Shown piece by piece: positions 1-64,000 of a stretch of 64,000 bases of DNA (positions are counted from its first letter, which is position 1; each line of letters opens with the position of its first letter). Position numbers and translations under genes: made by a program. The stretch covers positions 186,001 through 250,000 of the forward strand of contig NZ_JYIJ01000012.1 in NCBI RefSeq assembly GCF_001543895.1. The letters run 5' to 3'. The stretch comes from Carbonactinospora thermoautotrophica (lineage in GTDB: Bacteria > Actinomycetota > Actinomycetes > Streptomycetales > Carbonactinosporaceae). The notes under the pieces were generated by a model that did no database searches, was not told where the DNA came from, and worked only from the letters and a program-made list of their open reading frames with translations.

Positions 1-392
1 AGCTCGACCGCGGCCGGAAGCTCGACGTACAGCGGGGTGCCCTCGTGCAGGGCGACGACCGCTTCCTGGTTCTCCAGCAGGTACTTGGCGGCGTCGCCGA
101 CGGTCTCGGCCGGCACGTGGATCTGGTCGTAGGTGGTGTTGTCCATGAAGACGTAGTCAGTACCTTCCTTGTACAGGTACTGCATCTCCCGCTTGTCGAC
201 CGTTGCCACGTCAACCTTGACCCCGGCGTTGAAGGTCTTGTCGACCACCTTGCCGGACAGGACGTTCTTCAGCTTCGTGCGGACGAACGCGCCGCCCTTA
301 CCGGGCTTGACGTGCTGGAACTCGACGACGTTCCACAGCTCGCCGTCGAGGTTGAGCGTCATGCCGTTCTTCAGGTCGTTCGTGGTGGCCAC
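1..392 (-). CDS. efp: Elongation factor P (5' part only)
   Basis: EF-P relieves ribosomes stalled on proline runs. The first 130 residues are present; the rest lies beyond the window edge (family length is about 187). The protein begins [17 protein letters not shown], and the KOW-like N-terminal domain carries the loop [10 protein letters not shown], whose lysine points to the P-site tRNA. The GTG at 392 is chosen because AGGAGAAA lies just upstream and because the N terminus matches the family. The loop reads PGKGG rather than the PGKGP I recall from many actinobacteria with unmodified EF-P. It lies 46 bases downstream of the aminopeptidase gene, the usual pepQ-efp order. Confidence 0.97.
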
Positions 393-438
393 GGTGACAC
401 TTTCTCCTGGGTATGGGATCCTCGCACAGCATGCGGCC

Positions 439-1527
439 CTAGAGGACCAGCAACTCCTTGGTGGTGATGGTCAGCAGCTCGGGTCCGCCTTCCGCGGCGT
501 CACGGACCACGAGCGTGTCCTCGATCCGGACCCCGCCGCGGCCGGGCAGGTACACCCCGGGTTCGACGGTGACCGGCATGCCGGCGGCCAGTTTACCGTT
601 GCTCGTCTGCCGCAGATACGGGTCCTCGTGGATCTCCAACCCCACGCCGTGGCCGAGCCCGTGCGGGAAGTACTCCCCGTACCCGGCCTCCTCGATCACC
701 CGCCGGGCAGCCCGGTCGACCTCGGCGAGGTCGGCCCCGGGCCGCAGCGCCTCGCGGCCGGCCTTCTGCGCGGCGAACACCAGCTCGTGCAGCTCGATCT
801 GCCAGTCGGCCGGCTCCCCGCCCACGACGAAGGTGCGGGTCATGTCGGCGTGGTACCCCTGGTACAGGGCACCGAAGTCGATCTTGAGGAAGTCACCCTC
901 CTCCACGCGCCGGTCGGTGGGCCGGTGGTGGGGGACGGCGGAGTTCGGCCCGCTGGCGACGATCGTCTCGAAGGCCACCCCGTCCGCGCCGTGGTCCAGC
1001 ATGCGGCGCTCCAGTTCCTGCGCGATGTGCCGCTCGGTGCGGCCGAACAGGATCGAGTCCAGCAGCTCGGCGAGCGCCTGGTCGCTGATCGCGCACGCCT
1101 CCCGGATGAGCGCGATCTCATGCTCGTCCTTGATCTGGCGGAGCCGCTCGACCGCGCGGCCCAGCGGCACCAGCTCCACGCCCTCGGCCACGTCGGTCAG
1201 CGCACCGTGCAACTCGACCGTGACGTCGTGCTCCTCGAACGCGACCCGGCCGTACCCGTCCTTGGCCGCGCGCTTGGCCAGGGCGGCCGCACCGGCCCGT
1301 TCCACGACCAGCTCCGCGTCCGGCGCCTCCTTGCCGGCCTGGATGGTGTAGCGGCCGTCGGTGGCGAGCAGCACCCGTTCCGGGGTGACGAGCAGGGCCC
1401 CGTTCGAGCCGGTGAACCCCGAAAGGTAGCGGACGTTGACCGAACGGGTGATCAGCGCGGCCGGGACGTCCTTCTCGGCCAGCAGTTGACGGAGCCGGTC
1501 ACGGCGGGCGGCGTGAATGTCGGGCAT
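439..1527 (-). CDS. M24B Xaa-Pro aminopeptidase family protein
   Basis: A 362-residue metallopeptidase expected to remove N-terminal residues preceding proline in the cytoplasm. The N-terminal creatinase-like domain (about residues 1-125) contains [17 protein letters not shown]. The C-terminal pita-bread domain carries the metal ligands: aspartates in [19 protein letters not shown], the histidine in [12 protein letters not shown], and glutamates in [12 protein letters not shown] and VRIEDTLVV. It is followed at once by efp, an order common in actinobacteria and firmicutes. Whether the preferred substrates are dipeptides (PepQ-like) or longer peptides (PepP-like) cannot be settled from sequence. 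Confidence 0.93.
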
Positions 1528-1608
1528 GGCGGCAGGTTATTCCAGATCGGTCAGGCTCGGACGGTGACGCGACGGGAGACACACATCTCGGGTACTACCC
1601 GCTTTGAC

Positions 1609-2108
1609 TCAGACGTCCCGCTCGTAGTGGAAGATGTGCCCGTGAACCTCGTCGATCCGGGTGCGCCCGGTACGCCGGAAGCCGCACCGTTCGTACAGCA
1701 GTTGGGCGCGCAGGTTGTCCGCCTGGGTCCACAGCTGAAGCCGATGCGCGCCCCGTGACCTGGCCTCCTCGACGACCCGGTCCAGCAACGCCTCGCCCAC
1801 CCCCTCGCCCCAGTGCTGGGGCTCGACCGCGAGCGTGGTCAGGTGAAAGAGACCGGGGATCACCTCCCCGGCGCCGTCGCGCTCCCGCGCGCGGATCGCG
1901 AGGGCGGCGCCCACCGGCTGGTCGCCGAGGTAGGCGAGCAACAGCCAGGAGCCCTCGGCCTTCAGGCGGGCCTCCATGGCCTCCAGCGTCGCGGTCTCCG
2001 GGTAGTCGGGCAGGATCGGCTCCCCGCGCCGGGCCGCCTCCGCCCGGTCCGACAGCAACGCCGCCGCGGGGATGTCATCTGGTCCGCCCAGTCGCAGGGT
2101 GAGGTCCG

Positions 2109-2112
<4 letters not shown>
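1609..2112 (-). CDS. GNAT family N-acetyltransferase
   Basis: A 167-residue acetyl-CoA-dependent acetyltransferase of unknown substrate. The single GNAT fold shows the core strand [24 protein letters not shown], with the Q/H-x-x-G-x-G acetyl-CoA loop, and a C-terminal segment [20 protein letters not shown] typical of RimI-like enzymes. The GTG start overlaps the stop of aroQ by four bases, so it is probably the last gene of the aroC-aroK-aroB-aroQ transcript. Co-transcription with shikimate genes need not mean a role in that pathway. Confidence 0.88.
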
Positions 2113-4238
<2,126 letters not shown>

Positions 4239-4242
<4 letters not shown>

Positions 4243-5417
4243 CGGATCACCAGGTTCTCGAGGTAGCTTTCGAAGTTCCGCTTGGTCTCGGCGACCGAGT
4301 CGCCGCCGAACTTCTCCAGGGCCGCTTCGGCCAGCACCAGCCCGACCATGGCCTCGGCGACGATGCCGGCGGCCGGCACCGCGCAGGTGTCGGAGCGCTG
4401 GTTGATGGCCTTGGCCGGCTCGCCGGTCCGGACGTCGACCGTGTCCAGCTGACGGGGCACGGTCGAGATCGGCTTCATGGCGGCGCGCACCCGCAGCGGT
4501 TCGCCGGTCGAGATGCCGCCCTCGGTGCCGCCGGCCCGGTTGGTGCGCCGGCGCATCCCGGCAGGCGTGTTCTCGATCTCGTCGTGGGCTTCGGAGCCGA
4601 ACCGGCGGGCCAGCTCGAAGCCGTCCCCGATCTCCACGCCCTTGATCGCCTGGATGCTCATCAGGGCGGCGGCCAGGCGGGAGTCCAGCTTGCGGTCCCA
4701 CTGCACGTGAGAGCCCAGCCCCGGGGGCACCCCGTACGCGAGCACCTCGACCACGCCGCCGACGGTGTTGGCGTCCTTCTTCGCCCGGTCGATCTCCTCG
4801 ACCATGAGCTTGCTCGTGTCCGGGTCCAGGCAGCGCACCGGGTCGGCGTCGAGCCGCTCGACGTCTTCCGGCGCCGGCAGCACGCCCTCGGGCGCGCGGA
4901 CCCGGCCGATGCCGATCACGTGGCTCACGATCCGGATGCCGTATGCCTGCTCCAGGAACGCCCGGGCCACCGCGCCGAGCGCCACCCGGGCCGCGGTCTC
5001 CCGCGCGCTGGCGCGCTCCAGGACCGGGCGGCAGTCGTCGAACCCGTACTTCTGCATGCCTGCGAGATCCGCGTGCCCGGGTCGCGGCGCGGTCAGCGGC
5101 GCGTTGCGGGCCAGCCCCGCCAGCTCCTCGGGGTCGACCGGGTCGGCCGCCATGACCTTCTCCCACCGGGGCCACTCGGTGTTGGCCACCTGGACGGCGA
5201 CCGGGCTGCCGAGCGTGTACCCGTGCCGCACCCCGCCCAGGAAGGTGACCTCGTCACGCTCGAACTTCATGCGCGCGCCCCGCCCATACCCGAGCCGCCG
5301 GCGCGCCAGCGCGTCCGCCACCGTGTCGGTGGTCACGCGCACGCCAGCCGGCAGGCCCTCCAGGATCGCGACGAGAGCGGGGCCGTGGGATTCCCCGGCG
5401 GTGAGCCAACGCAGCAT
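4239..5417 (-). CDS. aroC: Chorismate synthase
   Basis: Makes chorismate from EPSP with reduced FMN, the last common step of aromatic biosynthesis. The 392 residues carry the family signatures: GESHGPAL near the N terminus (residues 8-15), [19 protein letters not shown] in the substrate pocket and, near the C terminus, [18 protein letters not shown]. It begins an overlapping aro run and lies 33 bases downstream of the prepilin peptidase gene. Confidence 0.98.
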
Positions 5418-5450
5418 GCTCAGAATCTTCCCACGTCGAGGGACGCGCCC

Positions 5451-6251
5451 TTACCCGGGCCTCGCCGCGCCCTGGTACAGCGCGGCCAGCTCCCGCCCCC
5501 ACAAGATCCCCACCAGGGCGCCGGCCAGCAGGAACGGGCCGAGCGGGAAGTGCGTCTCGCGGCGGCGGGTGAGGACCAGCGCCGCGCCGAACAGCCCGCC
5601 GAGCCCGAGCCCGGCCACGGCGCCGGTCACCAGCGCGTCCCAACCGAGCCAGCCCAGGTACAGGCCGAGTATCCCGGCCAGCATGACGTCGCCGAACCCC
5701 AGCCCGCCCCGGTGCAGCAGGTACAGCACCAGGTACGCGCCGAACGACGCGGCCATGCCGCACAGCGCGCGCCCGTACGCGGGCCAGTTCCCGCTCGCCA
5801 GCGCCGCCAGCCCGAGCAGCGCGGCGGCGACCGGGTACGACGGCTGGGTGATCGACGCGGGCAGCCGGCGCACCCGCAGGTCGGCCACGGCGAGCGCGAC
5901 GCCGGCCGCGGCCAGGTACAGGTACGCGGGCAGGGCCGGGGCGGGACCGACCGCCCAGGTGACAGCGCCGAAGAACAGGCCGCCCGCCAGCCAGGGGGCC
6001 GGGCCGCCCGGGCCGAGGGGGTGCCCGCAGCCCCCGCACCGGGCGCCCAGGCGCAGCCGGCCGGCGTCGCGCATCCGCCAGGCCAGCGCGCACCGGCCGC
6101 AGGCGAGCCGGTCCAGCCGCCCCTCCCCGTCCGGGAAGAACGCCGCCACGTAGGCGAGGTACGGGCCGAGCGCGCCCCCGAGGAGGGCACAGCCCGCCGC
6201 CAGCAGCCACCGCACCCGATCACTGTGTCCGCTCCGCCCGCCCCCGGACAA
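5451..6251 (-). CDS. Type IV prepilin peptidase (A24 family)
   Basis: A membrane aspartic protease that cleaves and may N-methylate type IV prepilin-like proteins. The 266 residues contain about seven hydrophobic segments. An N-terminal four-cysteine motif (CGRC then CGGC, about residues 51-75) is followed by the two catalytic aspartates, in VADLRVRRLP and in GLGFGDVMLAG. No pilin, secretion ATPase or other pilus gene is visible nearby. An A24 peptidase beside aroC is, as I recall, frequent in actinobacteria. The start at 6251 is the longest option; a later start would still keep the first membrane segment. Confidence 0.88.
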   Translation of the reverse strand: MSGGGRSGHSDRVRWLLAAGCALLGGALGPYLAYVAAFFPDGEGRLDRLACGRCALAWRMRDAGRLRLGARCGGCGHPLGPGGPAPWLAGGLFFGAVTWAVGPAPALPAYLYLAAAGVALAVADLRVRRLPASITQPSYPVAAALLGLAALASGNWPAYGRALCGMAASFGAYLVLYLLHRGGLGFGDVMLAGILGLYLGWLGWDALVTGAVAGLGLGGLFGAALVLTRRRETHFPLGPFLLAGALVGILWGRELAALYQGAARPG

Positions 6252-6340
6252 CCCTGGTCCCCCCTGGGAACCAGGAGACCTCAGGGGGTAGGGGTGGAGG
6301 GCACGGACCGGGACCGGGCCGCCCGCGCGGCGACTGGCAT

Positions 6341-6412
6341 ATTGACGTCCTCCCCGCGCCTAGAAGCCGGGGATTCCAGCCCTCACGGGCTGGGTTTCCT
6401 GCTTCACCGACG
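6341..6412 (-). ncRNA. Predicted TnpB guide (omega/reRNA) scaffold at the element right end
   Basis: Downstream of tnpB on the same strand lies a structured block: GTGAAGCAGGAAACCCAG, then a GCCC...GGGC hairpin, then GGAATCCCCGG and the terminal hairpin ending in GACGTCAAT. In the TnpB family the RNA spanning the 3' end of tnpB and the right end is the guide scaffold, and the bases just outside the element are the guide. Here the predicted guide starts ATGCCAGTCGCCGCGCGG (6340 downward, minus strand). The 5' limit of the RNA is unknown. Evidence is by family analogy and by the second copy at 7821-7895. Confidence 0.6.
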
Positions 6413-6464
6413 GCCGCCCGCCCGGAGTGCCCCGGGTGGGGTCTTACGCCGTCTCCACAGGCTG

Positions 6465-7535
6465 TCACCGCCCGTCCGGCGGCCAGGAGTTGCGTGCCGC
6501 GTTCACGTCCCGGTCATGCGTGGCCCTACACGCGGGGCATGCCCACGCCCGGACATGTAACGGCAGGCTGTCCAGCACGTGTCCACACGCGGAGCACATC
6601 TTGGACGAGGGCAGCCACCGGTCCACCACGACCAGGCGGCGGCCGTACCAGCGACATTTGTACTCCAGCATCGCCCGCAGCTCCGCCCACGCGGCGTCGG
6701 AGATGGCGCGGGCCAGGCGGCGGTTCTTGACCATGTTCCGCACGCTCAGGTCCTCGAGCACGACCGTTTGGTTCTCACGGACGAGCCGAGTCGAGAGCTG
6801 GTGCAGCAGGTCGCGGCGCCGGTCGGCGATGCGGGCGACCTTGAGTCGTGCTTTCTCCCGGTTCTTCGAGCCCTTCTCCTTGCGGGCCAGGCGAGCGCGG
6901 TCCCGGCGCTCATGCCGGGGATTGGTGATCTTCTCCCCCGTGGAGAGGGTCACCAGAGACGTGAGTCCGGCATCGACGCCGACCTCCCCGGCCACCTCGG
7001 GCAGGGGGCGGATGGTGGGGTCGTCGACCAGGATGGACACGAACCAGCGGCCGGCCCGGTCCCGGGTCACGGTGACCGTGGAGGGCTCCGCACCCGCCAG
7101 CAGGGGCCGGGACCACACGATCGCCAGCGGCTCGGAACACTTGGCCAGCCACAGTTGCCCGTCCCGCCAGCGGAACGCGCTGCGGGTGAACGTCGCCGAG
7201 GCCTTCCCCCGCTTCTTGGACTTGAACCGCGGGTATCCCGCGCGCTTGTCCCAGAACGCGGCGAACGCGTCCTGCAGGTGCCGCAGCGCCTGCTGCAACG
7301 GCACGCTCGACACCTCGCGCAGCCAGGCGTGCTCGGGGTCGGCCTTGAGCGCGGTCAACGCCCGGTCGGTCGCGGCGTAGCAGAGGCGTTCCCCGCGCTG
7401 GACGTAGGCCTCCGTCCGCAGGGCGAGCGCCCAGTTGTACACGTATCGCACGCACCCGAACGTGCGGTGCAGCAGGTCGGCCTGCTGCGGAGTCGGGTGA
7501 AACCGGTACGAACGCCCGCCGCGGCACCCGCACAT
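6465..7535 (-). CDS. tnpB: TnpB RNA-guided nuclease / IS605 OrfB
   Basis: A 356-residue TnpB, the ancestor family of Cas12. After the N-terminal YRFHPTPQQADLLHRTFGCVRYVYN block come all three RuvC acidic residues: aspartate in GEVGVDAGLTSL (about residue 190), glutamate in VVLEDLSVRNM (about 275) and aspartate in HDRDVNAARN (about 345). A four-cysteine zinc finger (CSAC...CPAC) interrupts the last RuvC part. Nothing needed for cleavage appears missing, so it may be active. The family keeps IS copies in place by cutting empty donor sites. The C terminus ends shortly after NAARN, as in short TnpBs. The ATG at 7535 places the PTPxQ motif normally. Confidence 0.92.
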   Translation of the reverse strand: MCGCRGGRSYRFHPTPQQADLLHRTFGCVRYVYNWALALRTEAYVQRGERLCYAATDRALTALKADPEHAWLREVSSVPLQQALRHLQDAFAAFWDKRAGYPRFKSKKRGKASATFTRSAFRWRDGQLWLAKCSEPLAIVWSRPLLAGAEPSTVTVTRDRAGRWFVSILVDDPTIRPLPEVAGEVGVDAGLTSLVTLSTGEKITNPRHERRDRARLARKEKGSKNREKARLKVARIADRRRDLLHQLSTRLVRENQTVVLEDLSVRNMVKNRRLARAISDAAWAELRAMLEYKCRWYGRRLVVVDRWLPSSKMCSACGHVLDSLPLHVRAWACPACRATHDRDVNAARNSWPPDGR

Positions 7536-7604
7536 GATCGAAGATCCGCGGGTAAGAGATCAAGCCGAAAGAGCGGCGTTTCATCCCCGCCCTGAAGGGC
7601 GGGG

Positions 7605-7799
7605 TCAGCCGCGCTCGGCCTGGTTTTCGGCTGTCTCGGCGACCGGTACAGGGACGACGGCGGCGACGCGGCGGCCCCGGTTGGTGATGTCGGTGATCTG
7701 CCCGTACACCGAGGCGGTATGGATTACGTCGGCCAGCTTGTCGCGGACTTCACGGAAGCTCTTCTCCTCAGCGACGCATCCATGTATCCAGGAGTATCC
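7605..7799 (-). pseudogene. Degraded Phd/YefM-type antitoxin gene
   Basis: The minus strand encodes, in one open frame, EKSFREVRDKLADVIHTASV then YGQITDITNRGRRVAAVVPV and a stop at 7607-7605. This matches the Phd/YefM antitoxin fold (an N-terminal V/FREVR-L helix and an I-T-NRGR-VAA-VP strand). No ATG, GTG or TTG start is available in this frame before an in-frame TAA at 7802-7800. An ATG in another frame (ATGCGTCGCTGA) sits where the start should be, so a small frameshift probably killed the gene. No partner toxin is seen. It is sandwiched between two IS605-type ends, and its stop is at the left end of the tnpB element. Confidence 0.65.
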
Positions 7800-7820
7800 T
7801 TACGCACCCCTACGTATGCC

Positions 7821-7895
7821 GGTGAAGCAGGAACCCACCGAGGCGCCGCACCAGCGGCAGGAATCCCCGCCCTTCAGGGCGGGGAGGACGTCAAT
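7821..7895 (+). ncRNA. Solitary IS605-type right end / guide-RNA scaffold without tnpB
   Basis: The plus strand repeats the landmarks of the tnpB right end: GGTGAAGCAGGAACCCA, a variable stem, GGAATCCCCG, a perfect 20-base terminal hairpin (7865-7884) and GGGGAGGACGTCAAT. No tnpB lies upstream of it on this strand. It could be a remnant of a second, deleted element or a stand-alone guide RNA. The bases after the end, which would act as guide, read TCCCCGGGCACCGGCACGGG (7896-7915). The end lies 44 bases before the next start codon. Confidence 0.55.
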
Positions 7896-7939
7896 TCCCC
7901 GGGCACCGGCACGGGGAAGGCCCACGGCAAGGGGGAAGG

Positions 7940-8602
7940 GTGACGGAGCCGGCCACCATCGCGTGTTCGCACCGCGGCTGCCTGACCGGGGCGCGGCAGC
8001 CCCTGCTGACCGTGCCCACGTACATCACGTTCGCGCGCATGGCGGCCAGCACGGTCGTGTTCCTGCTCGCGATCCGCGCCCACTCGATGCGGTTGGCCCT
8101 GGTCGGGCTGGCCGTCTACTGGGTGGGCGACATCCTGGACGGCTGGGTCGCGCGTACCTGGAACCAGGAGACCCGCACCGGCGCGGTGCTGGACATCCTG
8201 TGCGACCGGCTCGGCTGCGGCACGTTCTACGTGATCTTCGCGTTCCTGCGACCGGAGATGACGGTGCCGGTCGGGCTGTACCTGGTCGAGTTCATGGTGC
8301 TGGACTGCTTCCTGTCCCTGGCGTTCCTGAACTGGCCGCTGGTCAGCCCGAACTACTTCCACCTGGTCGACCGCCGGGTGTACCGGCTCAACTGGTCGCC
8401 GGTCGCGAAGTCCTGCAACACGGGCGCGCTGCTGGTCGTCATGCTGGCCACCGGATCGACGGCGCTCGCGACCCTGCTCATGCTCGCGGTGGGCGCGGTC
8501 AAGGTGTACTCGCTGTGGCTGGTGCGGCGGATCCCCGCCGGGACGGGGGGCGGCTGCGCGGTCCAGGCGGTGCGGCGCGGGTCGGCCGGTCGAGGGGCGT
8601 GA
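7940..8602 (+). CDS. CDP-alcohol phosphatidyltransferase family protein
   Basis: A 220-residue membrane enzyme that would transfer a phosphatidyl group from a CDP-linked lipid to an alcohol. The exact catalytic signature D-x2-D-G-x2-A-R-x8-G-x3-D-x3-D is present as GDILDGWVAR...GAVLDILCD (about residues 60-90). Several hydrophobic helices follow. The acceptor alcohol is not predictable; it differs clearly from the pgsA-like protein at 57996. The GTG at 7940 directly abuts a GGGGGAAGG purine run, an unusually short spacing, so the start may be slightly different. It is paired with the VTT gene 7 bases downstream. Confidence 0.85.
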   Translation: MTEPATIACSHRGCLTGARQPLLTVPTYITFARMAASTVVFLLAIRAHSMRLALVGLAVYWVGDILDGWVARTWNQETRTGAVLDILCDRLGCGTFYVIFAFLRPEMTVPVGLYLVEFMVLDCFLSLAFLNWPLVSPNYFHLVDRRVYRLNWSPVAKSCNTGALLVVMLATGSTALATLLMLAVGAVKVYSLWLVRRIPAGTGGGCAVQAVRRGSAGRGA

Positions 8603-8609
8603 GGCGGGC

Positions 8610-9092
8610 ATGGACGCGCTGGGACGGCTCGCCCTGACGTACGGGTTCTGCGTGGGCTCGGCCGTGGTGCCGGCGCTCAACGCCGAAGCGTACCTGCTGG
8701 CCCTGGGCTCGCTCGCGGACGGGCCGCTGCTGTGGCTGCACGCGCTGGCCGCGGCCGTCGGCCAGATGACGGGCAAGATGCTGTTCTACGCGATCGGCCG
8801 GGGCGCACTGTCGCTGCCGCGGCTGCGGCGGAAGACCACGGCCCGCGGTAGGTGGGCCGCCCGGATCGAGCGCTGGCAGGACTGGGCGCGGCGGCACGCG
8901 TGGGGCCCGGCCGCGGTGTCCCTGCTCAGCGCGAGCGTGGGCCTGCCGCCGTTCGCGCTGTGGAGCGCGCTGGCCGGGACGCTGCGGATGCAGTGGTGGA
9001 GCTTCCTGCTGTGCGGCCTCGCCGGCCGGTACGCGCGGTTCGCGGTCGTCCTGGCCGCGCCCGGCCTGGCGCGGTGGCTGCTGGGGTCCTGA
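8610..9092 (+). CDS. Small VTT/DedA-like membrane protein
   Basis: A 160-residue polytopic protein. GSAVVPALNAEAYLLALG near the N terminus and AVGQMTGKMLFYAIGRGA resemble the VTT (SNARE-associated/YqaA-like) fold, including the re-entrant loop with a conserved glutamate and the G-x-x-x-G-K segment. VTT relatives are linked to lipid scrambling or transport. GAGGCGGG precedes the ATG. The gene follows the CDP-alcohol transferase by 7 bases, so the two probably act together on a membrane lipid; that link is inferred. Confidence 0.72.
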   Translation: MDALGRLALTYGFCVGSAVVPALNAEAYLLALGSLADGPLLWLHALAAAVGQMTGKMLFYAIGRGALSLPRLRRKTTARGRWAARIERWQDWARRHAWGPAAVSLLSASVGLPPFALWSALAGTLRMQWWSFLLCGLAGRYARFAVVLAAPGLARWLLGS

Positions 9093-9095
9093 CCG

Positions 9096-9129
9096 CGTGG
9101 GCGGGCCCCCGCGCGGGGACCCGCCCACG
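9096..9129 (+). terminator. GC hairpin after the VTT gene
   Basis: The arms at 9096-9110 and 9115-9129 pair over 15 bp with one mismatch, four bases after the VTT stop. There is no U-tract, as is usual for GC-rich actinobacteria. It could also serve the convergent acyl-CoA ligase gene. Confidence 0.65.
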
Positions 9130-9253
9130 GGCCGCCAGGCGGCGATCAGGTCCCGGAGCATCCGGTCGACCGGGCGTGTCCAAGCCGGCACGGTCACTCG
9201 CGTCGATCCGGGCGAGGCGGCCGGCGTCCAGCCACCGCGAGAAGCGGTGGGCG

Positions 9254-10903
9254 TCAGGCCGTCCTCGTGTCCGCCGCAGTCTGCAGGCCGAGCATCTCCA
9301 CCGACTTCTCCCGCATCTCGACCTTGCGGATCTTGCCGGTGACGGTCATCGGGAACTCGTCGACGATCAGCACGTACTTGGGGATCTTGTAGTGCGCGAG
9401 CTTGCCGGTGGCGAACTCGCGCACCTTCTCCGCGGTGAGCGGCTCGGCGCCCTCCTTCATGCGGATCCAGGCGCACAGCTCCTCGCCGTACTTCTCGTCC
9501 GGCACGCCGACCACCTGGACCTCGGCGATGTCCGGGTGCGTGTACAGGAACTCCTCGATCTCGCGCGGGTAGATGTTCTCCCCGCCCCGGATCACCATGT
9601 CCTTGATCCGGCCGACGATGTTGACGTAACCGTCCTCGCGCATGACGGCCAGGTCGCCGGTGTGCATCCAGCCGGCCTCGTCGATCACCTCGCGGGTCTT
9701 GTCCGGCTCGTTCCAGTAGCCGAGCATGACCGAGTACCCGCGGGTGCACAGCTCGCCTGGGGTGCCGCGCGGCACCACCAGCCCGGTGCCCGGGTCGACG
9801 ATCTTGACCTCCAGGTGCGGGTGGACGCGGCCCACGGTCGCGGTGCGCCGCTCCAGGTCGTCGTCGAGCCGGGTCTGGGTCGACACCGGCGAGGTCTCGG
9901 TCATGCCGTAGCAGATCGCGACCTCGTGCATGTTCATCTCGTTGACGACCCGCTTCATCACCTCGATCGGGCACGGCGAGCCGGCCAAGATGCCGGTGCG
10001 CAGGCTCGACAGGTCGTAGGAGGAGAACTCCGGCAGCGTCAGCTCCGCGATGAACATGGTCGGCACGCCGTACAGCGCCGTGCAACGCTCCTCCTGGACG
10101 GCCTGGAGCGTGAGCTTCGGATCGAACGCCGGCGCCGGGATCACGATGCAGGCGCCGTGCGAGGTCGCCCCGAGGTTGCCCATGACCATGCCGAAGCAGT
10201 GGTAGAAGGGCACCGGCAGGCAGAACCGGTCCTGCTCGGTAGCGCCGAGCAGCTCGGTGACGAAGAAGCCGTTGTTGAGGATGTTGTGGTGCGACAGGGT
10301 CGCGCCCTTGGGGAAGCCGGTCGTGCCCGAGGTGTACTGGATGTTGATCGGGTCGTCGAACGACAGCCGCGCCATCCGCTCCCGCAGCCGGTCGACCGGC
10401 ACCGACTCCCCGCGCGCGACCAGGTCGTCCCAGTCGGAGGTGCCGATGTAGATCACGGTCTCCAGGGCCGAGCAGTCGCCGCGCACCTGGTCGACCATGG
10501 CCCGGTAGTCGCTGGTCTTGAACCGGGTCGCGCTCACCAGCAGCCGCACCCCCGACTGGTTGAGCGCGTACGCCAGCTCGTGGGTGCGGTACGCCGGGTT
10601 GACGTTGACCAGGATCGCGCCGATCTTCGCGGTCGCGTACTGGATCAGCACCCATTCCGCGCAGTTGGGCGACCAGATCCCCACCCGGTCGCCCTTCTCG
10701 ACGCCGAGCGCGAGCAGGCCGCGCGCGACCCGGTTCACGTCCTCGTCGAACTGCGCGTACGTCCAGCGCCGGCCGCTTGCGCGGTCGACCAGGGCCTCAC
10801 GGTCGGGGAAGCGCGCCACGGTGCGCTCGAGGTTCTCGCCGATGGTCTCGCCGAGCAGCGGGACGTCGGACACACCGCTCGCGTACGAGGGAGCAGGGGG
10901 CAT
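9254..10903 (-). CDS. Fatty-acyl/branched-chain acyl-CoA ligase (FadD-type, ANL superfamily)
   Basis: Activates a carboxylic acid to its CoA thioester through an acyl-adenylate. About 549 residues, with the ANL motifs in order: P-loop [12 protein letters not shown] (about residue 190), [10 protein letters not shown] (about 330), the hinge [21 protein letters not shown] (about 435) and the catalytic lysine in [13 protein letters not shown] chose the ATG at 10903 because homologues begin near PSYASG; a GTG at 10912 is also possible. A palindrome matching the operator of the TetR/carboxylase island lies 23 bases upstream. This, plus the FadD35-like arrangement recalled from mycobacteria, suggests a branched-chain or isoprenoid acid substrate. 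Confidence 0.9.
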
Positions 10904-10926
10904 GGTCTCCACCGCCTTCCGCCGAA

Positions 10927-10942
10927 GTTAGCGACCGCTAAC
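10927..10942. promoter_or_regulatory. Predicted TetR operator upstream of the acyl-CoA ligase
   Basis: GTTAGCGACCGCTAAC is a palindrome of two 7-bp arms around two central bases. With its flank (CCGAAGTTA...) it matches the two boxes at 18136-18151 and 18163-18178, in front of the carboxylase operon and its divergent TetR gene. Its position just before the ligase start codon suits repression. Confidence 0.75.
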
Positions 10943-10960
10943 AGAAACGGTGCCGGAGAC

Positions 10961-11852
10961 TAAAGGTTGTCTCGTAACTCGGGGCGGTGTCGGCCGTTGG
11001 TCGGGGTATGGGTCAGGTGATCTCTGCTGCTCAGGCGGGGTGGATCACTCCGTTCACCGGGTTGACACCCCGGCAGTTCCGCAAGCTGGTGCGTACCGTG
11101 GCCGAGCGGGGCGGGGACAGGATCGCCGACGGTCGCGCCTGCCGGCCGTGGCGATTGTGTCTGGCGGATCGGGTGTTGCTGGTCGCGGTGTACTGGCGCA
11201 CGAACCTGACGTTGCGGCAGGTCGGCCCGCTGTTCGGGATCTCCCATGCCGCGGCGCACCGGGTCGTGGAGACGGTGGGGCCGCTGCTGGCCCTGGCCCC
11301 GGCCCGGCGCCGCAGCGTCGATCAGGTGTGCATCGTGGACGGCACCCTGGTGCCCACCCGGGATCGCCGCCTGGCGGAGCGCAGCAAGAACTACCGGTAC
11401 TCGACCAACCTCCAGGTCGCGATCGACGCCGACACCCGCCTGGTCGTCGCCGTCGGGGACCCCCAGCCGGGCAACCGCAACGACTGCCGGGCCTACCGCG
11501 AGTCCGGCATTGACCAGGTCCTGGCTGGCAGGCCTGTCATGGCCGACGGGGGCTATCAGGGCAACCCGGGCGTGATCATCCCCTACCGTAGGCCCCGGGA
11601 CGGCACGCCCCTGCCGGAGTGGCAGGAGGAGCTCAACGCGGTCCATCGCAGCGTCCGGGCTCGGATCGAGCACACCCTGGCGAGGATGAAGTGTTGGAAG
11701 ATCCTGCGCGATTACCGGCGCAAGGCCCATACCCTGCGCGACACCGCCGCCGGCATCGCCTTCCTGCACAACCTCGCCCTCACTGGTTGATCGGAGCAGG
11801 CGCCGGCCAGCATCGCACGCAACCCAGAAGACCAGTTACGTGACAGCCTTTA
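10961..11852 (+). mobile_element. Complete IS5-family insertion sequence
   Basis: A compact element with one transposase gene and imperfect terminal inverted repeats. The left end TAAAGGTTGTCTCGTAACT (10961-10979) pairs with the right end, whose reverse complement reads TAAAGGCTGTCACGTAACT (11834-11852). The flanks read C-TA at the left and TA-G at the right, compatible with a 2-bp TA (or YTAR) target duplication of the IS427/IS5 type. It sits 18 bases from the TetR operator of the acyl-CoA ligase and appears intact. Confidence 0.85.
11008..11790 (+). CDS. IS5-family DDE transposase
   Basis: A 260-residue transposase. An N-terminal helix-turn-helix region (TLRQVGPLFGISHAAAHRVVETV) is followed by the DDE domain: first aspartate in VCIVDGTLVPTRD, second in VMADGGYQGNPG, glutamate in RARIEHTLARMKCWKILRDYRR. 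All three catalytic residues are present and the frame is uninterrupted, so it is probably functional. I chose the ATG at 11008; a GTG at 10987 would add seven residues. Confidence 0.88.
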   Translation: MGQVISAAQAGWITPFTGLTPRQFRKLVRTVAERGGDRIADGRACRPWRLCLADRVLLVAVYWRTNLTLRQVGPLFGISHAAAHRVVETVGPLLALAPARRRSVDQVCIVDGTLVPTRDRRLAERSKNYRYSTNLQVAIDADTRLVVAVGDPQPGNRNDCRAYRESGIDQVLAGRPVMADGGYQGNPGVIIPYRRPRDGTPLPEWQEELNAVHRSVRARIEHTLARMKCWKILRDYRRKAHTLRDTAAGIAFLHNLALTG

Positions 11853-11921
11853 GGCACCCTGCCGCGATTCGTCAACGGTAGGTCTCGCAGGCGTTGACCG
11901 CGGGCCTTCGACCGACGATCC

Positions 11922-12233
11922 TCACCCGGTCTGCGCGTTCGGTTCCGGGTCGATCCACACCAGCCGCAGGTTCCGGGACCGGGAGAACAGCGCGAGCGCG
12001 CTCTGCGCGGACGTGAACACTCCCGCCTGGCGGCTGCCGGGGGCGAAGAACACGGCGCCGTCGGGGAACTCCATCCCCCAGCCGTGGACCCAGCCGTCCC
12101 ACCGCTCGCCCTCGATCTCGCACAGCGCGAACCGGCGGGGCGCCTCGCTGACCGCCAGCTCCGTCAGCTCGGCCATGAACTCCTCCTCGCTCCAGAGAGG
12201 CGGCAGGTCTGCGAGGTCGTCGTGCGTGGTCAT
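11922..12233 (-). CDS. Hypothetical acidic protein divergent from an XRE/DUF397 pair
   Basis: 103 residues that I do not recognise by name. The sequence is acidic and tryptophan-rich (LPPLWSEEEFMAELTE, ERWDGWVHGWGMEFPDG) and ends RNLRLVWIDPEPNAQTG. There is no signal peptide or membrane segment. The ATG at 12233 is preceded by a strong AAGGAAGGG site. It is transcribed away from the XRE-DUF5753 regulator across a 195-base relatively AT-rich promoter region. Small proteins of this kind often sit beside DUF397 genes, so a shared regulatory circuit is plausible but unproven. Confidence 0.7.
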   Translation of the reverse strand: MTTHDDLADLPPLWSEEEFMAELTELAVSEAPRRFALCEIEGERWDGWVHGWGMEFPDGAVFFAPGSRQAGVFTSAQSALALFSRSRNLRLVWIDPEPNAQTG

Positions 12234-12428
12234 GTCCGACTCCCTTCCTTCCACCTCGGCGCACCGTTTGGTACGTCGATAGCTGATCGGCTTCCTTGAA
12301 GGTAAGGGATCAAGATGGCTAGACATATAGCTCAATCGGATGATGTTGCTATAGCAGCGTTCGTGCCATGGTGATGTCAGCGGCGTACGCGATGATTTGC
12401 GCCAGGCGGACACGGAGGTACAGCGGTC
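12234..12428. promoter_or_regulatory. Divergent promoter region of the XRE/DUF397 locus
   Basis: This spacer is less GC-rich than its surroundings. On the plus strand TTGAAG (12296-12301) and TAGACA (12320-12325) form a sigma-A-like pair with 18-base spacing, 104 bases before the XRE start. A small palindrome, GGCTAGACATATAGCT, overlaps the -10 and could be an operator. A minus-strand promoter for the divergent gene is not clear to me. Confidence 0.4.
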
Positions 12429-13271
12429 ATGGCACGGAGCGACCCCTCGGCCCTGCGCTGGTTGATCGGCGCCGAGCTGGCCAACTACCGCAAGGAGAGT
12501 GGCCTCTCCCTGTCCGAGGTGTCCGCGGCGACCGGTATCGGCCGGGCCAAACTCAGCCACATGGAGACCGGCCGCTACCAGCAGTACCCGGACGACATCG
12601 CCGCGGTGCTCAAGGTGTACGGGGTCGCGCAGCGTGACATCGACCGGCTGACCTCCCTGGCCGGGCGGGCGGACTCGAAGACCTGGTGGGCCCCGTGGGC
12701 GCACGTGGTGCCCGACTGGTTCAAGACGTTCGTGGGTTTGGAAGGGCTCGCCGAATCCGAGTTCGCGTACGAGCCGATCGTGGTGCCCGGCCTTCTCCAG
12801 ACCGAGGCGTACGCCCAGGAGCTCACCCGGGCAAGCGGGTTCGTACGTCCCGACCACCACGAGCGGTTCGTGTCGTTCCGGCTCGCCCGAGCCCGCCGGC
12901 TGACCGAGGAGGAACCGCTGCGCCTGCACGCGGTCATCGGAGAGGCCGCGCTGCGGCTCCATGTCGGCACTCCGGAGATCAGGCGCGCCCAGTACGAGCA
13001 CCTGCTCGACCTGGCCGACCGGCCGAACGTCACCGTACAGGTCTTGCGCCCGGAGAACGGCCCGCACACCGCGGTCACCGGCAAGTTCACCATCATGGAC
13101 TTCGTGGACGTGCGCTCAATCGCGTATGTCGAGCTGCTCGACGGCGCCGTCTACGTCCAGGACCCGGACGATGTGCGGACTTATAAGATGGCGGCCGAGA
13201 ATTTGCAGCAGGTCGCGCTGGAGCCCGACGAATCCGTCGCGTTCATCAAGTCGCTGCTCAGCGCGAACTAG
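12429..13271 (+). CDS. XRE-family regulator with DUF5753 sensor domain
   Basis: 280 residues. The N-terminal XRE helix-turn-helix covers about residues 15-70 (LSLSEVSAATGIGRAKLSHMETGRYQQYPDDI). The rest is a DUF5753 domain with the usual landmarks: WAPWAHVVPDWFKTFVGLE, YEPIVVPGLLQTEAYAQEL, VIGEAALRLHVG, VTVQVLRPENGPHTAVTGKFTI and a C-terminal YVELLDGAVYVQDPDDV. Such proteins regulate development or secondary metabolism in actinomycetes and usually pair with a small DUF397 protein, as here 14 bases downstream. Confidence 0.93.
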   Translation: MARSDPSALRWLIGAELANYRKESGLSLSEVSAATGIGRAKLSHMETGRYQQYPDDIAAVLKVYGVAQRDIDRLTSLAGRADSKTWWAPWAHVVPDWFKTFVGLEGLAESEFAYEPIVVPGLLQTEAYAQELTRASGFVRPDHHERFVSFRLARARRLTEEEPLRLHAVIGEAALRLHVGTPEIRRAQYEHLLDLADRPNVTVQVLRPENGPHTAVTGKFTIMDFVDVRSIAYVELLDGAVYVQDPDDVRTYKMAAENLQQVALEPDESVAFIKSLLSAN

Positions 13272-13285
13272 CCAGGAGGCCCACC

Positions 13286-13492
13286 GTGTCCACCCCCGAC
13301 CTGTCCACCGCGAAGTGGTTCAAGAGCAGCCGCAGCGGCAACAACGGTGACTGCGTCGAGATGGCCCACGGCGACACCTGGGCCGCCCTCCGCGACAGCA
13401 AGAACCCGGACGGCCCGGCCCTCGTCTTCGACCGCAAGGCGGTGACCGCCTTCCTGGAGGGCGTCAAGCGCGGGGAGTTCGACCCGCGCTGA
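13286..13492 (+). CDS. DUF397 protein
   Basis: 68 residues with the DUF397 hallmarks: AKWFKSSRSGNNGDCVEMA, then ALRDSKNPDGPALVFDRKAVTAFLEGVKRGEFDPR. GTG start preceded by CAGGAGG. Proteins of this family are thought to antagonise or partner the adjacent XRE-DUF5753 regulator. It forms a two-gene operon with that regulator and ends just before a strong hairpin. A recognisable fossil of a second DUF397 C terminus occurs at 17318-17368. Confidence 0.92.
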   Translation: MSTPDLSTAKWFKSSRSGNNGDCVEMAHGDTWAALRDSKNPDGPALVFDRKAVTAFLEGVKRGEFDPR

Positions 13493-13513
13493 CCCGCCGC
13501 CCGCCAGCGCAGT

Positions 13514-13552
13514 CGTCGAGTGTGCTTCGCGTGACGACACGCACACTCGACG
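13514..13552. terminator. Bidirectional hairpin terminator after DUF397
   Basis: The arms at 13514-13525 and 13541-13552 pair perfectly over 12 bp around a 15-base loop. It sits between the converging DUF397 and MmyB-type genes. There is no U-tract. Confidence 0.65.
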
Positions 13553-13567
13553 CGTCGGGCACTGAGG

Positions 13568-14389
13568 CTAGCCGTCTCCGCCGGTGCCGTACGCCCGGCT
13601 GTCGCGCAGCACGGCTGCGGTGTCAGGGTCGGCGGGGAAGAACGACTCGATGACGAGTTCGGCGACGGTGATGTCGAGCGGCGTGCCGAAGGTGGCCATG
13701 GTGCTGAAGAACGCCAGTTCCCGGTCGCCGTGGCGGATGCGGAGCGGTACGACGACGTCGCCGGGCCCGGGCAGCTCGATCTCAGGTTCGGGCTGGTCGC
13801 AGGGGTAGGCGCACAGTTCGTCGTAGAGCTGGTCGAGCTCGGGGTCGGCGGTGAGGGCGACCTGGCGGCGCAACCGGCCGAGCAGGTGGGCCCGCCACTC
13901 ACCCAGGTTCACGATGCGCGGCGCCATGCCGTCGGGGTGCAGGCTCACCCGAAGCACGTTGGCCGGGGGTGCGAGCAGCTCCTGCGCCACCCCGTCGGTG
14001 AACAGCGCGACGCTGGCGTTGGCGTCGACGAGGTTCCAGCCCCGGTCCACCACCACGGCGGGGTAGGGCTCGTGCCCGGTCAGCACCTGGCGGACCGCCG
14101 TGCGCACCGCCGACATCTGCGGGGAGTCCAGCGCGGTTTCGGGGTAGACGGGGGCGTAGCCGGCGGCCAGCAGCAGGTGGTTGCGCTCGCGAAGCGGCAC
14201 GTCGAGCTGGTCGGCGAGGTGGAGGACCATGTCGCGGCTCGGCACGGACCGTCCGGTCTCCACGAAGCTCAGGTGCCGGGTGGAGATCCCCGCCTGGATG
14301 GCGAGTTCGAGCTGGCTCAGCCGGCGGCGCTCACGCCACTGGCGCAGCAACTCGCCGACCGGCCGCTGACGTTGCCGTGTCGTCGTCAC
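13568..14389 (-). CDS. XRE regulator with MmyB-like ligand-binding domain
   Basis: 273 residues: an N-terminal HTH (RRRLSQLELAIQAGISTRHLSFVETGRSVPSRDMVLHLADQLDVPLRERN) followed by an MmyB-like domain (AVVVDRGWNLVDANASVALFTDGV...NVLRVSLHPDGMAPRIVNLGEWRAHLLGRL). MmyB-type domains are thought to bind a fatty-acid-like ligand. The GTG at 14389, with GAGAGGA upstream, gives the usual short N terminus; an ATG at 14473 with GGAAGGGAG would add 28 residues. It lies downstream of, and is probably co-transcribed with, the SnoaL-like gene, its likely target. Confidence 0.88.
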   Translation of the reverse strand: MTTTRQRQRPVGELLRQWRERRRLSQLELAIQAGISTRHLSFVETGRSVPSRDMVLHLADQLDVPLRERNHLLLAAGYAPVYPETALDSPQMSAVRTAVRQVLTGHEPYPAVVVDRGWNLVDANASVALFTDGVAQELLAPPANVLRVSLHPDGMAPRIVNLGEWRAHLLGRLRRQVALTADPELDQLYDELCAYPCDQPEPEIELPGPGDVVVPLRIRHGDRELAFFSTMATFGTPLDITVAELVIESFFPADPDTAAVLRDSRAYGTGGDG

Positions 14390-14492
14390 GTGATCCTCTC
14401 CACGCCGATGGTAAACGGCCGCCACCGCCCGCATCCCAGCGCGGCCGAGGCCGAAGCCGACATCCGTCGTCATGACATGCTCCCTTCCGGGG

Positions 14493-14882
14493 TCAGGCGG
14501 CGCCGGCCGGCCGCTCGAGGAAACCGGTGACCTCGCGCAGCCGACGGGCGGCTGTGAGTACGGCGAAGTCGACGCCGGTGGCCACCGGCGGGCCGCCGTC
14601 GGGTCCGGCGAGCTCCCAGCCCCACCGCGCCCGGTCGTGGTGGACGTCGACAGCTCCGGCCAGCCGGAAGCGGTGCCCGGGGAACCGTTCGTGCACGGCG
14701 GCCACCATCGCGTCCAGGGCGTCCGGCCCGTCTGCGGCGAACAGCGGGTCGACGTAGCTGGCGTCCGGCGCCCACGTCGCCTCGATCACCTCACGGCGCC
14801 GGCCGGGGTCGGTCTCGTTCCACATCGCGAAGTAGCCGTCGACCACCTTGTTGATCGGCGTCGCAGCGTCGGTCTCGGTCAT
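14493..14882 (-). CDS. SnoaL-like (NTF2-fold) protein
   Basis: 129 residues of the NTF2/SnoaL fold: INKVVDGYFAMWNETDPGRRREVIEATWAPDASYVDPLFAADGPDALDAMVAAVHERFPGHRFRLAG, then a strand region WGWELAGPDGGPPVATGVDFAVL. The fold serves as a small hydrolase/cyclase or binding scaffold; no substrate can be assigned. ATG at 14882 with GGAAGGG upstream. It precedes the MmyB-type regulator on the same strand; such regulators often sit beside a single metabolic gene. Confidence 0.8.
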   Translation of the reverse strand: MTETDAATPINKVVDGYFAMWNETDPGRRREVIEATWAPDASYVDPLFAADGPDALDAMVAAVHERFPGHRFRLAGAVDVHHDRARWGWELAGPDGGPPVATGVDFAVLTAARRLREVTGFLERPAGAA

Positions 14883-15306
14883 GGCGTCCTGCCCTTCCAA
14901 AGCGGGTCGATCGCGCCTTACGCCGCTACGATCGCCGCCGTGCCGTCGCCGTGTCGATGACGTGGGAGGTAATGGCCAGGGCGAGGACCACCGCCTACGG
15001 TGGGCTTGACCGGGCCCCGTGACGGCGTCCTGGCCCACGGTCAGCTCTCCTCGGCGCGGGGCAGCACCGGATGTCCCCAGACATGCCCGGCACGCCCCCG
15101 ACACCGGAACGCGGGACTCCTTTACCCGGTTTTCCCGGATGGATGAGCCCTGCTGGCGGAGAACCGCCCGTACCTGGCGGACTGCGAGGCTGATACACGC
15201 CACCCTGCCCCGCGCCTCGGGGAAAGTTCATAACTTGAGTAGTGATCCGCGACTTAAGTCGCGATTCCCGATGATCGGTACCTGATTCTTGGCGACGGGG
15301 GGACCG
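14883..15306. other. 424-base spacer upstream of the toxin trio
   Basis: I see no gene. On the minus strand a short open stretch ends PVLPRAEES at 15041-15043, loosely like the C terminus of the TetR protein at 17387, but no longer similarity is visible. The last 100 bases are less GC-rich (around TTCATAACTTGAGTAGTGAT) and probably hold the promoter of the trio. Confidence 0.4.
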
Positions 15307-15612
15307 GTGGCTGATCGTTTCCAAGTAGATCCTGACGGACTGCGGGCCGTAGCGCCTCGCTTCTCCCGGGAGAGCGAGCACCTGCACGAAGCGCTGCAGA
15401 CGCTGCGGTCCCGGTTGGACGCGGCGGGCGCGGCATGGGGTGATGACGAGCAGGGAGCTCAGTTCGCCGCGCAGTACGAGCCGAACCGGCACAACATCGA
15501 ACAAGGCGTCCAGACCCTGGTCGAGGGCCTGCAGAGCATCGACAAGGCGCTGCGGGTGATGGCCGACAACTACATGCGCGCCGACGAGGCGGCGACCATC
15601 CGGGAACGGTGA
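15307..15612 (+). CDS. WXG100-like (ESX-type) small protein
   Basis: 101 residues, almost entirely helical, with the WXG-type turn AAGAAWGDDEQGAQFAAQY between two long helices (about residues 8-40 and 50-95) and the C-terminal MADNYMRADEAATIRER common in actinobacterial family members. Such proteins travel through type VII secretion, usually as partners of a larger effector. The GTG at 15307 follows a GGGGGGA run; a TTG at 15289 is an upstream alternative. It ends six bases before the toxin gene, so the two are co-expressed. No T7SS core genes are in this window. Confidence 0.8.
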   Translation: MADRFQVDPDGLRAVAPRFSRESEHLHEALQTLRSRLDAAGAAWGDDEQGAQFAAQYEPNRHNIEQGVQTLVEGLQSIDKALRVMADNYMRADEAATIRER

Positions 15613-15618
15613 CCGGCA

Positions 15619-16911
15619 ATGCCAGGACCGAAGGGCGCGGGCGAGCTGGTCGAGCAGGTCTTCGAGCACGTCACGGGCCTGTGGTGGCCGGAGGCCGATG
15701 AGGACAAGCTGCGCGAGATGGCGCGGGCGTGGCGGGATTTCGCCGACGCCCTGGAAGACGTCGCGCAGGCCGGCAGCGCCGCCGCGCACCGGGTGACGGG
15801 CGAGTACGAGGGCGCGGCGATCGACGCGTTCGCGGCGTTTTGGCGGCGGTACTCCGACGGCGACAAGGGCGCGCTGCCGGATATGGCACACGCCTGCCGC
15901 GCGATGGCGCAGGCGTGTGAGGAGTACGCCGACGAGGTCGCACGCGCCAAGGAGCAAGTGATCGAGCAGGTCACGATCCTGGGCGCGACCATCCTCGCCG
16001 GGCTCGGGTTGGCAGTGGCGACCGCGGGGGTCTCGGCGGGCGCCTCCGCGGCGGCCACCACCACTCTGATCAACTTCTGCCGCATGGTGGGCATCGGCCT
16101 GTCGCGTGCGCTCGCGCAGATCCTGGCCCGCACCATGGTGGGTGCCGCCTTCGGCGCGGTCGAGGCGGTGTCGGTCGACCTGCTGGTCGCCAAGCCGATG
16201 AACGCGGCGTTCGGCAACCCGGTGGAGGTCAGCCTGGACGGCGTGGCCAAGACCGCGCTGGCCGGCGCCGCCGGCGGTGGCATCGCGGGAGGCGCTGCCG
16301 GGGCCGCCGTGCGCACCGGTTCTCAGGCCGGCGCGAAGCTCGCCTCCACCATGGACAGCCCGATCATCCAGGCGCTTGCCGGCGGCGCGGCGGGGGCGAC
16401 CAGCGAATACATCGCCACCGGCCAAGTCACCACCACCGGTGTCCTGTTCGGCGCGATCGGCGGCGCAGCCGGCGGCAGCACCGGAACCAAGACCCGCCAC
16501 GCGGTCGCGCCGAAGATCTTCAACACCCCGCAGAAGATCAGCAAACAGCAGTTCGAGCAGATGTCGGCGCTGCTGCGCGACAAAGCCGGGCACCTGTCCG
16601 ACGACATCGTCGTGCAGGGCAGCCGCGCCGGCTACACCGCCCTACGCACCTCCGACATCGACATCGCCATCCGGGTCGATGCGGACAAGTTCGACCAGCT
16701 CATCCACGAGCGCTTCGGCACGCCGAACCCGGGTAGCGCGAAGGAACGCACCATGCTGCACGCCATCGAAACCGGCAAGATCCAGGCCGGCGAGGCGGGC
16801 CTGCGGGCACTGCGCAAGGAACTGGAGCAGATCGCGGGCATGGACGTGGACGTGTCGATCGTCAAGTCCGGCGGCCCGTTCGACAACAAGCCGAGGATGC
16901 CGATCCAGTGA
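15619..16911 (+). CDS. Polymorphic toxin with C-terminal nucleotidyltransferase-like domain
   Basis: 430 residues. The N terminus (VTGLWWPEADEDKLREMARAWRDFADALEDV) matches the WXG-like targeting region found in actinobacterial polymorphic toxins. Residues about 117-315 are glycine/alanine-rich and hydrophobic. The last 110 residues look like a separate enzyme: G334-S335 in VVQGSRAGYTALR, SDIDIAIRVD (D346, D348) and a third acidic site in GMDVDVSIV (D409, D411), the GS...DxD...D pattern of the nucleotidyltransferase fold, followed by GGPFDNKPRMPIQ. I infer a secreted toxin that nucleotidylates a target. Its stop overlaps the next gene (GTGA), the usual place of an immunity protein. Confidence 0.72.
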   Translation: MPGPKGAGELVEQVFEHVTGLWWPEADEDKLREMARAWRDFADALEDVAQAGSAAAHRVTGEYEGAAIDAFAAFWRRYSDGDKGALPDMAHACRAMAQACEEYADEVARAKEQVIEQVTILGATILAGLGLAVATAGVSAGASAAATTTLINFCRMVGIGLSRALAQILARTMVGAAFGAVEAVSVDLLVAKPMNAAFGNPVEVSLDGVAKTALAGAAGGGIAGGAAGAAVRTGSQAGAKLASTMDSPIIQALAGGAAGATSEYIATGQVTTTGVLFGAIGGAAGGSTGTKTRHAVAPKIFNTPQKISKQQFEQMSALLRDKAGHLSDDIVVQGSRAGYTALRTSDIDIAIRVDADKFDQLIHERFGTPNPGSAKERTMLHAIETGKIQAGEAGLRALRKELEQIAGMDVDVSIVKSGGPFDNKPRMPIQ

Positions 16912-17303
16912 CCGACACCACCGACTTCGCGAAGATCTTCGTCACCGGCCGGACCACCCGGGGCGAACTCAGCGAGCTGGTCGCCCGCGCCCTCGACGGA
17001 GAGGTCGCGAGTCCCGGATCGGTCGCCGGCCCCGGGTGGGAGGCCGACGTCCTGCCCAACCCCGACGCCGGCCACGGACCCGAGGACGACTTCCTGTTCT
17101 GGCCCCTGCTCATCGAGTACTACCCCGCCGAAGACGCCACCCGCCAGACCACCGTGGGGAACGTCAGCCGCCTGCTGCTGGCTCTGTGGAATTCCGGGCT
17201 GCGCGCCTGCGCGGCCGCGGACTACGAGGATGAACTCCCCCATCACGGCGGCTGGCACGCGGGCCGCTACACCGGCCCGGCGAACCAGTCAGCCGACCCG
17301 TGA
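16908..17303 (+). CDS. Putative immunity protein for the upstream toxin
   Basis: 131 residues, acidic, without signal peptide or membrane segment. I do not recognise the family. It contains GPEDDFLFWPLLIEYYPAED then ATRQTTVGNVSRLLLALWNS and YEDELPHHGGW. Its GTG start overlaps the toxin stop by four bases, so the two are translationally coupled; size, charge and position fit a cognate immunity protein that protects the producer and its kin. The function is inferred from context alone. Confidence 0.6.
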   Translation: MTDTTDFAKIFVTGRTTRGELSELVARALDGEVASPGSVAGPGWEADVLPNPDAGHGPEDDFLFWPLLIEYYPAEDATRQTTVGNVSRLLLALWNSGLRACAAADYEDELPHHGGWHAGRYTGPANQSADP

Positions 17304-17317
17304 CCAGGCCGGTGTTC

Positions 17318-17368
17318 ATGACCGCTTTCCCACGCGGGGCAGCACGCGGGGAGTTCACCCCGCGCTGA
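17318..17368 (+). pseudogene. C-terminal fossil of a DUF397 gene
   Basis: The plus strand reads MTAFPRGAARGEFTPR and stop, against VTAFLEGVKRGEFDPR and stop at the end of the intact DUF397 gene at 13286-13492. The stop is followed by similar bases (TGACCGGCTGCCGCC here, TGACCCGCCGCCCGCC there). Only the tail remains, so an insertion or deletion, possibly the arrival of the toxin cassette, removed the rest. Confidence 0.6.
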
Positions 17369-17386
17369 CCGGCTGCCGCCGCTCCG

Positions 17387-18007
17387 TCAGCTCCCCTCGG
17401 CGCGGGTGAGCACCGGGCGGCCGCTGACCGCGCCCGGGGTGAGCAGCGCGGCGATCGCCATGCGGTGCAGCATGTCGGCCATGGCGTCGCGGTCCAAGCG
17501 CAGCGAGTGCGGGGTGGAGTTGAGCAGGCCGAACACCGCGTGGGCGGCGGCGCGGGCCTGATCCTCGCCCGCTTCGGGCAGCAGCCCGCGGATCACCTCG
17601 ACCCAGATCTCCACGTACCGGCGCTGCAGCTGGCGCACCCGGCGTTGCTCGTTCTCCGGGAGGCTGGCCAGGTCGCGGTCGTGGACCGTGATCAGCTCGG
17701 GGTTGTCGAGCGCGAAGTCGACGTGGAAGCGGACCAGCTCGTCCAGCGCCTCGCGGGGACCGGCGACGTCCTCCACGCGTTCCATGCCGCCGGCGAGCAG
17801 GCGCTCGCTGATGCCGATCAGCATCTCGGCGAGCATCGCCTCCTTGCTGGCGAAGTGCCGGTACAAGCCGGGGCCGCTGATCCCCACGGCGGCGCCGATG
17901 TCGTCGATGCTGACGCCGTGGAACCCGCGGCTGGCGAACATCTTCGCCGCCGCGCGCAGGATCTCCTCACGCCGGGAGTTCGCGGCTCGCTTAGTCACGG
18001 CGCCCAT
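17387..18007 (-). CDS. TetR-family repressor of the acyl-CoA island
   Basis: 206 residues: an N-terminal TetR HTH ([49 protein letters not shown], about residues 10-60) and a TetR_C-type ligand domain. It is transcribed divergently from the carboxylase operon, with two 16-bp palindromes in the spacer. In mycobacteria a TetR regulator (Rv2506, bkaR) controls the equivalent accD1-accA1-fadE19-fadD35 region, so this is probably its functional counterpart, sensing a branched-chain acyl-CoA. The ligand is inferred. Confidence 0.9.
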
Positions 18008-18135
18008 GCTAGGGGGTTGCCCCCGTTTCCCCGGCGATCAGGGCTCATTCCGGCGTTGACCTCCCAGGCGCGGGTCGCAGGTGCGTCGTGTGTATACCGG
18101 GTATCTCTCGACGTGACATCCCACTGGACTCCGAA

Positions 18136-18151
18136 GTTAACGATCACTAAC
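18136..18151. promoter_or_regulatory. Predicted TetR operator 1
   Basis: GTTAACGATCACTAAC, an imperfect palindrome preceded by CCGAA. It starts 27 bases before operator 2 and lies 51 bases upstream of the carboxyltransferase start codon. It matches the box at 10927-10942. Confidence 0.75.
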
Positions 18152-18162
18152 CTGGAACCGAA

Positions 18163-18178
18163 GTTAACGACCGTTAAC
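18163..18178. promoter_or_regulatory. Predicted TetR operator 2
   Basis: GTTAACGACCGTTAAC, two 7-bp arms around two central bases, preceded by CCGAA. It ends 13 bases before the GAGGGA ribosome-binding site of the operon, well placed to block transcription. Confidence 0.78.
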
Positions 18179-18202
18179 CACTCCAGCGTACGAGGGAGTG
18201 CC

Positions 18203-19816
18203 ATGGAAGCGCCGGTGCTCGCAAGCGCCTGCGACCCGACCAGCGAGTCGTTCAAGCGCAACGTCGAGGAGCACACCGCCCTCGTCGCCGACCTGCGGGA
18301 GAAACTCGCCGCGGCACGGCTCGGAGGCGACGAACAGGCCCGCCGCAAACACCTGTCCCGGGGCAAGCTGCTGCCCCGCGACCGGGTGGACGCGCTGCTC
18401 GACCCGGGTTCGCCGTTCCTGGAACTGTCGCCGCTAGCCGCGTACGGCATGTACGACGACCAGGCCCCCGGCGCGGGGATCATCACCGGCGTCGGCCGGG
18501 TGTCCGGGCGTGAGGTGGTGATCGTCGCCAACGACGCCACGGTCAAGGGCGGCACGTACTTCCCGATGACGGTGAAGAAGCACCTGCGCGCCCAGGAGGT
18601 CGCGCTGCAGAACCGGCTACCGTGCGTGTACCTGGTCGACTCCGGCGGGGCGTTCCTGCCCATGCAGGACGAGGTCTTCCCCGACCGCGACCACTTCGGC
18701 CGGATCTTCTACAACCAGGCCACCATGTCGGCCAAGGGCATCCCGCAGATCGCGGCCGTCCTCGGCTCCTGCACCGCGGGCGGGGCGTACGTGCCGGCGA
18801 TGAGCGACGAGGCGGTGATCGTCCGCAACCAGGGCACGATCTTCCTGGGCGGGCCGCCGCTGGTGAAGGCCGCGACAGGCGAGGTGGTGACCGCCGAGGA
18901 GCTGGGCGGCGGCGAGCTGCACTCCCGCGTCTCCGGGGTCACCGACCACCTGGCCGAGAACGACGCGCACGCGCTCGCGATCGTCCGGTCGATCGTGGCC
19001 ACCCTGCCGGCGCGCACTACCCGGCCGTGGCCGGTCCGGCCGGCCGAGGAACCGGTCGTGGACCCCTCCGAGCTGTACGGGGTGGTGCCGACCGACACCC
19101 GCACCCCCTACGACGTGCGCGAGGTCATCGCCCGGATCGTGGACGGGTCGCGGTTCTTGGAGTTCAAGCGCGAGTACGGCCCCACCCTGGTCACCGGGTT
19201 CGCGCACATCCTGGGCCACCCGGTGGGGATCGTCGCGAACAACGGGATCCTGTTCGGCGAGTCGGCGCTCAAGGGCGCGCACTTCATCCAGCTGTGCGAC
19301 CAGCGCGGCATCCCGCTGGTGTTCCTGCAGAACATCTCCGGCTTCATGGTGGGCCGCGAGTACGAGGCGGGCGGCATCGCCAAGCACGGCGCCAAGATGG
19401 TGACCGCCGTCGCCTGCGCCCGGGTGCCGAAGCTGACCGTGATCATCGGCGGCTCGTTCGGCGCCGGCAACTACTCGATGTGCGGCCGGGCGTACTCCCC
19501 GCGCTTTTTGTGGATGTGGCCGAACGCCCGGATCTCGGTCATGGGCGGGGAGCAGGCCGCCTCGGTGCTGGCCACGGTGCGCCGCGACCAGCTCGCCGCG
19601 CGCGGCGAGGAGTGGCCCCCTGAGGCCGAGGAGGAGTTCAAGCGGCCGATCCGCGAACAGTACGAGCGGCAGGGCCACCCGTACTACTCGACCGCGCGGC
19701 TGTGGGACGACGGCGTGATCGACCCGATGGACACCCGCACCGTCCTCGGGCTGGCGCTCTCGGCCTGCGCCAACGCACCGCTGGAAGAGCCCGGTTTCGG
19801 CGTGTTCCGGATGTGA
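18203..19816 (+). CDS. Acyl-CoA carboxylase beta subunit (methylcrotonyl-CoA carboxyltransferase type)
   Basis: 537 residues with both halves of the carboxyltransferase crotonase-like fold: an N-terminal domain with [21 protein letters not shown] and [20 protein letters not shown], and a C-terminal domain with [27 protein letters not shown] and [39 protein letters not shown]. The wording [27 protein letters not shown] is that of MCC-type beta subunits rather than propionyl-CoA carboxylases. It transfers CO2 from biotin to 3-methylcrotonyl-CoA in leucine breakdown. ATG at 18203 with GAGGGA upstream. First gene of a four-gene operon. Confidence 0.93.
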
Positions 19817-19826
19817 GGGGATCGGC

Positions 19827-21827
19827 GTGTTCAACACAGTCCTCGTGGCCAACCGGGGCGAGATCGCGGTTCGGGTGATCCGCACCCTGCGCAAGCTCGG
19901 CATCCGGTCCGTCGCCGTGTACAGCGACGCCGACGAAAGCGCCCGGCACGTCCGGGAGGCGGACGTGGCGGTGCGGCTCGGCCCGGCGCCGGCCGCGCAG
20001 AGCTACCTCTCGATCGAGCGGATCCTGGACGCGGCCCGGCGCACCGGCGCCCAGGCGGTCCACCCCGGGTACGGGTTCCTCGCCGAGAACGCCGCCTTCG
20101 CCCGCGCCTGCGCAGACGCCGGCCTGGTCTTCATCGGCCCGCCGGCGGGCGCGATCGAGCTGATGGGCGACAAGATCCGGGCCAAGCAGACCGTCGAGGC
20201 GGCCGGGGTGCCGGTCGTGCCCGGGCGGCACACCCCTGGCCTCACCGACGACGACTTGGTCGCGGCGGCCGAGGAGATCGGGTACCCGGTGCTGCTCAAG
20301 CCGTCCGCCGGCGGCGGCGGCAAGGGCATGCGGCTGGTCCGCTCCCCCGAGGCGCTGCGGGAGGAGATCGCGGCCGCCCGGCGCGCGGCGCGCGGCGCGT
20401 TCGGCGACGACACCCTGCTGGTCGAGCGGTACGTGGAGGGGCCGCGCCACATCGAGATCCAGGTGCTCGCCGACGCCCACGGCGACGTCATCCACCTGGG
20501 CGAACGCGAGTGCTCCCTGCAGCGTCGCCACCAGAAGATCGTCGAGGAGGCGCCCTCCCCCCTGCTCGACCCGAAGACCCGGGCGCGCATGGGCGCGAGC
20601 GCGGTCGAGGCGGCCCGCTCGGTCGGGTACGTGGGCGCGGGCACGGTCGAGTTCATCGTCTCGGCAACGCGCCCTGAGGAGTACTTCTTCCTGGAGATGA
20701 ACACCCGGCTGCAGGTCGAGCACCCGGTGACCGAGCTGGTGACCGGGCTGGACCTGGTCGAGTGGCAGGTCCGGGTCGCCGCCGGCGAGCGGCTGGGCCT
20801 CGCCCAGGAGGAGGTCGAGCTGCGCGGCCACGCGGTGGAGGCCCGGGTGTACGCCGAGGACCCGGCGCGCGGGTTCCTGCCCACCGGCGGGGTGGTGCTG
20901 CGGCTCGCCGAGCCCGACCTGCCGCACGTGCGGGTGGACTCCGGGCTGCGCGAGGGGATGCGGATCGGCAGCGACTACGACCCGATGCTCGCCAAGGTCG
21001 TCGCCTGGGGCGGTACCCGCGCCGAGGCGCTGCGACGGCTGGACGCCGCGCTCGCCCGTACCACCGTGCTGGGCGTGACCACGAACGTGGCGTTCCTGCG
21101 CCGGCTGATCAAGGACCCGGAGGTGGCCGCCGGCCGGCTCGACACCGGGCTGGTGGAGCGGCGGCTGGCAGAGCTGGTCGACGGCGCGGCGCTCAGCACG
21201 CCGGAGGAGGTGCTGGCCGCCGCGGCGCTGGCCCGGCTGCTCCAGCTGGAGCCGGCCCCCAGCACCTGGGTGGACCCGTTCGACGTGCCGTCCGGCTGGC
21301 GGATCGGCGAACCCGCCTGGACGACCTGGCGGATCGAGATCCCCGGGTACGAGGCGGTCGAGGTCCGCTCCCGCGGCCGGGCGCACGACGCGGAGATCGC
21401 CATCGGCGACGCCGAGCCGGTGCGGGCGGGCGCCGAGGCGCGGGACGGCGTGCTCCACGTGACGTACGGCGGGGTCGCCTACTCCTTCGCGTACGCGCAA
21501 GCCGGCCCGGTCACCTGGCTGGGGCGGGACGGTGAGACCTGGGCCGTCCGCGAGGAGGACGTGCTGCACGCCGCCGCGCCCAGCGCGGCGGTCGCCGCCG
21601 GCCCGCTGCGCGCCCCCATGCCGGGCACGGTCACCGCGGTCAAGGTGACCGAGGGCGAGAAGGTCACCGCCGGCCAGGTGCTGGTGATCCTCGAGGCGAT
21701 GAAGATGGAGCACTCCATCGTCGCCCCGTTCGACGGTGTGGTCGCCGCCCTGCGCGTGCGCGCCGGCCAGACCGTGGCCCTGGACGAGCCGCTGGTGTCC
21801 GTCGAGCCCACGGAGGGCGAGAGCTGA
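19827..21827 (+). CDS. Acyl-CoA carboxylase alpha subunit (biotin carboxylase + BCCP)
   Basis: 666 residues. Biotin carboxylase at about 1-445 ([28 protein letters not shown]-grasp loop [42 protein letters not shown]), a middle linker, and a C-terminal biotinyl domain with the attachment motif EAMKMEHSI (about residue 630). It carboxylates biotin and pairs with the preceding beta subunit, 10 bases upstream. The stop overlaps the HMG-CoA lyase start (TGATG), indicating coupled translation. Confidence 0.95.
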
Positions 21828-22801
21828 TGAATCTTCCCCATGTCCAGCCGCTGCCGGGCCTGCCCCAGCGGGTCCGCATCCACGAGGTGGGCCCGCGCGA
21901 CGGCCTGCAGAACGAGCCGAACATCGTGCCGGTCGAGGTCAAGGCCGAGTTCATCGCCCGCCTGGCCGACGCCGGGCTGACCACGATCGAGGCGACCAGC
22001 TTCGTGCACCCCAAGTGGGTGCCGCAGCTCGCCGACGCGGGCGAGCTGATGGACCGGCTGGAGCGCCGCCCGGGTGTGCGGTACCCGGTGCTCGTCCCGA
22101 ACGAGCGCGGCCTGGACCGGGCGCTGCAGGCCGGCGTCGAGACGATCGCGATCTTCGGTAGCGCCACCGAGTCGTTCGCGCGGCGCAACCTCAACCGCAC
22201 GGTCGCCGAGTCGATCGCGATGTTCGGGCCCGTGGTGCGGCGGGCCCGCGAGGCCGGGCTGGAGGTCCGCGCGTACCTGTCGATGTGCTTCGGCGACCCG
22301 TGGGAGGGCGCGGTCCCGGTCAACCAGGTCGTCAGCGTGGGCAGGCGGCTGCTCGACCTGGGCTGCACCGAGCTGTCTCTCGGCGACACGATCGGCGTCG
22401 CCACGCCCGGCCACGTGACCGAGCTGCTGCGCGCGTTCGGCGAGGCCGGCGTCGGCCCGGACCGACTCGCCGTGCACTTCCACGACACGTACGGGCAGGC
22501 GCTGGCCAACACGCTCGCCGCGCTCCAGGCCGGGGTCGCCACCGTCGACTCCTCCGCCGGGGGGCTGGGCGGGTGCCCGTACGCCAAGAGCGCCACCGGC
22601 AACCTGGCCACCGAGGACCTGGTGTGGATGCTCACCGGGCTCGGCATCGACCACGGCGTCGACCTCGCCAAACTCGCCGCGACCAGCCGCTGGATGGCCG
22701 AGCGGCTGGGCCGGCCCAGCCCTTCCCGCGTCGTCCAAGCCCTCGCGGACGAACCCGAAGCCCGCTCAGACAAGGAGTGCCCGTGCTCGACTACCGGCTG
22801 A
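21827..22801 (+). CDS. Hydroxymethylglutaryl-CoA lyase
   Basis: 324 residues of the DRE-TIM metallolyase family. EVGPRDGLQNE near the N terminus holds the metal ligand and catalytic residues, VHFHDTYGQALAN the metal histidines, and GGLGGCPYAKSATGNLATEDLVWML the signature with the active-site cysteine. It splits HMG-CoA into acetoacetate and acetyl-CoA, the last step of leucine degradation, which supports reading the preceding carboxylase as methylcrotonyl-CoA-specific. It overlaps the next gene by 19 bases. No enoyl-CoA (methylglutaconyl) hydratase is seen in the operon. Confidence 0.95.
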   Translation: MNLPHVQPLPGLPQRVRIHEVGPRDGLQNEPNIVPVEVKAEFIARLADAGLTTIEATSFVHPKWVPQLADAGELMDRLERRPGVRYPVLVPNERGLDRALQAGVETIAIFGSATESFARRNLNRTVAESIAMFGPVVRRAREAGLEVRAYLSMCFGDPWEGAVPVNQVVSVGRRLLDLGCTELSLGDTIGVATPGHVTELLRAFGEAGVGPDRLAVHFHDTYGQALANTLAALQAGVATVDSSAGGLGGCPYAKSATGNLATEDLVWMLTGLGIDHGVDLAKLAATSRWMAERLGRPSPSRVVQALADEPEARSDKECPCSTTG

Positions 22802-23934
22802 CCCAAGAACACGAGACGCTGCGCAAGACCGTCGCCGAGTTCGCCCACGACGTGGTGGCGCCGGTCATCGCCGAGTACTACGAACGGGACGAGTTCCCGT
22901 ACGACATCGTTCGCCAGATGGGCGAGCTGGGCCTGTTCGGGCTGCCGTTCCCGGAGGAGTACGGCGGCATGGGCGGGGACTACCTGGCGCTGTGCCTGGC
23001 CATCGAGGAGCTGGCCCGCGTGGACTCCTCCGTCGCGATCACCCTGGAGGCGGCGGTCTCCCTCGGAGCGATGCCCATCTACCGGTTCGGCACCGAGGAG
23101 CAGAAGCGCACGTGGCTGCCCAAGCTCTGCTCCGGGGAGATGCTGGGCGCGTTCGGCCTGACCGAGCCGGGCGGCGGCTCGGACGCGGGCGCGACCCACA
23201 CGACCGCCCGGCTGGAGAACGGCGAGTGGGTGATCAACGGCACCAAGGCGTTCATCACCAACTCCGGCACGGACATCACCGGGCTGGTGACCGTGACCGC
23301 GGTGACCGGCGTCGGGGAGGACGGCAGGAAGGAGATCTCCTCGATCATCGTGCCGTCCGGCACCCCGGGCTTCACGGTGTCGAAGAAGTACTCCAAGGTG
23401 GGCTGGAACGCCTCCGACACCCGCGAGCTGTCCTTCGACGACTGCCGGGTGCCCGAGGCGAACCTGCTGGGCGAGCGCGGCCGCGGGTACGCCCAGTTCC
23501 TCCAGATCCTGGACGAGGGCCGCATCGCGATCGCGGCGCTCGCCACCGGGCTGGCGCAGGGCTGCGTGGACGAGTCGGTGAAGTACGCCAAGGAGCGGCA
23601 GGCGTTCGGCCAGCCGATCGGCAAGTACCAGGCGATCCAGTTCAAGATCGCCGACATGGAGACGCGCGCCCACACCGCGCGGCTGGCCTGGTACCGGGCG
23701 GCGGAGAAGATGCTGCGCGGCGAGCCGTTCAAGAAGGAGGCCGCGATCGCCAAGCTGTACTCCTCGGAGATCGCGGTGACCAACGCCCGGGAGGCCACGC
23801 AGATCCACGGCGGGTACGGGTTCATGAACGAGTTCCCGGTGGCCCGGATGTGGCGGGACGCCAAGATCCTGGAGATCGGCGAGGGCACCAGCGAGGTCCA
23901 GCGCATACTGATCGCCCGCGAGCTGGGGCTCTGA
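22783..23934 (+). CDS. Acyl-CoA dehydrogenase (short/branched-chain)
   Basis: 383 residues. FAD-dependent alpha,beta-oxidation of an acyl-CoA. Visible motifs: LGAFGLTEPGGGSDAGATHTTA (flavin/substrate loop), KYSKVGWNASDTRELSFDDCRVP, YAKERQAFGQPIGKYQAIQFKIADM and IHGGYGFMNEFPVARMWRDAKI. The Glu of EIGEGTSEVQR occupies the standard catalytic-base position, whereas true isovaleryl-CoA dehydrogenases keep theirs elsewhere; a 2-methylbutyryl/isobutyryl or general short-chain substrate therefore remains possible. GTG at 22783 has AAGGAG upstream and starts inside the lyase gene. Confidence 0.93.
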   Translation: MLDYRLTQEHETLRKTVAEFAHDVVAPVIAEYYERDEFPYDIVRQMGELGLFGLPFPEEYGGMGGDYLALCLAIEELARVDSSVAITLEAAVSLGAMPIYRFGTEEQKRTWLPKLCSGEMLGAFGLTEPGGGSDAGATHTTARLENGEWVINGTKAFITNSGTDITGLVTVTAVTGVGEDGRKEISSIIVPSGTPGFTVSKKYSKVGWNASDTRELSFDDCRVPEANLLGERGRGYAQFLQILDEGRIAIAALATGLAQGCVDESVKYAKERQAFGQPIGKYQAIQFKIADMETRAHTARLAWYRAAEKMLRGEPFKKEAAIAKLYSSEIAVTNAREATQIHGGYGFMNEFPVARMWRDAKILEIGEGTSEVQRILIARELGL

Positions 23935-23982
23935 CGCCGAGCGCCGGCGCGTCGGGGGTGCGGGCGAAGCACACCCGACAGG

Positions 23983-24444
23983 ATGGTGCCCGTGCCCGAG
24001 GTGGCGGTCCTGATCGGCCTGCATGCGTCCGGCAAGACGACCTTCTACCGGCAGCACCTGGCGGCGACGCACGTTCATGTGTCCAAGGACGACTTCCGCA
24101 ACGCCCGCGACCGGGAACGCCGCCAGGCCCGCCTCATCGCCGAGGCGCTGGCCGCGGGCCGGGACGTGACGGTGGACAACACCAACGCCTCGCCCGAGGA
24201 GCGCCGTCCCGTCATCGAGCTGGCCCGCGCCCACGGCGCGTCGGTGATCGGGTACTGGTTCCCGCCGGAGGTGCAGGAGGCGTACGCCCGCAACGCCGAG
24301 CGGCAGGGGAAGGCGCGCGTGCCCTGGTTCTTCGCCACCCTCAAACGGCTGCGCCCGCCCGGGTACGAGGAGGGGTTCGACGCCCTGTACGAGGTGCGGC
24401 TCGACGGCCGGGGCGGGTTCCGGGTCAGGCCGGTGGCGCTGTGA
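23983..24444 (+). CDS. P-loop kinase of the AAA_33/polynucleotide-kinase type
   Basis: 153 residues. A Walker A loop VLIGLHASGKTTFYRQHL sits near the N terminus, then SKDDFRN (acidic switch), RDVTVDNTNASPEERRPVIELARAHGASVIGYWF, and the lid segment AYARNAERQGKARVPWFFATLKRL. The fold is that of bacterial Pnkp-like or zeta-like small-molecule/nucleic-acid kinases; the substrate is unknown. It follows the catabolic operon by 48 bases without a clear terminator, and the start has a weak ribosome site. Confidence 0.82.
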   Translation: MVPVPEVAVLIGLHASGKTTFYRQHLAATHVHVSKDDFRNARDRERRQARLIAEALAAGRDVTVDNTNASPEERRPVIELARAHGASVIGYWFPPEVQEAYARNAERQGKARVPWFFATLKRLRPPGYEEGFDALYEVRLDGRGGFRVRPVAL

Positions 24445-24510
24445 CATCAGCGCGACATCGCCGGTGTGACGCGGTGCCGGAAGCGGTCTGGACGGCAGTG
24501 GTGATCGCAC

Positions 24511-24535
24511 ATATATTTGACTCAGTCAGATATAT
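24511..24535. promoter_or_regulatory. Near-perfect palindromic operator of the MarR-GNAT gene
   Basis: Two 12-base arms, ATATATTTGACT (24511-24522) and AGTCAGATATAT (24524-24535), flank a single C with one mismatch. It is an AT-rich island in 70% GC DNA, 15 bases before the start codon. A dimeric MarR protein is the obvious ligand, giving autoregulation. Confidence 0.8.
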
Positions 24536-24549
24536 CGCTGAGGTAGTCC

Positions 24550-25485
24550 GTGAAATCGCCTGAGACCCTGGAAGAGCGGGTCGACGCCGTCCGCGCGTTC
24601 ACCCGCTTCTACACGAACCTGACCGGTGTCCTCCGCGAGGGACTCCTGCACACCCCGTACTCCCTCACCGAGGCTCGCGTGATCTTCGAGCTCGCGCAGC
24701 GCGACGCCACCGAGATCGCCACGCTGCGCCGCACGCTCGACATCGACTCTGGTTACCTCAGCCGCATCCTCGCCCGGTTCGCCGCCGACGGCCTGATCGC
24801 CAAGGAGCGGTCGCGCACGGACGCGCGCCGCCAGGTCATCCGCCTCACCGGCCAGGGACGGGCGGCGTTCGAGCTGCTCGACACCAGGTCGGCCGAGCAG
24901 TTCCGGACGCTGCTGGCACGCCTGCCGGAGGAGGAGCAACGCCGCCTCGTCACGGCGATGGGCACGATCCGGCAGATCCTGGAGGGCGCGCCCCGGGCCG
25001 GGGCGTTCGTCCTGCGCCCGCTCGGCCCGGGCGACCTCGGCTGGGTGGTGTACCGCCACGGAGTGCTCTACGCCGAGGAGTACGGGTGGGACGAGACCTT
25101 CGAAGCGCTCGTCGCCCGCATCGTCGCCGACTACGTCGACCACCATGACCCGCAGCGGGAGAACGCCTGGATCGCCGAGGTCGACGGAGAGCCGGCCGGG
25201 TGCGTCTTCTGCGTCAAGCAGGACGACACCACAGCCAAGCTGCGCCTGCTGCTGGTGGAACCGCGATTCCGCGGCATGGGCATCGGCAGCCGCCTCGTGG
25301 AGGAGTGCATCCGGTTCGCGCGGCGTGCCGGGTACCGGGAGATGGTGCTCTGGACCAATGACGTGCTGGTGCAGGCGCGCCGCATCTACGAGCGCGCCGG
25401 GTTCGAGCTCGTGGAGGAGGAGAAGCACCACAGCTTCGGCCAGGACCTGGTGGGCCAGACCTGGCGGCGCGCTCTGGCGCCCTGA
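24550..25485 (+). CDS. MarR-GNAT fusion: winged-helix regulator plus acetyltransferase
   Basis: 311 residues in two domains. Residues 1-150 form a MarR winged helix (YSLTEARVIFELAQRDATEIATLRRTLDIDSGYLSRILARFAADGLIAKERSRTDARRQVIRLT). Residues 160-311 form a GNAT domain with the acetyl-CoA loop LLLVEPRFRGMGIGSRLVEECIRFARRAG and QARRIYERAGFELVEEEKHHSFG. The fusion is a known architecture; it couples DNA binding to acetylation of an unidentified small molecule or protein. GTG at 24550 with GAGGT upstream; the palindrome just before it suggests autoregulation. Confidence 0.92.
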   Translation: MKSPETLEERVDAVRAFTRFYTNLTGVLREGLLHTPYSLTEARVIFELAQRDATEIATLRRTLDIDSGYLSRILARFAADGLIAKERSRTDARRQVIRLTGQGRAAFELLDTRSAEQFRTLLARLPEEEQRRLVTAMGTIRQILEGAPRAGAFVLRPLGPGDLGWVVYRHGVLYAEEYGWDETFEALVARIVADYVDHHDPQRENAWIAEVDGEPAGCVFCVKQDDTTAKLRLLLVEPRFRGMGIGSRLVEECIRFARRAGYREMVLWTNDVLVQARRIYERAGFELVEEEKHHSFGQDLVGQTWRRALAP

Positions 25486-25512
25486 CGGTCCCCCACCGCC
25501 GCCCGGGCGACC

Positions 25513-25698
25513 GTGCACGACACGGACGTGGCGGGCGAGGACGGACTGCTGTTCGGGCACGCGATCGGCCTCGCCGAGGTCCCGGCCGCCTGGCGACGGC
25601 GGGGCATCGGCCTGGGACGCATGGACGGACCGGTCCTGGTACGGCGACAGCCGGTGACCGTCACCGGCAGGTGCGCGTGGAGTGTGAGCTGCCGCTGA
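25513..25698 (+). CDS. Small hypothetical ORF, possibly a gene remnant
   Basis: 61 residues from a GTG start (MHDTDVAGEDGLLFGHAIGLAEVPAAWRRRGIGLGRMDGPVLVRRQ). I do not recognise it and see no ribosome-binding site. RRRGIGLG recalls a GNAT acetyl-CoA loop, so it may be a decayed acetyltransferase rather than a working gene. Confidence 0.25.
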   Translation: MHDTDVAGEDGLLFGHAIGLAEVPAAWRRRGIGLGRMDGPVLVRRQPVTVTGRCAWSVSCR

Positions 25699-25807
25699 AG
25701 GGCGCTGGCAGCGGGTGTGATCGGCGGCTGGTCGGGAATCTTCACTGTGGGCAGTGACGCGCGGGCAACCGGATGGCCGGGCCGCGCGTCTTCCTGTCGT
25801 TGATCGA

Positions 25808-25850
25808 CCCGCTTGGCGGCCGCGCCGTGGGGGCGCGGTCGCCAAGCGGG
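25808..25850. terminator. Long hairpin upstream of the lipoprotein gene
   Basis: The arms at 25808-25826 and 25832-25850 pair over 19 bp with a single G-U position, around a five-base loop. It ends 12 bases before the GAAGGAG site of the lipoprotein gene, so it may terminate upstream transcription or shape the 5' leader. Confidence 0.6.
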
Positions 25851-25877
25851 CGGGACCCACGAAGGAGATGACCGGCC

Positions 25878-26504
25878 ATGCGCCCACTCCGGATCCCAGC
25901 CGTCCTGCTCGTCCCGCTCGCCCTGGCGCTGGCCGCCTGTGGCGGCGAGCCACCGTCCAGGGCCGGCGGCCCCACGAACACGGACCCCCGGCCGTCTGCG
26001 GCCGGGGCGAGCCCCGCCGCCCCCGCGGCGAAGCCGCTCCCGACGAAGGCTCAGACCGCGACCCCCGAGCTGCCCGAGGGGGTGGCGCTGCTGCGGGCCG
26101 TCCGCGCCGCGCGCCACCCCGGGTACGACCGGCTGGTGTTCGAGTTCGAGGGCAGCGCGCCGCAGATCGACGTCAGGTACGTGGACCAGGTCGTCGAGGA
26201 CCCGACGGGCGACCCGGTGCCGTTGCGGGGCGAGGAGTTCCTCTCCGTGGTGTTCCATGGCGCCACCCTGGACACCACCCCGCAGGTGCTCGACTCCCGC
26301 CAGGCGCGGCGCTACACCGGGCCGCAGCGGCTCGCTCCCGGTTACCCGGTCCTGAAGGAGGTCGCGGTCGCCGGTGACTTCGAGAGCGTGCTGAGCTTCG
26401 GCGTGGGTCTGGAGTACCGGTCCGAACCGCAGGTCCGGCGGCTCACCGCCCCGGTCCGCCTGGTGATCGACTTCCCGCACCGCACCCCGCCCACCCACAG
26501 CTGA
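25878..26504 (+). CDS. Secreted lipoprotein with AMIN-like domain
   Basis: 208 residues. The N terminus (MRPLRIPAVLLVPLALALAACGG) is a lipoprotein signal with the lipobox LAAC, so the protein should be anchored outside the membrane by Cys21. A Pro/Ala/Ser/Thr-rich linker (about 25-60) leads to a folded part with RHPGYDRLVFEFEG, YRSEPQVRRLTAPVRLVIDFPHR, which resembles the AMIN-like domain of actinobacteria (a beta-rich, possibly cell-wall-binding module). Strong GAAGGAG site. A single-gene unit by appearance. Confidence 0.83.
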   Translation: MRPLRIPAVLLVPLALALAACGGEPPSRAGGPTNTDPRPSAAGASPAAPAAKPLPTKAQTATPELPEGVALLRAVRAARHPGYDRLVFEFEGSAPQIDVRYVDQVVEDPTGDPVPLRGEEFLSVVFHGATLDTTPQVLDSRQARRYTGPQRLAPGYPVLKEVAVAGDFESVLSFGVGLEYRSEPQVRRLTAPVRLVIDFPHRTPPTHS

Positions 26505-26559
26505 CCGGCGGGTGCCGTACGTGCTTCGCCCCGCACACTCGACACGACGCCAACCGCGG

Positions 26560-26719
26560 TTCGCCTCGGGCACGCCGTACCCGCCGCCGAGGTAGGCGGC
26601 CTGGACCCGCAGGTCGGTGAGCATCCCGGCCCGTCCGCGCAGGCGCCGGCCGACCTTGACGTTGTCCGGCACGGTCATCGACCGGAAGATCTGCGGGTTC
26701 TGGAACGTCCGGGTGGCCC
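26560..26719 (-). pseudogene. Fragment of a LivG-type branched-chain amino-acid ABC ATPase
   Basis: The minus strand encodes ATRTFQNPQIFRSMTVPDNV then KVGRRLRGRAGML, matching the region after Walker A in LivG-like ATPases (ARTFQ...F..MTV.ENV.VG). Neither the Walker A before it nor the signature/Walker B after it is present. It is a fossil, abutting another fossil on the opposite strand. Confidence 0.55.
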
Positions 26720-26722
26720 CGG

Positions 26723-26860
26723 CCCGAGGAGCGTCCCGGGGTCGCGGTGCCGCTGGTCGCGGCGGTGGCGGTGGTCTTCGTGGGCGACGGGGTGGACGAG
26801 GCCGCCCTGGGTCGCCGGCTGCGCCAGGCCGCGACCGACATCGCTGCCGAGCTACCTTGA
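26723..26860 (+). pseudogene. C-terminal fragment of a regulator (IclR-like)
   Basis: The plus strand reads PEERPGVAVPLVAAVAVVFV, then GDGVDEAALGRRLRQAATDIAAELP and stop. The VAVPL strand, the small-residue core and the final amphipathic helix recall the end of an IclR-type effector domain, but assignment is weak. No start or HTH is present. It ends eight bases inside the convergent hydrolase gene. Confidence 0.35.
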
Positions 26861-27625
26861 CGGCACGAACGCGCTCAACTCCTCGGCGATCGCGAGGAAC
26901 GCCTGCGGACTGGCGATCATCCCGAGGTGCGAGGCGCAGATGTGCCGGTGGCGCGCCTCGGTGTCCAGGCAGCTGCGCCAGTCGACCATCGTGTCCTGCT
27001 CCGAGTAGATGGACACGAACGGCACCTCGGCCGGGAAGGGCGCACGCAGGTCCTGGCGCAGCGAGCGGCAGCACGCACCCCACAGGCAGCTGAAGCGCAT
27101 GAGCCCGGGGACGCCCAGCGTGCCCGCCATCCCGAGCGCCGACGCCTTGGCCTTGAGGATCGGGTGGACCGCGAAGATGCTCCGCAGCGGGCTGGCCAGG
27201 GTGATGAGCGCCCGCACCGGCTCGGGATCACGTACCGTGCTCGCGCGCGAGAACTGCCCGCCCCGGCTGTAACCGATCACGACGACCGGTTCCCCCACCC
27301 GGTCCGCGTAGCGGCGGATGGTGGTCTGCACGCACTGGGCCGTGGCCTCGCCGCACCCGACGCCGTACCGCGTGGGGGCGATGATCGGCCGGCAGTTGGC
27401 CCGCTCCAGCCACGTGCGCAAGGGGTTGAGCATCCGCGGGCCGACGCTCAGACCGCCGACGAGGACGACCGGGAGCCCGGCGGCGTCCAGGGGCGGGTCG
27501 GTCCACACCGGGTGCGAGGTCAGCGTGCCGAGTTCGGTGAAGGTGCGAATCTCCTGCCACAGCGGCAGGGAGTCCCAGGGCTTGCGGTTGTTCGGTCCCG
27601 CTGGTGCGAGGGCTGTCGTCGGCAT
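26852..27625 (-). CDS. Alpha/beta-hydrolase (lipase/esterase-like)
   Basis: 257 residues. PVVLVGGLSVGPRML starts the core sheet and oxyanion region. The nucleophile elbow is VVVIGYSRGGQFSRA (Ser about residue 124), the acid lies in VSIYSEQDTMVDW and the histidine in ICASHLGMIA. There is no signal peptide, so a cytoplasmic esterase or lipase-like role; substrate unknown. The ATG at 27625 (MPTTALAPAGPNNR) is chosen over longer starts because the upstream extension is cysteine-rich, unlike the family, and lies in AT-richer DNA. Confidence 0.82.
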   Translation of the reverse strand: MPTTALAPAGPNNRKPWDSLPLWQEIRTFTELGTLTSHPVWTDPPLDAAGLPVVLVGGLSVGPRMLNPLRTWLERANCRPIIAPTRYGVGCGEATAQCVQTTIRRYADRVGEPVVVIGYSRGGQFSRASTVRDPEPVRALITLASPLRSIFAVHPILKAKASALGMAGTLGVPGLMRFSCLWGACCRSLRQDLRAPFPAEVPFVSIYSEQDTMVDWRSCLDTEARHRHICASHLGMIASPQAFLAIAEELSAFVPSR

Positions 27626-27885
27626 GACGTCGACGCAAGCCGTGTCGCGCGAGCGGGCGACGCTGCCTCGCGCGCTCAAGGTACGGCCCCTTTCCCAGAT
27701 TGTCGCGGCTGGAAACCAGCTTTCACATGCAAACAAGCCGAGGCATCGTGGGAAACACGTACGCCAATACTTAGGCGCGACGGATTCAGCGCGTGAAAGC
27801 GCTATCAATAGCGGATTCAGCTATACAAAAAACGCGAAAACATCACGAAAGCTGTTTCCTTAGTCAGTTTCCCTACAGTCCGGAC
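27626..27885. other. AT-richer intergenic region
   Basis: No gene seen. This is the least GC-rich stretch of the window (for example TTCAGCTATACAAAAAACGC near 27820). It contains two copies of GGATTCAGC (27781 and 27814 areas). It probably holds the promoter of the hydrolase and may be laterally acquired. Confidence 0.4.
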
Positions 27886-28635
27886 TTACTCGATCGAGCG
27901 GTCGGTATCGGGGCAAGGTGACAGGCTCGAGGCGAGCGCCTCGTCAAGACCGGTCTCACGGCGGCCCAAGTGGTGCGGGTCGGGCCGGAACACCGCATCA
28001 GCGAGCGCCTTGAAGCTGGCGAAGACCTCGCGGGTCGCGCCGTAGTACGTGGTGATGAGCCGGTACTGGGCGGAATCGTCCCCCACGCCATACGCGTCGA
28101 GGCCGGCGGCCCGGCACAGGGCGACCGCCCGCGCCAGGTGGAACCGTTGGGTGACGACGATGAGCCGTGCCGCCCCGAAGACCTTCCGCGCCCGCACGCA
28201 CGAGTCCCAGGTGTCGAACCCGGCGTAGTCCCCGACGACCTTGCGCTCTGGGATGCCGCGGTTGATCAGGTACGCCCGCATGGCGTCGGTCTCGTTGTAG
28301 TCCGGCCGGCTGTTGTCACCGGAGACGAGCACAGCCCGGACCTTGCCCCGCCGGTACAGCTCGGCGGCCAGGTCGAGCCGGCGGGCCAGGAACAGCGAGG
28401 GGCTGCTCCCCCACACCCGCGCGCCCAGCACCAGCGCGACCGGTCGGGCCGGCACATCGTCGAGCGTCGCCCGGTACCCGTCGCTCGCCACGTACGCCCA
28501 GGTGACCGGCGCGAAGAACAGCGCAGTCACGGCCACGAGTGCCTGGAACGCGCGCCGCTGCCGACGCCGACGCCCGGCGAGCGCGTCCGTCCGCGGCCGC
28601 CGGGACCACCCCGTGAGCCGATCCCCCACGGGCAC
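27886..28635 (-). CDS. DUF218/SanA-ElyC-like membrane protein
   Basis: 249 residues. A basic N terminus and one membrane helix (about residues 28-48, FQALVAVTALFFAPVTWAYV) precede a DUF218 domain: PVALVLGARVWGSSPSLFLARRLDLAAELY, VLVSGDNSRPDYNETDAMRAYLINRGIP, DTWDSCVRARKVFG and IVVTQRFHLARAVALCRAAGLDAYGV. SanA and ElyC relatives affect envelope integrity; the enzymatic activity is unknown. GTG start 11 bases after the aroE stop, so probably last in the alaS-aroE transcript. Confidence 0.87.
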   Translation of the reverse strand: MPVGDRLTGWSRRPRTDALAGRRRRQRRAFQALVAVTALFFAPVTWAYVASDGYRATLDDVPARPVALVLGARVWGSSPSLFLARRLDLAAELYRRGKVRAVLVSGDNSRPDYNETDAMRAYLINRGIPERKVVGDYAGFDTWDSCVRARKVFGAARLIVVTQRFHLARAVALCRAAGLDAYGVGDDSAQYRLITTYYGATREVFASFKALADAVFRPDPHHLGRRETGLDEALASSLSPCPDTDRSIE

Positions 28636-28646
28636 CGCCCGTACCG

Positions 28647-29471
28647 TCAGGCCCGTCCGGCCAGCGCCGCCTCACCCGCCGCGCGCATCGCGGCCAGCGG
28701 TCCTGGGCGGCCGGTCATCTGCTCGACCTGCAGCACGGCCTGGTGGACCAGCAGGTCCAGGCCGCCCACGACCAGCCCGCCCCGCTCCTGCCAGGCGGCG
28801 GCCAGCGGGGTCGGCCACGGGTGGTACACGACGTCGAACAGCGCCCCCGGCCGGTCGGGCACCGCGGCGGCGAGCGTGTCCGCCGCCCCCGCAGGAGTGG
28901 TGGCGACGACCAGCTCGGCCGCGAACGCCTCCGCCGCCCGGTCCCACGGCGCCACACGAACCGGGCGGTCCAGCCGTTCGGCGATCTTCCGGAGCTGATC
29001 GGCACGGGCCGGGTTGCGCACGTAGGCGGTGACCTCGCCCAGGCAGACCTGGGCGAGCGCGGCCAGGGCGGACGCGGCGGTGGCGCCGCCGCCGAGGATC
29101 GCGGCCGAGGCCGCCTTCTCCACCCCCCGCTCGCGCAGGGCGTTCACCATGCCGGGCACGTCGGTGTTGTCCCCGTGCCGGCGCCCGTCGTGGAACACCA
29201 CCGTGTTCACCGCCTCGACCGCGCGGGCCAGCTCGGTCACCTCGTCGACCAGCGGGATCACGGCGCGCTTGAGCGGCATGGTGAGCGAGAGCCCGGCCCA
29301 CTCCGGGCCCAGCCGGTCGAGGAAGCCGGGCAGGGCCGTCTCGTCGACCTCGTACGCGTCGTACTCCCACCCGGCCAGCCCGAGCGCCGCGTACGCGGCC
29401 CGGTGCAGCACCGGGGACAGCGAGTGTGCGATGGGCGAGCCCAGGACGCCCGCGCGCCGGATCCCGCTCAT
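28647..29471 (-). CDS. aroE: Shikimate dehydrogenase
   Basis: NADPH-dependent reduction of 3-dehydroshikimate. 274 residues: substrate domain with GSPIAHSLSPVLHRAAYAALGL and LTMPLKRAVIP (catalytic Lys), then NTVVFHDGRRHGDNTDVPG, the Rossmann loop AILGGGATAASALAAL, and a C-terminal GGLDLLVHQAVLQ. ATG at 29471 overlaps the mltG stop (ATGA). Its distance from the main aro cluster, behind mltG, is the standard actinobacterial arrangement. Confidence 0.96.
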   Translation of the reverse strand: MSGIRRAGVLGSPIAHSLSPVLHRAAYAALGLAGWEYDAYEVDETALPGFLDRLGPEWAGLSLTMPLKRAVIPLVDEVTELARAVEAVNTVVFHDGRRHGDNTDVPGMVNALRERGVEKAASAAILGGGATAASALAALAQVCLGEVTAYVRNPARADQLRKIAERLDRPVRVAPWDRAAEAFAAELVVATTPAGAADTLAAAVPDRPGALFDVVYHPWPTPLAAAWQERGGLVVGGLDLLVHQAVLQVEQMTGRPGPLAAMRAAGEAALAGRA

Positions 29472-30625
29472 CCGCCGCCTGACTGGTTCTGCTTGTACTC
29501 CTGCTTCCACTTCAGGAACTCGTCGTAGTCGTCGGTGAACCGGGTCTCCTTCGAGCCCGCCGGGTCGATGGTGATGAAGTATGTCCACGGTCCCGGCGTC
29601 GGGTTGAGCGCCGCCTCGAGCGCGTCCGCGCCCGGGTTGCAGATCGGCGTGGGCGGCAGGCCCTGACGCAGGTAGGAGTTGTACGGGGAGTCGAACTCCT
29701 GCAGCTCCCCGACCGTCCAGTCGAGCCGATGGGTGCCCTTCGCGTAGTTGATGGTCGAGTCGAACTGGAGCCTGCGCTGCCAGCCTTCCGCGGAGTTCAG
29801 GCGGTTGTAGACCACGCGGGCGACCTTGCCCATGTCCTCGCGGGAGTAGGCCTCCGCCTGCACCAGGCTGGCGATGATCAGGATCTCGTACGGGCTGTAC
29901 CCGAGCTTCTCGGCGCGATGCTCCAGGTCCAGCTTCTGCGCCGTCTGGTTGTAGCGGTCGACCATCTGTTTGAGGGCCTGCTCCGCGGTGGTGCCCCGCG
30001 GGAAGTCGTACCGGGACGGGAAGAGGAAGCCCTCCACACCCTTGCCCTTCCCGTACGCGGGCACGCCGAGCGCTTCCGGCTTGGCCGCCGCGACCTTGAG
30101 GCGGTCCTCGGTGATGTCGCTGTTCTTGGCGATCAGCGCGTAGATCTCCTTGGCCCACTTGCCCTCGGGCACGATCAGCGAGCCCACCCGCGACGCCGGG
30201 TCGAGCAGCATCTCGAACGCGGCCTTGGCGCTCATCCTCAGCCGCAGCTTGTACATGCCGGGCTGGATGCTCCCCGCCCGTTCGGGGTTGTCGTTGGCCA
30301 CGGTGACGAACGCCCGGACGCTCTTGATCACGCCACGCTCGTACAGCTCGCGGCCGATGGCGGTGGCGGTGTCGCCCTTCTCGACCTGCACGACGACCTC
30401 GCCGGAGCCCTCGCTCTCGTAGTCCGCGCCCGGGCCGTAACGGTTCTGCCAGAAGGTGTACCCGTAGTAGCCGCCCCCGCCGACCAGGCCGAACAGGACC
30501 AGCACCGTGAGCGCCGTCGCGATCGCGGCGCGCTGTCTGCGTTTGCGCCGGCGCCGCCGGGCCTCGCGGCGTGACATGCGCGGCCCGCTGGTCTCCTGCG
30601 CCAGCGACAGGCCTAGCTGACTCAT
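29468..30625 (-). CDS. mltG: Endolytic murein transglycosylase MltG
   Basis: 385 residues: a basic cytoplasmic segment ([14 protein letters not shown]), one membrane helix (about 33-55, ending [14 protein letters not shown]) and an extracytoplasmic YceG domain with [31 protein letters not shown] and [22 protein letters not shown]. It cuts nascent glycan strands during peptidoglycan synthesis. The catalytic block reads LVQAEA against VEKE in E. coli; the second glutamate is kept. Overlaps ruvX upstream and aroE downstream. Confidence 0.95.
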
Positions 30626-31080
30626 GTTCCCGCCTGCACGATCTGGCCGGGGGGGCTCCCGACGGTCCGCTCCGCGTCGAGTGCGCTCTGCAAGATGACG
30701 ACGGCAGCGGCCTGGTCGATCACTGCACGGCCTTTGCGAGAGCTCACTCCCACCTCGTGCATGCCCCGCTGCGCGGTCACGGTACTCAGGCGTTCGTCCA
30801 CCAGACGTACCGGCACCGGCGCGATCCGCCGGGCAAGGCGGGCCGCGAACTCGCGGGCGGCCTGGGCAGCCGGGCCCTCCCGCCCGGACAGCGACCGGGG
30901 AAGGCCGACGACGACCTCGATCGCGCCCAGCTCGGTGACGAGCCGCGCGATCCGGTTCAGGTCGCCGCGGCCTTTGCGGACGGTCTCGACCGGCGTGGCG
31001 AGCAGGCCGTGCGGGTCGCAGGAGGCGACGCCGATGCGGACGGTTCCCACGTCCACGCCGAGGCGTACACCCGGTCTCAC
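30622..31080 (-). CDS. ruvX: RuvX/YqgF Holliday-junction resolvase-like protein
   Basis: 152 residues of the YqgF RNase-H-like fold: [25 protein letters not shown] at the N terminus (first acidic), [38 protein letters not shown] (second acidic) and [14 protein letters not shown] (last acidic). Family members process 16S rRNA ends. GTG at 31080, eight bases after the alaS stop; its stop overlaps the mltG start (ATGA). Confidence 0.94.
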
Positions 31081-31088
31081 GGCCGGCC

Positions 31089-33763
<2,675 letters not shown>

Positions 33764-33764
<1 letters not shown>

Positions 33765-34030
33765 CAGTACTCGCCCTTCCCATCCCGGTCCGGGGCCCGG
33801 TTCTTGACTGCCTGTCCTTGGCCGTGTTCCTCGAGCATGGCGAGCAGTTCCAGCTCGCGCTCGGCCATGCCGGCGCGCACGTCGTCGACGAAGTCCTGGA
33901 ACGCCTCGCCGAGCCCGCCGAGCCGCTCGGCCACACCAGCGGGGGTGAGCTGCCGTGCCGAGCGGGCGAGCTGCCGGGCCGCCAGCACGCCGACGGCGGC
34001 TCCTACCGCTAGCCAGAACAACCGTTTCAT
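33764..34030 (-). CDS. DUF6167-like small membrane protein
   Basis: 88 residues. One N-terminal hydrophobic segment ([19 protein letters not shown]), then [40 protein letters not shown] protein of this kind (DUF6167, as I recall) habitually precedes alaS in actinobacteria. No function is known. ATG at 34030; the stop overlaps the alaS start. Confidence 0.82.
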
Positions 34031-34034
34031 CCGC

Positions 34035-34448
34035 TCATGCCTTCCGGGCGTGCTTCTCGGCCCTGATCTGGGCACGCACGCGCTTCTCGACATCGTGACG
34101 CTTCCGGCGGGCGAGCGCGCGTCGCACCCCGTAGGTGAAGGCGGCCGTACGCACCAGCGGCCCGCCCAGGGTGGCCGTGAAGATCGCGGTCAGCGAACTG
34201 ACGTTGCCGGTGATGTCCTGGACGCGGGCGGTGATGGCGTCGACCCGCTCCAACTGCGCGTTGGTGGTGGTGACCGTGGTCGTCACCTCGCTCAGCAACG
34301 GGACGGTCCGCTCGGTGATGTTGGAGACCAGCCTGGTCGTCTCCTGGAGCACCTGGCCGAGCTTGATCAGCACATAGGCCAGGAAGCAGACGAGGATCGC
34401 CCAGAACACGGCGACGATGAGGCCCGCGACCTCTCCACCGGACAACAT
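34035..34448 (-). CDS. DUF948 membrane protein
   Basis: 137 residues: one N-terminal transmembrane helix (EVAGLIVAVFWAILVCFLAYVLI) followed by a heptad-like helix (LGQVLQETTRLVSNITERTVPLLSEVTTTVTTTNAQLERVDAITARVQDITGNVSSLTAIF) and a basic tail. DUF948 proteins resemble general-stress YtxG-type proteins; role unknown. It starts the DUF948-DUF6167-alaS-ruvX-mltG-aroE run, with GGGGTGA before its ATG. Confidence 0.87.
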   Translation of the reverse strand: MLSGGEVAGLIVAVFWAILVCFLAYVLIKLGQVLQETTRLVSNITERTVPLLSEVTTTVTTTNAQLERVDAITARVQDITGNVSSLTAIFTATLGGPLVRTAAFTYGVRRALARRKRHDVEKRVRAQIRAEKHARKA

Positions 34449-34877
34449 CTGTTCACCCCTCGTGTGGTCCGCTCGCTCAGGCTCAGCGCCGATGATCTTG
34501 CCATGACACGCGACGCCTCGAGGGTCTGACGATATCGCGAGTGGTGGGGCGGCTCCGCACACCATACCGCCGCGAGGCGAAGCGGGCCGGGTTTTCCCAG
34601 CCTTACCGGTGAAGGCCCGCAGCCGGTGCGAGCTGGGCGCGACGGCACGCCCGGTGGGTCGGGCAGGCGGACCCGGACGCGGCGCCGACGCGGCCGCCAC
34701 CGGGTCCGCGATCAGCCTTCGCCGGTCTCGTCACCCAGGCCGACCACGCGCTTGCGACCTCAGCCGAAGCTTACCTAAGTTGCCTGGTCGACCGGGCTTC
34801 ACCTGGACCGGGAGGCGCACCTGGCGGCGTCGTCCTGAGCGTCCCGGGGAGAACCGCACCTGCCCCGGACGGGGGAA
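34449..34877. other. 429-base spacer between DUF948 and rarA
   Basis: I see no convincing gene or RNA here. It should contain the promoter of the DUF948-alaS run and the terminator of rarA. The middle part (around AAGCTTACCTAAGTTGCC, 34767 on) is locally less GC-rich. Confidence 0.4.
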
Positions 34878-36224
34878 CTAGGATCCGTCCCGGCCGAGGG
34901 CGCGGCGGACCCGGTCCAGGACGTCGGCGTACCGCTGCTCGGCGCCGTGCCGGGTCGGGTGGTAGTAGCGGCGGTCCTTGACCGCGTCGGGCGCGTACTG
35001 CTGGGCGACTATCCCGCCCGGCTCGTCGTGCGGGTACCGGTAGCCGGCGCCATGGCCGAGCCTGACCGCACCAGGGTAGTGCGCGTCGCGCAGGTGCGGG
35101 GGCACCGGGCCGGCGAGCCCGCGCCGCACGTCGGCGATCGCGGCGTCGATCGCGGTGATCACCGCGTTGGACTTCGGGGCGAGGGCCAGCGCGATCACCG
35201 CTTGGGCGAGGTTGATCCGGGCCTCGGGCAGGCCCACGAACTGCACCGCCTGCATGGCGGCCACCGCGGTCTGCAGGGCGGTCGGGTCGGCCAGGCCGAT
35301 GTCCTCGCTGGCCAGGATCACCAGGCGCCGCGCGATGAACCGCGGATCCTCCCCCGCCTCCACCATGCGGGCCAGGTAGTGCAGGGCCGCGTCCACGTCG
35401 CTGCCCCGGATCGACTTGATCAGGGCGCTCACCACGTCGTAGTGCTGGTCGCCGTCCCGGTCGTACCGCACGGCCGCCCGGTTGACCGCGCGCTCCAGCG
35501 TCTGGAGCGTGATCTCAGCCTCCCCCTGGGAGATCGCCGCCCCGGCCGCCGCCTCCAGCGCGGTGAGCGCCCGGCGCGCGTCCCCGCCGGCGATCCGCAG
35601 CAGGTGCTCGTACGCGTCCTCGGCGAGCCCGACCTTGCCGCCCAGCCCGCGCTCGTCGGTGAGCGCCCGGTCGACGAGCACCCGGATGTCCTCGTCGGCG
35701 AGCGGTTCCAGGGTGAGCAACAGCGACCGGGAGAGCAGCGGGCCCACGACCGAAAAGTACGGGTTCTCCGTGGTCGCCGCGATGAGCGTCACCCAGCGGT
35801 TCTCCACGCCGGGCAGCAGCGAGTCCTGCTGGGCTTTGCTGAACCGGTGGACCTCGTCGAGGAACAGCACGGTCTCCCGCCCGGTCATGCCCAGCTCGCG
35901 CCGGGCCTCCTCCATGACCGCACGGACCTCCTTGACGCCGTGGGTGACCGCGGACAGCTCCACGAACCGCCGCTGGGTCGCCGCGCTGATCACATACGCG
36001 AGCGTGGTCTTGCCGGTGCCGGGCGGGCCCCACAGGATCAGCGACGCGGGTGCGGTCACCCCGTCCGCGCCGGCGACCAGGCGACGCAGCGGAGAACCCT
36101 CGCCGAGCAGGTGCCGCTGTCCCACGACCTCCTCCAGCGTGCGTGGGCGCATCCGCACGGCCAGCGGCGCCCTGGCCTGCTCCGTCTCCCGGGCCACCGC
36201 GTCGAACAGACTCTTGGGCTCCAC
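34878..36224 (-). CDS. rarA: RarA/MgsA-type AAA+ replication-recombination ATPase
   Basis: 448 residues. [25 protein letters not shown], Walker [18 protein letters not shown], Walker [24 protein letters not shown], sensor 1 [19 protein letters not shown], arginine-rich sensor 2 [14 protein letters not shown], and the C-terminal tetramerisation part with [54 protein letters not shown]. It acts at stalled forks. GTG at 36224 ([12 protein letters not shown]) fits family N termini. Confidence 0.95.
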
Positions 36225-36288
36225 GCTGCCGACCCTACCGTCCGGCCCGGTTCGCCGGGCGCCGGGTCTCGTGCGAAGGTAGTGGCTC

Positions 36289-37032
36289 GTGGGGAAGATC
36301 GAGCGGTTGCGCACCGCGGGTGAGCTGCTGGCCCGGGGCCACCCGTGGGTGCGTTCGGAGGTCCCGGCGGACACGACCGGCATCCGAGCCTGGGCCACGG
36401 ACGGGGCGTACGCGTTCCTGTCCTCCCGCGCGGACGGCGGCCCCGGGTGGCTGAACGCCCTCGGGGAGCCCTCAGCCGCGATCGCGCTGGTCCGCCACGC
36501 GCTGGCCGAGCTGCCGGCCAAGCCCCGGGGCTTCACCGTGCCCCGAGGCGCGCACATCCTGCTGCCCGCCGACCTCCCGGTCCGGGACATCGACCACTGG
36601 AACTTCCGCTGGACCTCCACCCCTCCCCCGCCGATGCCCGGCGAGGAGCGGGTGGTGGAGCTCAAGGACGCGGACGAGGAGATCCGAGAACTGCTCGCGG
36701 TCGCCAGCCCGCGGCACTCCGCACCGCCCGGGGATCCCACGGTCCGCCGCTGGGTGGGGATACGCGACGAGCACGATCGGCTGGTCGCCTGCGGGGCGGA
36801 GACCCGGCGCCCGGGCGGGCTCGCCCATCTCGCCTCGATCGCCACGCTGCCCGGGATGCGCGGGCGCGGGCTGGGCGCGGCCGTGACGGCGTGGCTCACC
36901 CGCCGCGTGCTGGACGAGGGCGATGACGTGTGCACCCTCGGCCAGTACGCGGACAACGAGGTGGCCCGGCGGCTGTACTCGCGGCTCGGCTACACCGACG
37001 ACGACCACTTCACGAGCGGACGGTTCGGGTGA
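36289..37032 (+). CDS. GNAT family N-acetyltransferase
   Basis: 247 residues. The C-terminal GNAT domain carries [69 protein letters not shown], with the R-G-R-G-L-G acetyl-CoA loop. The N-terminal 130 residues ([18 protein letters not shown]...[15 protein letters not shown]) look like the partner lobe of the FR47/tandem type. Substrate unknown. Divergent from rarA across 64 bases; GTG start. Confidence 0.85.
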
Positions 37033-37258
37033 CCGCCGCGGCGCGGACCCGCCGCTTCGACCGGGATCCGTTGATCGATCGGCTGGGCAGGCACGCCTCG
37101 GCAGACGCGGGTGCTCGCCCGATGCCTCTCCTCACCACCCGCGCGGCTTCGGAGGGGACGAGGGGGCGACTCCGACCACGCGGTCCGGCGAGCGCGGGGG
37201 CGGGAAGTGACTCTCCGCGCGCGAGGGGCTCACCCGCTGAGACGTCCGTAGCCGGGAA
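37033..37258. other. Spacer between the GNAT and aspS genes
   Basis: No gene recognised in these 226 bases. The aspS terminator hairpin follows directly. Confidence 0.4.
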
Positions 37259-37298
37259 GCGCTCGTGGGCCGCGCACGGCCCCGCGGCCCACGAGCGC
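37259..37298. terminator. Perfect hairpin after aspS
   Basis: The arms at 37259-37273 and 37284-37298 are perfectly complementary over 15 bp with a 10-base loop, seven bases beyond the aspS stop. Confidence 0.75.
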
Positions 37299-37304
37299 TC
37301 CTGG

Positions 37305-39113
37305 TCAGTTGCGCTTCCAGTCCGGGCGGACCTCCGCGCCCGGCTCGTTCGGGACCGGGGCGTGGGCGACCTTGGGCTTGGCGTCCACTCCGGCCTCCCG
37401 GCGCTGCTCGGGCGTGATCGGGGTGGGCGCGCCGGTGAGCGGGTCACCGCCGGAGGCGGTCTTGGGGAAGGCGATCACGTCACGGATCGACTCGGCGCGC
37501 GCGAGCAGGGCGCAGATGCGGTCCCACCCGAAGGCGATGCCGCCGTGCGGCGGCGGGCCGTACTGGAACGCCTCCAGCAGGAAGCCGAACTTCTCCTCGG
37601 CCTGCTCCTTGGACAGGCCGATCACCTCGAACACGCGCTGCTGCATCTCGGCGCGGTGGATACGGATCGAGCCGCCGCCGATCTCGGTGCCGTTGAGCAC
37701 GATGTCGTACGCCTGGGCGAGCGCGTGCGCCGGGTCCTCGTGGAACTTGTCGGCCCACTCCGGGGTCGGCGCGGTGAACGGGTGGTGCACCGCGGTCCAG
37801 CCGCCGTCGGCCTCCTCGAACAGCGGCGCGTCCACCACCCAGACGAACTCCCAGGCGTTCTCGTCGATGAGGCCGCAGCGCTTGCCGATCTCCAGCCGGG
37901 CCGCGCCCAGCAGTTCCAACGCCTCCGCGCGCTTGCCGGCGGCGAAGAACACGCAGTCGCCCGGCTTGGCCCCGGTGGCCTCGGCCAGGCCGGCCCGCTC
38001 GTGCTCGGCCAGGTTCTTGGCGACCGGGCCGCCCAGCTCGCCGGATTCCTGGACGAGCACGTACGCCAGGCCCTTGGCGCCGCGGGAGCGCGCCCACTCC
38101 TGCCAGGCGTCCAGCTCCTTGCGGGTCTGCGACGCCCCGCCCGGCATGACGACCGCGCCGACGTACCCCCCGGACTCGACCGCGGCCTGAAACACCCGGA
38201 ACGGCGTCTTCGCGAAGTACTCGGTCATGTCGACCAGCTCGCAGCCGAACCGCAGGTCCGGCTTGTCCGAGCCGTACCTGGCCATCGCCTCGGCGTAGGT
38301 GATGCGCGGGATCGGGCGCGGCACCTCGTAGCCGGCCAACTCCTTCCAGAGCGCGGCGATGATCTCCTCCGACAGCGCGATCACATCGTCGGCGGAGACG
38401 AACGACATCTCGATGTCGAGCTGGGTGAACTCCGGCTGCCGGTCGGCGCGGAAGTCCTCGTCCCGAAAACAGCGGGCGATCTGGTAGTACCGCTCCATCC
38501 CAGCCACCATGAGCAGCTGCTTGAACAGCTGCGGCGACTGCGGCAGCGCATACCAGGTGCCCGGCTGCAGCCGCACCGGCACCAGGAAGTCCCGCGCGCC
38601 CTCAGGGGTGGACCTGGTCAGGTAGGGGGTTTCGATCTCGACGAAGTCGTGGCCGGCCAGCACCTGCCGGGCGATGCGGCTGGCCCGCGAGCGCAGCCGC
38701 AGGTTGTTCGCCATCTGCTCGCGGCGCAGGTCCAGGTAGCGGTACTTGAGCCGGACCTCCTCGTTGACCTGGCCGGCGTGGTAGTCGTCGACCGGGAACG
38801 GCAGGGGCGCCGCCTCGCTCAGCACCTCGACCTGGCTCGCGATGACCTCGATCTCGCCGGTCGGCAGCTCGGGGTTCTCGTTGCCGGCCGGCCGCCGGGC
38901 GACCTCGCCGACCACCTTGATGCAGTACTCGGCGCGCAGGCCGTGCGCCACCTCGTTGTCGCGGATCACCACCTGCACCACGCCGGAGGCATCACGCAGG
39001 TCGATGAAGGCGACACCGCCGTGGTCGCGACGCCGGGCGACCCAACCGGCGAGCGTCACGGTGGCGCCGGCATGCTCGACGCGCAACTTTCCGGCTTCGT
39101 GCGAACGGATCAC
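37305..39113 (-). CDS. aspS: Aspartyl-tRNA synthetase
   Basis: 602 residues, bacterial-type with the inserted GAD domain. N-terminal OB fold ([30 protein letters not shown]), motif 2 [23 protein letters not shown], the GAD region around [26 protein letters not shown], motif 3 [28 protein letters not shown], and a C-terminal hydrophilic tail. The GTG at 39113 has AAGGAG nine bases upstream; a longer ATG start at 39167 lacks support. Downstream of the MBL gene on the same strand. Confidence 0.97.
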
Positions 39114-39163
39114 GACAACTACTCCTTCGTTGCGATCCTCACCGGCCCCCATGACCGGTGCCG

Positions 39164-39859
39164 TCACATTCCCCGGTTGGGGCCGGCCAGCGGCGCGGCC
39201 TCCTGGAGGAACGGGTTCGTGGCGCGTTCCCGCCCGATGGTCGTCTCCGGGCCGTGACCGGGCAGGACGAGCGTGGTGTCGGCCAGCGGCAACACCTTGG
39301 TGGCAAGGCTGCGCAGCATGTCCGGGTAGCTGCCGCCGGGCAGGTCGGTGCGGCCGATCGAGCCGGCGAACAGCACGTCCCCGGAGAGGAGGATCCCGGT
39401 GTAGTCCTCCTGACCCGGAAGCCGGAACATCACCGAGCCGCGGGTGTGACCGGGCGCGTGGTCGACGGTGATCTCCAGGCCGGCGATCCTGAGCACCGCC
39501 CCGTCCGCCAGCGGCTGCACGTCGTCCGGCTCGGTCATCTGCAGCCGCTGGCCGAGCATCATCCAGTGCTCGCGGGCCAGGGCGCGCTCGGGGTGGGCCA
39601 GCAGCTCACGATCGGACGGGTGGATGTACGCGGGGATGTCCCGCGCCCCGCATACCGGCGTGACCGAGAACGTGTGGTCGAGGTGACCGTGGGTGAGCAG
39701 CACGGCGACCGGCTGCAGCCGGTGCTCGCGCAGCACCTCCTCCAGCCGGGGCACCACGCCGATGCCGGGGTCGATCACCACGCACTGCTCGCCCCGCGCG
39801 GGCGCGACCACGTAACAGTTCGTACCGAACGCGTCGGCCGGGAACCCGGTGATGAACAC
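39164..39859 (-). CDS. Metallo-beta-lactamase-fold hydrolase (GloB-like)
   Basis: 231 residues. MBL signature [14 protein letters not shown] (metal site), [38 protein letters not shown] and a final [15 protein letters not shown]. This is the glyoxalase-II-like subgroup found beside aspS/hisS in actinobacteria. It would hydrolyse a thioester; the thiol (mycothiol-linked?) is unknown. ATG at 39859. Confidence 0.9.
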
Positions 39860-40067
39860 GCTCGTCCTCAGCTTTCGAATTCTGGGTAGGCGGGACCGTT
39901 CCTGAGCGTACCGGCGGCTCGGACCTCTCCGCGAACCGGAAGCATGCCTGCGAATCTAGACTGGTCGGCCATTCGGCCCGCGAATACTCCTGACGGGCGA
40001 CTTGATCCCGCCCGGGATGGCGCGCCGGGTATGCGCTGGGATAGCAACGCGGAGCGAAGGAGAGCAC

Positions 40068-40862
40068 GTGGCGAAGAGCAAGAAGCGCGAGAAGGAACTC
40101 GCGCGCCTGCGATACCAGCGACGCCAGCAGCGCATCGCGCAGGCCAGGGCTCGGGCCCGCAAGCGCAACCGGATCCTGGCCGCGACGACCGCCGTGGTAC
40201 TGGTCATCGGCGGTGTGGCGTACCTGGCGAACGCGCTGCGGGGGAACGACGCCGAGGCGCGCGCCTACGGCTCGGCGTCCCCCACCGCGCCCGCGCCGAA
40301 GGGGTGCGAGTACGTCAAGGAGGGAACGCCGGCGAAGGACGTGGGCGTGCCGAAGTTCGATCAAGCCGAGGCGGCCAAGCCGTTCACGGCGACGATCAAG
40401 ACCGATCACGGGGACATCACGTTCACCGCGCTGGTTGACAAGGCCCCCTGCGCCTCGTACTCGTTCCGGTACCTGGCGGGTAAGAACTTCTTTGACGGCA
40501 CCCAGTGCCACCGGCTGACCACTACTGAGACGCTGAAGGTGCTGCAGTGCGGTGACCCGACCGGAACCGGCTACGGCGGCCCGGGCTACCGGTTCCCGGA
40601 CGAGAACCTGACCGGCGCCACCTACAAGGCCGGCACGATCGCCATGGCGAACAGCGGCCCGGACACGAACGGGAGCCAGTTCTTCATCGTTTATGCCGAT
40701 TCGCAGCTGCCGCCGAGCTACACGCCCTTCGGCATGGTGACCGCAGGACTCGACGTGGTGCGGAAGGTAAGCAAGGCTGGTAGCGACAACAGCAACAGGC
40801 CCGGTGATGGCAAGCCGAAGACGCCGGTGACCATCTCCGACGTCGCCATCGCCATGAAGTAG
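40068..40862 (+). CDS. Membrane-anchored cyclophilin-type peptidyl-prolyl isomerase
   Basis: 264 residues: a highly basic N terminus (KSKKREKELARLRYQRRQQRIAQARARARKRNR), one membrane helix (about 36-57) and an extracytoplasmic cyclophilin domain with FTATIKTDHGDITFTALVDKAPCASYSFRYLAG, FFDGTQCHRLTT, GTIAMANSGPDTNGSQFFIVYAD and YTPFGMVTAGLDVV. It assists folding of secreted proteins. The GTG at 40068 has GAAGGAG upstream; the gene lies just before a DUF349 gene. Confidence 0.93.
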   Translation: MAKSKKREKELARLRYQRRQQRIAQARARARKRNRILAATTAVVLVIGGVAYLANALRGNDAEARAYGSASPTAPAPKGCEYVKEGTPAKDVGVPKFDQAEAAKPFTATIKTDHGDITFTALVDKAPCASYSFRYLAGKNFFDGTQCHRLTTTETLKVLQCGDPTGTGYGGPGYRFPDENLTGATYKAGTIAMANSGPDTNGSQFFIVYADSQLPPSYTPFGMVTAGLDVVRKVSKAGSDNSNRPGDGKPKTPVTISDVAIAMK

Positions 40863-40898
40863 GGTGACCGCCGCGTAACGGCAGGTCGAGGAGGCAGC

Positions 40899-42131
40899 GT
40901 GAGCAGCGAGCCGTGGGGTCGCGTCGACGAGCAGGGAAACGTCTACGTGCGGACGGCCGGCGGGGAACGGATCGTCGGTTCGTGGGCGGCGGGCTCCCCC
41001 GACGAGGCACTCGCTTTCTTCCAGCGCAAGTACGAGGGCCTGGTTCTCGAGGTGGATCTCCTCGAGCGACGGATCCGCGAGACCGACCTGTCCCCGAAGG
41101 AGGCGCTGCACTCCATCGAACGGCTCAAGGAGACCGTCGCCACGGCCAACGCGGTCGGCGACCTGGACGGCCTGGTCCGGCGCCTGGACGCGCTGGTGGA
41201 GATCGTCCAGCAGCGCCGCGAGGAGATCAAGGCCGCCAAGAGCCGCGCCCTGCAGGAGGCGCGCGAGGCCAAGGAGCGCATCGTCGCCGAGGCGGAGAGC
41301 ATCGCCGCCGGCAACAACTGGCGTGGTGGCGGCGAGCGGTTGCGCCAGCTGGTCGAGGAGTGGAAGTCGGTCCCGCGCCTGGACCGCAAGACCGACGACG
41401 AGCTGTGGTCGCGGTTCAGCCAGGCACGGTCGCACTTCACCAAGCGCCGCAAGCAGCACTTCCAGCAGCTGGACGCCCAGCGTGAGGAAGCGCGCCTGCG
41501 CAAGGAGAAGCTGGTCGCCGAGGCCGAGGCGCTGGCCGACTCGACCGACTGGGGGCCCACGTCGGCCCGCTTCCGCGAGCTGATGCGCGAATGGAAGGCG
41601 GCCGGCCGGGCGCACCGGGACGTCGAGGACGAGCTCTGGGAACGGTTCCGCAAGGCCCAGGACACGTTCTTCCAGGCGCGCGCCCAGGTGTTCGCCGAGC
41701 GGGACGCGGAGCTGCGGGAGAACCAGGAGGCCAAGGAGGCGCTGGTCGCCGAGGCCGAGAAGCTGCTCCCGGTCACCGATTACCGGGCCGCCCGGGCCGT
41801 CCTGCGGTCGATCCACGAGCGCTGGGAGGCGATCGGGCCGGTGCCGCGGGACGCCCGGGCGCGGCTGGAGGGCCGGCTGTCCGCGGTCGAGCGGGCGGTC
41901 CGCGAGGCCGAGGAGGAGGAGTGGCGGCGCACCAACCCGGAGGCGCGTGCCCGCGCCGAGGCGACGGTGGCGCAGCTGCGGAACTCGATCGCCCAGCTGG
42001 AGCGGGCGGCCGAGCAGGCACGCCAGTCCGGCGACCAGCGCAAGCTCGCCGAGACCGAGGAGGCCTTGCAGGCCCGCCGCGCCCTGCTCGAAGCGGCTGA
42101 GAAGACGCTGGCGGAGTTCAGCGGCGCCTGA
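40899..42131 (+). CDS. DUF349 protein
   Basis: 410 residues, nearly all helical. Three DUF349 repeats are visible as W-x-(x)-(A/V)-(G/P)-x-x-x-R-x-x-(D/E)-x-x-(L)-W-x-(R)-F: LVEEWKSVPRLDRKTDDELWSRF, MREWKAAGRAHRDVEDELWERF and IHERWEAIGPVPRDARARLEGRL. A C-terminal coiled coil follows. DUF349 proteins are linked to stringent-response/stress phenotypes; this one converges on relA, sharing a perfect bidirectional terminator. Confidence 0.93.
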   Translation: MSSEPWGRVDEQGNVYVRTAGGERIVGSWAAGSPDEALAFFQRKYEGLVLEVDLLERRIRETDLSPKEALHSIERLKETVATANAVGDLDGLVRRLDALVEIVQQRREEIKAAKSRALQEAREAKERIVAEAESIAAGNNWRGGGERLRQLVEEWKSVPRLDRKTDDELWSRFSQARSHFTKRRKQHFQQLDAQREEARLRKEKLVAEAEALADSTDWGPTSARFRELMREWKAAGRAHRDVEDELWERFRKAQDTFFQARAQVFAERDAELRENQEAKEALVAEAEKLLPVTDYRAARAVLRSIHERWEAIGPVPRDARARLEGRLSAVERAVREAEEEEWRRTNPEARARAEATVAQLRNSIAQLERAAEQARQSGDQRKLAETEEALQARRALLEAAEKTLAEFSGA

Positions 42132-42134
42132 TCC

Positions 42135-42176
42135 GTGATCGTGGGCCGCGCACCACCGTGCGCGGCCCACGATCAC
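42135..42176. terminator. Perfect 19-bp bidirectional terminator between DUF349 and relA
   Basis: The arms at 42135-42153 and 42158-42176 match over all 19 bases with a four-base loop (CACC). It lies three bases after the DUF349 stop and six bases beyond the relA stop on the other strand, so it serves both genes. Confidence 0.85.
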
Positions 42177-42182
42177 CCCGCG

Positions 42183-44651
42183 TCAGCGGTGGCGTGCGCT
42201 CGTCACCCGGTACGCGTCGAACACGCCTTCCACGCCCCGGACGGCCTTGAGCACGTACCCGAGGTGCTTGGGATCGCCCATCTCGAAGGTGAACCGGCTG
42301 ATCGCGATCCGGTCGCGGGTGGTGGTGACCGAGGCGGACAGGATGTTCACGTGTTGGTCGGACAGCACCCGGGTGATGTCGGAGAGCAGCCGGGACCGGT
42401 CGAGCGCCTCCACCTGGATGGCGACCAGGAACACCGACGACGCGTTCGGCGCCCACTCGACCTCGACCATCCGGTCGGGCTGCTTGGCGAGCTGTTCCAC
42501 GTTGCCGCAGTCCGCCCGGTGCACGGAAACGCCGTTGCCGCGCGTCACGAAGCCCACGATCTGGTCGCCGGGCACCGGGGTGCAGCAGCGGGAGAGCTTG
42601 ATCCACACGTCGCCGGCGTCCTTGACGACCACGCCGGGGTCACCCTGCGGGCGCGGGCGGCGCCGGTCGATGACGGTCGGGGTGGTTGCCTCGGCGACGT
42701 CCTCGGTCGTGCCCTCCTCGCCGCCGAGGAGCTGGACGAGCTTATGGACGACGTTCTGGGCCGACACGTGGCCCTCACCGACCGCCGCGTAGAGGGCGGA
42801 CACGTCCGGGTACCGCAGCTCGTGCGCGACCGCCAGCAGCGACTCGGCGTTGAGCAGGCGCTGCATCGGGAGGCTCTGCTTGCGCATCGCGCGCGCGATG
42901 GCCTCCTTGCCCTGCTCGATGGCCTCCTCACGGCGCTCCTTGGAGAACCACTGGCGGATCTTGTTCCGCGCCCGCGGGGAGGCGACGAAGCTCAGCCAGT
43001 CCCGACTGGGCCCGGCGCCCGGCGCCTTGGACGTGAAGATCTCGACCACGTCGCCGTTGTCGAGTTTGCTCTCCAGCGGCACCAGCCGGCCGTTGACCCG
43101 GGCGCCGATGCAGCGGTGCCCCACCTCGGTGTGCACCGCGTACGCGAAGTCGACCGGCGTGGCGCCCTGCGGCAGCGCGATGACGTCGCCCTTGGGCGTG
43201 AAGACGAAGACCTCGTTGGCCTGCAGCTCGAAGCGCAGCGACTCCAGGAACTCCCCCGGGTCCTGCGTCTCCTTCTGCCAGTCGAGCAGCTGGCGCAGCC
43301 AGGCCATCTCGTTGCTGGCGGTCTCGTCCTTGGTCGGCCGCGCGCCACGCCGGGCGACCACGTCCTCCTTGTACTTCCAGTGCGCCGCGACGCCGTACTC
43401 GGCCCGCCGGTGCATCTCCCAGGTGCGGATCTGCAGCTCGACCGGCTTGCCCTCCGGGCCGATGACCGTCGTGTGCAACGACTGGTACATGTTGAACTTG
43501 GGCATCGCGATGTAGTCCTTGAACCGCCCGGGCACCGGGTTCCACCGCGCGTGGATGGTCCCCAGCGCCGCGTAGCAGTCCCGGACGCTGTCCACCAGGA
43601 CGCGGATGCCCACCAGGTCGTAGATCTCGGCGAAGTCCCGGCCGCGCACGATCATCTTCTGGTAGATCGAGTAGTAGTGCTTGGGCCGGCCGGTGACGGT
43701 GGCCTTGATCTTGGCGGCGCGCAGGTCCTGCTGCACCTGGTCGATGACGGCGGCGAGGTACTCGTCCCGCTTCGGCGCCCGCTCGGCGACGAGCCGGACG
43801 ATCTCGTCGTACATCTTGGGGTACAGCGTCTGGAACGACAGGTCCTCGAGCTCCCACTTGATCGTGTTCATCCCGAGGCGGTGCGCGAGCGGGGCGTAGA
43901 TCTCCAGCGTCTCGCGCGCCTTGCGTTCCGCGCTCTGCTTGGAGACGTACTTCCAGGTGCGCGCGTTGTGCAGGCGGTCGGCGAGCTTGATGACCAGGAC
44001 CCGGATGTCCTTGGCCATGGCGACGACCATCTTGCGGACGGTCTCGGCCTGCGCGGACTCGCCGTATTTGACCTTGTCCAGCTTGGTGACGCCGTCGACG
44101 AGCATGGCGACCTCGTCGCCGAAGTCGCGGCGCAACTGCTCCAGCGTGTACTCGGTGTCCTCGACCGTGTCGTGCAGCAGGGCGGCCACCAGTGTGGGCG
44201 GGGTCATGCCCAGCTCGGCGAGGATCGTCGTGACCGCGAGCGGGTGGGTGATGTACGGGTCGCCGCTCTTGCGCTTCTGGCCACGGTGGTAGTACTCGGC
44301 GACCTCGTAGGCGCGCTCGATCTCCCGCAGGTCCGCGCGCGGGTGGGTGTTCCGCACGATGCGGAACAGCGGCTCCAGCACCGGGTTGACGTGGTTGGAC
44401 CGCTGGACTCCGAGGCGGGCCAACCGGGCACGGACCCGGCTGGACGGCGGCGCGGAGGGGGTCGTGGGCCTCGGCGCGGGGGTGAGCTTCGGCTCAGGAG
44501 GCTTCGCGGTCGCCGCGCTCTCCGGTCCCGGCGACCCACCGCCCGCCGGGGCAGCATCAGATGACGGAACGGGCCGAGCATCAGCGCGATGTCCTGGAAG
44601 AGCCGCGGACTCGGTCCGCACCGCCGCTACAGGGGCGACCTCGTCAGCCAA
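42183..44651 (-). CDS. relA: Bifunctional (p)ppGpp synthetase/hydrolase
   Basis: 822 residues. A variable Pro/Ala-rich N terminus, then the HD hydrolase domain ([38 protein letters not shown]), the synthetase domain with [22 protein letters not shown] (the R-x-K-D motif marks the bifunctional type), a TGS domain ([27 protein letters not shown]) and C-terminal zinc-finger and ACT domains. It makes and destroys the stringent alarmone. The TTG at 44651 is chosen because GGAGGGAGG sits at good spacing and MADEVAP... resembles relatives; a GTG at 44693 is possible. Upstream of it is apt, as usual. Confidence 0.96.
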
Positions 44652-44807
44652 GGGGCCTCCCTCCGCCGGTCCGGATGTCAATAGTAACGACACCGGACCG
44701 TCGTGGTTCCTTCCCCAGGCTGTCTGGGTTCGTTAGCGAGCCGGCCATCGGGCTCGGGCAAGGCCCACCTGCCTTGCCCGCAGCCCGCGCCGAGCCAGGG
44801 TCTGGTC

Positions 44808-45383
44808 CTAAACGGTGAGGAGGACGTGGAGATCGTGCCCGGAGAACCGGTCGCGGCCCTGCAGGAAGGCCAGCTCCAGCAGGATGGCGATGCCCACGAC
44901 CTGGGCTTCGGCACGCTCGACCAGGTCGATGGTGGCCCGGACGGTACCGCCGGTGGCCAACACGTCGTCCACGATGAGGACCCGGTCGCCCGGGGTGAAG
45001 GCGTCCTGGTGAACCTCCAGGGTGGCGGTGCCGTACTCCAGGTCGTACGTGGTCTCGTGCGTGTGGTACGGCAGCTTGCCCTTCTTGCGGACCGGGACGA
45101 AGCCCGCGCCGAGCCGGTACGCGACCGGGGCGGCCAGGATGAAGCCGCGCGCCTCGATGCCGACGACCTTGTCGACCGTCACCGCGCCCTGATCGGCGTC
45201 GCCGGCCCTGGCACCGGATGCCTGGTAGCGGGCCGCGAGCGCGCTCACCGCCATGCCGAACGTCGCCTGGTCGGCCAGCAGCGGCGTGATGTCCTTGAAC
45301 AGGATCCCCGGCTTGGGGTAGTCGGGGATGTCCCGGATCCGCTCCTTCAGCAGCTCGGTCAGCTCGGCTTGCCGCTTGGTCAC
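44808..45383 (-). CDS. apt: Adenine phosphoribosyltransferase
   Basis: 191 residues. Salvages adenine with PRPP. IRDIPDYPKPGILFKDITPLLAD at the N terminus is diagnostic, followed by VVGIEARGFILAAPVAYRLGAGFVPVRKKGKLPYHT and the PRPP loop VLIVDDVLATGGTVRATIDLV. A short Gly/Asp/Ala insertion (ARAGDADQGAVT) is slightly unusual. GTG at 45383 with GGGAGA upstream, 10 bases after secF. The secD-secF-apt-relA order is classical in actinobacteria. Confidence 0.95.
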   Translation of the reverse strand: MTKRQAELTELLKERIRDIPDYPKPGILFKDITPLLADQATFGMAVSALAARYQASGARAGDADQGAVTVDKVVGIEARGFILAAPVAYRLGAGFVPVRKKGKLPYHTHETTYDLEYGTATLEVHQDAFTPGDRVLIVDDVLATGGTVRATIDLVERAEAQVVGIAILLELAFLQGRDRFSGHDLHVLLTV

Positions 45384-45393
45384 CTGTTCTCCC

Positions 45394-46557
45394 TCAGCGC
45401 CGCTTCTTGCCGCGGTGCTTGGCCGACGGGCGCGTGCCGGCGCGGCGCGGCTGGGGCCGCTGTCCGCTGCGGGCGCCCGTCGGCGCCGCGCTCCCCGGTA
45501 GGGTCGCCTCCGCCAGAGCCTTCTCCTCGGCGGGCGCGGCCGCACCGGTGGGCTTGCCGCCGTCGGCGCCCGCGGTCGCCTGCTGCTGACGCGCCTGGAC
45601 CCGCTTGGCCAGGGCCTTCATCGCCGGCTCACGCTCCTTCAGGTCGGCGAGCAGCGGGGTGGCGATGAAGATCGAGGAGTAGGTACCGGCCGCGATACCT
45701 ACGAAGATCGCCAGCGCGATGTCCTTGAGCACGCCCGCGCCGAGCAGGCCGGCGCCGACGAAGAGGATCGAGCCGACCGGCAGCAGCGCGGTCACCGAGG
45801 TGTTGATCGACCGGACCAGCGTCTGGTTGACCGCCAGGTTCGCGGCCTGGCTGTAGGTCATGCGGGCGCCGCCGGTGAGGCCGCGGGTGTTCTCCTTGAC
45901 CTTGTCGAACACGACCACGGTGTCGTACAGCGAGTAACCGAGGATCGTCAGGATCCCGATCACGGTGGCCGGGGTCACCTCGAAGCCGGTCAGCGCGTAC
46001 ACGCCGACGGTGATCACCAGGTCGTGCAGGAGCGCGATGACGGCGGAGAACGCCATCTTCCACTCGAACATGACCGACAGGTAGACGATCACCGCGAGCA
46101 GGAAGACGCCGAGCGCCAGCAGGGCCTTGCGGGAGATGTCCCCGCCCCAGCTCGGGCCGATCTGCTGGATGCTGATGTCGCGCTCGGTGACGCCCAGCTT
46201 CTGCTCCAGCATGTCCTGGATCTTCTCGGTCACGGCCGCGCCGGCCCCCACGTGGCCGAGCTGGATGCGGACGCTGTCGCCGCCGACCTTCTGGACGATC
46301 GGCTCGCCGCCCACGCCCTCGACCGACTTCACGGCCTCGCGGACCTGCTCGACGGTCGCGGTCGTGTTCTTGACCGTGATGAGCGTGCCGCCCTTGAACT
46401 CCACGCCCAGGTTCAGCCCGCGGACGGCCAGGCCGGCCGCGGCGACCAGCAGGATGACCGCGGAGATCAGGTACCAGGTCTTCTGGCGCCCGACGAAGTC
46501 GTAGGAGACCTCGCCGCGGTAGAGGCGAGCGCCGAATCCTCCTCCGTTGCGCGACAT
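45394..46557 (-). CDS. secF: Protein-export membrane protein SecF
   Basis: 387 residues with six predicted membrane helices and the SecF family landmarks: LGVEFKGGTLITVKN (first periplasmic entry), YLSVMFEWKMAFSAVIALLHDLVITVGVYALTGFEVTPATVIGILTILGYSLYDTVVVFDKVKEN, RSINTSVTALLPVGSILF and a basic/alanine-rich C-terminal tail (about residues 310-387) longer than in E. coli. It works with SecD to drive late steps of protein export. Five bases after secD. Confidence 0.97.
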   Translation of the reverse strand: MSRNGGGFGARLYRGEVSYDFVGRQKTWYLISAVILLVAAAGLAVRGLNLGVEFKGGTLITVKNTTATVEQVREAVKSVEGVGGEPIVQKVGGDSVRIQLGHVGAGAAVTEKIQDMLEQKLGVTERDISIQQIGPSWGGDISRKALLALGVFLLAVIVYLSVMFEWKMAFSAVIALLHDLVITVGVYALTGFEVTPATVIGILTILGYSLYDTVVVFDKVKENTRGLTGGARMTYSQAANLAVNQTLVRSINTSVTALLPVGSILFVGAGLLGAGVLKDIALAIFVGIAAGTYSSIFIATPLLADLKEREPAMKALAKRVQARQQQATAGADGGKPTGAAAPAEEKALAEATLPGSAAPTGARSGQRPQPRRAGTRPSAKHRGKKRR

Positions 46558-46562
46558 CAGGC

Positions 46563-48251
46563 TCAGGCCTCCTTAGCGGCGGGCTTAGCGGCGGGACGGC
46601 GCCGGCCGGGGGTCGGGGCGGGACGCTGCTTGGCGCCGAGCCGCTTCGGGTCGAGCCCGGACAGCGGATGGCCCTGGGCGAAGAACTTGTACCGGGCGAG
46701 CAGCGTCACCAGCGGCTTGGTGAACAGGAACACCACGGCCACGTCGACGAGGGTGGTGAGGCCGAGGGTGAACGCGAAGCCCTTCACCCCGCCGGTCGCC
46801 ATGAGGTACAGCACCGCCGCGGCCAGGAACGAGACGAAGTCAGCGACCAGGATCGTGCGCCGGGCGCGGGTCCACCCGTACTCGATCGCGACCCGCAGCG
46901 TGCGGCCCTCGCGGATCTCGTCGCGGATGCGCTCGAAGAAGACGATGAACGAGTCCGCGGTGATGCCGATCGCGATCACCAGACCGGCGATGCCGGCGAG
47001 GCTCAGCGCGAAGCCCATCGCCGGGCCGAGCAGCACCACGACCGCATACGTGAGCGCCGCGGCGACCGCGAGGCTGACCATCGCGACCACGCCGAGGCCC
47101 CGGTAGTACAGCAGCGAGTACAGGACGGTCAGGGCCAGGCCCAGGATCATCGCGATCAGGCCGCCCTTGAGCTGGTCACCGCCGAGCGTCGGGGAGACCG
47201 TGTTGACCTCCTGCGTGGTGAACTGCAGCGGGAGCGCGCCGTACTTGAGGACGTTGGCCAGGTCCTGGGCCTCCTTCTGGGTGAAGTTGCCGGTGATCTG
47301 GGCCTGGCCGCCGGGGATCGCCTCCTGCACGTAGGGGGCGGAGACCACCTGGTCGTCGAGCACGATCGCGAACTCGTTCTGCGGGCTGGGCTGGTCGCGG
47401 AGCTTCTTGGTCGCCTCGGCGAACTTCTTGGTGCCTTCGCCGTCGAAGGTGAGGTTGACCTGCCACGCGCCGGCGCCCTGCTGCGGGATGCCGGCCTCGG
47501 CGCCGGTCAGGTGCGTGCCCTCGACGATCGCCGGGCCGAGCGCGTACTTGACGGTCCCGTCCTGGGAGCACAGCACGACCGGCTTGGTCGGGTCGGCCGG
47601 GGTCTTCGGCTTGCGCTGCTCCTGGTCGGTGCAGTCGATGGTGTTCCACTGCCGCATCAGCTCCGGCGGGACCTGGCCCTCGTACTGCGCCTGCGGCGGG
47701 ATCGGGGGCGCGCTCGCCGGCTGCGGCGGCCGCCCGGTGGGAGACGCGTGCGGCGCGGCCAGCAGCGCCCGCGAGACCGCGCGGCCCTGCCGGGTGGCCG
47801 ACGGTCGCGGCGAGGCGGCCCCTGGCGACGCCGACGGCTGCGGGCTCGCCGGCTGCGCCACCCCGCCCGGCCCCTGGGCCAGCACCGGCCGGAAGTACAG
47901 CAGCGCCGTCTGGCCGATCTTGCGGATCGTGTCCTGGGACAGCGAAGCCGGGACGCTCACCAGGATGGTGTCGGCGCCCTGGACGGTCACCTCGGCCTCG
48001 GAGACGCCCGCGCCGTTCACCCGGTCACGGATGATCTCCATGGCGTTCTGCATGTTCTGGCTGTTGACCTCGCCGTTCTTGCCCGGCACCGGCACGGCCT
48101 TCAACTGGACCGTGGTGCCGCCCTCCAGGTCGAGCGCCAGCTTGGGCCGCCAGGTCCCGGTGAGCGCCATCGTCGCGTACAGTGCCGCGAGCACCAGCGC
48201 CAAGAACGCGAGCGCACGCCCTGGACGCGATGGGGCGTTCGGTGTAGCCAA
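46563..48251 (-). CDS. secD: Protein translocase subunit SecD
   Basis: 562 residues. First helix, then LALDLEGGTTVQLKAV, a large extracytoplasmic domain interrupted by a Pro/Ala/Ser-rich insert (about residues 128-195), and the RND-like membrane block with LGLALTVLYSLLYYRGLGVVAM, GLVIAIGITADSFIVFFERIRDEIREGRTLRVAI. The TTG at 48251 is the only suitable start, preceded by AGGAGACGAGGAGG. Its natural upstream partner yajC is separated from it by an IS630-family element, which could weaken expression if no local promoter exists. Confidence 0.95.
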   Translation of the reverse strand: MATPNAPSRPGRALAFLALVLAALYATMALTGTWRPKLALDLEGGTTVQLKAVPVPGKNGEVNSQNMQNAMEIIRDRVNGAGVSEAEVTVQGADTILVSVPASLSQDTIRKIGQTALLYFRPVLAQGPGGVAQPASPQPSASPGAASPRPSATRQGRAVSRALLAAPHASPTGRPPQPASAPPIPPQAQYEGQVPPELMRQWNTIDCTDQEQRKPKTPADPTKPVVLCSQDGTVKYALGPAIVEGTHLTGAEAGIPQQGAGAWQVNLTFDGEGTKKFAEATKKLRDQPSPQNEFAIVLDDQVVSAPYVQEAIPGGQAQITGNFTQKEAQDLANVLKYGALPLQFTTQEVNTVSPTLGGDQLKGGLIAMILGLALTVLYSLLYYRGLGVVAMVSLAVAAALTYAVVVLLGPAMGFALSLAGIAGLVIAIGITADSFIVFFERIRDEIREGRTLRVAIEYGWTRARRTILVADFVSFLAAAVLYLMATGGVKGFAFTLGLTTLVDVAVVFLFTKPLVTLLARYKFFAQGHPLSGLDPKRLGAKQRPAPTPGRRRPAAKPAAKEA

Positions 48252-48311
48252 CCTCCTCGTCTCCTGTGTCCAACCCCTCCCGCGAACGCCCGCGGGACCG
48301 ACGTCGCAGTC

Positions 48312-49548
48312 TAGTGCCGTGTCAGCCAAGGTTTGCCCTGTCTGATCGTGACGCGCCGGTCCGGATCCCCCAGGGGCCGGGGTGATCGTTTCATCCTGTG
48401 GGGTGTGGCTGAACGAGTTCGGGTGCGGCCGATCGATGACGATGAGGGCCGGCGGTTGTTGCGGATCGTGCGTCGAGGCTCGGGGTCGGTGGTGACCTGG
48501 CGGCGGGCGCAGATGGTGCTGCTGTCGGCGCAGGGCATGAGCGTGACCCGGATCGCGCAGGTGACCTTCACCAGCCCGGACCGGGTCCGGGACGTGATCC
48601 ACAACTTCAACGCCGACGGGTTCGACTCGCTGTACCCGAAGTACCGGGGCGGCCGGCCGCCGACGTTCACCCTGCCGCAACGCCAGGAGATCAAGAAGAT
48701 CGCCAAGTCCAGGCCGGTCGAGCACGGCCTGCCGTTCTCGACCTGGAGCCTGGCCAAGCTGGCCGACTTCCTGGTCGCCGAGGGGGTGGTCGAGGACATC
48801 AGCCACGAGGGCCTGCGCGAGATCCTGCGCGGGCAGGGCGTGTCCTTTCAACGGGTGAAGACCTGGAAGACCTCCCGCGACCCGGACTACGAGACGAAGA
48901 AGGCCCGGATCGAGCACCTGTACGCCATCGCCGACGGTGAGATCACCCCTGATCCCGGTGAGCCGGCCGTGGTGTTCTGCCTGGACGAGTTCGGGCCGCT
49001 GAACCTCCAGCCCCACCCCGGCCGGCAGTGGGCCGCAGTCGGCGGCAAGCACAAGGACCCCGAGCGTGCACCCCGACCCCGCCGACGCGCCACCTACACC
49101 CGCCCGCACGGGGTCCGGCACCTGTTCGCCGCCCTGGATCTGGGCACCGACAAGCTCTACGGACACGTCAAGACCCGCAAGAAACGTGTCCAGTTCCTCC
49201 AGTTCTGCCGCTACCTGCGCAGCCTGTACCCGCCCCAGGTGCGGATCGCGATCATCTGCGACAACGCCAGCGCCCACCTGACCACCCGGGTCGACACCCG
49301 GGTCGGGGACTGGGCCGAATCGAACAACGTCGAGATCGCCTACACCCCGACCAACTCCTCGTGGCTGAACCGGATCGAGGCCCAGTTCACCGCGCTGCGC
49401 TACTTCACCCTCGACGGCACCGACCACGCCAGCCACCGCGAGCAGGCCAGCATGATCCGCCGCTATATCGCCTGGCGGAACCGCCACACCGACAACCCCC
49501 GCCTACGCAAGATCGTCCAGAAGGCAAACGTTGCCTGATGCGGCACTA
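48312..49548 (+). mobile_element. IS630-family element inserted between yajC and secD
   Basis: Terminal inverted repeats: the left end reads TAGTGCCGTGTCAGCCAAGG from 48312 and the reverse complement of the right end reads TAGTGCCGCATCAGGCAACG (from 49548). Both continue with GTTTGCC. The outermost TA at each side is the expected IS630 target duplication, leaving 48314-49546 as the element. It is oriented against the sec operon and appears intact. Confidence 0.87.
48405..49538 (+). CDS. IS630-family transposase
   Basis: 377 residues: an N-terminal HTH region (VTWRRAQMVLLSAQGMSVTRIAQVTFTSPDRVRDVIHNFN), a linker with YRGGRPPTFTLPQRQEIKKIA, and the DDE core with aspartate in AVVFCLDEFGPLNLQP, aspartate in IAIICDNASAHLTT and glutamate in SSWLNRIEAQFTALRYF. 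All catalytic residues are present in a single frame (no programmed frameshift). GTG at 48405 chosen; an upstream in-frame start at 48333 would read into the terminal repeat. Confidence 0.9.
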   Translation: MAERVRVRPIDDDEGRRLLRIVRRGSGSVVTWRRAQMVLLSAQGMSVTRIAQVTFTSPDRVRDVIHNFNADGFDSLYPKYRGGRPPTFTLPQRQEIKKIAKSRPVEHGLPFSTWSLAKLADFLVAEGVVEDISHEGLREILRGQGVSFQRVKTWKTSRDPDYETKKARIEHLYAIADGEITPDPGEPAVVFCLDEFGPLNLQPHPGRQWAAVGGKHKDPERAPRPRRRATYTRPHGVRHLFAALDLGTDKLYGHVKTRKKRVQFLQFCRYLRSLYPPQVRIAIICDNASAHLTTRVDTRVGDWAESNNVEIAYTPTNSSWLNRIEAQFTALRYFTLDGTDHASHREQASMIRRYIAWRNRHTDNPRLRKIVQKANVA

Positions 49549-49598
49549 GGGCCGGTCCGGACCACGCGCGATTCCCGCGCCGCGTGGTCCGGCCGGAT

Positions 49599-49943
49599 CT
49601 ACTCGCTCGGCTTATCCTTCGTGTCGGTGTCCTCGGTCCCGTCCCCGGCCGGGTCGGCCCCGTCGAGGCCGGCAGGTGCCCCACCGGTGATCACCCGGGC
49701 GATCGCCTGCTTGGCGTACCGGTTGGTGACACCCGGCGCCACCTCCAGGACGACCGCGTCTCCTTCCACGGATGAGACCTTCGCGAAGAGCCCGCCGGTG
49801 GTCATCACTTCCACCCCGGGGCGGAGCGCCGACTCGATCTGCTCCATGTGCCGCCTGCGCTGTCGGGCGGGCAGCACGAAGAGCAGAAAGATCATCGCGG
49901 CGAAGAACAGCAGCCAGATGATGAGGCCGGAGGGATTGTCCAC
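49599..49943 (-). CDS. yajC: Preprotein translocase subunit YajC
   Basis: 114 residues. One N-terminal membrane helix (LIIWLLFFAAMIFLLFVLPARQRRR), then the YajC fold RPGVEVMTTGGLFAKVSSVEGDAVVLEVAPGVTNRYAKQAIARVI and an acidic tail. An accessory of SecDF. It now lies upstream of the IS630-family element rather than directly before secD. Confidence 0.95.
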   Translation of the reverse strand: MDNPSGLIIWLLFFAAMIFLLFVLPARQRRRHMEQIESALRPGVEVMTTGGLFAKVSSVEGDAVVLEVAPGVTNRYAKQAIARVITGGAPAGLDGADPAGDGTEDTDTKDKPSE

Positions 49944-50096
49944 GGTTGTCCTTCCACAAGCCGTCCCTGTGACGGCCGCGTGCGATGCGGGAGACCGGCC
50001 GCGGAGCGGGCGACGGTCTGTCCCTGACCGCGCCCCTTGGTCCCGGTCCGGGACGCGAACAAGATCCGACAGGGGCGGTCTCGCGTCCTGGGCGCG

Positions 50097-50126
50097 AGTC
50101 TATGGGAGCGGACCGAACAGGAACAA
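50097..50126 (-). promoter_or_regulatory. Candidate promoter for yajC(-secDF)
   Basis: On the minus strand TTGTTC (50126-50121) and TAGACT (50102-50097) are spaced by 18 bases, about 150 bases before the yajC start. They fit the actinobacterial housekeeping sigma pattern. Confidence 0.45.
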
Positions 50127-50153
50127 TCACACGCCGAACACACGATCCAGCGA

Positions 50154-51233
50154 TCATCCCACGGAGTTATCGAGTCGGTCATCCGGGGCGTCGAACAGGG
50201 TGACCGCTCCGGCCAGCTCCGGCGGCGGGGTGAGCCCAAGATGCCGCCAGGCCAGCGCGGTCGCGACCCGCCCCCGCGGGGTCCGGGCCAGCAGCCCGGC
50301 GCGGACCAGGAACGGTTCCGCGACCTCCTCGACGGTCTCCGGCTCCTCCCCGACCGCGACCGCGAGCGTGGACAACCCGACCGGGCCGCCGCCGAACCGG
50401 CGCAGCAAGGCGTCCAGCACGGCCCGGTCGAGACGGTCCAGGCCGTGTTCGTCCACTTCGTACACGTCGAGCGCGGCGGCGGCGACCGCGCGCGTGATCA
50501 CTCCGTCCGCCTTCACCTGGGCGTAATCGCGCACCCGCCGCAGGAGACGGTTGGCGATCCGCGGCGTGCCCCGAGACCGGCCGGCGATCTCGGCCGCGCC
50601 GTCCGGCGCCAGCGGGACGTCCAGCAGACGGGCCGAGCGGTACAGCACCTGCTCCAGCTCGCTCGGGGAGTAGAAGTCCATGTGACCGGTGAACCCGAAG
50701 CGGTCACGCAGCGGACCCGGCAGCAGGCCAGCGCGGGTGGTGGCGCCCACCAGGGTGAACGGCGGTATCTTCAGCGGGATCGCGGTGGCCCCGGGGCCCT
50801 TGCCGACGATCACGTCGACGCGGAAGTCCTCCATGGCCATGTACAGCATCTCCTCGGCGGGCCGGGACATCCGGTGGATCTCGTCGAGGAAGAGGACCTC
50901 GCCCTCGGTGAGCGAGGACAGGATGGCCGCGAGGTCGCCGGCGTGCTGGATGGCCGGGCCGGAGGTGATGCGGATGGGTGCCTGCAGCTCGGCCGCGATG
51001 ATCATCGCGAGCGTGGTCTTGCCCAGGCCGGGCGGGCCGCAGAGCAGCACGTGATCCGGGGGCGTACCGCGCCGCTGCGCCGCCTCCAGCACGAGCGAGA
51101 GCTGCTCGCGTACCCGGTGCTGTCCGACGAACTCGGCCAGCGTCCTCGGCCGCAGGGCCGCCTCGACCGCGCGCTCGTCGCTGTCCGCGCCGGGCGCGAT
51201 GAGCCGGCCGGAACCGGTCAGGTCCTCGGTCAC
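50154..51233 (-). CDS. ruvB: Holliday-junction branch-migration helicase RuvB
   Basis: 359 residues. [29 protein letters not shown], Walker [22 protein letters not shown], Walker [29 protein letters not shown], sensor [20 protein letters not shown] with the arginine finger, and a C-terminal winged helix ([22 protein letters not shown]). It drives branch migration with RuvA, whose gene lies about 100 bases upstream. GTG start. Confidence 0.98.
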
Positions 51234-51334
51234 GCTGCTCCCTTCACGCGGGGTTCAGCCGCCGCACGGCGCGGGCCACCCGCTGCCCAGCGCCGGGCGC
51301 GAGCGGACGATGGGTCAGGTCCTCGCCCATGCTC

Positions 51335-51949
51335 TCAGACCCGGTTCAGCGTACGCAGCGCGGCGCGAAGCAGCTCGCCGACGTCGGGTTGCTTCCCCTG
51401 GGCGACGGCGGCCTCGGCCTGCGGGGCGATCGCGGCGAGCGCCGCGTCGGCCTCGCCTGGGGACCAGCCGAGCCCGGTGAGCGCCTGGCGCAGCTGCTCA
51501 CGCCAGGGTTCGGTCGCGGCGGCAGGCGCCGGCGCGCCAGGCCCGCCCGGCGCGCCCAGCCGGTCCTTCAGCTCCAGCAGCAGCCGCTGGGCGCCCTTCT
51601 TGCCGATGCCGGGCACGGCGGTCAGCGCCTTCTCGTCCCCGGTGGCGAAGGCACGGCGCAGGGCCTCCGGGCTGTGCACGGCGAGCATGGCCTGGGCGAG
51701 CCGCGGCCCGACCCCGCTGGCGGTCTGGAGCAGTTCGAAGACCTGCCGCTCGTCCTCGTTGGCGAAGCCGTACAGGGTGAGGGAGTCCTCCCGGACGACC
51801 AGCGAGGTGGGCAGGTGGACGGTCGCACCGACGCGGAGCCGGGAGATCGTGCCCGGCGTGCACTGGACGGCGAGGCCCACTCCCCCGACCTCGATGACGA
51901 CGTGATCCGGGGCGAGCGCGGCGACGCGGCCATGCACGAAGGCGATCAT
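51335..51949 (-). CDS. ruvA: Holliday-junction DNA helicase subunit RuvA
   Basis: 204 residues: N-terminal OB fold ([31 protein letters not shown]), two HhH motifs ([19 protein letters not shown] and [24 protein letters not shown]) and a C-terminal RuvB-binding domain ([24 protein letters not shown]). The ATG overlaps the ruvC stop by four bases. Confidence 0.98.
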
Positions 51950-52503
51950 GGGCGGATCCTCGGGGACGCGCGATGGGCCGCTGCGGCGCGGGCGCGCTCC
52001 TGGGCGACCGCGCTGGCCAGCCGGTCCAGCGCGCTGCCGCGCCAGAGGTGGCAGATGGCGAGGGCGAGCGCGTCGGTGGTATCGGCCGGCTTGGGTGGGG
52101 AGCTCAGCCGGAGCACCCGGGTGACCATCGCGGCGACCTGCTCCTTGCCGGCCCGGCCGTCGCCGGTGACAGCGGCCTTCACCTCGCTGGGCGTGTGCAG
52201 GGCGAGCGGGATGCCGCGCCGGGCCGCGCACGCTATCGCCATGGCGGCGGCCTGGGCCGTCCCCATCACCGTGCGCACGTTGTGCTGGCTGAACACCCGC
52301 TCGACCGCGACCGCGTCGGGCGCGAGCCGGTCCAGCCACTCACCGATGCCGCGTTCGATCTCGAGCAGCCGGACCCCGATCTCCGCGTCCGGCGGCGTGC
52401 GCAGCACACCCACGTCGACGACCCGCAGGGGGGTTCCCGGGGCGCCCTCGACGGCACCGAGACCGCAGCGGGTCAGACCCGGGTCGACGGCGAGCACGAG
52501 CAC
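51946..52503 (-). CDS. ruvC: Crossover junction endodeoxyribonuclease RuvC
   Basis: 185 residues. [18 protein letters not shown] holds the first catalytic Asp, [19 protein letters not shown] the glutamate, and [17 protein letters not shown] the last acidic pair. It cuts Holliday junctions delivered by RuvAB. The GTG at 52503 has AGGAGGAG seven bases upstream and places the first Asp at the family position; a longer start at 52527 would translate through that site. Confidence 0.97.
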
Positions 52504-52633
52504 GCCCGCTCTCCTCCTTCTGATCACCCTGTTCGACCGCTCGCGGCACCTCCGAACACCTGTTCGGCATCCGAGCCTACCGGGCTGCTGCCGCCGCCGT
52601 GGCCAGGCACGCCGAGGGGAAGCGGAACCCGGA

Positions 52634-53383
52634 TCAGCCGACCTTCTCCATCACCTCGTCGGAGACGTCGTAGTTCGCGTACACGTTCTGGACGTCGTCG
52701 CAGTCCTCCAGCGCGTCGATCAGCTTGAAGACCTTGCGGGCGTTCTCCTCGTCCAGCGGCACGCTCATGGTCGGCAGGAAGCTCGTCTCGGCCGACTCGT
52801 AGTCGATGCCGGCGTCCTGCAGCGCCTTCCGGACCGCGACCAGGTCGCTGGCCTCGCTGATCACCTCGAACGACTCGCCCAGGTCGTTGACCTCCTCCGC
52901 GCCCGCGTCGAGCACCGCGGCCAGCACGTCGTCCTCGGTCAGCCCGTTCTTGGGCACGATCACCACGCCCTTGCGGTTGAACAGGTACTGGACCGAGCCC
53001 GCGTCGGCCATGGAGCCGCCGTTGCGGGTCATCGCGGTACGCACCTCGGAGGCCGCGCGGTTGCGGTTGTCGGTGAGGCACTCGATGAGGATGGCCACGC
53101 CACCGGGGCCGTACCCCTCGTACATGACCGTCTGGTAGTCCGCGCCGCCCGCCTCCAGGCCGGCGCCGCGCTTGATGGCGCGGTCGATGTTGTCGGCCGG
53201 CACCGAGTTCTTGCGCGCCTTCTGGATGGCGTCGTACAGGGTGGGGTTGCCGTTCGGGTCGGGGCCGCCGAGCCGCGCCGCGACCTCGATGTTCTTGATC
53301 AGCCGGGCGAAGAGCTTGCCGCGCTTGGCATCGAGGACGGCCTTCTTGTGCTTCGTGGTTGCCCACTTGGAGTGGCCGGCCAT
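52634..53383 (-). CDS. YebC/PmpR family regulatory protein
   Basis: 249 residues. [40 protein letters not shown] at the N terminus is diagnostic, followed by [39 protein letters not shown] and [11 protein letters not shown]. YebC proteins act as DNA-binding regulators or, per recent work, as translation factors at proline stretches. Its place next to ruvC is strongly conserved. Confidence 0.97.
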
Positions 53384-53469
53384 CTGAGTGTGTTCCTCCT
53401 CGTCCCGACTCGATCCTGCCTGCTGTGTACGTAGGTGTACGTAGGTCGTGGTCACGTCGTGGCCGGGCG

Positions 53470-54072
53470 TCAGGCCGCGCGGACCAGCTCCACGAAGTAC
53501 CGGTGCACCCGGTCGTCCCCGGTCAGCTCCGGGTGGAAGGACGTCGCCAGCAGGTTGCCCTGCCGGACGGCGACGATCCTACTCGCGTCCTCTGGGTGGT
53601 GGATTTGGGCGAGCACCTCAACACCCGCGCCGACCGACTCCACCCACGGCGCGCGGATGAACACCCCGCGGAACGGCTCGCCGGACACGCCGCGTATCTC
53701 CAGGTCGGCCTCGAAGGAGGCGACCTGGCGCCCGAACGCGTTACGCCGGACCACCATGTCGATGCCGCCGACGGTCTCCTGACCGTCGACGCCGTCCAGG
53801 ATCTTGTCCGCCAGCATGACCATGCCCGCGCACGACCCGTACGCCGGCAGACCGGCCCGCACCCGCTCGCGCATCGGCTCCAGCAGGTCGAACGCGGCCG
53901 CGAGCTTCCACATGGTGGTCGACTCGCCGCCGGGCAGGACCAGCCCGTCGACGCGCGCCAGCTCCTCGGGCCGACGCACGGTGACGGCCTCGGCCCCGGC
54001 GGACTCCAGCGCGCGCACATGCTCGCGGACGTCACCCTGGAGTGCCAGCACACCGATGACAGGAGTGGGCAC
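53470..54072 (-). CDS. pdxT: Pyridoxal 5'-phosphate synthase glutaminase subunit
   Basis: 200 residues. [46 protein letters not shown] (nucleophile Cys in GSCAG) and a C-terminal [20 protein letters not shown] with catalytic His and Glu. It feeds ammonia to PdxS. I chose the GTG at 54072; an in-frame ATG at 54114 would add [14 protein letters not shown], encoded by a tandem repeat. The minus-strand TAGACT at 54124-54119 could be the -10 of its own promoter. Separated from pdxS by a terminator, so independently transcribed. Confidence 0.95.
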
Positions 54073-54090
54073 GGAAGACCCTTTCGAGAG

Positions 54091-54113
54091 CGGGGAATTC
54101 AACGGGGAATTCA
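54091..54113. repeat. Tandem 11-base repeat upstream of pdxT
   Basis: CGGGGAATTCA occurs twice (54091-54101 and 54103-54113), just downstream of the predicted pdxT -10 on the minus strand. It might be a regulator site or a slippage product. Confidence 0.6.
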
Positions 54114-54118
54114 TTTGA

Positions 54119-54124
54119 AGTCTA
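54119..54124 (-). promoter_or_regulatory. Candidate -10 element of pdxT
   Basis: Minus-strand TAGACT lies four bases before an ATG and about 46 bases before the preferred GTG start. No good -35 is visible. Confidence 0.35.
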
Positions 54125-54207
54125 AAACCTGCCCCACAGGCCTCGTCCGGCTGCCGAACGCCGCCTCACCGGCAGCGGCGGGACGGTTCCGAGACGGCTG
54201 CTTACGA

Positions 54208-54237
54208 ACCCGCCCGGGGCCTGCGCCCCGGGCGGGT
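54208..54237. terminator. Perfect hairpin downstream of pdxS
   Basis: The arms at 54208-54220 and 54225-54237 pair over 13 bp with loop CTGC, about 60 bases past the pdxS stop. Confidence 0.8.
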
Positions 54238-54299
54238 GCTCGAAAGGGGACCGAGCGCCGTACCACACCACGCCGGGCGTGGCCCGGGCGCCGCGTCGG

Positions 54300-55226
54300 T
54301 CACCAGCCGCGGTCGGCGTACCGCTCGGTGGGTGGCAGGGTCGACACGTTGATGCCGACCATGGCCTCGCCGAGGCCGCGGGACACCTTGGCGATCACGT
54401 CCGGGTCGTCGTAGAAGGTGGTGGCCTTCACGATCGCCTCGGCCCGCTTGGCCGGGTTGCCGGACTTGAAGATGCCGGAGCCGACGAAGACGCCGTCCGC
54501 GCCGAGCTGCATCATCATCGCGGCGTCGGCCGGGGTGGCGATGCCGCCCGCGGTGAACAGCACCACCGGGAGCTTGCCGGTCTGGGCGACCTCCTTGACC
54601 AGCTCGTAAGGGGCGCGCAGCTCCTTGGCGGCGCTGTACAGCTCGTCCTCCGCCATCGTGCTCAGGCGGCGGATCTCGGCACGGATCTGCCGCATGTGGC
54701 GCACCGCCTCGACCACGTTGCCGGTGCCGGCCTCACCCTTCGAGCGGATCATGGCCGCGCCCTCGGCGATCCGGCGCAGCGCCTCGCCCAGGTTGGTCGC
54801 GCCGCAGACGAACGGCACGGTGAACTGCCACTTGTCGATGTGGTTGGACTCGTCCGCGGGCGTGAGCACCTCGGACTCGTCGATGTAGTCGACGCCGATG
54901 GCCTGCAGGACCTGGGCCTCGACGAAGTGGCCGATCCGGACCTTGGCCATCACCGGGATCGAGACGGCGTTGATGATGCTCTCGATCATGTCCGGGTCGC
55001 TCATCCGGGCCACGCCGCCCTGAGCGCGGATGTCCGCCGGGACGCGTTCCAGCGCCATGACCGCGACCGCGCCGGCGTCCTCGGCGATCTTCGCCTGCTC
55101 AGGGGTGACGACGTCCATGATCACGCCGCCCTTGAGCATGTCGGCCATGCCGCGCTTGACGCGCGCGGTGCCGACCTGGGGCTGGTTGGTCGGCTGCTCT
55201 GGGGTGGCGGGAGTGGTGCTCGACAC
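54300..55226 (-). CDS. pdxS: Pyridoxal 5'-phosphate synthase lyase subunit
   Basis: 308 residues, near the family length. [105 protein letters not shown] and [30 protein letters not shown]. It builds PLP from ribose-5-phosphate, glyceraldehyde-3-phosphate and ammonia. The GTG at 55226 follows GAGGT; a GTG four codons upstream is also possible. Confidence 0.98.
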
Positions 55227-55369
55227 GGGTGACCTCACAAGAACGGACTATGTTCCTCCGTTCCATGGTAGGTCCGGCGCTGACCCCGAAGGGCGACGTT
55301 GGCTCTTACTGAGCAGGCCAGTACCGGATCTGTGGCCTGGTATCGGCCGTCTGGAACCGGCCAGCTCCG

Positions 55370-55915
55370 TCACAGCGCCGCGCCGGAAAGGTTGTCCGGC
55401 GAGGCGTCGTCCATCTCGAACGTCTCCGGCGCGCGGGCCCGGCCGGCCAGCCGCAGGAGCCGGACCACGCGCTTGCCGTGCAGGGCCCGCGCGGACCGGA
55501 CGACGTCGTTGTAGAAACGCCGGGCCATCGCGACCCGCCGGCACGCGCCCTCAAGCTGGTCGAGCAGCCGGGCGCCGTGCGGGTCCCGGCGCAGCTCGGC
55601 CACCAGGCACGGATCGTCGAGCGCCGCCCGGATCGCCCGGCTCAGGTCGCTCTCGGCCTGCTCCCGGTCCGGCCCCGAAGCGTCGCGCGCCTCGTACGCG
55701 GCGGTGGCCAGCACCACCGCGCTGGCTGGGTCCAGCAGGCCGGAGGTGGCCAGCTCGACCGCGGCGGACGCGCGCCGGACGAGCTGGGTGTCCAGCCCGG
55801 CGCGCGCGGCCTCCACCCGGATGTGGAGCCGGTCGAGACGGCCCGCGGTCCAGCTCAGGTACAACCCGACGATGAGCAGGACCGCCAAGACGAGCAGGAC
55901 ATTGTCCACATCCAC
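55370..55915 (-). CDS. LemA-like membrane protein
   Basis: 181 residues. One N-terminal membrane helix (VLLVLAVLLIVGLYLSWTAGRLDRL), then long helices with RVEAARAGLDTQLVRRASAAVELATSGLL and RRVAMARRFYNDVVRSARALHGKRVVRLLRLAG, the N-terminal-in, helical-bundle pattern of LemA proteins. No function known. Common between pdxS and pimA in actinobacteria. Confidence 0.8.
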   Translation of the reverse strand: MDVDNVLLVLAVLLIVGLYLSWTAGRLDRLHIRVEAARAGLDTQLVRRASAAVELATSGLLDPASAVVLATAAYEARDASGPDREQAESDLSRAIRAALDDPCLVAELRRDPHGARLLDQLEGACRRVAMARRFYNDVVRSARALHGKRVVRLLRLAGRARAPETFEMDDASPDNLSGAAL

Positions 55916-55948
55916 GCGCCCAGGTTAAGGGAGCGGCCCGAGATCCTC

Positions 55949-57106
55949 TCAGAGGGCCAGCCGCCGGATCCGGCTCAGCGTCGGATCCTCGGCGACTCGG
56001 GCCGCGCCTTCGGTCACCGTCTCGTACACGGCGAGGATGTCGCGGATCACCGTGTCCCAGTCGTAGCGGCGAACCACGTGGCGACCGGTCTCGACGAGTT
56101 CCCGACGGCGCGGTTCGTCGGCGAGCAGGCGGCACGCGGCTTCGGCGAGCGCGTGCGGGGAGCCGGTCTCGAACAGCTCCCCGACCTTGCCGTCCAGCAG
56201 CACGCGTCGGAAGGCGTCCAGGTCGCTGGCGAGCACGGGCGCGCCGGCCGACATGGCCTCGACCAGGATGATCCCGAAACTCTCCCCGCCCAGGTTGGGC
56301 GCCACGTACAGGTCGACGGTGCGCAGCAGCCTGGCCTTGTCCTCCTCGCTCACCTGGCCGAGGAACGTGACCCGGTCACGCAGGTTCCGGGGTATCTCGC
56401 GAGCCGCGTCCTGGACGTCACCGCGTCCGGCGACCAGCAGCCGCACCCCCGGGTAGCGCGCGGCGATCAACGGGAACGCGGCCAGCAGGGTGGGTAGTCC
56501 CTTGCGGGGCTCGTCGATCCGCCCGATGAAGCCGAGCGTCCCACCCGGGCCACGCCACTCAGGGCGTGGCTCGGCAGCGGCGAAGAACCGGGTGTCCACC
56601 CCGTTCGGGATGACCACGGCATCCCCGCCCAGGTGCTCGACGACCGTGCGGCGGGCATCCTCGGAGACCGCGATCCGGGCGCTGATCTTCTCCAGCGCCG
56701 GCTGCAGGATCTGCGAGGCGGCGAGCATCGCCCGCGAGCGGGGATTGGAGGTGTGGCAGGTGGCCACGATCGGGCCGGTCGCCGCCCAGCAGGCGATCAG
56801 CGACAGGCTGGGCGCGGTCGGCTCGTGCACGTGCAGCACGTCGAACTCGCCCTCGCGCACCCAGCGCCGCACCCGGGCCGCGCTGAGCGGCCCGAAGCTG
56901 AGCCGGGCGACCGACCCGTTGTACGGGACGGGCACCGGCCGGCCGGCGCTCTCGACATACGGCGGCAGCTCGCGTTCCTCCTCGGCGGGCGCGATCACGG
57001 AGACCTCGTGCCCGAGCGTGCGCAGCCGCACCGCCAGGTCCCGGACGTGGTACTGCACACCGCCCGGCACGTCCCAGGCGTACGGACAGACCAGCCCGAT
57101 CCTCAT
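55949..57106 (-). CDS. pimA: GT4 glycosyltransferase, phosphatidylinositol mannosyltransferase type
   Basis: 385 residues, GT-B fold. RIGLVCPYAWDVPGGVQYHVRDLAVRLRTLGHEV (N-terminal glycine-rich loop), LHVHEPTAPSLSLIACW, VIPNGVDTRFF, GTLGFIGRIDEPRKGLPTLLAAF and the nucleotide-sugar E-x7-E motif in ESFGIILVEAMSAGAPVLASDLDAF. It adds the first mannose to phosphatidylinositol. The ATG at 57106 overlaps the acyltransferase stop. The pgsA-acyltransferase-pimA order supports the assignment. Confidence 0.94.
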   Translation of the reverse strand: MRIGLVCPYAWDVPGGVQYHVRDLAVRLRTLGHEVSVIAPAEEERELPPYVESAGRPVPVPYNGSVARLSFGPLSAARVRRWVREGEFDVLHVHEPTAPSLSLIACWAATGPIVATCHTSNPRSRAMLAASQILQPALEKISARIAVSEDARRTVVEHLGGDAVVIPNGVDTRFFAAAEPRPEWRGPGGTLGFIGRIDEPRKGLPTLLAAFPLIAARYPGVRLLVAGRGDVQDAAREIPRNLRDRVTFLGQVSEEDKARLLRTVDLYVAPNLGGESFGIILVEAMSAGAPVLASDLDAFRRVLLDGKVGELFETGSPHALAEAACRLLADEPRRRELVETGRHVVRRYDWDTVIRDILAVYETVTEGAARVAEDPTLSRIRRLAL

Positions 57107-57999
57107 CGCGCGCGGTCTCCTCCGACATCGGCCAGCCACAGGGGCTGCAGCATGTGCCAGTCCTCCGGGTGCTCCCGTAAGCCGGCGGTGAACACGTCAG
57201 CGACCGCCTGGGTCATGGCGGTGACCTTGGCCTCCCGGTCGCCGTCCCGCGGCACCGGCACCGGCGGGTACAGGCGCGCGTGAGTGCCGTCCGGGCCGTA
57301 CCACAGCACCGCCGGGATGAGCGCGGCACCGGTCCGCAGCGCCAGCACGGCCGGCCCCCCCGGCATGCGGACGGCTTCCCCGCACAGCGTCACCTCCAGG
57401 CCCGAGCCGGTCAGGTCCCGGTCGGCGACCAGGCAGATCAGCTGCCCGGAGCGCAGCCGCCGGACCAGCAGCCCGAGCGTGGCGGGGCCGCCGTCGAGCG
57501 GCAGCACCTCCAGGCCGAGTCCCCTCCGGTACGCGACGAACCGGTCGAACAGCTCTTGCGGCCTCAGGCGTTCGGCGACCGTGGTGAGCGGCATGCCGCT
57601 GAGCACCGCCCAGGCGCCGGCGTGATCCCAGTTCGCCATGTGCGGCAGCACGACGACCACGCCGCGTCCCTCGGCCAGCGCGTCCCGCAGGTGGTGCTCG
57701 CCCTCGATGTGGAAGGTGCCCACGATCCGATCCGGGCTCCAGGTCGGCAGCCGGAACACCTCCAGCCAATACCGCAGGTACGAGCGCATGCCAGCACGGC
57801 TGAGCGCCCGCAGCTCGGCCTCGCCGGCGTCCGGGACGACGCGACGCAGGTTGGCCTCGAGCTGACGTACTCCCCTTCCCCGGCGCCACCACGCGTAGTC
57901 GGCGATCGCGCGGAACAGGGCGGCGGCCAGCGGCTCGGGCAACCGTTTCACCACCGCCCACCCGAGGAAGTAGGTCCAGACGATCAAGCGGTCCTTCAT
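57103..57999 (-). CDS. Phosphatidylinositol mannoside acyltransferase (HtrB/LpxL-like)
   Basis: 298 residues. The acyltransferase H-x4-D motif is HMANWDHAG (about residue 127), followed by LICLVADRDLTGSGLEVTLCGEAVRMPGGPAVLAL. An N-terminal membrane-anchoring stretch (IVWTYFLGWAVVKRLPEPLAAALF) is present. It acylates PIM mannose in the mycobacterial model (PatA). Overlapping pgsA upstream and pimA downstream by four bases each. Confidence 0.93.
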   Translation of the reverse strand: MKDRLIVWTYFLGWAVVKRLPEPLAAALFRAIADYAWWRRGRGVRQLEANLRRVVPDAGEAELRALSRAGMRSYLRYWLEVFRLPTWSPDRIVGTFHIEGEHHLRDALAEGRGVVVVLPHMANWDHAGAWAVLSGMPLTTVAERLRPQELFDRFVAYRRGLGLEVLPLDGGPATLGLLVRRLRSGQLICLVADRDLTGSGLEVTLCGEAVRMPGGPAVLALRTGAALIPAVLWYGPDGTHARLYPPVPVPRDGDREAKVTAMTQAVADVFTAGLREHPEDWHMLQPLWLADVGGDRAR

Positions 58000-58616
58000 C
58001 GGGGCGACGTCGGCCGTTCCAGGGTTTGGCGGCGGACGAACACCACGCGTTGGAACAGGGTCACGGTGCTGGCGACCGCGAGCACCCACAGGCCGACCGC
58101 GTCCGCGTACCGGAGGCCGAGGCCGGTCAGGCCGGTCGCGGACAGGATGATGAGCAGTCGCTCAGCCCGCTCGGCGAAGCCGATGTCACAGGTCATGCCG
58201 AGCCCTTCGGCGCGGGCTTTCGCATACGAGACGAGCGCGCCCGCGACCAGGCAGTACAGCGCGGCGGCGGCGAGCACGTCGTTGCTCCCGCGTCCCGCGT
58301 ACCACAGGACGAGCCCGCCGAAGATCGCGGCGTCGCCGACGCGGTCCAGCGTCGAGTCCAGGAACGCGCCCCAGCGGGTCGGCCGCCCGGACAGCCGGGC
58401 CATGGTCCCGTCGAGCAGGTCGGAGAGCGAGAACAGCGCGATGACCAGGGCGCCGAGGAACAACTGGCCACGGGGGAAGAAGGCGAACGCTCCCACGCAC
58501 ACGCCGAGCGTGCCGAGCAGGGTCACGACGTCCGGGCTGACACCGGCGCGCAGCAGACCCCGCGCCACCGGGGTCATGACGCGGGTGACGGCCCCCCGCG
58601 CGTACCTGTTCAGCAT
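57996..58616 (-). CDS. pgsA: Phosphatidylinositol-phosphate synthase
   Basis: 206 residues, six membrane helices. The CDP-alcohol transferase signature is complete: SDLLDGTMARLSGRPTRWGAFLDSTLDR (D-x2-DG-x2-AR-x8-G-x3-D-x3-D). In actinobacteria this position (before PatA and PimA) belongs to the enzyme joining CDP-diacylglycerol and inositol-1-phosphate, the first step to PIMs. ATG at 58616. Confidence 0.94.
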   Translation of the reverse strand: MLNRYARGAVTRVMTPVARGLLRAGVSPDVVTLLGTLGVCVGAFAFFPRGQLFLGALVIALFSLSDLLDGTMARLSGRPTRWGAFLDSTLDRVGDAAIFGGLVLWYAGRGSNDVLAAAALYCLVAGALVSYAKARAEGLGMTCDIGFAERAERLLIILSATGLTGLGLRYADAVGLWVLAVASTVTLFQRVVFVRRQTLERPTSPR

Positions 58617-59032
58617 GTGTGTTCCGTGGTCTTCAGCTCTGGTTTCGCCGGCACCGGGGTGCGGCGGTTTCCGATCGGACAGGGCGGCTTCATCCTAGGG
58701 GGTCGGCGCCGCCGGGACCGGGCGGCCCGCCTGGAGCGACCTGCCGTGCCGCGCGCCTGGCCCGGCCTGGCGATCGATGTTCATCCCTAATTTTCCCGGC
58801 CGTCACTCGCCAGAGCCCTTGCCAGCCGGGCGAAAGAGGAGAAAGCTGCGAATCATTCGGGCGCAGTCGCTCGACGGCGAGCGGGCATCAGCGCCCGACT
58901 TGCGGACGGCGCTGGCCGCCTCGTGCACCGGGCACCGGGTGGCGCCGAAGGGAGCCGAGCCTTTGCGGCCGCACCGGACGGGAGTCGGGTGCGCGCGATG
59001 CCGAGGCGCCCGCGGACGCGAGGAGGATGCCC
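58617..59032. other. Divergent spacer between pgsA and the EF-G-like gene
   Basis: No gene recognised in about 416 bases. It must hold the promoters of both transcription units; TTCATCCCTAATTTTCCCGG near 58780 is the least GC-rich part. Confidence 0.4.
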
Positions 59033-61192
59033 ATGGCAGAGAAGGCAGCCGGTTCGGGAGCCGCCGGCAGGGCACCAGCGGCCGACCAGCCCGGCAAGAT
59101 CCGCAACGTCGTACTGGTCGGCCACTCCGGAGCAGGGAAGACGACGCTCGTCGAGTCTCTCCTCGTAGCCGCTGGAACCATCAACCGGCCCGGCCGGGTG
59201 GAAGACGGTACCACGGTCTGCGACTACGACGAGGTCGAGCACCGGCAGCAGCGGTCCACCGGGTTGTCGCTGGCGCCGGTCGAATGGGGCGGGATCAAGA
59301 TCAACCTTCTCGACACCCCGGGGTACGCGGACTTCGTCGGCGACCTCAGGGCCGGGCTGCGCGCGGCGGACGCCGCGCTGTTCGTGGTGTCGGCGGCGGA
59401 CGGCGTGGACGGCACCACGCAGATGATCTGGGAGGAGTGCGCGGCCGTCGGCATGCCGCGCGCCGTCGTGATCACCAAGCTGGACTCCCCCCGCGCCGAT
59501 TTCGAGGAGACGGTGGCGACCTGCCAGCGGGTGTTCGGGGAGAACGTCCTTCCGCTGTACCTGCCGCTGCACGCCGACGACGGCACGGTCGGGGGCCTGA
59601 TCGGCCTGCTCTCCCAGCGCGTCTTCGACTACTCCTCCGGGGAGCGTGTCGAGCGGGACCCGGACCCGGAGCACCTGCCGCTCATCGAGACGGCGCGGAA
59701 CTCGCTCCTCGAGGGGATCATCGCCGAGAGCGAGGACGAGACCCTCATGGACCGCTACCTGGGCGGCGAGCCCCTCGACGTCAAGATGCTCATCGAGGAC
59801 CTGGAGAAGGCCGTCGCCCGCGGCTCGTTCTACCCGGTGCTCGGCGCCTCTTCGCTCAACGGCCTGGGCACGCACGAGCTGCTGGAGGTGATGGCCAACG
59901 GCTTCCCCTCACCGCTGGAGCACCCGCTGCCGCAGGTCACCACGCCGACTGGCGAGCCGCGCGGGCCGCTGACCTGCGACCCGAACGGCCCGCTGCTGGC
60001 GGAGATCGTGAAGACCACCTCCGACCCGTACGTGGGCAAGATCAGCCTGGTGCGGGTCTTCTCCGGAACCCTGCGCCCGGACACGGTCGTCCACGTCTCC
60101 GGGCACGGCCTCGCCGACCGCGGCCACGAGGACCACGACGTGGACGAGAAGATCGGCGCGCTCTCCTCACCGCTCGGCAAGCACCAGCGAACGGTCACCC
60201 AGTGCATCGCGGGTGACCTCTGCGCGATCGCCAAGCTGCAGCGCGCCGAGACCGGGGACACGTTGTCCGACAAGGACAACCCTTTGCTCATGGAGCCGTG
60301 GGTCATGCCGGACCCGCTGCTGCCGGTCGCGATCAAGGCGCACTCCAAGGCCGACGAGGACAAACTGTCGCAGGCGCTCGGCCGGCTGGTGGCCGAGGAC
60401 CCGACGCTGCGCCTGGAGATCAACAACGACACCCGGCAGCTGGTGCTCTGGTGCATGGGCGAGGCCCACGTGGACGTGCTCCTGGACCGGCTGAGGAACC
60501 GGTACGGCGTCGAGGTGGACGCGGTGGCGTACAAGGTGTCGCTGCGCGAGACGTTCGCCAACCCGGCCAAGGGTCACGGGCGGCACGTCAAGCAATCCGG
60601 CGGTCACGGCCAGTACGGTGTCTGCGACATCGAGGTGGAGCCGCTGCCGACCGGGTCCGGGTTCGAGTTCGTCGACAAGATCTTCGGCGGTGCGATCCCG
60701 CGGCAGTTCATCCCGTCGGTGGAGAAGGGCGTGCGGGCCCAGATGGAGAAGGGGCTGGTCGCCGGGTACCCGGTCGTCGACATCCGGGTCACCCTGGTCG
60801 ACGGCAAGGCCCACTCGGTGGACTCCTCCGACATGGCGTTCCAGACCGCCGGGGCGCTGGCGCTGAAGGACGCCGCGAGCAAGGCCCAGATCTCGATCCT
60901 GGAGCCGATCGCCGAGGTCAGCGTGCTGGTCTCGGACGAGTACGTGGGCGCGGTGATGGGTGACCTGTCCGGCCGCCGGGGCCGGGTCCTCGGCTCAGAA
61001 CCGGTCGGCGGCGCTAACGGCCGGACCCTGATCAGGGCCGAGGTGCCGGAGATCGAGCTGAGCCGGTACGCGATCGACCTGCGCTCGCTCTCGCACGGCA
61101 CCGGCACGTTCAGCCGCCGGTACGTGCGGCACGAGCCGATGCCGCCGCAGCTCGCCGCCAAGGTCCGCGAGACCGCGCAGAAGGAGAGCTGA
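59033..61192 (+). CDS. EF-G-like translational GTPase (EF-G2 type)
   Basis: 719 residues with the domain order of EF-G. G1 is VVLVGHSGAGKTTLVESLL, G3 is NLLDTPGYADFVGDLRAGL (EF-G has DTPGHVDF, so the catalytic-histidine position is Tyr), G4 is VITKLDSP. Domain IV and V carry RETFANPAKGHGRHVKQSGGHGQYGVCDIEVEP and LEPIAEVSVLVSDEYVGAVMGDLSGRRGRVLGSE. Such paralogues lack a proven role in elongation. The ATG at 59033 has AGGAGG six bases upstream. It interrupts the otherwise conserved pgsA-HIT-thrS order. Confidence 0.93.
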   Translation: MAEKAAGSGAAGRAPAADQPGKIRNVVLVGHSGAGKTTLVESLLVAAGTINRPGRVEDGTTVCDYDEVEHRQQRSTGLSLAPVEWGGIKINLLDTPGYADFVGDLRAGLRAADAALFVVSAADGVDGTTQMIWEECAAVGMPRAVVITKLDSPRADFEETVATCQRVFGENVLPLYLPLHADDGTVGGLIGLLSQRVFDYSSGERVERDPDPEHLPLIETARNSLLEGIIAESEDETLMDRYLGGEPLDVKMLIEDLEKAVARGSFYPVLGASSLNGLGTHELLEVMANGFPSPLEHPLPQVTTPTGEPRGPLTCDPNGPLLAEIVKTTSDPYVGKISLVRVFSGTLRPDTVVHVSGHGLADRGHEDHDVDEKIGALSSPLGKHQRTVTQCIAGDLCAIAKLQRAETGDTLSDKDNPLLMEPWVMPDPLLPVAIKAHSKADEDKLSQALGRLVAEDPTLRLEINNDTRQLVLWCMGEAHVDVLLDRLRNRYGVEVDAVAYKVSLRETFANPAKGHGRHVKQSGGHGQYGVCDIEVEPLPTGSGFEFVDKIFGGAIPRQFIPSVEKGVRAQMEKGLVAGYPVVDIRVTLVDGKAHSVDSSDMAFQTAGALALKDAASKAQISILEPIAEVSVLVSDEYVGAVMGDLSGRRGRVLGSEPVGGANGRTLIRAEVPEIELSRYAIDLRSLSHGTGTFSRRYVRHEPMPPQLAAKVRETAQKES

Positions 61193-61201
61193 GCCGCGCC
61201 T

Positions 61202-61229
61202 GGGGCGCGCCGTGGCCACGGCGCGCCCC
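61202..61229. terminator. Perfect palindromic hairpin after the EF-G-like gene
   Basis: A 28-base perfect palindrome (arms GGGGCGCGCCGTGG and CCACGGCGCGCCCC), 10 bases beyond the stop. It may also serve the convergent HIT gene. Confidence 0.8.
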
Positions 61230-61336
61230 GCGAGGCGCCGGCGCGAACGGGGGCAGCAGGCGCAGTCGCACCCCAGCCGATGCTCCCATCCTGCCGTGGC
61301 CGCCGGCAGGGCCGCATCAGGATGCCGGGCCGGGCG

Positions 61337-61900
61337 TCAGTCCTCGGGCCAGGCCTCGACCAGCATCTCCCGGGTCTGGGACAGGAGCTGGGGCAGGACT
61401 TTGGTGTGGCCGACGACCGGCATGAAGTTCGTGTCGCCGCCCCACCGGGGCACGATGTGCTGGTGCAGGTGGGCGGCGATGCCGGCGCCGGCCACCGGGC
61501 CCTGGTTCATGCCGATGTTGAAGCCGTGCGCGCCCGCCGCGGCCCGCAGCGCCCGCATGGCACGCTTGGTGTACTCGGCCAGCTCGGCGGTCTCGTCCGG
61601 GTCCAGGTCGGTGTAGTCGGCGACGTGCCGGTACGGGCAGACCATGAGATGGCCGGGGTTGTAGGGGTACAGGTTCAGGACCGCGTACACGAGCTTGCCC
61701 CGGGCCACGATGAGGCCGTCGGCGTCGTCCAGCCGGGTGATCTCGCAGAACGGGCAGCCGTCGTCCTCCCCCGGGCCTCGCGGCTTGTTCTCACCCTTGA
61801 TGTAGGCCATGCGGTGGGGGGTCCACAGCCGCTGGAAGGCGTCCGGGATGCCGACGCCGTTCTGGGGCTCGGGTTCGGGACGGTCCATGGACTGCAGCAT
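61337..61900 (-). CDS. HIT family hydrolase/phosphorylase
   Basis: 187 residues. An N-terminal zinc-like pair in DGCPFCEITR and the histidine triad AAHLHQHIVPRWGGDTNFMPVVG. The related mycobacterial Rv2613c is an Ap4A phosphorylase, so nucleotide-polyphosphate turnover is likely. The ATG at 61900 and the in-frame ATG at 61888 both lack a clear ribosome site. It sits between thrS and pgsA, its usual place. Confidence 0.93.
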   Translation of the reverse strand: MLQSMDRPEPEPQNGVGIPDAFQRLWTPHRMAYIKGENKPRGPGEDDGCPFCEITRLDDADGLIVARGKLVYAVLNLYPYNPGHLMVCPYRHVADYTDLDPDETAELAEYTKRAMRALRAAAGAHGFNIGMNQGPVAGAGIAAHLHQHIVPRWGGDTNFMPVVGHTKVLPQLLSQTREMLVEAWPED

Positions 61901-61977
61901 ACGAGCCTGGCCGGATCGGTTCGCCGGAATCCCCGGGCAGGCTGGCGGGAAGCGGCTTCCTCGCGCCGGGAACGCCA

Positions 61978-62003
61978 GGGGCCCGGCCGGAACGCCGGGC
62001 CCC
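61978..62003. terminator. Hairpin after thrS
   Basis: The arms at 61978-61987 and 61994-62003 pair over 10 bp (GGGGCCCGGC) with a six-base loop, about 16 bases past the thrS stop. Confidence 0.75.
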
Positions 62004-62018
62004 GTGCGCGCGGCCGGT

Positions 62019-63989
62019 TCAGATCTGGACGCGGTCCTCGACCGCCTTGACGATCTCCTCGACCGCCTCGTCGATCGGCACGAAGTTCTTCTGCTCCCCG
62101 GTCCGGTACCGGAACGACACCGCGTCGCGCGCCACGTCGTCGCGGCCGGCCAGCAGCATGTACGGGACCTTCTGCTTCTGGGCGTTGCGGATCTTCTTCT
62201 GCATCCGGTCGTCGCTGGCGTCCACCTCGACGCGGATGCCGCGCTCCCGCAGCTTGACCGCTACCTGCTGCAGGTACGGCACCTGCTCGTCGGTGATCGG
62301 GATGCAGACGACCTGGACCGGGGCGAGCCACGGCGGGAACGCGCCCGCGTAGTGCTCCAGCAGCACGCCGAAGAACCGCTCGATCGAGCCGAACAGCGCC
62401 CGGTGGATCATGATCGGCCGCTGCCGGGAGCCGTCCGCCGCCTGGTACTCCAGGTCGAACCGCTGCGGCAGCTGGAAGTCCAGCTGGATGGTCGACAGCT
62501 GCCAGGTGCGGCCGATCGCGTCCTTGGCCTGGACGGAGATCTTCGGCCCGTAGAACGCGCCGCCGCCCTCGTCGAGCACCAGGTCCAGGCCCATCTTCTC
62601 CGCCACCGACCGCAGCGCCTCGGTCGCCTCGGCCCACTCCTCGTCGGTGCCGACGGCCTTGCCCTCGGGCTTGGTCGACAGCTCCAGGTAGAACTCCTGC
62701 AGGCCGTAGTCACGCAGCAGGTCCAGCACGAAGACGAGCAGCTTGTGCAGCTCGTCGGCCATCTGCTCGCGGGTGCAGAAGATGTGGGCGTCGTCCTGGG
62801 TCAGGCCGCGCACCCGGGTGAGGCCGTGCACCACCCCGGACTTCTCATACCGGTACACGGTGCCGAACTCGAACAGCCTGAGCGGCAGCTCCTTGTAGCT
62901 CCTGCCCCTGGCCCGGTAGATCAGGATGTGCATGGGGCAGTTCATGGGCTTGAGGTAGTACCGCGAGCCCTCCAGCTCCATGGGCGGGTACATGCCCTCG
63001 GCGAACCAATTGAGGTGGCCGGAGATCTGGTACAGGTTCTCCTTCGTGATGTGCGGGGTGTTCACGAAGGCATAACCGGCCTCCTCGTGGCGGCGCCGCG
63101 AGTAGTCCTCCATCACCCGCCGGATGGTCCCGCCCTTGGGGTGGAAGACCGGGAGGCCGGAGCCGATCTCCTCCGGGAAGGAGAACAGGTCGAGTTCGGC
63201 CCCCAGGCGCCGGTGGTCGCGCTTCTCGGCCTCGGCGAGGAAGTCCAGGTACTCCTTGAGCTTGTCCTTGGACTCCCAGGCGGTGCCGTAGATGCGCTGC
63301 AGCTGCGGGTTCTTCTCGCTGCCCCGCCAGTACGCGGCGGCGGTGCGCATCAGCTTGAACGCCGGGATGTGCCGGGTGGTCGGCAGGTGCGGGCCCCGGC
63401 ACAGGTCCTTCCAGCACAGCTCACCGGTCTTGGCGTCGAGGTTGTCGTAGATCGTCAGCTCGCCGCCGCCGACCTCGACGCTCGCGCCCTCCGCCTCCTC
63501 GGCCGCTGAGCCCTTCAGCTCGATGAGCTCGAGCTTGTACGGCTCGTCCTTCAGCTCCGCACGCGCCTCCTCCTCGGAGACCACCCGCCGGGAGAACCGC
63601 TGCCCGGCCTTGATGATCTCCTGCATCTTCCTTTCGATCGCCTTGAGGTCCTCAGGGGTGAAGGGGCGATCGACGTCGAAGTCGTAGTAGAAGCCGTTCT
63701 CGATGGGCGGGCCGATGCCGAGCTTGGCCTCGGGGAACAGGTCCTGGACCGCCTGGGCGAGGACGTGAGCGCAGGAGTGCCGCATGATCGCGCGGCCCTC
63801 CTCGGAGTCGATCGGGATCGACTCCAGCTGGTCGCCGTCCTCCGGCACCCAGGTCAGGTCCCGCAGGTGCTGGTTGTTGACGCGCACCGCGATGCCGGGG
63901 ACACCCGCCTCGGCGAGGATCTCCCCCGCCGTAGTCCCGGCCGCGACCACTCGGGGGGTGCGGTCCAGGGTGATGCGGATGTCAGCCAC
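62019..63989 (-). CDS. thrS: Threonyl-tRNA synthetase
   Basis: 656 residues, complete. N-terminal TGS domain (about 1-65), the editing domain with [18 protein letters not shown] and zinc-type HHC residues, and the class II core with [39 protein letters not shown] (motif 2), DDAHIFCT and [22 protein letters not shown] (motif 3). The anticodon domain begins at [11 protein letters not shown] at 63989 with AGGAGAC. Any leader such as a T-box would lie beyond the window edge. Confidence 0.98.
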
Positions 63990-64000
63990 GTGGGTCTCCT

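Follow-up and report, generated by a model that had tools for sequence, protein, structure and literature searches.

The window analyzed here is a stretch of 64,000 nucleotides of the Carbonactinospora thermoautotrophica genome (C12:186001-250000), and it contains a tnpB gene on the minus strand at 6465-7535 (PF07282, PF01385 and PF12323), together with its complete right-end scaffold (6342-6467, minus strand), which scores 94.2 bits across the whole of our covariance model R1 and is itself part of the training alignment. A left-end-like hairpin at 7585-7604, read from the sequence as CCCCGCCC-TGAA-GGGCGGGG with an outer stem GAGCGGC/GCCGCGCTC, sits between this element and a second one, and could have served either. 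Beyond it are the remnant of a Phd/YefM-like antitoxin gene (7605-7775, minus strand), a short intergenic stub (7776-7819, plus strand), and a block at 7820-7894 on the plus strand that resembles a tnpB right end, the 3′ part of a guide RNA scaffold. The block includes an intact terminal hairpin, CCCCGCCC-TTCA-GGGCGGGG (7865-7884, plus strand), which corresponds to the conserved helix 4 of the alignment described below, and the sequence at the guide position following its TCAA end is TTCCCCGGGCACCGGCACGG (7895-7914, plus strand). A CDP-alcohol phosphatidyltransferase gene lies downstream (7940-8602, plus strand; PF01066, E 1.2e-14), and an unrelated insertion sequence with a DDE transposase gene is found nearby at 10987-11790 (plus strand; PF13359, PF01609 and PF13613).

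A sequence-only reading of this DNA had described the block as a solitary right end sharing landmarks with that of the neighbouring tnpB, and the landmarks it quoted are all present: the window has exactly two copies of GTGAAGCAGGAA, at 7822 on the plus strand and 6396 on the minus strand, and exactly two of GGGGAGGACGTCAAT, at 7881 (plus) and 6341 (minus), and among the matches listed the next-best have two mismatches to the first and three to the second. Its descriptions of the block as lying opposite in orientation to the neighbouring gene, as having no tnpB of its own, and as ending 44 bases before a start codon are likewise correct (44-45 bases to the GTG at 7940). A search of the whole genome (5.13 Mb in 19 contigs) with positions 7818-7896 reveals six close relatives, at C18:472173, C19:938590, C17:481638, C19:1186025, C19:197415 and C19:10371, with 85-89% identity and E values from 2e-23 to 3e-18; in the same search the right end of the neighbouring tnpB is 75% identical (E 1.5e-5), and these E values place the block far above chance. 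With a subterminal hairpin and a terminal TCAA homologous to right ends that stand beside tnpB, the block is a real IS200/IS605-type right end, terminating with the TCAA at 7894. All of these right ends terminate in TCAA, and because the base that follows differs among the copies (T, C, A or G), a guide would start at 7895, one base before the start at 7896 proposed earlier. A stretch matching this right end is also present in 905 Klebsiella plasmid records, the best about 76% identical, and in several of these it lies under an annotated TnpB gene.

Complete tnpB genes of a single family accompany four of the six close right ends (C17, C19:938k, C19:1186k and C19:10k), and decayed genes of that family accompany the others, with about half of the gene remaining at C19:197k and only eroded pieces at C18. 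The C18 copy (L010:2290-2753) has its tnpB in pieces and lacks five bases at stem 1 of the scaffold, and the remainder of its right end is kept. The neighbouring TnpB shares about 50% identity with the C17/C19 proteins and falls in another subfamily. Judged by these comparisons the block is a member of the C17/C19 family, the tnpB beside it being only a neighbour; the resemblance between the two right ends in the window is real, but the block is closer to the other six (85-89% against 75%), and the neighbouring TnpB is therefore not its natural partner, a role that we considered and rejected. Nor does the neighbour resemble a TldR-type derivative, since by eye its translation keeps the motifs GVDAG, LEDL and HDRDVNAARN and four zinc-finger cysteines.

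Members of the C17/C19 tnpB family carry varied small divergent genes between the left end and tnpB (L009 for C17, L011 for C19:938k, L012 for C19:1186k and L014 for C19:10k). This gene is a Y1 tnpA at C19:1186k, where it is broken, and at C19:10k; it is AlpA/HTH_17-like at C19:938k (PF12728, E 8e-8), and Phd/YefM-like at C17 and in the remnant in the window.

The relationship with C17 extends well beyond the right end. Positions 7602-7796 of the window are 90% identical to the DNA directly upstream of the C17 tnpB, which carries the same left-end hairpin, with an outer stem, and a divergent small Phd/YefM-like gene, whose intact product matches PF02604 with an E value of 3.7e-4, below the curated cut-off. 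The remnant at 7605-7775 is also 90% identical to C17 in DNA; its frame is open and its stop codon is retained, and the start codon is gone. In C17 the phd-like gene gives way to about 13 units of a 10-base repeat, and then to a TATAAT box, tnpB and finally the right end. In the window, alignment of the stub with C17 shows about two degenerate units of the repeat next to the remnant, after which the right-end sequence CGGTGAAGCAGG comes directly, the stub terminating at a junction at about 7812-7820. The C17 tandem repeat consists of units of CCTGCGTACA and precedes the tnpB promoter (L009:3885-4010). The right part of the block is 88% identical to the C17 right end and adjoins the left part, with tnpB missing. 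Because the left part matches C17 and the right end lies next to it, we interpret the two as both ends of one element from which tnpB has been deleted. The designation of the block as a right end is thus confirmed but is too narrow, as 7602-7820 is the left part of the same element.

With high confidence, therefore, we regard the block as what a core deletion has left of a C17/C19-family tnpB element of the IS200/IS605 type, from which a guide RNA is probably not made. The surviving pieces would be the left-end hairpin, the phd-like gene remnant, a stub of the repeats and the terminal 75 bases of the right end; tnpB and its promoter would have been lost, as would the 5′ half of the guide RNA scaffold. 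A single deletion presumably took all three, perhaps at short CCGGT/GCGGT matches. This corresponds to one of the alternatives offered by the sequence-only reading, that of a decayed second element, and other copies of the family, at C18 and C19:197k, are also decaying. The good preservation of the terminal hairpin and of the last 75 bases counts against a dead remnant.

The left boundary and the TAM are presumptive; (G)AT precedes the left ends of other copies and is lacking in the window copy. A search of the synteny upstream of the CDP-alcohol phosphatidyltransferase gene gave only distant relatives of this gene within the order and relatives of 43-55% identity in other actinobacteria, and hence no empty site. 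These ends bear on the possibility that the element is a miniature mobile element (PATE) still moved by TnpA in trans, with the RNA irrelevant. At about 325 bases in total it keeps both a left-end-like hairpin and a TCAA right end, and the genome has TnpA (Y1) genes, one of them adjoining a tnpB of the C17/C19 family; but the deleted form has no second copy in the genome and the bases before its left end are unlike those of other copies, and we consider continued mobility improbable. At most, the DNA ends of the remnant might still be recognised by TnpA in trans.

Whether such a right end could yield a guide RNA depends on the scaffold, for which we aligned 28 right ends drawn from the present genome and relatives within the order (alignment A3). 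In the common plan, columns 16-21 pair with 55-60 to form stem 1 and columns 29-33 with 47-51 to form an inner hairpin; a terminal hairpin and a three-pair pseudoknot, GAC-GUC, complete it. Pairing is seen in 91.1% of cells against 70.3% in shuffles, and two-sided changes in 83 cells against 22.9, and when the partners are shifted by one to three columns pairing falls to 32-42%. The structure was picked by eye on these same sequences and on the ISDra2 plan, so that the percentage paired is biased towards it and the two-sided changes are the stronger evidence. Stem 1 and the inner hairpin show strong covariation across the 28 right ends; the pseudoknot pairs are nearly invariant, and support for them comes from analogy with ISDra2 rather than from covariation.

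The window copy starts part-way through this plan. It has neither the 5′ arm of stem 1, nor the inner hairpin, nor the pseudoknot partner GAC, and it lacks about five further bases in the region of stem 3. Under covariance model R1 it scores 67.4 bits, with nothing aligned to positions 16-49, compared with 94.2-132.3 bits for the copies in the genome with complete scaffolds, all of which are in the training set; the C18 copy, which is outside the training set, scores 100.5 bits despite its five-base loss at stem 1. Rejection by a covariance model had been named in advance as evidence against a guide RNA, and in substance the model does reject this copy, recognising a relative but not a complete scaffold. 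Given the covariation and the ISDra2 structure, an RNA that lacks the GAC partner, stem 1 and the inner hairpin would not be expected to fold into a scaffold usable by TnpB. Matches in relatives that appear 5′-truncated by blastn were considered as parallels and set aside, as most are full length under the covariance model. A right end in genome G217 (L148) scores 59.8 bits and has no tnpB; it may be a similar remnant.

The other alternative offered earlier was a scaffold that the nearby TnpB could load in trans. Taken more widely, as a stand-alone guide RNA that would lead a TnpB of the genome, either the neighbour or one of the C17/C19 family, to cut or bind a match to 7895-7914 in trans, this reading has in its favour the retained 3′ scaffold and terminal hairpin, the genes at other places in the genome for four complete TnpBs of the block's own family, and the occurrence in other genomes of the order of tnpB-less elements whose scaffolds are complete; against it are the missing 5′ scaffold half, which would hold the pseudoknot partner, and the presence of a single copy in the genome. 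A scan of 7540-7960 for one promoter type, sigma-70-like, and for terminators found no such site, and the first 16 bases of the guide have no second perfect match in the whole genome, which argues also against a TldR-type guide directed to a host promoter. We thus consider a guide acting in trans very unlikely, and loading by the neighbouring TnpB, as the sequence-only reading had it, faces the added difficulty that this protein is of a different family. The usual guide target is the empty donor site, which would not be expected in the present genome. Allowing up to three mismatches over 16 bases, the genome contains 394 sites, against 187 for a reversed control. The best GAT-preceded candidate target (L052), with two mismatches, was rejected, being within chance for the 19 sites inspected; it is preceded by GGAT, resembling the bases before the left ends of other copies.

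It is conceivable, though highly improbable, that transcription from outside still yields the truncated 75-nt scaffold and that a C17/C19-family TnpB takes it up in trans, which if true would make it a tnpB-free guide on a minimal scaffold able to do without both stem 1 and the canonical pseudoknot. Since processed scaffolds down to 79 nt have been reported for certain TnpBs (PMC10278001), short scaffolds are conceivable in principle. The idea that the CDP-alcohol phosphatidyltransferase gene now uses the hairpin as a leader or for its regulation, suggested by the block lying 45 bases upstream of the GTG start, is scarcely credible: the complete copies have the same hairpin at unrelated sites, so that the element itself explains it, and no terminator-like site was found in 7540-7960. 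Since an internal deletion seems to have taken tnpB and half of the guide RNA, the block is most likely ordinary dead DNA rather than a functional stand-alone guide.

Elements without tnpB that do keep the guide RNA are found in other genomes of the order. A family of about 280 bases was found by way of a right end without tnpB in a relative, with members in G244, G080 (two), G050, G237 and G143 (two) and partial alignments in G124 and G211 (loci L102/L164, L165, L166, L167, L168, L105/L169, L149 and L170). Over the full length or nearly so they are 78-85% identical to the query, with differing flanks and differing guides, and no relatives of these TnpBs are encoded in the flanks examined. They consist of a left-end hairpin, an inverted repeat GTCCGACAAC/GTTGTCGGAC, a complete scaffold (88-106 bits with R1) and TCAA, and stem 1 shows compensatory changes, such as GACC/GGTC and GGTC/GACC. 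One lies inside an antiporter-like gene, and the reading frame resumes beyond the element, as judged from the join read in the sequence. These are candidate mobile guide-RNA elements without a nuclease gene, and the size of the family in the order and the plasmid matches to the same right end suggest that Streptomyces may be hosts; the literature that we searched contained no report of Streptomyces guide RNA elements lacking tnpB. The window copy is unlike these elements, which keep the whole scaffold. Alone, the remnant is of little weight, illustrating one decay route of tnpB elements in which tnpB is lost and the right end survives. By combining a covariance model with a test for the pseudoknot partner, dead right ends can be told apart from tnpB-less elements with a complete scaffold, and this combination led to the 280-base family, in which guide RNAs moving without a nuclease gene could be tested.

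At gathering score no Rfam family matches in the window, and the complete copies of the family match sot0042 (RF02656) and HgcC (RF00062) weakly, at 23.9 and 24.9 bits, far under the gathering scores of 88 and 50. The closest parallel for the scaffold is that of ISDra2, which starts at -116, with stem 1 formed by -116/-111 and -91/-86 and with the 3′ end pairing to -105/-103; both stem 1 and the pseudoknot depend on this region, and the shortest of the 5′ trims tested ends just before it (PMC10097598). The complete copies in the genome match this plan of stem 1, pseudoknot and terminal hairpin. The block shares with ISDra2-type elements a right end with a subterminal hairpin and TCAA, its 3′ scaffold being homologous to those complete copies, but differs from them and from their reRNA or omegaRNA in having no tnpB, stem 1, inner hairpin or pseudoknot partner.

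Core deletions of IS605-type elements are documented, including the PATEs and terminal-only elements of Haloquadratum walsbyi (PMC3119063), with which the block has in common two palindromic IS605-type ends and a deleted tnpB core: palindromes are present at 7585-7604 and 7865-7884, the left part is homologous to C17, and there is no tnpB. It differs from these elements in being single-copy, with no evidence of movement, and in retaining the remnant of a phd-like gene. The block is thus most likely a decayed, PATE-like core-deletion remnant, of a kind already described for IS605 elements.
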